Of a DNA stretch of 40,695 nt, positions 1 to 40,695 are shown piece after piece (the first letter of the stretch is position 1; every line of letters starts with the position of its first letter). A program made the position numbers and the translations under genes. The notes below the pieces were generated by a model. That model was not told the DNA's origin. It saw nothing but the letters and a program-made list of their open reading frames with translations, and searched no databases. Source of the DNA: Alphaproteobacteria bacterium (GTDB lineage Bacteria > Pseudomonadota > Alphaproteobacteria > JABAAW01); the NCBI GenBank assembly GCA_014237925.1, contig JABACB010000011.1, positions 1 through 40,695 on the forward strand, written 5' to 3'.

Positions 1-51
1 CCCTCTTTTCAACCCCTCTTTTCAACCCCTCTTTTCAACCCCTCTTTTCAA
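1..51. repeat. 13-nt tandem repeat upstream of cysK
   Basis: About four head-to-tail copies of the 13-mer cccctcttttcaa run from the window edge to about position 51 and fade into ccccctctc. The array lies just before the cysK Shine-Dalgarno site, so it is in the leader or promoter region. The first copy starts at the window edge, so the true array may be longer. The unit length equals that of the spacer repeats before mutM, cobD and motA in this window. Confidence 0.9.
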
Positions 52-77
52 CCCCCTCTCACACAAGGAGACCCATC

Positions 78-1031
78 ATGACCGCAGCCCCCAGAGGACG
101 TATCTACGAATCCATCCTAGACACCGTCGGAGGAACGCCGCTCGTGCGCGTTCCGCGATGGTCGCAACACCACAACATCGAAGCCGACTTGCTCCTGAAA
201 CTCGAGTTCTTCAATCCGCTCGGCTCCGTCAAGGATCGAATCGGATACGCCATGATCGCAGAAGCCGAAGCGCGCGGAGACATCACCCCAGGCGAAACGA
301 CGCTCGTCGAGCCCACATCAGGCAACACGGGAATCGGACTCGCCTTCGTCGCTGCTGCGAAAGGGTATCGGCTCATCCTCGCCATGCCCGAAAGCATGTC
401 TGTCGAGCGACGAAAAATTCTCGCCTTCCTCGGCGCAGAACTCGAACTTACCCCTGCGGCGAAAGGCATGAAGGGCGCCGTCGCGCACGCCAAAGAGATC
501 GCCGCGCGCGAAAAAGGATTTCTCGTCGGACAATTCGACAACCCCGACAATCCCAAAATCCACCGCGAAACGACCGCCGAAGAAATTTGGCAAGATACCG
601 ACGGGAAAGCCGACATCCTCGTCTCAGGCGTCGGAACAGGCGGAACGCTCACGGGCGTAGGCGAGGTGATCAAAAAACGAAAGCCCTCGTTTAAAATCGT
701 CGCCATCGAACCCGAAGACTCGCCCGTCCTATCAGGAGGAGAGCCAGGTCCGCACAAGATCCAAGGCATCGGCGCAGGATTCGTCCCCTCCATCCTGCAG
801 ACCGAGCTCATCGACGAAATCGTCAAAGTCTCGAACGCAGACGCCTTCGAAAGCACTCGTGCGCTCGCAAAACTCGAAGGACTGCCTGGCGGAATCTCGA
901 CAGGCGCCGCCGTCTTCGTCGCAACGCAAATCGCCAAACGCAGCGAGAACAAAGGAAAGCAGATCATAGCGATCATCCCCTCGTTTGCAGAACGCTACCT
1001 CTCGACCGCCCTGTTCGAACAGGTGGAATGA
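78..1031 (+). CDS. cysK: Cysteine synthase A (O-acetylserine sulfhydrylase)
   Basis: A PLP enzyme that joins O-acetylserine and sulfide to give cysteine in the cytoplasm. It has 317 residues, normal for CysK. K52 in GSVKDR is the expected PLP Schiff-base lysine. TSGNTG forms the substrate loop, and GTGGTLTG is the glycine-rich loop that holds the PLP phosphate. The start ATG has AAGGAG at 65-70 with 7-nt spacing. The stop overlaps the next gene, cysE, in an ATGA junction, so the two enzymes that make and use O-acetylserine are probably one operon and may form the cysteine synthase complex. A CysM or cystathionine beta-synthase-like role is less likely given the close match to CysK motifs. Confidence 0.96.
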
Positions 1032-1597
1032 TGTTCGAGACGATCCGCACCATCAAGCAAAAAGACCCCGCAGCACCGAACGCGCTGCAGGTGGTGCTGG
1101 CTTACGCGGGCTTCCATGCGATTATGGCGCATCGCGTGAGCGCGCTGTTGTGGCGATGTCGGCTGCGCGCTTTACCCTCGCTCCTCTCGTATGTCGCGCG
1201 TGCGTTCAGCGGAATCGAGATTCATCCCGCAGCGCGCATCGGACGGCGCGTGTTCATCGATCATGGCATGGGCGTTGTGATCGGCGAGACAGCGGAGGTC
1301 GGCGACGATGCGACGCTCTATCATGGCGTGACCTTGGGAGGCAAGGCTCCGAAGGGTAGCGAGCGTGGCGCGAAGCGGCATCCCACTTTGGAGCGCGGTG
1401 TGATGGTCGGCGCGGGCGCTTGTCTGCTCGGCGACATACGCATCGGCGAGGGGGCGGTGATCGGAGCGAACTCCGTCGTCACACGCGATGTGCCGCGCGG
1501 TGCGCGTGTCGCCGGCAATCCTGCGCACATCTTGAAAAGGAGAAAGTCCGAGAGCGAAGAGAGCGAGGCAGAGCGTATGTTGGGATGGGGCATTTAG
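1028..1597 (+). CDS. cysE: Serine O-acetyltransferase (short form)
   Basis: It makes O-acetylserine from serine and acetyl-CoA, the substrate of the preceding cysK. The 189-residue protein has a short helical N-terminus followed by a left-handed beta-helix of hexapeptide repeats. Family signatures are [14 protein letters not shown] (catalytic His of the active site), YHGVTLGG and [11 protein letters not shown], then AGNPAHI. It is much shorter than the roughly 270-residue enterobacterial form, matching the compact CysE type lacking most of the N-terminal helical domain. The usual C-terminal Ile that docks into CysK is not simply placed: the protein ends in WGI, which would still offer a terminal isoleucine. 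The start overlaps the cysK stop by 4 nt. Confidence 0.93.
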
Positions 1598-1625
1598 GGG
1601 AAAACCTCTGCTCGGTCTTTTCTTG

Positions 1626-1634
1626 TGCTATGCT
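1626..1634 (+). promoter_or_regulatory. Extended -10 element before lipA, possible leaderless start
   Basis: TGCTATGCT has the form TGn plus a TATGCT -10 hexamer. No convincing -35 is seen 16-18 nt upstream. The hexamer ends 6 nt before the chosen lipA ATG at 1641, so transcription would begin at or next to the start codon, and no Shine-Dalgarno site lies between them. The same TGCTATGCT string sits the same distance before clpS. The inference is from sequence only. Confidence 0.45.
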
Positions 1635-1640
1635 CTGCCT

Positions 1641-2588
1641 ATGTCGCTCACGCTGCGCCATCCTGAGAAACAGCATCGCAACGACGTTGCTCCCGTCCTT
1701 CCTCGCCCGCCTTGGATTCGTGGCAAAGCGCCCGTCTCGCAAGGCTACCTTGAGACGAAGGCGATAGCGCGGGAGCATAGCCTCACCACCGTCTGCGAGG
1801 AGGCCGCCTGTCCGAATATCGGCGAGTGCTGGGCTAAGGGGCATGCGACCTTCTTGATTCTCGGCGCCGTTTGCACGAGAGCTTGCGCCTTCTGCCATGT
1901 CGCGACAGGGAAGCCGAAGGGGGTGGATGCGACAGAGCCGCAACGCGTTGCCGATGCGGTGGAGGCTTTGGGCTTGTCGCATGTCGTCGTCACTTCCGTC
2001 GACCGCGACGACCTTTCGGACGGCGGCGCAGAGCAATTTCGAAAGACTGTGGTAGCGATACGAACGACGAGTTCTCGCTCTAGCGTTGAGATTCTCACGC
2101 CGGATTTTCGCAACAAAGCGGGTGCTTTGGAGACGGTGCTTCGTGCGCCGCCTGATGTTTTCAACCACAATATCGAGACTGTTCCGCGTCTCTATCCTGC
2201 GGTGCGTCCTGGCTCGCGTTACTTCACGAGTCTTTCGTTGCTGGAGCGTGCGAAGCGTTTGGACGCGACTCTTTTTACGAAGTCGGGGCTGATGGTCGGG
2301 CTTGGCGAGAGCGACGAGGAGGTGGTTCAAGTGATGGACGACCTCAGGGCGGCGGGGGTTGATTTCTTGACGATCGGGCAGTATTTGCGTCCGACCCCGC
2401 AGCATGCGGCGGTTCGCCGTTATGTTTCGCCACAGGGGTTTGCGCGCATTCGGGAGGTTGCCAAAGCGAAGGGCTTTTTGCTTGTGGCAGCGACGCCGAT
2501 GACGCGCTCTTCGTACCATGCAGGAGAGGATTTTGTGGCGTTGCGCGACGCAAGAAGGCGAACAGGGGACGGGACTTTTAAGGATTAA
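1641..2588 (+). CDS. lipA: Lipoyl synthase
   Basis: A radical SAM enzyme that inserts two sulfur atoms into protein-bound octanoyl groups to make lipoyl cofactors. About 315 residues from the chosen ATG, normal length. The N-terminal auxiliary cluster motif [12 protein letters not shown] (C-x4-C-x5-C) is intact. The radical SAM motif CTRACAFC (C-x3-C-x2-C) is intact, and the C-terminal RSSYHAGE supplies the conserved serine ligand. A TTG 18 nt upstream would lengthen it by six residues but lies in the -10-like element, so the ATG at 1641 is preferred; neither start has a Shine-Dalgarno site. It stands alone and converges on ftsZ. Confidence 0.95.
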
Positions 2589-2786
2589 GAGACTTTGTGC
2601 GGCTCTTGCAGAGGGATTAAAACAAGGACTTACAACGCGGACTTGCACAACGCGATAGAGATAGAGCGTGTCTGTTGCGTCTGCGCTTGTGCTTCTTTTC
2701 GAGCACGCGCTCGTGCAACGGATGTGTTGCGCATTCCTGTTCACAATCTTTTTGTCGCAATTTTTTTGCTACAAGCTCCCTTTTGT
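2589..2786. other. Convergent spacer between lipA and ftsZ
   Basis: 198 nt between two converging stop codons. No gene was recognised. A perfect 5-bp stem GCACG/CGTGC with a 4-nt loop lies at 2703-2716, but no U-tract follows it on either strand, so it is not a canonical intrinsic terminator. T-rich runs at 2750-2770 contain no strong stem. How the two converging transcripts end is not visible. Confidence 0.6.
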
Positions 2787-4478
2787 TCAATCCCTCGGTC
2801 GTTGTAAGAAAGCAGGCAAGCCTATGGGCTTGTCCTCTGCTGCTGTTTCGCCCATGGCTTCCAGCGGCAAGGCTCCCGTTTCTCCGCCCTCGCGCGGCAA
2901 GTACAAGGGTTGCGCCGAAGAAACCTCGGCTCCCCTCAAGCCCATAAAACCCTTCAAGGCTTCCAAGACACTTTGCGCAACGCCGACATTCCTAACGCCT
3001 GCTCCGCCGTTCGCTCCCGCCGCTCCCGCGTCAAGCGTGCGCTCGCTCTCGCGCAGGGCGGGACGCGAACGCACGTTCCGCACGCCGCTGCTTGATCCAA
3101 CAGAGGTTTCGCCAGATTTCATCGCAGCAGGGGTGGTGCCAAGTGTGGTGCCATGAGTGGTGCCATGAGTGGTGCTGCCATGAGTTGTGCTAGGCACCAT
3201 GCTCTCGCGCAGGGCGGAACGAAAAGCACCCGCGCCCGTGCCTGCTCTCGCTTCTGCCATCACGCTGCCGTTCGTAGCGCCGTTTGTTGCGTTGTGCGTT
3301 GTAGCAGCGTTGGATGCCGCAGAGATTCGAGACCTCGTCTCTGGGGTCGCCGTGTCTTCTGGCGGTTCTGGCGTCACCGCCTCGCGCTCCTCCGTCTCGC
3401 GTCTGCGCGAACGCTGGTGCGTGTCGTACCACATCGCCGCCTTGTCGCTGCGCGCCTCGCTGCGAGTGCCTTCGGCATCGTCGTCGTGGCTGCTCCTTAC
3501 GCCGTCGGGGTTCTCGATGCCCGTTGCGACGACGGAGACGCGCAGTCTTCCTATCAGCGCTTCGTCTTTGGAGTATCCGAAGGCGACGGAGGGCTCTCCT
3601 TCGACGGAATCGCCGATTCGATCGACGATCTCCTGCACCTCGAAGAGTTTCAAGTCCTCGGAGCCTATGACATGGATCAGAAGCTTTCGTGCGGTGGCGA
3701 TGTCGACCTTCTCCAGCAGAGGGTTCAGGACAACCGCTTCTGCCGCGCGCTCGGCACGGTCTTCGCCTGCGGCTTCGACGGTCGAAATGAGGGCGCGTCC
3801 GCCGCGTTTCATCACCGAGCGTACATCGGCGAAATCGCGGTTGATGATTCCAGGGCGCGTCACCAAGTCGGTGATGCTGCGCACGCTGGACGCCAAGACC
3901 TCGTCGGCGGTTGCAAACGCCTCTTGCATCGAAGTCGAGTCGGAAGAGATGCAAAACAGGTTTTGGTTGTTGATGACCGACAAGGTGTCGACGATCGCCT
4001 CCAGCTCTGCCACGCCTCGGTCTGCGACTTGGCGACGTTGTTTGCCTTCGAAAGCGAAAGGGGTTGTGATGACGGCGACGGTGAGAATTTCCAGCTCCTT
4101 GGCGATCTTGGCGATCACAGGTCCAGAGCCCGTTCCTGTTCCGCCGCCCATGCCTGCGGCGAGAAAGACCATTTGCGCGCCTTGTAGATAGGCGCGAATC
4201 TCGTCGGAGCTCTCTTCGGCGGCTTGTTGCCCCAAGGCGGGAGAGCAGCCCGCTCCCATGCCTTGTGTCAATTCTTCGCCCAGCTGCAAACGTTGCTCGC
4301 AACGCGATTTCAGAAGGGCTTGCGCGTCGGTGTTGCAGATCAAAAAATCCACGCCGCTCATCCCCCCCGTCAGCATATTGTCGATGGCGTTGCCACCTGC
4401 GCCCCCGACGCCGATGACCTTGATGCAAGGCAGGTTCTCTTCTACAGAGCGACCGGGAACGGATAAGTTTTTAAGCAT
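2787..4478 (-). CDS. ftsZ: Cell division GTPase FtsZ with long repeat-bearing linker
   Basis: A tubulin-like GTPase that assembles the Z ring. Residues about 1-320 form the GTPase core: VIGVGGAGGNA, the tubulin signature GGGTGTGSGP (commonly GGGTGTGAAP) and the T7 catalytic loop NRDFADV. A disordered linker of more than 200 residues follows, with a Thr/His/Gly repeat (THGTT units, plus-strand 12-mers at 3141-3176). The protein ends with the conserved tail PIGLPAFLQR, the usual docking site for FtsA and other partners. 563 residues is long, within the range of alphaproteobacteria with extended linkers. AGGAG lies 7 nt before the ATG. It is the last gene of the dcw cluster; ftsA ends 10 nt upstream. 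Confidence 0.97.
   Translation of the reverse strand: MLKNLSVPGRSVEENLPCIKVIGVGGAGGNAIDNMLTGGMSGVDFLICNTDAQALLKSRCEQRLQLGEELTQGMGAGCSPALGQQAAEESSDEIRAYLQGAQMVFLAAGMGGGTGTGSGPVIAKIAKELEILTVAVITTPFAFEGKQRRQVADRGVAELEAIVDTLSVINNQNLFCISSDSTSMQEAFATADEVLASSVRSITDLVTRPGIINRDFADVRSVMKRGGRALISTVEAAGEDRAERAAEAVVLNPLLEKVDIATARKLLIHVIGSEDLKLFEVQEIVDRIGDSVEGEPSVAFGYSKDEALIGRLRVSVVATGIENPDGVRSSHDDDAEGTRSEARSDKAAMWYDTHQRSRRRETEEREAVTPEPPEDTATPETRSRISAASNAATTHNATNGATNGSVMAEARAGTGAGAFRSALRESMVPSTTHGSTTHGTTHGTTLGTTPAAMKSGETSVGSSSGVRNVRSRPALRESERTLDAGAAGANGGAGVRNVGVAQSVLEALKGFMGLRGAEVSSAQPLYLPREGGETGALPLEAMGETAAEDKPIGLPAFLQRPRD
3141..3176. repeat. 12-nt repeats in the ftsZ linker
   Basis: Three adjacent 12-mers of the form atgagtggtgcc (first copy aagtgtggtgcc), with a degenerate further copy to about 3191. 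They encode Thr-His-Gly-Thr type tetrapeptides in the disordered FtsZ linker, so copy number could change without altering the frame. Confidence 0.85.
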
Positions 4479-4488
4479 GAGGGATCTC

Positions 4489-5904
4489 CTAGTGTTGAAA
4501 CGGAAGGGAGTCGCGTTTGTCGTCGCGCGACAAGAACATCTTCACGCGCCGCGACCAGGGCGACAGCGAAGAAAGGGTTGGAGGCGCAGAACCATCGTCC
4601 AGACCGCCACGCGACAGAACGCTCAAACAGGCAAGCGCGGCGGAGGCGGCGATCCTTTCGCCGAAGGGGGGCGTGGAAGACCTTCCCGCCGCGATTCTTG
4701 CGCCCAGACAAGGGTAGGGCAAGACATAGCGCGCCAAGAGGTGGCTTGCCAGCACATGACTTCCTGCGACCAGAGAGCCGCCGCCTGTTGCATAGACGGG
4801 GGCTTTGTCGCCGATCTGCGGCGCACAGCGTTGAAGGAAACGCGCCGTCTCCGCAAAAAGAGAGCCATACGCCGCAGCGGCGATGCGCGCCGCCCCCTGC
4901 TGCTTGATCGCTTGCGTCGTTGCGCCGAGCGAGGCGGGTTGCCTCGTCTTGTCGAAGGTGTCCTTTCGAGGGAAACGCCGCGCCGACAGGGCAGGGCTGC
5001 CAGAGCGCGAAGAGGGATCCAACAGGCTGTTGAGAAGGTCGTCCGAAAAAACAAGGCTGCGTTGTAACATTGCCGCGCGGGCGCGCGTAAGGGAGAACTT
5101 GTCGCTCAGCGCGGCTTCGAGCGAAGCCGTGCCGAACTTCCAGCTCTTGCAAGCGCACGGCACGCCTGCGACAAAAACGGCGACACCCGTCGTGTGCGCT
5201 CCGATGTCGAGGACGACGAAATTTTGCCCATAGACGCTTGCTTCGATACCTGTCCCCATTCTCTCTGCCCCCATTCTTTCTGCCCCTGTCTTCGTCTTCG
5301 TCCTTGTCCTTGTCGTTTCGGCGGTGAGCGCACGGCGATGGACGAGCAGGGATTGTCCCAGCGCCACGGCGGGAAACACGAAGCCTACGACCGACAGACC
5401 GGCATAAGAGGCGAGGCGCGCATAAAACTGCCAGCGCCGCTTGTCCATCGCGTAGAAGGAGAGCGGACGTTTGTTGCGGTCGGTTGCAACGGCGTTGACG
5501 ATGATCGTCTCTTTTCCGCCCTTCCCTTCGGTGCTTGTAGAATCAAAGTCTGACCCGTCGGGCGCGCGCGTATCGTAGGGATTGCGATGGCGATAGGGAG
5601 GCTCTTGCGAGGGGGGGACGAGCTCCAAGCTCGGCTCGTTTGCAAGCAGGAAGACCTTGCGCAGGCGCGTGCGCAACAGAGACTCGGCGCGGTGGCGCGC
5701 ACGGCGAATGGCTTCTGCTTGCGCGATCTCGGAAGGAAACCCGGCAGAGCTGCCGAGCCCTTCTTCGGCGACAGGCTCGACGACGCAACAACGCGCCGCC
5801 ATGTCATGCGTCGTTGCGTTCGCGCCTCTGCTCAGCTTCGGCACGACGAGCGCAACCTTGCTCGCTCCGACATCGACGAGGGCGAAGTTGGAGAAGCTTT
5901 TCAT
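4489..5904 (-). CDS. ftsA: Cell division protein FtsA (divergent, with insertion)
   Basis: An actin-like ATPase that tethers FtsZ to the membrane. Visible actin-fold elements are the N-terminal phosphate-1 loop (VDVGASKVAL), phosphate-2 DIGAHTTGVAVF and the adenosine motif ATGGGSLVAG. The C-terminus (WSRRVKMFLSRDDKR) looks like the basic amphipathic membrane helix. The protein is long (471) and poorly conserved between motifs. An Arg/Thr/Lys and GAERM repeat insertion (plus strand about 5257-5310) lies just before phosphate-2, and the region near residues 100-135 is also low complexity. The start overlaps the ftsQ stop (ATGA). Position between ftsQ and ftsZ makes the assignment firm despite the divergence. 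Confidence 0.9.
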   Translation of the reverse strand: MKSFSNFALVDVGASKVALVVPKLSRGANATTHDMAARCCVVEPVAEEGLGSSAGFPSEIAQAEAIRRARHRAESLLRTRLRKVFLLANEPSLELVPPSQEPPYRHRNPYDTRAPDGSDFDSTSTEGKGGKETIIVNAVATDRNKRPLSFYAMDKRRWQFYARLASYAGLSVVGFVFPAVALGQSLLVHRRALTAETTRTRTKTKTGAERMGAERMGTGIEASVYGQNFVVLDIGAHTTGVAVFVAGVPCACKSWKFGTASLEAALSDKFSLTRARAAMLQRSLVFSDDLLNSLLDPSSRSGSPALSARRFPRKDTFDKTRQPASLGATTQAIKQQGAARIAAAAYGSLFAETARFLQRCAPQIGDKAPVYATGGGSLVAGSHVLASHLLARYVLPYPCLGARIAAGRSSTPPFGERIAASAALACLSVLSRGGLDDGSAPPTLSSLSPWSRRVKMFLSRDDKRDSLPFQH

Positions 5905-6659
5905 CCCCCCCTCCGCATTCTTTCGACCAACGCCTCAGCGTCGGAAGAAAGCGCCCGCAAGCTTGCTCGATCCTCGCCGCGCAGGTCGATCAACAAGGGA
6001 GGCGCCGCTAAAATTCCGTAGTGGCGTTCCAAACGCAAGAGCTGGACGACATTTCTCACCAGCGGATCGCGCGAAAGATAAACCTTCGTGCCACTGCGTA
6101 GTGTGAGCTGCCAAGTCGCGTGCTCGGTCAAGTGCGCTTGGCGAATATGCGCCTTGAGCTCCGGCCAGTGAGCCGTGATCTGCAACAGCTCTTCCAAGCG
6201 AGCCGGCGCCTCCTTGCCAGAGAGGTGAAACAATCCTTCGAAAGGCGTGAAGCCTCCCGTCTCGATCGGCGTGCCTTCGCGGCTGAGCGCGACCAGCTGT
6301 TCGCCGTCCTGCCACAGCGCCGCAGGGTTATGCTCGCGCACAGAGACGATCACAAGACCAGACCAATAACGCTGCACACGCGCATCGGCAACCCAGCGCA
6401 GCGCACGCAAACGTTCGCGCACCTCGTGCGGAGAGAAAGAGAAGAGACTCTCTCCTAACCTCAAGCCCGTCGTTGCAAAAAGCTTCTGCTTGTCGCTACG
6501 CGCGCGTTCGTAGAGCCGCACTTCGCGCACGATCAGCCCTGAGCTTTCGCCGACAACCCTTCCCAAATGCTGCCAAATGTTCTTCCAGCCTGCAAACACG
6601 AGCAGCACCGAGAAGCCCAGCCCCAAGCAGACGCACGACAGCAACACGAAGCGCTTCAC
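5901..6659 (-). CDS. ftsQ: Cell division protein FtsQ
   Basis: A bitopic inner membrane protein of the divisome that links FtsL/FtsB to FtsA and FtsW/FtsI. From the chosen GTG it has 252 residues: a membrane helix at once (FVLLSCVCLGLGFSVLLVFAGW), then a POTRA-like region (VREVRLYERA to VADARVQRYWSGLVIVSVREHNPAALW) and the beta domain. The GTG at 6659 overlaps the ddl stop (GTGA) and has GGGAG at 6668-6672 with 8-nt spacing. An in-frame GTG at 6800 would add 47 charged, repetitive residues but overlaps ddl by 145 nt and has only a badly spaced GGAGG. With the short start almost no cytoplasmic tail remains, unusual for FtsQ, so the start is the main uncertainty. Confidence 0.85.
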   Translation of the reverse strand: MKRFVLLSCVCLGLGFSVLLVFAGWKNIWQHLGRVVGESSGLIVREVRLYERARSDKQKLFATTGLRLGESLFSFSPHEVRERLRALRWVADARVQRYWSGLVIVSVREHNPAALWQDGEQLVALSREGTPIETGGFTPFEGLFHLSGKEAPARLEELLQITAHWPELKAHIRQAHLTEHATWQLTLRSGTKVYLSRDPLVRNVVQLLRLERHYGILAAPPLLIDLRGEDRASLRALSSDAEALVERMRRGG

Positions 6660-7693
6660 GAAATCTGCTCCCTTTCCGCAACGCTCGACAGACTCTTCCT
6701 CATGCTCTTCCGCAGATTCTTCCGCGCGGATGGCGGAACGGATGGCGGGACGGATGGCAGGACGGCTGGCGGCGTGCGTTCTTCTGCTGCGTGCTTGCAC
6801 GCCTCCAAGACGAGGGTTTCGGTCAGCTCTTCAAAGGAAATGCCGCTGCCGCGCGCTTGTTCTGGAACGAGCGACATTGCCGTCATGCCGGGGTGAGTGT
6901 TGATCTCCAGCATGTAGAGGTGCTTGCCGTCGTAGCGGAAGTCGCAGCGGCTCGTTGTACGGCAACCCAGCGTTTTGTGCGCCAGTTCCGACCACCGACA
7001 CAGCGTCTCTGCCAGTTCTGCTTCGATCTGAGCGGGAAAGATGTGGTGTGCAGCGTGCGCCTCTTCGTACTTCGCCTTGTAGTCGTAGAAGCCCGCGCCG
7101 CGAGCGACGACCTCTGTGACGCCCATCGCCTTCTCACGAAAGATGCCTACGGTAAACTCGCGTCCTTCGATGTAGTGTTCGACCATGAGAGGAAACAGCC
7201 TTTCGCCCGAAAAGCGCGCGTCCGCGTTTAACAAACGCTCGACACCGATGCTGGAGCCTTGGGCAACGGGTTTGACGACACAGGGCAGGGGAAAGGAGAG
7301 CGTTTCGCCTTGCCACACCTCTTCGAGGGGGCGGCTTTCGGCAAAACGGATGCCGAGGGGTTGCAAAATGTTCTTCGTCATGAGCTTGTCCATAGCGAGC
7401 GCGGATGCCAGAACGCCGCTGTGCGTCGAGGGAATGTGGCAACAGGCGAGCAGTCCGGCGAGGCAGCCGTCTTCGCCGTAGGTGCCGTGGAGCGCGTTGA
7501 AGACGACATCGGGACGCGGCGTAAGCGCTTGCAAGAGCGACACGCTGCAGCCCTCGCGCCAATCGAAGAGGCGCACCTCATAGCCTCGCCGTTCCAAAGC
7601 GCGTGCGCACGCCGTGCCTGTCTCGTGCGACACTTCGCGCTCGGCGGAAAGCCCGCCCAAGACGACTAGCACTGTGCGCGGCTTGTCAGGCAT
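6656..7693 (-). CDS. ddl: D-alanine--D-alanine ligase with C-terminal extension
   Basis: An ATP-grasp enzyme joining two D-alanines for the peptidoglycan stem. VLGGLSAEREVS is the N-terminal signature, HGTYGEDG lies in the first domain, PVAQGSSIGV is the ATP-binding loop and EINTHPGMT carries the metal-binding Glu/Asn. At 345 residues it is longer than usual because of a tail of about 40 residues after the fold, rich in Pro-Ser-Val repeats and Lys/Arg. That tail is encoded by a 12-nt array and overlaps a possible longer ftsQ reading frame. The start overlaps the murB stop by 8 nt. Confidence 0.95.
   Translation of the reverse strand: MPDKPRTVLVVLGGLSAEREVSHETGTACARALERRGYEVRLFDWREGCSVSLLQALTPRPDVVFNALHGTYGEDGCLAGLLACCHIPSTHSGVLASALAMDKLMTKNILQPLGIRFAESRPLEEVWQGETLSFPLPCVVKPVAQGSSIGVERLLNADARFSGERLFPLMVEHYIEGREFTVGIFREKAMGVTEVVARGAGFYDYKAKYEEAHAAHHIFPAQIEAELAETLCRWSELAHKTLGCRTTSRCDFRYDGKHLYMLEINTHPGMTAMSLVPEQARGSGISFEELTETLVLEACKHAAEERTPPAVLPSVPPSVPPSARKNLRKSMRKSLSSVAEREQIS
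6729..6776. repeat. 12-nt repeats in the ddl tail and possible ftsQ leader
   Basis: Tandem 12-mers of the type gatggcgggacg (about four copies, imperfect at the end). In the ddl frame they encode PSVP units, and in the frame of the longer ftsQ candidate they encode RPAI units. Because 12 is divisible by three, both frames stay open whatever the copy number. Confidence 0.85.
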
Positions 7694-8825
7694 CGTTCGT
7701 CGCCTTGTCTAATGTTGCCTTGCCTAATGTTGCCTCGGAGCCCATTTTCACGATCTCCCATTCCAAGCGTACGCCGCTCGTCGCCAACACTGCCGCGCGT
7801 ACGCGCTCTCCCAGTGCTGCAAAATCGGAAGCTCTGGCTTTCCCCGCGTTGATGAGGAAGTTGCAATGCTTCTTCGACACCACGGCTCCGCCGTAGCGTG
7901 CGCCGCGCATGCCGGCTTGATCGATCAGCTGCCATGCTTTGTGTCCGCAGGGATTCTTGAAAGTCGATCCTCCCGTCTTTTCACGAATCGGCTGCGTGCG
8001 TTGGCGTTTCTCTTTCAGGGTTGACATGAGCTCGGCAATCGCCGCCTTGTCGCCTGCGTGCGTGCGAAAACGCGCGCTCACGACGATCATTCCCTCTTCG
8101 ATGTTGGAACCGCGATAGCGAAACGCCAAGTCCTTACAAGCAAGAGTTTGCACGACAGGAGTTTGCACGACAGGATTGGTGCGCGTATCCAACACGCGCG
8201 CCTCGACCAAAACCTGCTTCGTCTCGCTTCCCTCCGCGCCCGCGTTCATCCTGACCGCTCCGCCGACCGTGCCCGGAATGCTGACGAAGAACGCCAAACC
8301 GCTGCGTGCCTTGCTGCCTGCAAAGCGTGCGAGCATTCCCAAGCTTGCACCCGCGCCCGCCTCGATCGTGCCGTCCTCGTGCATGCTCAAGTGCGACAAG
8401 CGCGAGGTGGCAACGACGACGCCGTCCACCCCTTCGTCGGCGACCAAAACATTGGAACCCGCGCCCAATGCCCTGTAGCGTACATCGCCGTCTTGGTATC
8501 GATCTTGGTATCGATTTTGGCATCGATCTTGGCATCGATCTTGGGTTAGAACATGGGCTTGGACGAAAGACAGCAAGTCCGCCTCGTCCGCAGGCTCAAA
8601 GAGCAGCTCTGCGGCTCCCCCGCACTTCAGCCAAACGCGGCGCGACAAGTTCGCGTCGTGCACAAGACGACCGCGCACAGCAGCCACGCTTGACGCAAGA
8701 GGTGACACAGGAGGTGACGCAAGAGGTGACGCAGGTGACGCAAGAGGGGACGCAAGAGACGGCTTGCAGACACGCCCCTCGTCTCTCTTCTCGTCTCTCT
8801 CCTCGTTTCTCTTCTCGTCTCTCAT
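7686..8825 (-). CDS. murB: UDP-N-acetylenolpyruvoylglucosamine reductase with repeat insertions
   Basis: A flavoenzyme that reduces UDP-GlcNAc-enolpyruvate to UDP-MurNAc. FAD-domain motifs are ALGAGSNVLV and IPGTVGGAVRMNAGA; the catalytic serine sits in GGSTFKNP, and EW near the end matches the family's C-terminal Glu. 379 residues against about 300 usual. The excess comes from an Arg/Glu/Asp-rich then Ser/Pro-rich N-terminus, a QDRC/QDRY repeat in the first FAD lobe and a duplicated PVVQT. The ATG at 8825 overlaps the murC stop (ATGA). Longer in-frame starts exist but run into murC, so this start is preferred. Confidence 0.93.
   Translation of the reverse strand: MRDEKRNEERDEKRDEGRVCKPSLASPLASPASPLASPPVSPLASSVAAVRGRLVHDANLSRRVWLKCGGAAELLFEPADEADLLSFVQAHVLTQDRCQDRCQNRYQDRYQDGDVRYRALGAGSNVLVADEGVDGVVVATSRLSHLSMHEDGTIEAGAGASLGMLARFAGSKARSGLAFFVSIPGTVGGAVRMNAGAEGSETKQVLVEARVLDTRTNPVVQTPVVQTLACKDLAFRYRGSNIEEGMIVVSARFRTHAGDKAAIAELMSTLKEKRQRTQPIREKTGGSTFKNPCGHKAWQLIDQAGMRGARYGGAVVSKKHCNFLINAGKARASDFAALGERVRAAVLATSGVRLEWEIVKMGSEATLGKATLDKATNDA
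8490..8548. repeat. 12-nt repeats inside the murB FAD domain
   Basis: Five near-identical copies of gatcttggtatc-type 12-mers (first copy 11 nt visible, last one degenerate). They encode the QDRC/QNRY/QDRY tetrapeptides between HVLT and the GAGSN loop of MurB, probably a surface loop. Confidence 0.9.
8692..8760. repeat. 12-nt repeats in the murB N-terminus
   Basis: Six tandem units based on gacgcaagaggt, one shortened to 9 nt, all frame-keeping. They encode the Ala-Ser-Pro-Leu rich stretch before the MurB fold. Confidence 0.9.
8778..8825. repeat. 12-nt repeats covering the murB start codon
   Basis: Four exact-register 12-mers (ctcgtctctctt type). The last copy ends on the complement of the murB ATG. 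They encode the first 16 residues of MurB (Arg/Asp/Glu/Lys), so the gene appears to start inside its own repeat. Confidence 0.88.
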
Positions 8826-10354
8826 GGCGCGCTCCCTGCTGCTCGTTGCGCTTCGTGTTCGGTTGCTTCGTGTTCGGTTGCTTCGAGTTTGGTTTCTTGC
8901 GCAAACCGTTGCGCCCACTGCGTGATCGATCCAGCGCCCAAGAAGAGGATGTAGTCTCCCTCGTGCGCCTCTTCGCACAAAGTCTCTTTGAGCGTCTCGA
9001 ACGAAGAGACGAGGCGCACATCCCTATGCCCGCAGGTGCGCAAGCCCTCGACGAGATTTGCGCTTTCGGCATCTTCGATCGCCTCTTCTCCTGCGGCGTA
9101 GACCTCTGTGATGTAGAGTTGGTCGGCGTCGTTGAAACAGCGGCAGAAATCTTCGAACAGCGCCTTCAGACGCGTATAGCGATGGGGTTGAAAGACGGCG
9201 CGCAAGCTGGCGCGCTTTTCTACCAGCGGACGCGCCGCCGCCAAGACGGCGCGAATCTCGACGGGGTGGTGAGCGTAATCGTCGATGATTCGCACGCCTC
9301 GGCTGAGTCCAACTTCGGTGAATCGACGCTTTACGCCGGAAAATTCTGCCAGCGCGCAAGCGATCGTCTCCTCGTCGAGCCCCAGCCTTAAGGCGACGCT
9401 CGCCGCCGCCAAGGCGTTCAAGACATTATGCTCGCCAAACATCGGCAGCGCGAGATCGCGCAACAGAAGGTCCTCTTCGACAGCCCTGATCGAAAAGCGC
9501 ATGCCGCGCGTTCCCTCTAATCGTACATCTTCGGCGCGGTAGAGCGCCTGCGGGCTTGTGCCGTAGGTTAGCACGCGTCGATCGCCTATCTCGCCGATCA
9601 CCTGCTGGACAACAGGATGATCGACGCACATGACGGCAAAGCCGTAGAAAGGAATGCGATGCACAAAATCACGAAAGCTCGCGCGCAAGGCTTCGAAGTC
9701 GGCGTAGTGATCCATATGCTCGGCGTCGATGTTCGTGACCACCGCGATCGTCGGGCGCAGATGCAGGAAGGAGCCGTCCGATTCGTCCGCCTCGACGACC
9801 ATCCAGGCGCTCTCGCCCTTGCGCGCGTTCGATCCCAATGCGTTGATGATGCCGCCGTTGATAACCGTAGGGTCCAAGCCGCAACGTTCCAAAAGGGCTG
9901 CCACCAGCGAGGTCGTCGTCGTCTTGCCGTGCGTGCCTGCGATCGCCACCGTCGTCTTGAAGCGCATCAGCTCCGCCAAGATCTCGGCGCGACGAACGAT
10001 AGGAATGCGCAAGCTTCGGGCAAAACGCAGCTCTTTGTGGTCGTCAGGTACCGCCGACGAATAGACCAAGACCGAGGCACGCTCGACCATGCCCAGCGCC
10101 TGCGCACCGCCGTCGTCGAGCGAAAGCGCGATCCCGAGCTTCTCCAAGCGCACGGTGTTTGGATTCAAAGAACGATCGCTACCCTGGACAACAAAGCCCA
10201 AGTTGTGCATCGTCTCGGCGATGCCCGACATGCCGATGCCGCCGATACCCGTGAAATGGACAATGCCTTCTGCCGCCAAGCCCTCGCGCAGAGGCAAGGC
10301 GCGTGTGCTAGGGCGGTTGCGCCGTGGCGGAGCGTCGGTGGAAGGGGAAGTCAT
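8822..10354 (-). CDS. murC: UDP-N-acetylmuramate--L-alanine ligase
   Basis: Adds L-alanine to UDP-MurNAc. HFTGIGGIGMSGIAE is the N-terminal nucleotide-sugar fold, AGTHGKTTTT is the P-loop of the Mur ligase ATPase, and DDYAHHPVEI and FQPHRYTR lie in the C-terminal domain. Longer than typical (510) because of a charged N-terminus of about 28 residues and a repeated EATEH tail encoded by 15-mers at 8851-8895. The ATG overlaps the murG stop (ATGA) and the stop overlaps murB. The repeat tail lies outside the catalytic fold. Confidence 0.96.
   Translation of the reverse strand: MTSPSTDAPPRRNRPSTRALPLREGLAAEGIVHFTGIGGIGMSGIAETMHNLGFVVQGSDRSLNPNTVRLEKLGIALSLDDGGAQALGMVERASVLVYSSAVPDDHKELRFARSLRIPIVRRAEILAELMRFKTTVAIAGTHGKTTTTSLVAALLERCGLDPTVINGGIINALGSNARKGESAWMVVEADESDGSFLHLRPTIAVVTNIDAEHMDHYADFEALRASFRDFVHRIPFYGFAVMCVDHPVVQQVIGEIGDRRVLTYGTSPQALYRAEDVRLEGTRGMRFSIRAVEEDLLLRDLALPMFGEHNVLNALAAASVALRLGLDEETIACALAEFSGVKRRFTEVGLSRGVRIIDDYAHHPVEIRAVLAAARPLVEKRASLRAVFQPHRYTRLKALFEDFCRCFNDADQLYITEVYAAGEEAIEDAESANLVEGLRTCGHRDVRLVSSFETLKETLCEEAHEGDYILFLGAGSITQWAQRFAQETKLEATEHEATEHEAQRAAGSAP
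8851..8895. repeat. 15-nt repeats in the murC tail
   Basis: Three 15-mers, two identical (cttcgtgttcggttg) and one degenerate, encoding the EATEH pentapeptides near the MurC C-terminus. Confidence 0.9.
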
Positions 10355-11598
10355 GCAACCCTCCGCGCATGCTTCGAAGAAGGACGAGGGGGGGTGATGT
10401 CCTTTTTGTCATGCTTGTCGTGTGCGGAAGAAGGGGACTGCTCCAGCAGCTCGCGCACCAAGGCGACGAGTCGCTCTTCAGCGTGACCTCGAAGGCGACC
10501 TTGCGAGAAACGGCGTGCGCAGCCCGCTGCCATGCGTAGGAAGTCTCCGTGCTGCATGAGGCTTTGGACCTTCTGCGACAGGGTTGTTGTCGACAAGGAT
10601 TCTTCCGGCATCATCCAGCCCGCGCCGGCGCGCACGAAACGCAAGGCGTTCTCGCGCTGGTGGTCGTCGATCGCATGGCGAAAGGGAATCAAGATGGCAG
10701 GACGCCCGACCGTCGCCAGCTCTGCAAGCGTCGCCGCGCCGGCACGGCAAATCACAAGCTGCGCCCAACGCATCCGCTCCGCCATGTCGAAGAAAAAATG
10801 ACGCGCCTCGGCATCGATGCCTTGGCACTTGTAGAAGCGACGCACCGCCGACAGCTGCTCGCTTCTCACTTGATGACAAACCCGAAGACGCGCGCGCAGC
10901 TCCTCAGGCACGGCTAGCAACGCCTCAGGCACGATCTCGCCGAACAAGCGCGCACCCTGACTGCCGCCCAAAACCAATAGCCGAAACTCGCGCAACCTTG
11001 CGCCATCGTTGCCGCCGTCGCTCAAACCTTTGCTCAAACCTTTGCTGTCGTAGTGCACGGAAGGCAGCTTGCGAAACGCCATGCGCACAGGATTGCCCGT
11101 CCATACCGCCAAGCCCTTCCTCACCGCGCCCTCCACATGGCGGGTTTGACGAAAGGACAAGGCGATCCGATCCGCGCCGGGCAACAAGAGTCTGTTCGCT
11201 CGCCCCAAAACGGCGTTCTGCTCGTGCAACACCGTAGGCACTCTCGTCAGGTTGGCAGCCAAGATCGGCGGCAAGGCAGCGTAGCCCCCGAAGCCGACCA
11301 CCACCGCAGGACGCAACTTCCTCAGAATGTAGAAGGATTGAACAAGCCCTACGAACAACAACAACACCGCATAAGCGATGCGCAGTCCCCTTCGCCCGCT
11401 CACGCCGGCGGCGAAGATGCGGTGGAGCGAAAGCTTTGCCAAGCCGCCGCTCAAGGGAGGGGCGCGGCGGTCGCTGATCAGCGCGAGGCGATAGCGACGT
11501 TGCTTGCGCATCGCCTCGACGAAGGCGAGCGCAGGAAAGATGTGTCCGCCCGTTCCCCCTGCGGCGACCATAACCAACTTTCGCGTCCCTGAGGTCAT
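10351..11598 (-). CDS. murG: MurG transferase (lipid II synthesis)
   Basis: A GT28 glycosyltransferase on the cytoplasmic face of the inner membrane that adds GlcNAc to lipid I. AAGGTGGHIFPALA is the N-terminal G-loop, GFGGYAALPP and LHEQNAVLGRANR are further N-domain signatures, and VLGGSQGA plus ICRAGAATLAEL and PFRHAIDDHQ form the UDP-GlcNAc site. 415 residues is longer than the usual 355-375, partly through a KGLSKGLSDGG insertion (12-nt duplication at 11021-11044) between domains and a Lys/Asp/Pro-rich tail. It overlaps ftsW upstream and murC downstream by 4 nt each. Confidence 0.96.
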   Translation of the reverse strand: MTSGTRKLVMVAAGGTGGHIFPALAFVEAMRKQRRYRLALISDRRAPPLSGGLAKLSLHRIFAAGVSGRRGLRIAYAVLLLFVGLVQSFYILRKLRPAVVVGFGGYAALPPILAANLTRVPTVLHEQNAVLGRANRLLLPGADRIALSFRQTRHVEGAVRKGLAVWTGNPVRMAFRKLPSVHYDSKGLSKGLSDGGNDGARLREFRLLVLGGSQGARLFGEIVPEALLAVPEELRARLRVCHQVRSEQLSAVRRFYKCQGIDAEARHFFFDMAERMRWAQLVICRAGAATLAELATVGRPAILIPFRHAIDDHQRENALRFVRAGAGWMMPEESLSTTTLSQKVQSLMQHGDFLRMAAGCARRFSQGRLRGHAEERLVALVRELLEQSPSSAHDKHDKKDITPPRPSSKHARRVA

Positions 11599-12752
11599 GG
11601 CTGCCAGCCCGCAGAGCTAGGCGCATGCGTGCGCGTCAGGCTCAGAAGGCATCCGAGCGTGATGCCCAGAGCGCACAAGGAGGAACCCCCCGCCGAGATC
11701 CACGGCAGCGTCGTCCCCTTAGGCGGCAGCAACCCCAAGGCAGAGCCCATGTTGATGCCCGCTTGACAAACAACCTGCGTCCACAAGCCCGTCGCCGCCA
11801 GCAGGGCGAAGGAGGAACGCATCGCGCGCGTGCGCAACAAGACGCGCCAGCCCAAGGTTGCGTAGAGGAAGACGACGAGCAACGCGATGACGATCCCCAG
11901 CTGTTCGCCGAGCGCAACGAAGACGAAGTCGCTTTGCGGATCGAAGAGCCTCGATCCCGCTTTCCCTATGCCTAAGCCTTGTCCGAACATGCCGCCTTCG
12001 ATCAAAAGCTGCAAGCCCAGCGACACCTGATCGCCGCGCGAAGACACCGTGCTCAACGAGAAGGCGAGGAAGGCATCGAAACGCTCCGCGACATGCGGCA
12101 GCAGCCGATAGAGCGCGAGACCGCCGAGCGGCAGCGCTAGGCTCCACGCCAGCATCGCCGAAAACGACATGCCCGCGACAAACCACATGCTCACCAAGCT
12201 CAGAGTTAGCAGCAAAAGCTGTCCGACATCGGGTTGCCAGAAAAGCACCACCGCCAGCGGCGCGTACAGCGCGAGAACGCCCCACAGCCACGCGCCGTTG
12301 CGGTTGCTCTCCAAGTAGCGCGCAAAAAGCGCGGCGCCCAAGATAGCGAACGAGGGCTTCAAAAACTCCGAAGGCTGCACAGAGACATACCCCAGCGAAA
12401 GCCACCGTCGCGCGCCGTAGTAGGGCTCGGCTACGAACAACAGCAACACCGAGAGGCACAAGGAGACCAATAGCACGAAAAGCGAACAGCGCACGACGAG
12501 CGCACGCGAACTCGTGCTGACGACAAGCGCGAGGACAAGGCTTGCCGCCACGAAAACGCTGTGTTTGATGGCGAGCGCGTAAGGGGCGAGCCCGAACTTC
12601 TTGCCCAAAAGAGGGCTCAAGCCGAACTGTACCAGCAGTCCGAAGAAACACAGCAGGGCGACGCAGCCCAGCAGCCAGCGATCGAGGCTCAGCCACCAGC
12701 GCACGACAAGCAACGACATCCTGCCGCCGCCCGTGTTTTCCAAAGTCGTCAC
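11595..12752 (-). CDS. ftsW: SEDS peptidoglycan glycosyltransferase FtsW
   Basis: A polytopic division-specific glycan polymerase that works with FtsI. Family signatures are GARRWLSLG followed by QPSEFLKP, GMFGQGLGIGK, SDFVFVALGEQLG (with the conserved Asp of the active site region) and PKGTTLPWISAGGSS. About ten hydrophobic segments are visible. The GTG at 12752 overlaps the murD stop (GTGA) and has AAGGAG 7 nt upstream. Longer starts would run deep into murD, and the later ATG at 12719 lacks that support. 385 residues is typical. Confidence 0.95.
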   Translation of the reverse strand: MTTLENTGGGRMSLLVVRWWLSLDRWLLGCVALLCFFGLLVQFGLSPLLGKKFGLAPYALAIKHSVFVAASLVLALVVSTSSRALVVRCSLFVLLVSLCLSVLLLFVAEPYYGARRWLSLGYVSVQPSEFLKPSFAILGAALFARYLESNRNGAWLWGVLALYAPLAVVLFWQPDVGQLLLLTLSLVSMWFVAGMSFSAMLAWSLALPLGGLALYRLLPHVAERFDAFLAFSLSTVSSRGDQVSLGLQLLIEGGMFGQGLGIGKAGSRLFDPQSDFVFVALGEQLGIVIALLVVFLYATLGWRVLLRTRAMRSSFALLAATGLWTQVVCQAGINMGSALGLLPPKGTTLPWISAGGSSLCALGITLGCLLSLTRTHAPSSAGWQP

Positions 12753-14179
12753 GCCGCCTCTCCTTGCGCCTGCAGCGCTGAGACAAGGGCGGAAAAATGT
12801 TCGCCGCGCTCCGCATAGCTTGCAAAAGTGTCGTGCGAGGAGCAGGCGGGAGAGAGCAGTACGAGCGCAGGAGAACCCGCCGCCGCCGCCTCTTGCGCGC
12901 GCGCGGTTGCCGCGGCGAAGGCTTGCTCCAAACCCACGAAGGGGCGACTTGGAAAACAAGCCTCGAAATGAGCAGAAAGCGCATTTCCGCTCTCGCCGAA
13001 GAAGTAGCCCGAATCGATACGATCCTGTGCGCTCACAAAAGAAAGCAGCTCTTCAAACAAGCAGACGAGATCGCCCTTCAAGCGCCCTCCCGCAAGCCAA
13101 AAAACAAGGCTGTCCGTACAAGACGCCAAGGCATGCTGGGCCGCGTGCGGGTTCGTAGACTTGCTGTCGTCGATATAGCGCACGCCCGCGACAACACCCG
13201 TCTCGCGCATGCGGTGCGCCAGCCCTGCAAAATCCGCAAGCGACGCGACGATGCTCTCGGACGCCATTCCCGCCGCTCTCGCCGCGGTGTAAGCGGCGGC
13301 GATATTCTGTCCGTTGTGCATGCCCTGCAAGGACGCGCAAAAAGGCACGGCATAGTCTTTACACGCTTGCTCGCTGTCGTCGTACAGCCGTCCCCCCTCC
13401 ACCCACACGCCGCCCGGACAAGCGTGAGCTCCTGATACGGGAACGACATGCAAGCCCGCCTTTGTCAGCGACAGGAAGGTGCGCTGCGCACAAACATCGT
13501 CGATGCCGCAGACCAACAGATCTTCCGCGCTCGCGTTGCGTGCAACGCGCATCTTCGATTCGATATAGGAGGAGAACGAATCGTAACGATCCAAGTGGTC
13601 GGCTGCGATATTCAACAACACGCCTATCGAGAAGTGAGCCTTGTCGATGAGGTCCAGCTGAAAAGAGGAGAGCTCCAACACAATGTCGGCACCTTCGCCT
13701 TCGTTCGCCATCGCCTCGAAAGAGAGGACGGGCAACCCCAAGTTGCCGCCGACCTGAACCTTACGCTTGCAGGTGCGGTAGAGATGACCGAGCAACGCGG
13801 TCGTCGTCGATTTGCCGTTCGTTCCCGTGATGCCGACAATCCGTGCCTTCGGATAAGCCTCCCACAAGAGCTCCACATCGCCCACGACGGGCTTGTTCCA
13901 AAAGCGCGCGTTGAGAACCGCCTCGTGCGACAAAGGCACGCCCGGCGCGACGACGAGGCATGCGCTGTCGCGCATCGGCTCCTCGTCGCACAAGCTTGTC
14001 AGAGTCAAGCCCTCGGCGGCAGCTTTGTTGCGCGCTTCGGGCTGATCGTCCCACGCATAGACAAGCGCTCCGCCGCGCAGAAGCGCACGCGCGCAGGAAA
14101 GTCCCGAAGAGCCTAGCCCCAAAAGACAGACCGTCTTGTCGCGGTAGAGCGTGAGCGAAATGTTCGATACGGCAGACAT
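12749..14179 (-). CDS. murD: UDP-N-acetylmuramoylalanine--D-glutamate ligase
   Basis: Adds D-glutamate to the peptidoglycan precursor. GLGSSGLSCARAL is the N-terminal Rossmann region, GITGTNGKSTTTAL is the ATP P-loop, ELSSFQL follows, and DDSKSTNPHA, WLAGGRLKG and LLSPACSSHDTF are the C-domain signatures. 476 residues is normal for the alphaproteobacterial form. It lies 10 nt after mraY, one of the few junctions in the cluster without an overlap. Confidence 0.97.
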   Translation of the reverse strand: MSAVSNISLTLYRDKTVCLLGLGSSGLSCARALLRGGALVYAWDDQPEARNKAAAEGLTLTSLCDEEPMRDSACLVVAPGVPLSHEAVLNARFWNKPVVGDVELLWEAYPKARIVGITGTNGKSTTTALLGHLYRTCKRKVQVGGNLGLPVLSFEAMANEGEGADIVLELSSFQLDLIDKAHFSIGVLLNIAADHLDRYDSFSSYIESKMRVARNASAEDLLVCGIDDVCAQRTFLSLTKAGLHVVPVSGAHACPGGVWVEGGRLYDDSEQACKDYAVPFCASLQGMHNGQNIAAAYTAARAAGMASESIVASLADFAGLAHRMRETGVVAGVRYIDDSKSTNPHAAQHALASCTDSLVFWLAGGRLKGDLVCLFEELLSFVSAQDRIDSGYFFGESGNALSAHFEACFPSRPFVGLEQAFAAATARAQEAAAAGSPALVLLSPACSSHDTFASYAERGEHFSALVSALQAQGEAA

Positions 14180-14189
14180 GGGAAAAGCC

Positions 14190-15269
14190 TCAACGAATCT
14201 TCAGGGTTGCAAGCCCTAGTAGCGCGAACAGGATCGAGACGATCCAAAAACGAATCACGATCGTAGCTTCCGCCCAGCCGCGTTGTTCAAAGTGATGGTG
14301 CAGAGGTGCGATCGCAAAAACGCGCTTGCCGAACAGCTGGAACGAGGCGACCTGAATCATGACGGAAAGCGTTTCCAGCACGAACAAGCCGCCGACGATA
14401 CCAAGGACGACCTCGTGTTTCGTGATGACCCCCATCGCGCCCAACGCCGCGCCCATCGAGAGGGCACCCGTGTCGCCCATGAAGATTCTCGCGGGCGGCG
14501 CGTTGAACCACAGGAACCCCAGACACGAGCCCACGAAGGCGGCGCACATCACGCCCAGCTCGCCTGCGTCGGGAACATAGAAGATGTTCAGGTGCGCGGC
14601 GTAGATCGTGTGTCCGCTCAGGTAGGCGATCAAGCCGAAGCAGCCCATCGCGGCGATCAGAGGACCGGTGGCGAGACCGTCAAGACCGTCGGTCAGATTC
14701 ACCGCATTCGCGCTGCCGATGACAAGAAAAACCGAAAGGCACAGGTAGAAGAAGCCCAACTCGAAGACAAGGTCTTTAAAGAAGGGCATGGCGAGGTTCG
14801 TGGAAAAGGAGAGCTGGCTGTGCCAAAGGTAGAGCGCACACACGCTGCCTGCGATTGTAACCTCGGCGACCAGCTTGACGCGCGCCGAGATGCCTTTCGA
14901 ACCACGGCGAATCTTACGGATGTCGTCCCAAAAACCGATGAGCGCGAAGCCCCAAAACAGCAGCAGCACGATCCAAACATTGACGACACGCAAGTCCGTC
15001 CAAAAGAGAATCGACAGCGACGAGGAGACGAGCAACAAGAACCCTCCCATCGTAGGCGTTCCTATCTTCGAGAGATGGGTTTTCGGAACATCTTCGCGCA
15101 CCGTGGTTCCGCCTTGTTGCATCGTGCGCAGCTTGGCGATCAGCCAAGGACCGAGCGCGAGACTCAACAGCATCGCAGAAAGCAACGCTCCGCCGCCGCG
15201 AAAACTCAGGTAGCGAAAGAGGTTGAAGAGGATCGAGACATCCGCGTAGCTTGAAAAATAGGGTGCCAT
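14190..15269 (-). CDS. mraY: Phospho-N-acetylmuramoyl-pentapeptide-transferase
   Basis: An integral membrane enzyme that forms lipid I on undecaprenyl phosphate. Signatures are KIGTPTMGG, FWDDIRK (cytoplasmic Asp pair), NAVNLTDGLDGLA, FMGDTGALS and APLHHHFE, all in order. About ten membrane segments, 359 residues, the usual length. AAGGAG lies about 10 nt before the ATG; murF ends 18 nt upstream. Confidence 0.98.
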   Translation of the reverse strand: MAPYFSSYADVSILFNLFRYLSFRGGGALLSAMLLSLALGPWLIAKLRTMQQGGTTVREDVPKTHLSKIGTPTMGGFLLLVSSSLSILFWTDLRVVNVWIVLLLFWGFALIGFWDDIRKIRRGSKGISARVKLVAEVTIAGSVCALYLWHSQLSFSTNLAMPFFKDLVFELGFFYLCLSVFLVIGSANAVNLTDGLDGLATGPLIAAMGCFGLIAYLSGHTIYAAHLNIFYVPDAGELGVMCAAFVGSCLGFLWFNAPPARIFMGDTGALSMGAALGAMGVITKHEVVLGIVGGLFVLETLSVMIQVASFQLFGKRVFAIAPLHHHFEQRGWAEATIVIRFWIVSILFALLGLATLKIR

Positions 15270-15287
15270 CTTGACAGGTCTCCTTCG

Positions 15288-16886
15288 TCAGTATCCGATC
15301 CCGACGGCGCGCTGTTCCAAGCAGGAGACCGCCGTCGCCATGCGGCTGCCGAGCGACCCCTTGACGAGCAGCGTGTCCCCATCCTTCAAGCGCGAGTGGA
15401 GGGTCGTTGTCAGCGCCGCGACATCGTCGCTGTGCGTACCGCGCAGATGGCGGGGTAGCGCTTTGTAAAGCTTCTTGCTCAGAGTGCCGCAGGTAAAGAC
15501 GAGGTCGCAGCAACGTTCCGCATCCGACGCGAGCTCGGCATGCAAACGCTCTCCTTCCGCCCCCAGCTCGAGCATGTCGCCGAGGGCGGCAAGACGACGC
15601 GGCGGAAAACGAGCGAGAACCGCAAACGCGTTCCGCACCGCCTGCGGCGAGGCGTTGTAACTCTCGTCGATCAGGCGGATGTGACGCAGGGGCTGCGAGA
15701 GCGAAAGTCGCGCAACCCTGCCGCGTCCGCGCGGCGGACGCAGGTGGGCGAGACAGGTCAAAAGATCTTTCCAACGTTCCTTGGAGCGCAAGTCAGGCAC
15801 AAGACCTTGCAAGTCGCACACCGCCAAGGCGCACAGGCTGCCGAGCGCACGCGCATAGCCCCGCCCTCCTACTTGCCATTGTAGATTCCGTCGCAAATTC
15901 CTCCGCAAATTCCGCCGTCCTTGCGCCGTTGCGTCGCTTGCATCATCGGGGTTCGCATCATCAAGGCTTGCATGATCGGGGTTTGCATCATCAGGGTTTG
16001 CATGATCAAGGCTTGCATGATCGGGGTTTGCACGATCGGGGAAGGTTGCGCGTACAGAAACCGAGTCGTCGCGGGGGTCGAGGCTGTCTTGATGCTTCTG
16101 CAAGACATAGTCGCCACCCTCCTCGCTGCCGAAAAAGGCGAGACGAGGAATGCCCGCAGCCTCCGCTTTGGCGCGCAGACGCGAAGCGTAAGGCTCGCTC
16201 GCGGGCAGCAGGGCTACATCGCTCACCCAGTCGAGCAGTTCTCCCTTTGCGTCGCAAATCTCGAGCTCGTCCTTAAAAAATTCGCTATGCACAGCGGCGA
16301 TCGAAGTGATCACTCCCACATGCGCGCGCACCCAAGCACTGAGCTTCGCAATTTCACCGGCGTGGTTCATGCCGAGCTCGAAGACACCGTAGTTGCAATC
16401 GCGTGCCATGCGCGCAAGCGAGAGCGGAACCCCGATGTGGTTGTTCAAGTTGCCGCGACTCGCGCTCACCTTGCCAGGCAGCAGCTCTTGAAGCATCGTG
16501 CGCAGCGAGGTTTTGCCCAAGCTGCCCGTGATGGCAACGATGCGTGCACTCGTGCGACCGCGCGCATAACAGCCGCAACGCACGAGCGCCTGCTCGACAT
16601 CCTCCACCTCCACCATACGCCCTGAGAGATTGCGCGTTGCCTCGTCCGACAACGACGGCGAAATTTGCGAGATACCTTGCGAGATACCTTGCGAGACGAT
16701 CGCACAAGCAGCACCACGCTCGAAGGCTTGTTCGACAAACTGATTGGCATCGAAACGCTCGCCCTTCAGCGCGAAAAAGGCATCCCCCTTCTCAAGGGTA
16801 CGCGAGTCGATCGAAACGCCGCTCGCAGCAGGGCTACCGCTCGAAAGCCCCAGGGCTTGCGCTAGCTCGTTTTCTTCGTAGAGCAT
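15288..16886 (-). CDS. murF: UDP-MurNAc-tripeptide--D-Ala-D-Ala ligase with repeat insertion
   Basis: Adds D-Ala-D-Ala to the precursor tripeptide. DSRTLEKGDAFFAL is the uridine-binding domain, GSLGKTSLR is the P-loop, FELGMNHAGEI follows, and DESYNASP plus LGDMLELG are C-domain signatures. 532 residues exceeds the usual 450-480. The excess includes a pentapeptide repeat (ANPDH, ASLDH, ANPDD units), an adjoining RRNL repeat in the middle domain and a GISQGISQ duplication in the N-domain. The ATG at 16886 overlaps the murE stop (TGATG), which rules out the much longer upstream reading frame. Confidence 0.95.
   Translation of the reverse strand: MLYEENELAQALGLSSGSPAASGVSIDSRTLEKGDAFFALKGERFDANQFVEQAFERGAACAIVSQGISQGISQISPSLSDEATRNLSGRMVEVEDVEQALVRCGCYARGRTSARIVAITGSLGKTSLRTMLQELLPGKVSASRGNLNNHIGVPLSLARMARDCNYGVFELGMNHAGEIAKLSAWVRAHVGVITSIAAVHSEFFKDELEICDAKGELLDWVSDVALLPASEPYASRLRAKAEAAGIPRLAFFGSEEGGDYVLQKHQDSLDPRDDSVSVRATFPDRANPDHASLDHANPDDANPDHASLDDANPDDASDATAQGRRNLRRNLRRNLQWQVGGRGYARALGSLCALAVCDLQGLVPDLRSKERWKDLLTCLAHLRPPRGRGRVARLSLSQPLRHIRLIDESYNASPQAVRNAFAVLARFPPRRLAALGDMLELGAEGERLHAELASDAERCCDLVFTCGTLSKKLYKALPRHLRGTHSDDVAALTTTLHSRLKDGDTLLVKGSLGSRMATAVSCLEQRAVGIGY
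15938..16042. repeat. 15-nt repeats in murF
   Basis: Seven consecutive 15-mers alternating between ttgcatgatcggggt and ttgcatgatcaaggc types. They encode seven pentapeptides with the pattern A-N/S-P/L-D-H/D. The alternation of two subtypes suggests later 30-nt duplications on top of the 15-nt ones. A separate 12-nt array (cgcaaattccgc type) lies just upstream at about 15881-15916. Confidence 0.92.
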
Positions 16887-18466
16887 CAGACCTTCTCCGC
16901 GCAGGACATGCGATCGAGCTGCGCGCGCACGACGGCAGCGTCGTCGAAGGGGATAAGCCTGCTGCCGACGCGTTGTCCTTGCTCGTGTCCCTTGCCCGCT
17001 ACGATCACGACATCGCCCGTTCCCATCGTGGCGATCGCATGTTCGATGGCACGCTTGCGTTCGCCGATCTCTTCGTAGGCGATCCCCTCGTCGCGCAAAG
17101 GCTGGACGATCGCCCTGCGAATCGAGGCGGCGTCTTCGCCGCGCGGATTGTCGTCGGTGACCACGACTCTGTCGGCAAGCCGTCCTGCAATCCTTCCCAT
17201 CAAAGCGCGCTTGTCGCGGTCGCGCTCGCCGCCGCATCCGAAGACGCAACCCAGCCTGCCGCCCTGCCTTCGCGCCAAACGCCGACCTTCGCGCAACACT
17301 TCCTCCAACGCTTGCGGCGTGTGCGCGTAATCGACATAGACGCGCGCCGCAAGGCGGGAGTGTTGAAATCGTTCCATACGACCGCGCGCGCAACAAAGCC
17401 CCTGCATCGTCTTGCGCAGCCACGCCGTGTTCCAAGCCCCCCCCCTGTCCGTTGTCAAGAAGGCTGCAAACGCGCCCAACAGATTGCGCAACTGAAAGGA
17501 CTCTTCGAAACCTACCTCAAGCCCCTCCAACACGATCTCCCTGTCGCCGCAAAAGTTTTCGCACCGCAAGCGCAAGGAAAACCGCGTCCGCCCCGCTTGG
17601 CATCCCTTCTGACGCACAACATCGAACGCTTGCAAGGTGTCGTCTGCGGGCTCGTCCGCCCCCTCACCCGCGACATGCGTTTGCATGATCTTCACCTTCT
17701 TGTCCGTCGCTTTCTTGTCCATCTCTCGTATCAGCTGTTGAGCGAAGGGATCGTCCTTGGGCACGATCATCCACCCCCCCTCTTCCAGCAGCTCGTGGAA
17801 CAAACGCGCTTTCGCAGCTCGGTACGCTTCCCAGCTTTTGTGGTAGTCCAAATGGTCGCGCGACAAGCCCGTCAGCACGCCTGCCTTGAAGCGCACGCCG
17901 TCGAGGCGACGCTGCGCCAAGCCGTGGCTGGAGGCTTCCAGCGCGCAATGCGAGACGCCCTCTTCCGCCAAGCTTGCAAGCAAGGCGTGCAGCTCCATCG
18001 GCTCGGCGGTCGTGAGAGCGCTGTCCTGTTTCTTGTCGATATTGTCGTCGATGCTATCGTCGCGTCCCACGCCGAGCGTTCCGAGCGACGCGCTTCGTGC
18101 GCCTGCGGCAAACCACAACTGTTGCAGAAAGAATGCGCTGGAGGTTTTTCCGTTCGTCCCCGTCAACCCTACGAGCGTCTCCGGTGCCTTCCGCCACCAC
18201 GCCGCTGCCAGCTCCGCGTAACGCTTGCGAGGATCGCGGCACTCCAGCCACAGCGTCTCGCGGGGAAGATGCGCGGGTTTGGAGGCGGAACCCGTCTCGA
18301 GCAAAATCGCACGCGCACCGCGCTCTAGCGCGTGTTCGATATAGTCTGCACCCTCGAGCGCCGTGCCGCCGAGCGCGGCGAAAAGCCAGCCCGCCTGCAG
18401 CTTGCGACTGTCGCTGGACAAGCCCTCGATTCGCCGCAAAACAGATTCGTTCGTCCAAGTCGTCAC
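16886..18466 (-). CDS. murE: UDP-MurNAc-L-Ala-D-Glu--meso-diaminopimelate ligase
   Basis: Adds the third residue of the stem peptide. SSDSRKLQAGWLF is the N-terminal domain, GLTGTNGKTSS the P-loop, LEASSHGL the substrate region and VDYAHTPQAL the C-domain start. The DNPR motif in TDDNPRGED is the hallmark of meso-DAP rather than lysine specificity. 526 residues is slightly long; two small acidic or basic insertions (DSIDDNIDKK and DKKATDKK) explain some of this. The GTG start overlaps the ftsI stop (GTGA). Confidence 0.96.
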   Translation of the reverse strand: MTTWTNESVLRRIEGLSSDSRKLQAGWLFAALGGTALEGADYIEHALERGARAILLETGSASKPAHLPRETLWLECRDPRKRYAELAAAWWRKAPETLVGLTGTNGKTSSAFFLQQLWFAAGARSASLGTLGVGRDDSIDDNIDKKQDSALTTAEPMELHALLASLAEEGVSHCALEASSHGLAQRRLDGVRFKAGVLTGLSRDHLDYHKSWEAYRAAKARLFHELLEEGGWMIVPKDDPFAQQLIREMDKKATDKKVKIMQTHVAGEGADEPADDTLQAFDVVRQKGCQAGRTRFSLRLRCENFCGDREIVLEGLEVGFEESFQLRNLLGAFAAFLTTDRGGAWNTAWLRKTMQGLCCARGRMERFQHSRLAARVYVDYAHTPQALEEVLREGRRLARRQGGRLGCVFGCGGERDRDKRALMGRIAGRLADRVVVTDDNPRGEDAASIRRAIVQPLRDEGIAYEEIGERKRAIEHAIATMGTGDVVIVAGKGHEQGQRVGSRLIPFDDAAVVRAQLDRMSCAEKV

Positions 18467-20244
18467 GGCGCGCTCTCCGCTATGCGTTGCGGCGATCGGC
18501 GGCTCGCTTCTTTCCGAAGAGCAGCTTCCATTAGGTTTTTCGTTGGGTTTTCCGTTGGGTTTTCCGTTGGGTTTTTCGTTAGGTTTTTCGTTGGGTTTTT
18601 CGTTGGGCTTTTGGTTGGGTTGTTGCGTCGAATGCCGCGCGCGACGATCATATCGCGGAAGATGGCGGCGATAGCGCGCGTCATGACGCGCGAAGCATTG
18701 ATGGCGCCCAAGTCCTCGCTGTCGCTCTGCGGTTCGTCGAGCATCGTAAAGACGACATAGCGCGGCGCGTCGACAGGCACGACGCCTACGAACGAAGCGA
18801 CGACCTTCTCGTGTCCATAGACGATCCCTTCGGCGGTGCGCACGGGCTTCTCCGCCGTTCCCGTCTTGCCGCCCAAGGCGTAGCCCGCCACGCTCGCGCG
18901 TGCACCCGTTCCGTGCTCGATGTTTTCAAACAGCAAGCGGCGCAGTGTGCCGACCGTTTCTTCCGAGAGCACATGCGCTTGCGATTGTTCTCGGCGTGCA
19001 TCCTTGACGATGACAGGCGAGCGTACGATACCGTCGCTCACCAGTCCTGCAACCGCGCTCGCCAGATGCAGAGGGGAGACGGCGATCCCGTGTCCGAATC
19101 CGATCGTCATGGCGCGCAGCTCTTCCGAGCCCGACGAAAGCAAGGGGCGGCTCTTGCCCTCGAAGGCAACGGGCAAGACATCCAGCATGCCGAAGTCCGA
19201 GAGGTAGCGTTCCTGCAACAACGCGCCCAAGTCGCGCGCGATCAGCGCCGCACCGATGTTCGACGAATGGATGAAAACTTCTTCCAGCGTCAGAGGACGC
19301 GCGCTCTGTTTGATGTCGGAGATCTTCTTGTTGGCAAAGACGATCGGCTCGCGCACATCGTAGAGACTGTCTAGCGACGCGACACGGCTCTCCAGCGCCA
19401 TCGCTACGGTCAGGATTTTGAAGATCGAGCCCAGTTCGTAGTTGCCTTGCACGACGCAGTTGAAATACTGCGACGGCGTGATCTTCGAAGGACGATGCGG
19501 ATCGAAGACGGGCAGCGAGACCAGTGCCAAAATCTCGGCGCTGCCTGCGTCCAAGATCACGCCGCAAGCAGCGCGCGCCTCGTGCGTGACATAGGCGCTC
19601 TCCAAGTGCTTGCGCAGAATATGCTGCAGAAGCTCGTCCAAGGTGAGCGCGAGCGGACGCGCGTCGCGTTGCAAGCGCGAGTTCTGACTCAACTCGATGC
19701 CGCTCTGTCCAATGTTGTCGATGTTGACGAAGCCCACGGCGTGCGCAAAAAGATCGCCGTGCGGATACAGACGCGTCGGACGCGCGATCAGATGGATGCC
19801 GGCGATCCCCAAACGGCGCACGGCATAGGCTTCGCTCGGCAAGAGACGCGCGAGCAGCCGCGAGCGTCCGCCGCGCTCCAAGCGCGCGTGCAGGCTTGGT
19901 TCGTCGAGCTGCGGCAGCACCTGCGACAGGCGGCGTGCCGCTTCTGCCAAGTCCACGCCGGCGCGTCGCATCAAGGGCACATCCGCGTTCAAACTGGAGA
20001 CCTCCAAGTCGGACGCCAGCAACACGCCGTTGCGATCGACGATGTCGGCGCGCGCGTGAAATCGCGACGACGCGCCGCTTTGTTGCGCACGGGCAGAAAG
20101 CGTCGGTTCCCAAAACGGCAAGCGCAGTAGACGCACGCTCAAGGCTGCCAAAAAGACGAAGAACACGACGCTCAACACCGTCAGCCGTGCGCGACTTTCG
20201 CGCAAACGACGCCAATAGCGTGCCTCGGAGCTCTCGGCGTTCAT
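18463..20244 (-). CDS. ftsI: Division-specific peptidoglycan transpeptidase (PBP3)
   Basis: A bitopic class B penicillin-binding protein that cross-links septal peptidoglycan with FtsW. One membrane helix lies at about residues 20-40, followed by the pedestal domain (RGDI-like RADIVDRNGVLLA). The transpeptidase motifs are S273-IF-K276, S327-S-N329 and K460-TG. The C-terminus carries an unusual Asn-Pro-Thr-Lys/Glu repeat of 12-nt units, then an Arg/Ser tail; this lies in the periplasm, beyond the catalytic domain. The ATG overlaps the ftsL stop (ATGA). Confidence 0.97.
   Translation of the reverse strand: MNAESSEARYWRRLRESRARLTVLSVVFFVFLAALSVRLLRLPFWEPTLSARAQQSGASSRFHARADIVDRNGVLLASDLEVSSLNADVPLMRRAGVDLAEAARRLSQVLPQLDEPSLHARLERGGRSRLLARLLPSEAYAVRRLGIAGIHLIARPTRLYPHGDLFAHAVGFVNIDNIGQSGIELSQNSRLQRDARPLALTLDELLQHILRKHLESAYVTHEARAACGVILDAGSAEILALVSLPVFDPHRPSKITPSQYFNCVVQGNYELGSIFKILTVAMALESRVASLDSLYDVREPIVFANKKISDIKQSARPLTLEEVFIHSSNIGAALIARDLGALLQERYLSDFGMLDVLPVAFEGKSRPLLSSGSEELRAMTIGFGHGIAVSPLHLASAVAGLVSDGIVRSPVIVKDARREQSQAHVLSEETVGTLRRLLFENIEHGTGARASVAGYALGGKTGTAEKPVRTAEGIVYGHEKVVASFVGVVPVDAPRYVVFTMLDEPQSDSEDLGAINASRVMTRAIAAIFRDMIVARGIRRNNPTKSPTKNPTKNLTKNPTENPTENPTKNLMEAALRKEASRRSPQRIAESAP
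18534..18617. repeat. 12-nt repeats in the ftsI tail
   Basis: Seven consecutive 12-mers based on ggtttttcgttg, differing at one or two positions. They encode NPTK, NPTE and NLTK/NLMx tetrapeptides in the periplasmic C-terminus of FtsI. Confidence 0.93.
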
Positions 20245-20588
20245 CGCAGCAGCTCGTAGCTTAGTGCCTGTTCCTTAGGCGGAGAGGGTGTGCTGCTTGT
20301 GCGCAGTTCTTCCGCTTCGTCCTCCGCCTCCAAGACGCGCACTTGACGCGGAGAGGCAACGCGCAGTTCTTGCAAGTACTCGCTTGCCAATCGTTCCAAG
20401 CGCGACATGCGCGTCAGATTGGCGTAATCGGCATGCAACACGCCCAGCCGCGAGCGTTCTTCTTTGAGCGCGCGCTCCAGCCGCGAGACCTCGCCGCGCA
20501 CCGCGCGCAGGGTCGTGTTCTTTTGCAAGGCGAAGCCTAGCGTCAGGAAGAAGGCGAGCAGTCCGAGCCAAGTCAGCGCGCGTCTCAT
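20241..20588 (-). CDS. ftsL: Cell division protein FtsL
   Basis: A small bitopic divisome protein that pairs with FtsB and FtsQ. It has a membrane helix at residues about 5-21 (LTWLGLLAFFLTLGFAL) and then a heptad-like coiled coil (VSRLERALKEERSRLGVLHADYANLTRMSRLERLA, residues about 32-65 in part), with an acidic, Pro-rich tail. The ATG at 20588 overlaps the rsmH stop as TGATG; an in-frame TTG immediately upstream is the alternative. Identity rests on size, topology and its place between rsmH and ftsI, since FtsL sequences are poorly conserved. Confidence 0.88.
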   Translation of the reverse strand: MRRALTWLGLLAFFLTLGFALQKNTTLRAVRGEVSRLERALKEERSRLGVLHADYANLTRMSRLERLASEYLQELRVASPRQVRVLEAEDEAEELRTSSTPSPPKEQALSYELLR

Positions 20589-21727
20589 CAAGCCGCCCTC
20601 GATGTCTTGGCGGAAAGCGCGCTGCTTTCGGCAAGGTTGGCGCGGGCAAGCTTTTCGACCGCACGCAAGCGTGCGCTACGCGCTCGCGGATTCGCCGCAA
20701 CTTCGAGCGCGCTCGCGCGGTGGGGGCGGCGCAAGAGCAAGCGATAGAGCGGACGAAAGGGCGTGCGATGGTGCAAGGGGTGCGTTCTCTGGTTATCAAT
20801 TTCATGGTCGCCAATCTTCTGGTCGCCAATTTCCTGGTCGCCAATTTTTTGGTCGCCAGATTCATGGTTGCCAGATTTCTCGTTGCTAGGAAGGTCTTGC
20901 AGGCTCGCGCGGTGGCGCGAACAGCCCGTAGCATCGCGCCCTGCCCATGTCGAGAATTGTCGTTTGACGATCCTGTCTTCGAGCGAGTGGAAGGCGATCG
21001 CAACGATCCTGCCGCCCGTGCGCAGCAGGCGGTCGGCTTGCTCCAAGCCTTGCGCGATCTGCGTGAGCTCGTCGTTGACGGCGATGCGCAGCGCCATGAA
21101 AGTTTTTGTCGCAGCGTCGATGCGTGCATGGCGTACGCTTTGCGCGCGCACCAGCGCGGCGAGCGCGAGCGTATCTTGCGGCAGCTTGCCTTGTGCGCGT
21201 GCCTCGAAGAGGGCGTGTGCGATGCGTCTTGCGTGTCGCTCGCCGCACAGGCGTAAGGCTTGTGTCAGTTCTTCTTCAGAAATGCGTTCGAGGAGCTCTT
21301 GTGCGCTCGTGCCTGATTGTGCCATGCGCATGTCGAGCGGTCCTTGTCGTTGGAACGAGAATCCTCGTTTTGGATCGTCGAGCTGCGGCGACGAGAGGCC
21401 GTAGTCGAATAGGATGCCGTCGAGGCTGTGGAGGTTTTGTCGGGCGAGCAGGGCGGCGCTTTGTGCGAAAAATCCTTGCTCCAGGCGAAAGCGAGCGGCG
21501 TGGGCTTGGAAGAAGGGTTCTTGTCTGCCGTAGACGACGGCTTCGGGGTCGCAATCGAGCGCGACGATGCGACACGAGGTCTGTTGGAGCAGGGCGCGCG
21601 CGTGTCCGCCGCGTCCGAAGGTTGCGTCCAGCACCAGCCCTTCGCCTAGCGGCGCGAACAGCTCGACGACCTCGCGCGTCATGACGCTCGTGTGCGTCGT
21701 TGGCGTATGTGTTGCTCTCTTGCTCAT
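20588..21727 (-). CDS. rsmH: 16S rRNA (cytosine1402-N4)-methyltransferase
   Basis: Methylates C1402 in the ribosomal P site using SAM. Signatures are HTSVMTREVVELF, DATFGRGGHARALL (SAM loop), FDYGLSSPQLDDPKRGFSF and FHSLEDRIVKRQF. 379 residues against about 310 usual. The excess is a run of Asp/Gln/Glu/Lys-Ile-Gly pentapeptides just after the last motif, encoded by 15-mers at 20786-20890. It follows mraZ by 49 nt. Confidence 0.96.
   Translation of the reverse strand: MSKRATHTPTTHTSVMTREVVELFAPLGEGLVLDATFGRGGHARALLQQTSCRIVALDCDPEAVVYGRQEPFFQAHAARFRLEQGFFAQSAALLARQNLHSLDGILFDYGLSSPQLDDPKRGFSFQRQGPLDMRMAQSGTSAQELLERISEEELTQALRLCGERHARRIAHALFEARAQGKLPQDTLALAALVRAQSVRHARIDAATKTFMALRIAVNDELTQIAQGLEQADRLLRTGGRIVAIAFHSLEDRIVKRQFSTWAGRDATGCSRHRASLQDLPSNEKSGNHESGDQKIGDQEIGDQKIGDHEIDNQRTHPLHHRTPFRPLYRLLLRRPHRASALEVAANPRARSARLRAVEKLARANLAESSALSAKTSRAA
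20786..20890. repeat. 15-nt repeats in rsmH
   Basis: Seven 15-mers, the central four of the type ttcctggtcgccaat and the outer ones degenerate. They encode GDQKI, GDQEI, GDHEI and related pentapeptides inserted after the conserved HSLEDR region. Confidence 0.92.
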
Positions 21728-21776
21728 GTTTTTTTGCCTGTGTTTTTTGCTCTGGCTTCTCTTACAGCTACTTCTC

Positions 21777-22349
21777 CTAGCTATTTTTCCTGGCAGCTTC
21801 TCCCAAGATTGGCGGCGGACGGCTTGCGAAGGGAGCGAGGCTTTGTTTCGTGCGTTCTTTGTACCAGCACTCGAAGCTTTGTTCGCTGAAGATGACGAAG
21901 CGACGAGCGAAGCCCACGAAGACGGCGACCTCGTGCAGGTCGATCGCTTCGAGAAAATCTTTCGGCAGAAGGATTCTGCCGTTGTTGTCGAAGGCGAGCC
22001 TTCGTGCTGCTGCGACGATTTGTGCCATGAGACTATCTTCGTCGTCCGAGAACATGGCGGTCGTCGTCTCTATCGTTGCGCAGATGCTGTGGAAGTGCGA
22101 CGGGCAGAGCGCCTCCAGGCGATGCCCGCGCGGCGACGGAAAGGCGTAGACGGCTTTCTCGTGCAGTCCTTCTTGGACTTCGCCATTTCCCCCGCCGTTC
22201 TCGCCGCCGTCTGTTGGGGGCGGCTCTGCTTTGCGGTCGTGCTCGTCGTTTTGGAGGAGCGCTTGGCGGAACTCGGCGGGGAGCGAGACGCGCCCTTTCG
22301 CATCGAGACGATTCCGATAAGTGCCGCTGAAGGTACGCAGGAGAGACAT
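21777..22349 (-). CDS. mraZ: MraZ, transcriptional regulator of the dcw cluster
   Basis: A DNA-binding protein with two SpoVT-AbrB-like half domains that represses its own operon in studied bacteria. The first half is FSGTYRNRLDAKGRVSLPAEFR and the second RLAFDNNGRILLPKDFLEAI with EVAVFVGFARRFVIFSE. At 190 residues it is longer than the usual 140-160, mainly because of a Glu/Gly/Asn-rich insertion in the first half. The ATG at 22349 fits the family start; an upstream in-frame extension runs through the likely promoter and is rejected. Confidence 0.93.
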   Translation of the reverse strand: MSLLRTFSGTYRNRLDAKGRVSLPAEFRQALLQNDEHDRKAEPPPTDGGENGGGNGEVQEGLHEKAVYAFPSPRGHRLEALCPSHFHSICATIETTTAMFSDDEDSLMAQIVAAARRLAFDNNGRILLPKDFLEAIDLHEVAVFVGFARRFVIFSEQSFECWYKERTKQSLAPFASRPPPILGEAARKNS

Positions 22350-22402
22350 GGCAGACAGGCAAGGGCGGACGAGCGGAAAAGGCGCAAGTGGAGAAAGGGA
22401 AG

Positions 22403-22432
22403 AAATCCACTTTGTTGCACTTCGCACCATTT
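22403..22432 (-). promoter_or_regulatory. Candidate MraZ boxes
   Basis: On the minus strand AAATG, AAGTG and AAGTG occur exactly 10 nt apart (22432-22428, 22422-22418, 22412-22408), directly downstream of a candidate -10. Known MraZ operators are three short direct repeats at 10-nt spacing before mraZ (TGGG type in E. coli, AAAGTG type in Mycoplasma). The assignment is by position and spacing only. Confidence 0.45.
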
Positions 22433-22458
22433 TATGGGAATGTATCCCCCTTACGCAA
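22429..22458 (-). promoter_or_regulatory. Candidate promoter of the dcw cluster
   Basis: On the minus strand TTGCGT (22458-22453) and TAAAAT (22434-22429) are separated by 18 nt. This is a plausible housekeeping promoter about 80 nt before the mraZ start, with the repeat boxes lying in the initially transcribed region. Confidence 0.4.
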
Positions 22459-22463
22459 GAAAA

Positions 22464-22492
22464 AAGACAAAAAAAACAAAATCCTCTACACT
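22464..22492 (+). promoter_or_regulatory. Candidate promoter toward trpF
   Basis: AAGACA (22464-22469) and TACACT (22487-22492) at 17-nt spacing. It diverges from the mraZ promoter within the same AT-rich spacer and would serve the small ORF, trpF and mutM. The -35 matches only four of six consensus bases. Confidence 0.35.
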
Positions 22493-22526
22493 CCTCTCGA
22501 TTCCTTCCCTCTTCTCCTTCGGCGCC

Positions 22527-22613
22527 ATGAAAAGTCCTCTTTTTGCCATCATTCTGCTGCTGCTCTCTGCGCTCGCCCTTTTCTGGACATTCTTTCCGCC
22601 CCCTCTGCCTTGA
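22527..22613 (+). CDS. Small predicted membrane peptide before trpF
   Basis: A 28-codon ORF: MKSP, a run of about 17 hydrophobic residues (LFAIILLLLSALALFWTFF) and a Pro-rich end. Its TGA overlaps the trpF ATG as TGATG, so if translated it would be coupled to trpF. No clear Shine-Dalgarno site precedes the ATG. In several alphaproteobacteria a short LapA-like membrane protein precedes trpF; this could be a shrunken relative or merely a coupling leader. No function is claimed, and it may not be made. Confidence 0.35.
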   Translation: MKSPLFAIILLLLSALALFWTFFPPPLP

Positions 22614-23248
22614 TGCTTCCGTGCGTCAAGGTCTGCGGCATCACGCACCACGACGATGCGCATCGCAGCGTGGCACTCGGAGCGAGCATGCTCGGCATCG
22701 TTTTCGCGCCTCACTCGCCACGCTACCTCTCGCCTGAAGAAGCGCGAGCCCTCGTTCAAGCGTCGCCCTCTTCTGCCGCCTTCGTCGGCGTCTTCGTCGA
22801 TGAGGCGCCTCGGATCGTCCTCGACATCGCAAAGGTGGCGGGACTCAAGAAAGTGCAGCTGCAAGGCAGCGAGACGCCTGAAACTTGTCGAGAGATCAAC
22901 AGCGTCCTTCCCGCCATCAAAGCTTTTCGTGTCGATAGAAAATTTTTGGAAGATCCGCAACAGCCCGAGCGTTACATGCATACGGAAGCGCATCTGTTCG
23001 ATAGCAAGGCGGACGGCATCGAAGGGGGCAGCGGACAACAATTCGATTGGCGTATCTTGGAAAACATTCCTCGATGCAAGCCGCGCATTCTGGCGGGCGG
23101 TCTGAACGAACATAACATTGCCGATGCGCTGGCAGCGGTGCGTCCCGATGTTGTCGACCTTTCTTCTTCGCTTGCCGAAAGAGAGAATCCTCGGCGTAAG
23201 GACTTCGACAAAATGAAGCGGTTTTTCAAAGTTTTGGAAAATACCTAA
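22613..23248 (+). CDS. trpF: Phosphoribosylanthranilate isomerase
   Basis: A TIM-barrel enzyme performing the Amadori rearrangement in tryptophan synthesis. KVCGIT carries the catalytic Cys, GVFVDE and VQLQGSE are barrel strands, LFDSKADG holds the catalytic Asp, GGSGQQFDW follows, LAGGL and DLSSSLAE bind phosphate. 211 residues from the ATG that overlaps the small upstream ORF; longer in-frame starts reach into the promoter. Unusually, the next gene is mutM, not trpB/trpA. The phosphate loop reads SSSLAE instead of the common SSGVE, a mild deviation. Confidence 0.93.
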   Translation: MLPCVKVCGITHHDDAHRSVALGASMLGIVFAPHSPRYLSPEEARALVQASPSSAAFVGVFVDEAPRIVLDIAKVAGLKKVQLQGSETPETCREINSVLPAIKAFRVDRKFLEDPQQPERYMHTEAHLFDSKADGIEGGSGQQFDWRILENIPRCKPRILAGGLNEHNIADALAAVRPDVVDLSSSLAERENPRRKDFDKMKRFFKVLENT

Positions 23249-23298
23249 CCAATACTTGCAACCAATACCTATAACCGATACCTATAACCGATGCCTGA
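23247..23298. repeat. 13-nt repeats spanning the trpF-mutM junction
   Basis: Four head-to-tail 13-mers (aaccaatacttgc, aaccaatacctat, aaccgatacctat, aaccgatgcctga) fill the whole spacer, from inside the trpF stop codon to just past the mutM start. The mutM ATG is created by one base difference (gata to gatg) in the last copy. No Shine-Dalgarno site is present. Confidence 0.92.
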
Positions 23299-24181
23299 AC
23301 TGCCGGAGGTTGAGACTGTGCGCACCTATCTCGACGGCGTGATGAGCGGGCGAGAGATAGAGGAAGTTATCCTTTACAGGAAGGATTTGCGTTTTAGATT
23401 TCCTAACAATTTTCGCAAAACCTTGGAAGGGGCGGTTGTTCGCAGGGTCTCTCGCAGAGGAAAGTTGATTTTAATCGTTTGTTGTAAAAAAGAAGATAAG
23501 GAAAGAACCCAAAAAAAGAAACATGAAAAAAATGTTTTCTTATGGCTTGTCCATTTGGGAATGTCAGGGCGGTTGTTATGGTTTTCTTGCAGAAGGGCGT
23601 GCGAAGTTGTTCGACACAGGCATGTTTGCATTCGGTTTGTGGACGGAAGTTTTTTGTGCTACGAGGATGCGCGGCGATTCGGTTTTATGGAGGTGGCGGA
23701 GGGTTGCGAGGAGGATCACAATTCTTTGAGGTTAGATCGAATGGGAATCGAACCCTTGTCAAAAAATTTCACCAAACAATGGTTATGGGATGGTGTCGTA
23801 CAGGGAGTGAGGGGGCAGGGGAGAACAATCAAGGATACGCTCATGGATCAGGGTTGTGTTGCGGGGCTGGGTAATATCTATGTCAACGAGGCTTTGTGGG
23901 CTGCGCGGGTTCATCCTTTCAGGCGTGTGGGATCGATGTCGCGCGTCGAGTGTGGCAGGATTGTCTCCAGCATTAAAAAAATTTTGTCGAGCGCAATTGC
24001 AGCAGGAGGCAGCACCTTGCGTGATTATCGCGGGGGAGACGGGGAGTTGGGTTATTTTCAGCTACGGTTGCGTGCGTATGGGCGTGGAGGGGAGGCTTGT
24101 AGGAGGAGGGGTTGTGGGGGGAGAATCGTGCGAGTGGTGCGGGGAGGGAGGGCAAGTTATTTTTGTGAGCGCGTGCGGTAA
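23291..24181 (+). CDS. mutM: Formamidopyrimidine-DNA glycosylase with damaged zinc finger
   Basis: Removes oxidised purines such as 8-oxoguanine from DNA and nicks the site. PELPEVET (catalytic Pro2 and Glu3), the RRGKLILI lysine, HLGMSGRL and DQGCVAGLGNIYVNEAL are all present. A Lys/Glu-rich insertion sits between strands near residues 66-81. The C-terminal zinc finger should be C-x2-C-x16-C-x2-C. Here it is C270-x4-C275-x16-C292 and then VR-stop, without the fourth Cys. Skipping one G at 24173 restores CERC and an end at 24191. Either a frameshift or a sequencing error is likely. Base use is clearly more A/T-rich than in neighbouring genes. Confidence 0.92.
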   Translation: MPELPEVETVRTYLDGVMSGREIEEVILYRKDLRFRFPNNFRKTLEGAVVRRVSRRGKLILIVCCKKEDKERTQKKKHEKNVFLWLVHLGMSGRLLWFSCRRACEVVRHRHVCIRFVDGSFLCYEDARRFGFMEVAEGCEEDHNSLRLDRMGIEPLSKNFTKQWLWDGVVQGVRGQGRTIKDTLMDQGCVAGLGNIYVNEALWAARVHPFRRVGSMSRVECGRIVSSIKKILSSAIAAGGSTLRDYRGGDGELGYFQLRLRAYGRGGEACRRRGCGGRIVRVVRGGRASYFCERVR

Positions 24182-24301
24182 AATGCAGTAGGATGGCAAA
24201 GACTTTTTGTATTGACGGAAAAACGCAAGACGAGCAAGCCGCAGGCGAAACGAGTTTTGCGCTTTGACTGCGCGTGAGCGATGTTTTGCATCCGTCGCAA
24301 A
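24182..24301. other. Convergent spacer mutM / permease
   Basis: 120 nt. An imperfect inverted repeat (CGCAA near 24223 with TTGCG near 24257) could end the mutM transcript, but it has no T-run right after it. A 24-codon ORF at 24193-24267 has no usable ribosome site and no recognisable features. Confidence 0.4.
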
Positions 24302-25105
24302 CTATCTCATCAACAGCACCACCGCCATCGCTCCCGTCAGCACGCTAACGCCAACCCACAGCCCAAACACCGAAACCCGCAACACAACAAAGCTTCCCAA
24401 CAACGCTCCCAAAATTTGTCCCAACACCATCACAAACCACGCGCGCCACGCAAACCCCACCGTGAAAGAAAAAATCACAAGAGCTCCCAAATTGCTCGAC
24501 ATATTCAACACGCGCGTCAAGGCGACCGCACTCCGCAACCCCATTCCTCGTATGCCCGTCAATACCCACAAGAAAAATGTCCCGGCGCCAGGTCCGAAAA
24601 TTCCATCATAAAAACTAACCCCGCGCATCGCAATATATCCCCAAAATCTATTTCGCACGATATTTTTCCCCTCAGCTTTCTTGTTGCAGGCTCGCTCCCG
24701 CCCGCCGCTTGATGAAAAAGCACGCCACAAAAAATAACCGCACGCAGCCAGCAAAATGACAGGAATCCATAACTCCAAGAAAGCCGAATCTAACAAAGTC
24801 GCACACATTGCCCCCACACTCCCCCAAACAAGGCAAGGAACGACATAATCGCGCATCACAGAACGCAACGATATGCTCTTAAACAATCCTGCCCGAGCGT
24901 ATCTCCAAGTTGCGACAACCTTGCCGACGATACTCTGCAACTTGTTCGTCGACAAAGCTTCCAAAGGTACAACGCCATACAACAACAACGCAGGAATGCC
25001 AATCAATCCTCCGCCCCCCACCGCAGCGTCGATCGTTCCCGCCATCACCCCCGCTGTGAACAACAACAACTCTTCCATCACAACCGTCACCACCAAGTTC
25101 CGCAT
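24302..25105 (-). CDS. TauE/SafE family membrane permease
   Basis: An inner membrane transporter of the sulfite-exporter TauE/SafE family, often called UPF0721. Two half-repeats are visible. The first has GTIDAAVGGGGLIGIPALL with STNKLQSIVGKV. The second has YDGIFGPGAGTFFLW with RVLNMSSNLGALVIF. About eight hydrophobic segments. The ATG at 25105 gives 267 residues with a 19-nt overlap into cobD; an ATG at 25078 would give 258 and avoid the overlap. Neither has a strong ribosome site. The substrate is unknown; members export sulfite, sulfoacetate or other organosulfur anions. Base composition is lower in GC than in the dcw genes. Confidence 0.85.
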   Translation of the reverse strand: MRNLVVTVVMEELLLFTAGVMAGTIDAAVGGGGLIGIPALLLYGVVPLEALSTNKLQSIVGKVVATWRYARAGLFKSISLRSVMRDYVVPCLVWGSVGAMCATLLDSAFLELWIPVILLAACGYFLWRAFSSSGGRERACNKKAEGKNIVRNRFWGYIAMRGVSFYDGIFGPGAGTFFLWVLTGIRGMGLRSAVALTRVLNMSSNLGALVIFSFTVGFAWRAWFVMVLGQILGALLGSFVVLRVSVFGLWVGVSVLTGAMAVVLLMR

Positions 25106-26157
25106 AACAGCGCCAAAATACCAAACTCCAGCCATACCGCAATCTCGACAAGCCTGCGCGCGCGTTGAAGATCGCGCCACCCGCAATGTTTTCTGCCGTC
25201 CCCGATCTCCCTCCCCGCTCGCCATACCTCTCCGTGCAAGCGATACTCGCGCACGCCCCCGACCCTCACCCCCAACGCCCCCGCCAGCGCCGCCTCGGGG
25301 TGCGATGCGTTGGGAGAATCCACAAAACCCTCCCTGCCCCAAGAACGCAACGACAGCGCATCGCGCTGCAACACTCGAAAGGCGTTGCGTCCCGAACACC
25401 CTCGCAAAAGAAACGCAGCATTGCCAAAAGACCACGCCGTCAGACGAGACGGCAACAAGTTGGCAACATCGTCCAGCCTCGCGGCAACGCGACCGAACAA
25501 CCCGAAGCGAGCGCCGCGATAGCCTATCATGCTGTCTAAAGTGTTGATCGCCTTGTAGGCAAACAAGCCGCCAAGACCACAGAAAATATAGTAGAACAAC
25601 GGAGCTAGCGTGGCGTCCGAGCAGTTCTCCGACAAACTCTCCAAGGCGGCGCGCGCAACCCTGTCCTTCGGAAGAGCAAGCGTCTCGCGGCCGACAAGGT
25701 GCGAAAGCCACCCCCTCGCGCCCGCAAGGTCGCCCTTACGCAAGGCAGCCTCGACACAGCCGACATGCCGATCGAGGCTCGCATGCGCAATCAACACACC
25801 GCACACGACGCTTCCTCCCACGAGGCTCAACGCTCTCCCTCCCTCTGCCAAAAGCCTGTCGGTGAGAAAGCCCGCGACAAACGCCGCCGCAACCAACCCG
25901 CCGCACACGAAAGCACCGCGCCAAAAGCGCGAGACAAACCCCGCGCGGTTGAACCTCCTCTCCGCCCGCTCGACGAGAGAGCCAAATAACGCAACGGGAT
26001 GCAGCACGACATGATTTAAGCGCGGCGCAAAAGAAACCTTCGCTTGTTCGTGGATCGTTTCGAACAAACGATCCGCCGCAAGCGCACCCAAACACACGAG
26101 CAGGCGCAAGGACAAAACAGTCGTCCAAAATTCTTCCGCGAAAATTTTTTCCGCCAT
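25087..26157 (-). CDS. cobD: Adenosylcobinamide-phosphate synthase (CobD/CbiB)
   Basis: A membrane enzyme that attaches aminopropanol phosphate to adenosylcobyric acid in cobalamin synthesis. Signatures are [11 protein letters not shown] near the N-terminus, [37 protein letters not shown] (only in part conserved positions: GR, ES, EN, D, PLF) and [11 protein letters not shown]. Several hydrophobic segments match the CobD/CbiB fold. The ATG at 26157 gives 356 residues; upstream in-frame codons read through clpS and are rejected. No other cobalamin gene is in view, so the pathway is elsewhere, or only salvage is done. Confidence 0.9.
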
Positions 26158-26185
26158 GCGTTCTCGACATGCGTTCTCGACATGC
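26155..26185. repeat. 13-nt repeats at the cobD start
   Basis: Two perfect copies of catgcgttctcga plus the first five bases of a third. Each copy carries the complement of an ATG, so the cobD start triplet is present three times, in three frames, 13 nt apart. Only the innermost, at 26157, is in the cobD frame. Confidence 0.92.
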
Positions 26186-26203
26186 TTTGGGCGATTGTGT
26201 TTC

Positions 26204-26232
26204 TTGTCTTGTCGGCAGTATCGTGCTATGCT
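26204..26232 (+). promoter_or_regulatory. Promoter of clpS-clpA, possible leaderless start
   Basis: TTGTCT (26204-26209), a 17-nt spacer and TATGCT (26227-26232), extended by TGC immediately upstream. The -10 ends 7 nt before the clpS ATG at 26240, so the mRNA may start at or next to the start codon. The same extended -10 at the same spacing lies before lipA. Confidence 0.6.
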
Positions 26233-26239
26233 CGCCGAC

Positions 26240-26692
26240 ATGCAAGACGCAGAGGCAACGCAGTTTTCGCTTCCCCCCCTTGTTCCGCGCGCTGTCGATG
26301 CCGAGCGAGGGGCGGGGGCTGAGGCGGGGGCGGGGGCTGAGGCTGGAGTTGAGGCGGGGTTCGAGCAGACCGATCTCGCCGAAAGGACAGGCACAGGCAG
26401 CCACGCGCTGCTGAAAGAGAAACCCAAGACAGAGCCGCCGCCGCTCTACAAGGTCATGATGCTCAACGACGACTACACCCCGATGGAGTTCGTCGTCGGA
26501 ATTTTGCAGGCACTCTTCAACCGCTCGCATCAGGAAGCGGTTTCGATCATGCTGCACGTCCACAAGAAGGGAGTCGGTATCTGCGGACGATACCCCTACG
26601 ACATCGCTGAGACGAAAGCCGCACAAGTGGTAGGCGTTGCACGCAAAAACGAACATCCGCTACAATGCGTCATCGAGAAAGACCAAAAGTAA
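26240..26692 (+). CDS. clpS: ClpS, N-end rule adaptor for ClpA
   Basis: Delivers substrates with destabilising N-terminal residues to ClpAP. The fold runs from [17 protein letters not shown] (substrate pocket, with the family Asn-Asp-Asp) through [26 protein letters not shown] to AETKAAQVV and HPLQC. 150 residues; the roughly 65-residue N-terminal extension is Ala/Gly/Glu-rich with an 18-nt duplication at 26309-26344 and is longer than usual. The extension in ClpS enters the ClpA pore, so its length may matter. The ATG at 26240 is chosen from the promoter; ATG 26228 lies within the -10 element. clpA follows. Confidence 0.94.
26309..26344. repeat. 18-nt duplication in clpS
   Basis: Two 18-mers (ggggcgggggctgaggcg type) encoding GAEAGA units in the disordered N-terminal extension of ClpS; a weaker third copy follows. 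Confidence 0.8.
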
Positions 26693-26716
26693 CCCCCCAA
26701 GCAAATTCCCATCTAC

Positions 26717-26777
26717 AAGGGTAAGGAGCCCCAAGGGGTAAGAGCCCAAGGAGTAAGGAGCCAACAGGTAAGGAGAA
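26717..26777. repeat. Four-copy 15/16-nt repeat of the clpA ribosome site
   Basis: Units aagggtaaggagcccc, aaggggtaagagccc, aaggagtaaggagcc and aacaggtaaggagaa. Three of four contain TAAGGAG, a strong Shine-Dalgarno sequence. Only the last is at working distance from the clpA ATG (AAGGAG at 26770-26775). Confidence 0.9.
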
Positions 26778-26784
26778 ATTTGTG

Positions 26785-29241
<2,457 letters not shown>

Positions 29242-29368
29242 GTTTATCTATTTTTTTTATTTAATTGCGGGCAACAAAAAAGTATGCTATCACTTAAAGA
29301 TTCGTAAGAGATTCCGAATCGGCATATAACGCCGACGATGGATTCCTTGTGAAAAAAGGAAAGAGAGA
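29242..29368. other. AT-rich spacer clpA-fliF
   Basis: 127 nt, much richer in A/T than its surroundings. It holds a TATGCT -10-like hexamer at 29283-29288 without a matching -35, a GATTC-C-GAATC palindrome near 29311-29321 and a purine-rich ribosome site before fliF. No GG-N10-GC sigma54 element and no full TTAA-N7-TTAA CtrA site was seen. It is the likely promoter region of the flagellar block. Confidence 0.4.
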
Positions 29369-30985
29369 ATGCTGGAACGACTCTTAGCATGGATACAAGG
29401 CTCGAACCGCCGATGGATCGCCATCGGGCTTGGTGCTTTGGGCTTGCTCGCCGTAGCGCTGGTTTTCCTGCTACGCCAAGACTCGTACTCCTTGCTCTAC
29501 GACAATCTGTCGCCCGAAGATTCACGCGCGGTCACCCTGTTGCTGGCACGCCAGCAGATCTCCTACCGCGAAGCGGCGGAAGGAGGGCGCATCATGGTGC
29601 CGGGCCGACAGGTCGGCGAAGCTCGAATTCTCGTCGCCGAAGAAGGGTTGCCACGCGCCGCCTCGCTGGGCTACGAGATCTTCGACCGCGAACAAGGACT
29701 CAGCACCTCCAGCTTTGTCCAAGAAATCAATCGCGTGCGTGCACTCGAAGGAGAGCTGGCGCGCACGATCGTCTCGGTCGAAGGCATCTCGAATGCGCGC
29801 GTCCATATCGTGCTGCCGAAACGAGAGCTGTTTTCGCGCGACAAACAAACCGCCTCCGCCTCGATCATCGTCTCCACACGCCCCGGTCAGACCTTGGAAC
29901 GACGGAAGATCCGAGCCATCCAAAACCTCGTTGCCGCCGCCGTTCCCGACCTCAGCGCCGAAGGCGTCGCCATCACCGACGCGCAAGGAAACTTGCTCGC
30001 GCGCAGCGGCGAAGAGGGAGAGAACATCTTCGGATCAACGCCCGACGAAATTCGCTCGGCTTACGAATCGCGCCTTGCCCAGCAGCTGCAATCGCTGGTC
30101 GGTAGCGTCGTCGGCATCAGCAACGTGCGCGTCGAAAGCAGCGTCGAGCTCGACTTCGGACAGACCGTCGTCAACGAAGAGATCTTCGACCCCGACGGAC
30201 AAGTCCTGCGTTCGTCCGAAGAGATCAACGAGGAGACGCGTAGCACCACCCCCAGCGACCGACAGGTTTCGGTCGAGACCAACCTGCCCGAAGCGCAGCT
30301 CAGAGATTTGGCGCTCGCGGCGGGTGCGCGCGAAGAATCGACACGCTCGGAAATACGACGCAACTACGACATCACCAAACGGCTCGTCAATCGAGTCATC
30401 GCGCCAGGGCAAGTTTCAAAAATATCGGTCGCGGTGCTGGTCGACGGTGCCTACGAAACCCTGGACAACGGCGAGACGCGCTACACGCCGCGCAGCGAAG
30501 AAGAGCTGTTGCAAATCGAACGCCTCGTGCGCTCTGCCATCGGCTACGATCAGGCGAACCGACAGGATAGCGTCGAGGTCGTCAACATGCAGTTCTTCGA
30601 AGAGGTCGCCCCCCCGCTGGAAGACCAAGCGTCGCTGTGGGGGCTGAGCGGCAGAGAGCTCGGCGACTTGTTGGAAAAAACGGTTCTCGCAGGAGTGTTC
30701 CTAGCAGCCTTCCTCGCCGTGATCCTTCCGCTGATGCGGCGTCTGTATGCGGTTCAACGCGAGGAACAGGCTCTGCGGCGGGCGCGCGTGGAAGCTGAAA
30801 TAGAAGAACGGCAGCGCGGAATCGCGGCGGGCTTGCCGATGACCGCCGAAGAGATCGAAGAGACCATGGACATCGATGGCATCGATAGCAGAATAAAATC
30901 TTCGTTGGTAACGAAACTCAACGATGTCATCTCGCGCTATCCTGATGAAACTTACGCTGTCATCAGAGGGTGGCTTGCCGAATGA
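29369..30985 (+). CDS. fliF: Flagellar MS-ring protein FliF
   Basis: Forms the membrane-supramembrane ring that starts flagellar assembly. A membrane helix lies at residues about 16-36, then the ring-building motifs, including LLYDNLSPEDSRAV and LGYEIFDREQGLSTSSFVQ, and RALEGELARTI. The second helix is at about residues 435-455 (TVLAGVFLAAFLAVILPLM). The cytoplasmic C-terminus, residues about 515-538, ends in ISRYPDETYAVIRGWLAE, the FliG-binding tail. 538 residues is the usual length. AAAGAGAGA precedes the ATG. Confidence 0.97.
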   Translation: MLERLLAWIQGSNRRWIAIGLGALGLLAVALVFLLRQDSYSLLYDNLSPEDSRAVTLLLARQQISYREAAEGGRIMVPGRQVGEARILVAEEGLPRAASLGYEIFDREQGLSTSSFVQEINRVRALEGELARTIVSVEGISNARVHIVLPKRELFSRDKQTASASIIVSTRPGQTLERRKIRAIQNLVAAAVPDLSAEGVAITDAQGNLLARSGEEGENIFGSTPDEIRSAYESRLAQQLQSLVGSVVGISNVRVESSVELDFGQTVVNEEIFDPDGQVLRSSEEINEETRSTTPSDRQVSVETNLPEAQLRDLALAAGAREESTRSEIRRNYDITKRLVNRVIAPGQVSKISVAVLVDGAYETLDNGETRYTPRSEEELLQIERLVRSAIGYDQANRQDSVEVVNMQFFEEVAPPLEDQASLWGLSGRELGDLLEKTVLAGVFLAAFLAVILPLMRRLYAVQREEQALRRARVEAEIEERQRGIAAGLPMTAEEIEETMDIDGIDSRIKSSLVTKLNDVISRYPDETYAVIRGWLAE

Positions 30986-31040
30986 TACCGCCTCTTTTCA
31001 CTCGCCGTCTCTTCGCCGCCATGTCTCCTTTGCTCCCGCG

Positions 31041-32108
31041 ATGACCGATTCTCCTCCCCGCCCGCGCCCTCTGCCCGAACGATCGTTCGGTAGCGACACG
31101 CGCCTTGCTTCTTTGGACGACCGTTCCAAGGCGGCGGTGCTGGTCATGGCGATGGGAAACCACCAAGCCGAAGAGCTGATGAAGCGTTTCGACGACAACG
31201 AGTTGCAGCGAATCGGAAAAGCCATCACCGAAGTGGGACGCATTTCGGCAGGGGTTGTCGAGGACATCATCTTGCAGTTCGTACAGCAGGTGACGACCAA
31301 CGCAGATGTGAACGGCTCTTATGCCATCGCTGAAAAACTGTTGCGCGGCGCTCTGCCGCCAGAGCGCGCCGAAGAGATACTGACGCAAATAGGAAGCGCT
31401 GGAGACGGATACAGCATGTGGGAGCAGCTCTCGCAAATATCGCCGGAGATGCTGGCTAACTACCTCATCAGCGAATACCCTCAGACCAGCGCGCTCATTC
31501 TCAGCAAGATGAACCCACAACAAGCGTCGAAGGTCATGGGATTGTTTCCGGACAATATCAATGTCGAGGTGATGAACCGAATCGTCAACCTCGACAATGT
31601 GCAGCGCGAGGTTGTCGACGAGCTCGAAAAAACACTGCGCAACGAGTTCGTGACAACGCTGGGAAAAAGCCGACAGCGCGACACGCACGAAGTGCTCGCC
31701 GACATCTTCAACAACTTCGACAGAGCCACCGAAACGCGACTCATGGACCTGTTCGAAGGACAGGACGCGAAGGCGGCGGAGAAAGTCAAGGCTCTCATGT
31801 TTACGCTCGACGACCTCGTGCGAATCGACGACGAAGGCGTGCAGAGCCTCATCAACTCTTTCCCGCGCGATACGCTGGCGGTCGCCTTGAAAAACACCTC
31901 GCGCCACCTGAGCGAGCTCTTCTTCCGAAACATGTCCGATCGCGCCGCGCGAATCCTGCGCGAGGACATGGCGGCGCTTGGCGACGTGCGCTTGCGAAAA
32001 GTCGAAGATGCGCAAAAAAATCTTGTCACCTTGGCGAAAGAGCTTTCGACCGAAGGTGTCATCGAGGTCATTCCGCGCGGACAAGAAACTAGCGGATGGG
32101 TTTCGTAA
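31041..32108 (+). CDS. fliG: Flagellar motor switch protein FliG
   Basis: Sits on the MS ring and receives torque from MotA. The N-domain includes KAAVLVMAMG, the middle domain MLANYLISEYPQTSALILSKM and the EHPQ-like region, and the C-domain FTLDDLVRIDDEGVQSLI with LKNTSRHLSELFFRNMSDRAARILREDM containing the charged torque helix. 355 residues from the ATG at 31041. It follows fliF after 55 nt and has no Shine-Dalgarno site; a longer frame overlapping fliF is possible but not needed. Confidence 0.95.
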   Translation: MTDSPPRPRPLPERSFGSDTRLASLDDRSKAAVLVMAMGNHQAEELMKRFDDNELQRIGKAITEVGRISAGVVEDIILQFVQQVTTNADVNGSYAIAEKLLRGALPPERAEEILTQIGSAGDGYSMWEQLSQISPEMLANYLISEYPQTSALILSKMNPQQASKVMGLFPDNINVEVMNRIVNLDNVQREVVDELEKTLRNEFVTTLGKSRQRDTHEVLADIFNNFDRATETRLMDLFEGQDAKAAEKVKALMFTLDDLVRIDDEGVQSLINSFPRDTLAVALKNTSRHLSELFFRNMSDRAARILREDMAALGDVRLRKVEDAQKNLVTLAKELSTEGVIEVIPRGQETSGWVS

Positions 32109-32113
32109 AGAAA

Positions 32114-33154
32114 ATGAGTACCATCGCCGATCCTGCTCTGGAGGACGACAGCGGCTTTGTCCGCGGCATCGCCGCCAGCGAGCGTCCTTCCGCCACCTTG
32201 TCCTCACACGCCGCAAAGCGGGCAGGGTCTTCGTCCTTCGTGCCGCTGCGCGACTTGGACAAACCGCAAGTGGCGCACACGGACGCGCCCTTGAGAGACG
32301 CGGGCGACGGCAAGCTCGCGATCGCCGATGTCGCCAACGGCGCCTTCGAACCCATCTGGGGGACGGAAACTAAGCCGCGATCGCAGCGCGAGATATTTTT
32401 GGCAGAGCAAGCATTCGTGCAAGGAAAGCAGCAGGGCGAGGAAGAGACAGAAAAACGCGCGCACGCACGAGGACTCCAAGAAGGGCGCGAGAGCGGCTAC
32501 AAACAAGGCTTCCAAGATGGCGAAAAGGAGCGCATCGGCGAACTCGAAAAACACGCCGAAGAGCTGGCGCAGCAGATCACCGACAAGCGAATCGAGACGA
32601 TCGTAGAGTTTCTCGAAAAACTCACGCAACGCGAGAAGGAAGCCTCGCACAAACGCGACATCGAGCTGATGGCGCTGATGATCGCCATCTTCGACAAGAC
32701 CCTGCCGGCGCTCGCTCAAGAGAACGGCGAGAAGGAGGTGCAATTCTTCCTGAAGGCGATCTTGCAACGATTCGAAAACATTCCGCAGATCACAATCACA
32801 CTGGCTGAAGGGGCGCAGGAGTTCGCCGAGCTGCTACGGGAGAGGGTGTTTGCTTGCAACAAGAGCCTCGTCTCGTTTCGGTTCGATCCTTCGTTTGCGA
32901 TCGCCGATTGCAGAATCGCTTGGGCAGAGGGCGAGGTCGAACGGCGATTCCTCTCCTTGTGGCAAGAGGTGAAACAGGCGCTGCAACAGCACCTGCCGAC
33001 CGCCGCGAGCAGCGAAGCCGAGACGACCGAGACAGTCGAGACGACTGAGACAGTCGAGGCGACTGAGACAGCCGAGACGACTGAGACAGCCGAGAAAAAA
33101 GCGACGGAGACGCAAGACGGAGCGAGCGAGCATCATAAGGAGGCTGCAGCGTGA
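32114..33154 (+). CDS. fliH: Flagellar export regulator FliH with C-terminal repeat
   Basis: Binds the FliI ATPase and links it to FliN. Identification rests on the spaced small-residue pattern (GKQQGEEETEKRAHARG, GRESGYKQGFQDG), typical of FliH GxxxG helices, then coiled coil and a C-domain ending near FLSLWQEVKQAL, plus its place between fliG and fliN. An acidic Thr/Glu-rich tail of TETVET/TETAET repeats follows. The ATG at 32114 is chosen; an in-frame ATG at 32096 overlaps the fliG stop. 346 residues is long for FliH (about 230), owing to an N-terminal extension and the tail. No fliI is seen in the window. Confidence 0.8.
   Translation: MSTIADPALEDDSGFVRGIAASERPSATLSSHAAKRAGSSSFVPLRDLDKPQVAHTDAPLRDAGDGKLAIADVANGAFEPIWGTETKPRSQREIFLAEQAFVQGKQQGEEETEKRAHARGLQEGRESGYKQGFQDGEKERIGELEKHAEELAQQITDKRIETIVEFLEKLTQREKEASHKRDIELMALMIAIFDKTLPALAQENGEKEVQFFLKAILQRFENIPQITITLAEGAQEFAELLRERVFACNKSLVSFRFDPSFAIADCRIAWAEGEVERRFLSLWQEVKQALQQHLPTAASSEAETTETVETTETVEATETAETTETAEKKATETQDGASEHHKEAAA
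33020..33091. repeat. 18-nt repeats in the fliH tail
   Basis: Four tandem 18-mers (gagacgactgagacagtc type) encoding ETTETV/EATETA hexapeptides at the FliH C-terminus. Confidence 0.93.
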
Positions 33155-33459
33155 GCGACGACGACTTTTTGGGCGGAAACCTTTTGTCCGACTCGCCCCA
33201 GCCGAGCGGCATGTCTCCGACGCAGGATTTGGAGATCGTCCGCAATGTGCCTGTGCGCGTGTCGGCGGTTCTCGGCAAGGTGCGTCTGCAAGTTCGTGAT
33301 CTGCTCAAGTTGCGCTCGGGATCGGTCGTCGAGCTGGATCGCAAGGTCGGCGAAGCGATCGACATCTATGTCAACGATCGCCTCGTTGCGCGCGGCGAGG
33401 TGGTTGTGAGCGAGAATCGACTCGCGATCAGCATCACCGAGATTATTCGAATCGAATAA
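33151..33459 (+). CDS. fliN: Flagellar motor switch protein FliN
   Basis: C-ring component near the export gate. The SpoA-type domain is clear: VPVRVSAVLGKVRLQVRDLLKLRSGSVVELDR then VNDRLVARGEVVV and ITEII. 102 residues, typical. The GTG start overlaps the fliH stop (GTGA) and has TAAGGAGG ending 7 nt upstream, one of the strongest ribosome sites here. Confidence 0.96.
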   Translation: MSDDDFLGGNLLSDSPQPSGMSPTQDLEIVRNVPVRVSAVLGKVRLQVRDLLKLRSGSVVELDRKVGEAIDIYVNDRLVARGEVVVSENRLAISITEIIRIE

Positions 33460-33465
33460 CGATAT

Positions 33466-33491
33466 AGGAGACCACTCCAGGAGATCACTCT
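33466..33491. repeat. 13-nt duplication of the motA ribosome site
   Basis: Two 13-mers, aggagaccactcc and aggagatcactct, immediately before the motA ATG. Each begins with AGGAG. The second copy places AGGAG 8 nt from the start; the first is too far to act on this ATG. Confidence 0.9.
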
Positions 33492-34319
33492 ATGGCTACT
33501 CAGGAAACCGCCACAACAACCCAAATCCGCCTTGTTCGCAGGTACTATACCTTCGACTTTGCCACAGTCTTTGGGTTGTTCGCTGGCTTCGCCTTCGTTG
33601 CGATCGCCATCTTCACAGGGGGATCGGCGGGAGCTTTCATCAATCCGCCCTCGATGATGATCGTGCTCGGCGGAACCTTCGGCGTGCTGATGGCATGCTT
33701 TACCCTCAGAGACCTGCGCGAAGGACTCTCCTATGCGCTGACAGCAATCTCGCGCGACAAAAACGCGCCGCACGAAGTGGCAGAGCAGCTCTTCCAAATG
33801 TCGCAAGTCGCGCGACAGAGAGGCATGCTGCAATTCCAAAACACCGTCCAGCAGGTCACAGGACAACCCCTGCTCACCAAGGGGTTGCGTCTCATCGCAG
33901 AGGGCGCTACCGACACCGACATATCACGCATTCTTTCCAACGAGGCTCAGCAAATCTCTCAAGCGCGCAACCGATCGATCACCATCCTCAGACGCGGTGC
34001 AGGACTTTCTCCTGCGATGGGCTTGATCGGTACTTTGGTCGGACTCGTACAAATGCTCGCCCAGCTCGACGACCCCTCAACGATAGGACCCAGCATGGCG
34101 GTCGCTCTGCTAACAACCTTCTACGGTGTCATCCTTTCCAACATGGTCTTCACACCGCTCGTCAGCAAGCTCGAGCAGAACTCCGAAGAAGAAGATATGG
34201 TCAACCGTATGTACATCTCGGCTGCCATCTCCATCCGCAGGCAGGAGAATCCGCGACGACTCAGGATGTTGCTCAACGCGCTCTTGCCGGCGAGAGAACA
34301 ACTTTTCGACAACGACTGA
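33492..34319 (+). CDS. motA: Flagellar stator protein MotA (PomA-like)
   Basis: Inner membrane stator subunit that conducts ions with MotB and turns the rotor. Four membrane segments: residues about 24-44, 49-68, and a later pair around GLSPAMGLIGTLVGLVQML and AVALLTTFYGVILSNMVFTPL, the MotA/TolQ/ExbB signature. The large cytoplasmic loop lies between segments 2 and 3. 275 residues fits. No motB is adjacent in this window. The placement between fliN and flbD is known from some alphaproteobacteria. Confidence 0.92.
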   Translation: MATQETATTTQIRLVRRYYTFDFATVFGLFAGFAFVAIAIFTGGSAGAFINPPSMMIVLGGTFGVLMACFTLRDLREGLSYALTAISRDKNAPHEVAEQLFQMSQVARQRGMLQFQNTVQQVTGQPLLTKGLRLIAEGATDTDISRILSNEAQQISQARNRSITILRRGAGLSPAMGLIGTLVGLVQMLAQLDDPSTIGPSMAVALLTTFYGVILSNMVFTPLVSKLEQNSEEEDMVNRMYISAAISIRRQENPRRLRMLLNALLPAREQLFDND

Positions 34320-34322
34320 CCG

Positions 34323-35663
34323 ATGAAACTTTTGATCGTCGGCGCACTCGAAGGATATCTGACGAAAGCTTCCTCTGTCGCTCAGAAGCGCGGTTGTCAA
34401 ATATGTCATGTCGATGCGCCTGCGCAAGCCGTCGACATGCTGTGCGGCGATGTCTCTTTCGACCTCGTGCTGATCGACGACAAGTGTGACATCCCCTCGT
34501 TCGCTCAGAACTTGAGAGAGCAGCGAATCGCCGCAACCCTTGTCGCTTGCGGGCTGGGAGCGGACGCGAAACACGCGGTCAAAGCCATCAAGGCGGGTGC
34601 GGTAGAATATCTGCCCTTGCCGCCAGACCCCGACATCATCGCAGCTTTGCTGGAAAGCGCCGTCGAAGAGCAGTCGGACATGATCTACCGTAGCGCAGCG
34701 ATGGACAAGGTCGTTCTGACAGCCAACAAGATCGCCAAAAGCGACGCCTCCGTTCTCATCCTCGGAGAATCGGGAACGGGCAAGGAGGTTCTCGCGCGAC
34801 ACATCCATGCAGGCAGCAAGCGCAAGGGCATGCCTTTCGTTGCCGTCAACTGCGCAGCGATTCCTGAGACGCTGCTGGAATCCGAACTCTTCGGACACGA
34901 GAAGGGCGCCTTCAGTGGAGCGGTCGCGCGACGCTTGGGAAAGTTCGAACAGGCGAACGCAGGCACCCTGCTGCTCGACGAGATCAGCGAGATGGATATG
35001 CGCCTGCAAGCCAAGCTGCTGCGTGCAATACAGGAGCGCGAAATCGACCGTTTGGGCGCAACAAAACCCGTCAAGGTCAATGTGCGCATCTTGGCGACCA
35101 GCAACCGCAACTTGCAAGAGGCGTGCAACGGCGGCAGCTTCCGCGAAGACCTCTACTTCCGTCTCAATGTCGTCTCGCTCACCCTGCCGCCGCTGCGCGC
35201 GCGCAAGGACGACATCGTTCTGCTCGCCGAGCATTTCGCTCGCAAGTACGCCGACGAGAACGCCATGGAGCAAAAACCCTTTTCTTCGGAAGCCATCGAA
35301 GCTCTCACGCAGCATGCATGGAGCGGCAACATCCGCGAGCTCGAAAACGCTGTCCATCGCGCCGTCCTGCTGGCGGAAGGCGAGCAGATCCAGCCGCAAA
35401 CCCTTCCCTTCTACGAGCAGGCGCAAAACGAGACTGAAGAGCTTGAAAAAACAAAGTCTCCAGGCTCAGGAGCTGACCATGCGCGGGGAAACAAGCTTGC
35501 GAAGGTGGAGCGCGAAGCTGTGTTGGAAACCCTTTCAGGCGCACAGGGCGACTATCATCAGGCTGCGAGCATTCTCGGTATTTCGATTCGCCTGCTGCGC
35601 CGCAAGCTCGATCGCTACGCGAGCGAAGGACATGTCGTCGAGCAACAAGAGACTTCTCCCTAA
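34323..35663 (+). CDS. flbD: FlbD-type sigma54-dependent flagellar activator
   Basis: Activates sigma54 promoters of flagellar genes. Residues about 1-115 are a receiver-like domain lacking an obvious full acidic pocket. The AAA+ domain has Walker A GESGTGKE at 148-155, the sigma54-contact loop as GAFSGA at 195-200 (GAFTGA in most family members) and FREDLYFRLNV. A Fis-type helix-turn-helix ends the protein (GDYHQAASILGISIRLLRRKL). 446 residues matches FlbD. The gene follows motA by 3 nt. Together with fliF/flhA context this is FlbD rather than a general NtrC. Confidence 0.93.
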   Translation: MKLLIVGALEGYLTKASSVAQKRGCQICHVDAPAQAVDMLCGDVSFDLVLIDDKCDIPSFAQNLREQRIAATLVACGLGADAKHAVKAIKAGAVEYLPLPPDPDIIAALLESAVEEQSDMIYRSAAMDKVVLTANKIAKSDASVLILGESGTGKEVLARHIHAGSKRKGMPFVAVNCAAIPETLLESELFGHEKGAFSGAVARRLGKFEQANAGTLLLDEISEMDMRLQAKLLRAIQEREIDRLGATKPVKVNVRILATSNRNLQEACNGGSFREDLYFRLNVVSLTLPPLRARKDDIVLLAEHFARKYADENAMEQKPFSSEAIEALTQHAWSGNIRELENAVHRAVLLAEGEQIQPQTLPFYEQAQNETEELEKTKSPGSGADHARGNKLAKVEREAVLETLSGAQGDYHQAASILGISIRLLRRKLDRYASEGHVVEQQETSP

Positions 35664-35684
35664 GGGACGAGCTAAGGCACGAGC
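35661..35684. repeat. 12-nt duplication after flbD
   Basis: Two 12-mers, taagggacgagc and taaggcacgagc, the first starting with the flbD stop codon. A related taaggggacgag occurs about 30 nt downstream, before flhA. Confidence 0.8.
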
Positions 35685-35729
35685 GATTTCAAACGACGCT
35701 CCGTAAGGGGACGAGAACGCGTTCAAACG

Positions 35730-37850
35730 ATGGCCACCCCCGAACAACCCGCCTCCTCCTCAACCCCGCCCCCGCCCTCGCTGTTGCAAGGGCTCAACAG
35801 GTTGGGTGCGCTCACCGATCTCGCCGTGCCGCTAGGCATCTTGATGATCCTCGTCCTGTTGCTCGTTCCTCTGCCGACTTGGATCCTCGACATCGCGCTC
35901 GCACTTTCGCTCGGCTTCGCCATTTTCATTCTCATCGTCGTGATGCTGATCGCCAATCCCATCGAGATCAACGCCTTCCCGACCATCCTCCTGATTGCCA
36001 CTATGCTACGGCTCGGGTTGAATGTCGCCTCCACAAGGCTCATTCTCAGCCGAGGGCACGAAGGCACCGACGCCGCGGGCAAGGTCATCCAAGCCTTCGG
36101 CGGCTTCGTTGCAGGCAACAACTATGTGATCGGGGTGATCATCTTCTCGATTCTCGTCATCATCAACTTCATCGTCATCACGCGCGGCGCGGGCAGAATC
36201 GCCGAGGTCGCGGCGCGCTTTACCCTCGACGCCATGCCAGGGCGGCAGATGGCGATCGACGCAGACCTCTCGTCGGGGCTGATCCCCGAAGATCAGGCGC
36301 GCGAAAGGCGCCGCGAGCTCGAGAGCGAAGGAAACTTCTACGGCGCCATGGACGGCGCGTCCAAGTTCGTGCGCGGCGATGCCATCGCAGGACTGCTGAT
36401 CACCTTCATCAACATCGTCGGCGGCATGATCATCGGCATCGTCCAGCAGGGGCTGAGTGCAGGCGAGGCGGCGCAAAACTACACCGTGCTGACCATCGGC
36501 GACGGGCTGGTGAGCCAACTTCCCGCCCTCATCGTCTCGACGGCGGCGGGATTGTTGGTAACCAAGACGGGCAGCCGCGAGACGATGCAGAAAGCTCTCT
36601 ACGGACAGCTGGGAAAACACCCCTACGCCCTGTGGATGGTTGCAGCTCTGATGTTGCTGTTCGGCTTCATTCCAGGGCTTCCCATCCTGCCGTTTGCGCT
36701 CATGTCCAGCATCGCCGCGGCTGCTGCCCTCCACCTCATGCGCCAGCAGCAAGGGCGCGACACCGCTGACGCGCAAGAGAAGGAGGAGGCGCAGAAGACC
36801 CAAGCGGTCGAAGACGACGACGACATCGAAAAGACGCTCCGCATCGACGTCCTGCGCCTCGAGATCGGATACGGACTGCTCGCTCTGATCCGCGAAGACG
36901 AGGACATGCCGCAGCTGCCGAGACAAATTCGAGCTCTCAGAAAGCAGATCATCCTAGACCACGGATTCGTCACCCCCGCGATCCGAATGCAAGACAACCT
37001 CAAGCTGAGCGCGAACGGCTACATCATTTTGGTGAAAGAGATGATCGCAGCGAAAGCCGACCTGCGAGCCAACATGGTGCTTGCCATGAGCCCGCAAGGC
37101 GAAGAGATTGCAATCGCGGGCGAAAAGACGATCGATCCGATCTTCAACCTGCCCGCGAAATGGATCTCCGAGCAGGCGCGCGAGGATGCCATGTTCCAAG
37201 GGCTGACGGTTGTCAACACGGCGACGATTCTCACAACCCACCTCGCCGAGGTCATCAAGGATCACATGGCGGAGCTGCTCTCCTACAGCGAGACACAACG
37301 ACTCGTCGACTCGTTGCCTGAAGGACAGCGCAAGTTCATCGCCGACATCGTGCCGCAAGTGGTGAGCGTCAGCCTTCTCCATCGCGTGTTGCAAGGCTTG
37401 CTGAGCGAACGAGTCTCGATCAGGGACCTTGCGACCGTCATCGAAGCGATCTCGGAGGTGAGCAGCGGCAGCGAGATCGCCCCCATCGTCGAGCATGTAC
37501 GCACTCGACTCGCTCGTCAGATCTGCACCGCCTACCTCGACAAGAAACAGCAGCTTCCGATCGTCTCCTTCTCGGCGCAGTGGAACCGCAACTTCCTCGA
37601 AGCGCTCAGCGGCGAAGGAAAGAACCGCCAACTCGCCATGCCGCCTTCGCGCCTGCAAGACTTCATCGTCAAGCTGCGCAACATCTACGATGCCTACCCC
37701 TTCGGAGAACCCTTGCCCGTCCTCGTCGTCGCCCCCGTGCTCAGACCCTATGTGCGCTCCATCATCGAGCGCGCGAAACCGCAAGTCGCCGTCCTCTCGC
37801 AAGCCGAGATCCATCCGCGTATCACCTTGCGCACGGTCGCGCAAATTTGA
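35730..37850 (+). CDS. flhA: Flagellar export gate protein FlhA
   Basis: Main subunit of the flagellar type III export gate. The N-terminal half has about eight membrane segments and the FHIPEP-region signatures (NPIEINAFPTILLIATMLRLGLNVASTRLIL in part, RGAGRIAEVAARFTLDAMPGRQMAID). The C-terminal cytoplasmic domain follows from about residue 355 to 706. The length is normal. The start ATG has only a weak ribosome site within a repeated G-rich region. Next comes the flhF-flhG fusion. Confidence 0.97.
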   Translation: MATPEQPASSSTPPPPSLLQGLNRLGALTDLAVPLGILMILVLLLVPLPTWILDIALALSLGFAIFILIVVMLIANPIEINAFPTILLIATMLRLGLNVASTRLILSRGHEGTDAAGKVIQAFGGFVAGNNYVIGVIIFSILVIINFIVITRGAGRIAEVAARFTLDAMPGRQMAIDADLSSGLIPEDQARERRRELESEGNFYGAMDGASKFVRGDAIAGLLITFINIVGGMIIGIVQQGLSAGEAAQNYTVLTIGDGLVSQLPALIVSTAAGLLVTKTGSRETMQKALYGQLGKHPYALWMVAALMLLFGFIPGLPILPFALMSSIAAAAALHLMRQQQGRDTADAQEKEEAQKTQAVEDDDDIEKTLRIDVLRLEIGYGLLALIREDEDMPQLPRQIRALRKQIILDHGFVTPAIRMQDNLKLSANGYIILVKEMIAAKADLRANMVLAMSPQGEEIAIAGEKTIDPIFNLPAKWISEQAREDAMFQGLTVVNTATILTTHLAEVIKDHMAELLSYSETQRLVDSLPEGQRKFIADIVPQVVSVSLLHRVLQGLLSERVSIRDLATVIEAISEVSSGSEIAPIVEHVRTRLARQICTAYLDKKQQLPIVSFSAQWNRNFLEALSGEGKNRQLAMPPSRLQDFIVKLRNIYDAYPFGEPLPVLVVAPVLRPYVRSIIERAKPQVAVLSQAEIHPRITLRTVAQI

Positions 37851-37891
37851 TCCCCCCCGCGATCCCCGCCGCCATCTCCTTGTAACACATC

Positions 37892-39787
37892 GTGCGCTAC
37901 AAAAACTTCCAAGCCGAAACGCTCGCCGCCGCACGCGCACAAGTGCGCCAAGATCTCGGCGAGGATGCACTCATCGCAGCCACGCACGACTTGGGCAAGG
38001 AAGGCTACAGAATCGTCTGCGCGCTGGAGCCCAAAGACGCTACGAACAGCGCGGGCAAAGAAGAATGGCAGCAGGACAGGCGCAAATCCATGCCACAACG
38101 TCAAGCCGCCGACCTCGCGCGTGCGCTCGCGTGGCACCAGCTTCCCTTTGAAATCGCTGAGGAGATTCTCGATCTCGCCGCCGACCAGCGCCATCGCCGC
38201 GCCGACGAAGAAGTCCTTGCCTCGGCGTTCGAACGGATCTTGTGCTTCCAACCCTTGCAAACCCTGTGGCAGGATCGACGGCAACGTCGCTTCCTCTTCT
38301 TCGGTCCTCCGGGCAGCGGCAAGACCGCCACTTGCGTCAAAGCTGCGTGGATCGCGCGTTGCGCAGGCGACCATCCGACCTTAGTCTCGAGCGACAGCTT
38401 GCGCACGGGCGGCGCCGAACAGCTCGAAATGTACGCCGAGAAGGTCGCTTGCCGCTTCTTCCATTGCCGCTCGCAACAACGTTTCCAAAAGCTCATCGAG
38501 GACAAAAGCTCTCGAGATCTGCTCTTCATCGACGCGCCGGGAATCAATCCTCACGCGAAAGAAGAACGAGCCGTCCTCCACAATCTCACGCAGCATGCCT
38601 CGATCGTGCCGGTGCTGGTCATGCCGACATGGGTCGATATCCAAGCGGGCATCGATTTGGTGGATGCCTTCCCCGTGCAGAACTGCAAACACCTCATCAT
38701 CACGGGCGAAGACATCGACCGAAGGCTCGGACGCGCGATCGCCATCGCTCGACACGCCGCACTCAACATCGCCTATGTCAGCCCGCGCCCGCACATTGCG
38801 CAAGGGCTCGAACCCCTCTCCGCCCGTTCGCTCGCCGAACGCTGCCTGAAAGATGTTCCGCAAAGCTTCCTGCAAACGCAGCGTCTCAACACGCGAAAGT
38901 CCGTTCTCGCCACCTCACACGCTTCACCCAACAGCACCCCCGACGACAAAGCACCACCCATAAACCTCCCCCCAGCCTCGACGCAAAGCCCGCGCACAGC
39001 AGGCGTAAACCGAAAGGGTCTCTCTTCGCGCAAACCCTACCAAATCGCTGTCGCGTCAGGAAAAGGCGGCGTCGGCAAGACCGCCGTCGCCATCGCGCTG
39101 GCGCACTGCTTCGCTGATTTGGGAAGGAAGACACTCCTCTTCGACGCCGACCTTGGGCTCGCCAACATCGACATACAACTCGGCGTCATGCCGCAACACC
39201 ATCTCGCTGAGGCGCTCAGGGGACAATGTCTTCTCAAAGATTGCGTCGTGCGCGCACCGCAAGGCACTTTCGATACCATCGTCGGCAAATCGGGGAGCGC
39301 CAGTTTCGCCGACCTTGCCCCGCCGTCGTTGCAAAAACTCGTGGAGGATTTGCTCGAGCTCGCTCTCGACTACCAAACGCTGATCATAGACCTGGGTGCC
39401 GGGATCGATCGCACCGTGCGCTGGCTGACCGTCGCCTCCGATGAAACGCTGCTCGTCGTCAACGACGAACCCACCTCTCTGACGGATGCTTACGCGCTCG
39501 TCAAGATCATTTTACGTCGCCAGCCCGAAGCGCGCCTCTCGGTTGTCGTGAACATGGCGGAGACGGAGCGCCGCGCCGAGCAGGCTTTCGAATCGTTGCA
39601 GCGCACATGCCGTAATTTTTTAAACTACGACTTGCGCCTGAAAGGGATCGTGCGCCGCGACTTGAATCTTGTTGAGGCGATTCGCAACCGCGAACCCTTG
39701 CTGACCTTTGCTCCGCATGCGCCTGCCGCCCAAGATCTAGCCAAGCTTGCCAGAACGTTTCCTCATGGAGCGAACGACAATTCTTGA
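37892..39787 (+). CDS. flhF: FlhF-FlhG fusion: flagellar placement GTPase joined to number-control ATPase
   Basis: One unbroken 631-codon frame. Residues 1-340 are FlhF, an SRP-type GTPase that marks where the flagellum is built: N-terminal B region from RYKNFQAETLAAARAQVRQDLGEDALI, P-loop GPPGSGKT at 138-145, G3 as DAPG at 214-217 (DTAG in typical FlhF) and TGED in place of the TKxD G4 motif. A Pro/Ser/Thr-rich linker (about 341-380) leads to FlhG, a MinD-type ATPase: deviant Walker A KGGVGKT at 391-397, switch region DADLGLANIDIQLG, and LIIDLGAGID around D500. FlhG normally starts with a DQAxxLR activator helix for FlhF; none is seen in the linker. The GTG start lacks a Shine-Dalgarno site. 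Confidence 0.9.
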   Translation: MRYKNFQAETLAAARAQVRQDLGEDALIAATHDLGKEGYRIVCALEPKDATNSAGKEEWQQDRRKSMPQRQAADLARALAWHQLPFEIAEEILDLAADQRHRRADEEVLASAFERILCFQPLQTLWQDRRQRRFLFFGPPGSGKTATCVKAAWIARCAGDHPTLVSSDSLRTGGAEQLEMYAEKVACRFFHCRSQQRFQKLIEDKSSRDLLFIDAPGINPHAKEERAVLHNLTQHASIVPVLVMPTWVDIQAGIDLVDAFPVQNCKHLIITGEDIDRRLGRAIAIARHAALNIAYVSPRPHIAQGLEPLSARSLAERCLKDVPQSFLQTQRLNTRKSVLATSHASPNSTPDDKAPPINLPPASTQSPRTAGVNRKGLSSRKPYQIAVASGKGGVGKTAVAIALAHCFADLGRKTLLFDADLGLANIDIQLGVMPQHHLAEALRGQCLLKDCVVRAPQGTFDTIVGKSGSASFADLAPPSLQKLVEDLLELALDYQTLIIDLGAGIDRTVRWLTVASDETLLVVNDEPTSLTDAYALVKIILRRQPEARLSVVVNMAETERRAEQAFESLQRTCRNFLNYDLRLKGIVRRDLNLVEAIRNREPLLTFAPHAPAAQDLAKLARTFPHGANDNS

Positions 39788-40479
39788 TGGAAATTCTTTC
39801 TCCATTGACCAAGCTTTTGCGTTGGGAACGCGATCCTGGGCTCTCGCAGTCTTCTCGCAGTGACGGAGGGCAATTTCCATCGAGCAGAACGGCAACAGTT
39901 CGACATACGGAAGATCTTTCTGCGGCCAGTGTTTTTCGGCAACTCTACGCCTTGTCTCCGAAAGAATTGCAACGGTTTGTTTCGCAACAATTGCCTTTTT
40001 TGTGCGATCCGTATTTTTCGAAACGCTTGGCGCACACGGCCGCTTCCGTCAGCGCGGGCGAGGGTGATGGGGTTGAAAAAGTATTGGACAGCTACCTCGT
40101 GCGCGACAAAGCCGGCGGCTTTTGGAAGATATGGGTTCTGCCCGTTGCGCTCGAAGGGCGACTTGGCAAAGTCACGCTCTACCTTTCGCAGAAGCGGCGG
40201 AAGAAAAACAGAGAAAAAAACAACGACAGAATTATCCTTGCAACCGAGTTGGAATCCACAGGTCCCATAGAAATTGAAGTTGATGTTTTCGAGCGCTCTC
40301 TGTCGCTTGCATTGCGCTCGACACGCTCCTTTTCTGCTTTTGCGCAGGCAGGTATTCGAGAGCGGTTTTTACAAATTCTTGAAGTCGTGCGTATGCAGGG
40401 TAGCATCAATTTCTACACGGTGTCGTCTCTTTCGATGGACACTCTCGCTCCTCAAACTGCATGGGAGGTCGAATTATGA
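39787..40479 (+). CDS. FliK C-terminal-like flagellar protein (tentative)
   Basis: 230 residues starting at an ATG that overlaps the flhF-flhG stop (TGATG), so it is probably translated with it. No signal peptide or membrane helix. Residues about 110-215 (WKIWVLPVALEGRLGKVTLYLSQ to ILEVVRMQGSINFY) resemble the C-terminal hook-length domain of FliK-type proteins in the pattern of strands and the GPIEIEV stretch, but similarity is only by eye. A Lys/Arg/Asn-rich insertion splits that region. Its function could be hook-length related or unknown. More A/T-rich than the genes before it. Confidence 0.4.
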   Translation: MEILSPLTKLLRWERDPGLSQSSRSDGGQFPSSRTATVRHTEDLSAASVFRQLYALSPKELQRFVSQQLPFLCDPYFSKRLAHTAASVSAGEGDGVEKVLDSYLVRDKAGGFWKIWVLPVALEGRLGKVTLYLSQKRRKKNREKNNDRIILATELESTGPIEIEVDVFERSLSLALRSTRSFSAFAQAGIRERFLQILEVVRMQGSINFYTVSSLSMDTLAPQTAWEVEL

Positions 40480-40695
40480 ATACTCGTCAAGAAGCGCGTG
40501 TCAAAAAATATCTTCCGGGCGCTCCCTCTCTACCGCGCGACAACATCGCCTACAGCGTGTTGGAAAAACAGTCGGCGGGGTGGGTTAAGGTTTTTCATCA
40601 TTTTTCTGTGGGGAAGAAGGTGATGCTGGAGTTGTGTTATACCCCCGATAAATATATTCTGCAACGGGGATCGGCGAGTCTTTGGCTTGCGTGCT
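40476..40695 (+). CDS. Unknown protein, 5' part only
   Basis: Starts at an ATG that overlaps the previous stop (ATGA) with GGGAGG about 8 nt upstream and runs off the window after 73 codons. It begins MNTRQEARVKKYLPG and has no recognisable domain or membrane segment in the visible part. The good ribosome site and coupling suggest it belongs to the flagellar operon. Confidence 0.6.
   Translation, partial: MNTRQEARVKKYLPGAPSLPRDNIAYSVLEKQSAGWVKVFHHFSVGKKVMLELCYTPDKYILQRGSASLWLAC

Follow-up and report, generated by a model that had tools for sequence, protein, structure and literature searches.

A conserved FlhF-FlhG fusion in one order of Alphaproteobacteria, probably a tethered switch of flagellar placement and number

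In studied species, the N-terminal domain of FlhF holds FliG and its NG domain binds a polar landmark; FlhG delivers FliM/FliN and sets off GTP hydrolysis by FlhF, upon which the block is released (PMC12826062). Current models have the two proteins opposed from different places, with FlhG alternating between a cytoplasmic and a membrane-bound state (PMC12826062). In V. parahaemolyticus the localisation of FlhF and FlhG is distinct and cell-cycle dependent, FlhG being mostly diffuse and briefly polar around cell division (PMC8009987). A locus in an alphaproteobacterial draft genome (assembly GCA_014237925.1, contig JABACB010000011.1) raises the question of whether the two can work as one protein. 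In the 40,695-nucleotide stretch analysed here, termed the window, the original prediction had placed FlhF and FlhG in a single reading frame. If such a fusion stays uncut, both halves share one chain, so FlhG cannot visit the pole independently of FlhF.

The single frame was borne out by our analysis. It is open from a GTG to a TGA codon, contains no internal stop and encodes 631 amino acids, and both halves were recognised by profile and by structure (Table 1). By profiles and model, the FlhF half consists of a B domain, which is the FliG-interaction domain in other species (PMC12826062), followed by N and G domains. Its GTPase motifs are G1 GPPGSGKT (residues 138-145), G2 (168-178), G3 DAPG (214-217) and G4 TGED (271-274), the last two exactly as predicted; G1, G2 and the Asp residues of G3 and G4 are intact, and Gly occupies the G4 Lys position. 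The FlhG half carries the deviant Walker A motif GKGGVGKT (390-397) and is nearer to FlhG/FleN (5j1j; 4rz2, 8e-38) than to MinD (5e-20). An AlphaFold2 model (mean pLDDT 87.8) was confident for both halves, with pLDDT below 50 at residues 346-376 and short low-confidence bits at 59-61 and the C-terminus; its pTM was 0.63, and it gave no sign that the halves meet at a fixed interface. Foldseek searches with this model placed FlhG/FleN (4rz3, 5j1j) on top, then MinD/ParA proteins and SRP GTPases including FlhF (8r9r, 2px0). The Pro/Ser/Thr-rich linker was rightly described as free of the DQAxxLR helix. It measures about 40-60 residues, depending on where the C-terminal helix of FlhF is taken to end. 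We confirm that the fusion gene is real, with an FlhF half, a disordered Pro/Ser/Thr-rich linker and an FlhG/FleN-type ATPase in one frame.

Table 1 Features of the window around the fused gene, with one further ORF on the reverse strand.
Feature	Position	Strand	Evidence or remark
MurF-like ORF, 715 aa	15288..17435	-	Family match only from residue 185
fliF, fliG, fliH-like, fliN and motA-like genes	29369..34319	+	Same cluster as the fusion
flbD-type sigma-54 flagellar regulator	34323..35663	+	NF050807 FlbD 3.4e-183, under its curated cut-off
flhA, 706 aa	35730..37850	+	Pfam FHIPEP 2.9e-242; 41 bp upstream of the fusion
Fused flhF-flhG gene, 631 aa	37892..39787	+	GTG start, TGA stop; profile and structure-sequence matches
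FlhF N-terminal B domain, aa 1-47	37892..38032	+	Confident predicted beta-alpha-beta-beta fold; dN/dS 0.05
FlhF N-G domain, aa 70-322	38099..38857	+	TIGR03499 3.8e-30 (residues 71-217); Pfam SRP54 1.9e-20 (residues 134-319); motif table
Linker region, aa 323-381	38858..39034	+	C-terminal helix 324-343, then disordered Pro/Ser/Thr-rich tract 346-376
FlhG/FleN-type MinD-like ATPase, aa 382-623	39035..39760	+	phmmer 5j1j 3.8e-45 (residues 375-614); Foldseek 4rz3/5j1j
Downstream ORF	39784..40479	+	Overlaps the fusion stop; start TTG 39784 or ATG 39787

The gene belongs to a flagellar cluster in the order fliF-fliG-fliH-fliN-motA-flbD-flhA-flhFG, whose FlbD regulator is of the Caulobacter type. It should be noted that the window FlhF scored 105.8 bits against TIGR03499, under the NCBI curated cut-off of 174 bits, which is a convention and not a biological criterion. 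The four unfused FlhF proteins of the class and three other fusions that were scanned, at 120-157 bits, also scored below it (the class FlhF proteins P0001, P0003, P0005, P0006, L012, L016, L024, L046 and L048, at 106-157 bits, all do so), so it is the model that falls short for this class. The assignment to FlhF is based on position in the operon, domain content and trees. Given such scores, automatic annotation may miss the FlhF name, which is perhaps why members of the class have been overlooked.

The host order, which is small and uncultured, was sampled with six species from two families, all represented by draft genomes (64-94% complete). The fusion was present in all six and complete in one uninterrupted frame in five (G000, G001 = L003, G002 = L002, G003 = L004 and G005 = L024), so that in the related genomes L002, L003, L004 and L024 the gene is fused and not split. 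Identity to the window gene was 82% for L002 and 36% for L024, which comes from the other family of the order. In the sixth species (G004 = L005), the contig ends inside the linker, within a 12-base repeat. This tandem repeat, GTAGAGGCAAGG, lies at L005:8993-9042.

A second flhG copy was looked for and not found in the window's own genome (86% complete), where no other FlhF or FlhG match appeared even at E 0.01. Family searches likewise found no separate second flhF or flhG in the genomes of the order. Besides the fusion, these genomes carry Ffh- and FtsY-type SRP GTPases, identified as such only from their number, size and score, and most have a ParA-like gene; the FlhF half adds a third SRP GTPase to these two types, inside the flagellar operon. 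Flagellin was detected above threshold in G003, G004 and G005 and not in G000-G002, which counts against a flagellar role of the fusion in the latter, although their genomes are only 69-86% complete.

Between G000 and L002, dN/dS was 0.05 for the B domain, 0.18 for FlhF NG, 0.08 for FlhG and 0.65 for the linker. Apart from G000-L002 (43%), all pairs of linkers were 13-28% identical. When the window linker was base-shuffled, about 73% of the resulting sequences contained a stop, yet all five complete linkers of the order are open, even at identities down to 13-16%. The FlhF and FlhG halves are under strong purifying selection, and the linker drifts yet stays open.

To place the fusion more broadly, searches were run on 60 relatives and on 385 class and 399 phylum genomes, all of them Pseudomonadota; nearly all of the listed matches with fusion-length frames were read in DNA, and for a few a checked genome from the same genus or family stood in. 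Among the matches listed, flhF and flhG were separate neighbours at about 105 distinct other loci of the class and phylum. In the 76 scored unfused loci of the class, flhF was always directly upstream of flhG (76/76), a median of 81 nt separated the flhF stop from the FlhG P-loop, and the two genes shared a frame in 12. This short gap makes stop loss an easy route to fusion. Most simply, the gene would have originated when the flhF stop was lost and translation ran on through the short intergenic stretch.

One further fusion was found among the matches listed; it comes from G112, which belongs to a different order of the class (L045:965-2812; 615 aa in one frame). About 45 other loci with long frames or apparent read-through were inspected, and all but that of G112 proved to hold two genes, either divided by a stop or lying in different frames. 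A candidate fusion in G037 (L014) was rejected on base-by-base reading, and PRK14723, a 768-aa FlhF model, is not a known fusion, as it matches the FlhF half alone.

The five complete fusions of the host order formed one clade in trees of concatenated FlhF and FlhG (1.0), FlhF alone (0.998) and FlhG alone (0.856), and the order was monophyletic in the rpoB tree (99). The rpoB tree places the genome of G112, the sole sampled species of its order, among unfused lineages (a set at 97). The G112 fusion resembles the window gene in being a one-frame FlhF-FlhG with a similar linker. However, its G4 motif is the canonical TKLD, whereas all five complete fusions of the host order have TGED. AU tests did not reject a single fusion clade (p 0.73 for FlhFG and p 0.23 for rpoB); in the FlhFG test, the constrained tree outscored the quick free search. 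The G112 fusion is probably a second, independent origin.

The original prediction had treated the missing DQAxxLR helix, absent from both the linker and the FlhG half of the window gene, as a feature of the fusion. This did not hold, since unfused FlhG proteins of the class are without it too. Of the class rows scanned, fusions among them, 83 had a recognisable Walker motif and two did not; the strict pattern occurred in none of the 83, and a looser pattern occurred in one row, upstream of that row's own start Met. Outside the class, about two-thirds of the 30 phylum rows had N-terminal DQASGLR or DNQ(A/V) variants; the helix is not universal in the family, being absent from the FleN/FlhG proteins L080, L081, L085 and L102. 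The C-terminal part of FlhG, where an amphipathic membrane-targeting sequence would lie, averages 43-46 aa in the class and the fusions, versus 67 aa in the other Pseudomonadota sampled, and a short amphipathic helix remains. Helix-less FlhG with a short C-terminus was seen class-wide, fused or not (L006, L011-L062, L093-L130). Loss of the helix at the fusion event is rejected on these grounds, and the tether was no substitute for a helix that disappeared then. As judged from the sequences compared, the fusion arose from an already minimal FlhF and FlhG, the latter already without the helix. Since this helix is thought to trigger FlhF GTP hydrolysis, the class would have to use another trigger or none.

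We consider it likely that the gene is a vertically inherited FlhF-FlhG fusion that replaced the ancestral adjacent genes and works as a tethered switch of flagellar placement and number. We infer that the fusion is made and kept as one protein, for which a covalently tethered 1:1 FlhF-FlhG switch is the most likely mechanism. The checkpoint and dimer logic of this proposal is taken from PMC12826062. In this scheme, the B domain would take hold of FliG on the basal body as it forms. With GTP the GTPase would build a head-to-tail dimer, and with ATP the tethered FlhG half would dimerise as well, so that one 2:2 unit results. Release, in which FlhF frees FliG and FlhG brings FliM/FliN, could then take place within one assembly, without recruiting cytoplasmic FlhG. 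As FlhG of the class lacks both the helix and the longer C-terminal tail, a tether would be the simplest way to hold the halves together, and it may keep them working jointly in the absence of the enhancer helix. The chances seem about even for a fuller version, in which one protein is both positive (FlhF) and negative (FlhG) regulator, both NTPase cycles are coupled, FlhG no longer moves on its own between cytoplasm and pole, a movement regarded as central to the switch, and the fusion maybe evolved twice.

The main rival to the tethered switch is cleavage after synthesis. The chain would be cut in the disordered linker and FlhF and FlhG would act separately, with only their synthesis at 1:1; the predicted fixing of the ratio is supported at this level, that of synthesis. 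The fast-evolving, disordered stretch at residues 346-376 would suit a protease-accessible spacer. However, no conserved cleavage motif was seen in the linkers of the order, and the frame stays open in five diverged species, where a stop codon would be a simpler means of separation. We regard cleavage as unlikely.

The prediction had also tied changes in the FlhF motifs to the fusion. This connection fails for G3, because DxPG is common in unfused FlhF of the class. The G4 Lys is mostly Arg in unfused FlhF of the class and Gly throughout the order; TGED is specific to the order and keeps the guanine-reading Asp274. The G4 change would fit a protein in which one half, most likely FlhF with its TGED, is a non-catalytic scaffold and the other NTPase does most of the work. 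A scaffold role is nevertheless improbable, more so than cleavage: G1 (apart from its variable position), the Asp residues of G3 and G4, and Asp, Arg and Gln of G2 are invariant in the order, FlhF NG is constrained at the dN/dS given above, and Gly at the G4 Lys/Arg position also occurs in five unfused members of the class.

Still less probable is that FlhG is also made alone from an internal start in the linker, comparable to some overlapping gene pairs. In-frame linker ATG codons are present in L002, L003, L004, L024 and L045, but they lie at differing places with weak Shine-Dalgarno matches (at most 4/6), and in the window gene the stretch between the G domain and the FlhG P-loop is free of ATG, GTG and TTG. 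Separate FlhG could therefore arise from the window gene only via an unusual start or proteolysis. Finally, although the window comes from a draft genome of 409 contigs, an assembly or sequencing artefact joining two genes is already refuted by the conserved frame: the join recurs in five species whose genomes were assembled separately (36-82% identity) and once more in a different order, with codon-level purifying selection on either side of it.

The tethered switch we propose shares its parts with known systems. FlhF and FlhG (FleN, YlxH, MotR) of Vibrio, Shewanella, Pseudomonas and Bacillus have the same domains, namely the B and NG domains of FlhF and the MinD-like ATPase fold of FlhG, and the same gene order near flhA. 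However, they are two proteins, many of the FlhG members have a DQAxxLR-type helix, and the C-terminal tail of those sampled is longer on average, whereas here a single chain lacks both that helix and the longer tail. Separate alphaproteobacterial pairs (such as L006, L046 and L039) share the short FlhF and the helix-less FlhG with a short C-terminus, but they are two adjacent genes with G4 usually TRLD, compared with one gene and TGED here. A review of December 2025 describes FlhG as a single-domain protein and never uses the words "fused" or "fusion" (PMC12826062), and, in line with the prediction that none had been described, we found no account of a natural FlhF-FlhG fusion in open-licence PMC text. 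The novelty is that the fusion in this order departs from a separate, single-domain FlhG.

Its presence across a lineage suggests that the flagellar system maintained there can accommodate a fixed 1:1 ratio and obligatory co-localisation. The fusion is a natural test of whether FlhF and FlhG need to act apart, and its linker offers a ready design for testing in Vibrio or Shewanella whether ratio and separate movement matter.

Two further ORFs of the window were noted. The one overlapping the fusion stop had no Pfam or NCBIfam match; at the corresponding place, L006 and L024 have Gln/Pro-rich, possibly FliK-like ORFs. Either the N-terminus of the MurF-like ORF is extended by a long stretch, or its TTG start is wrong.
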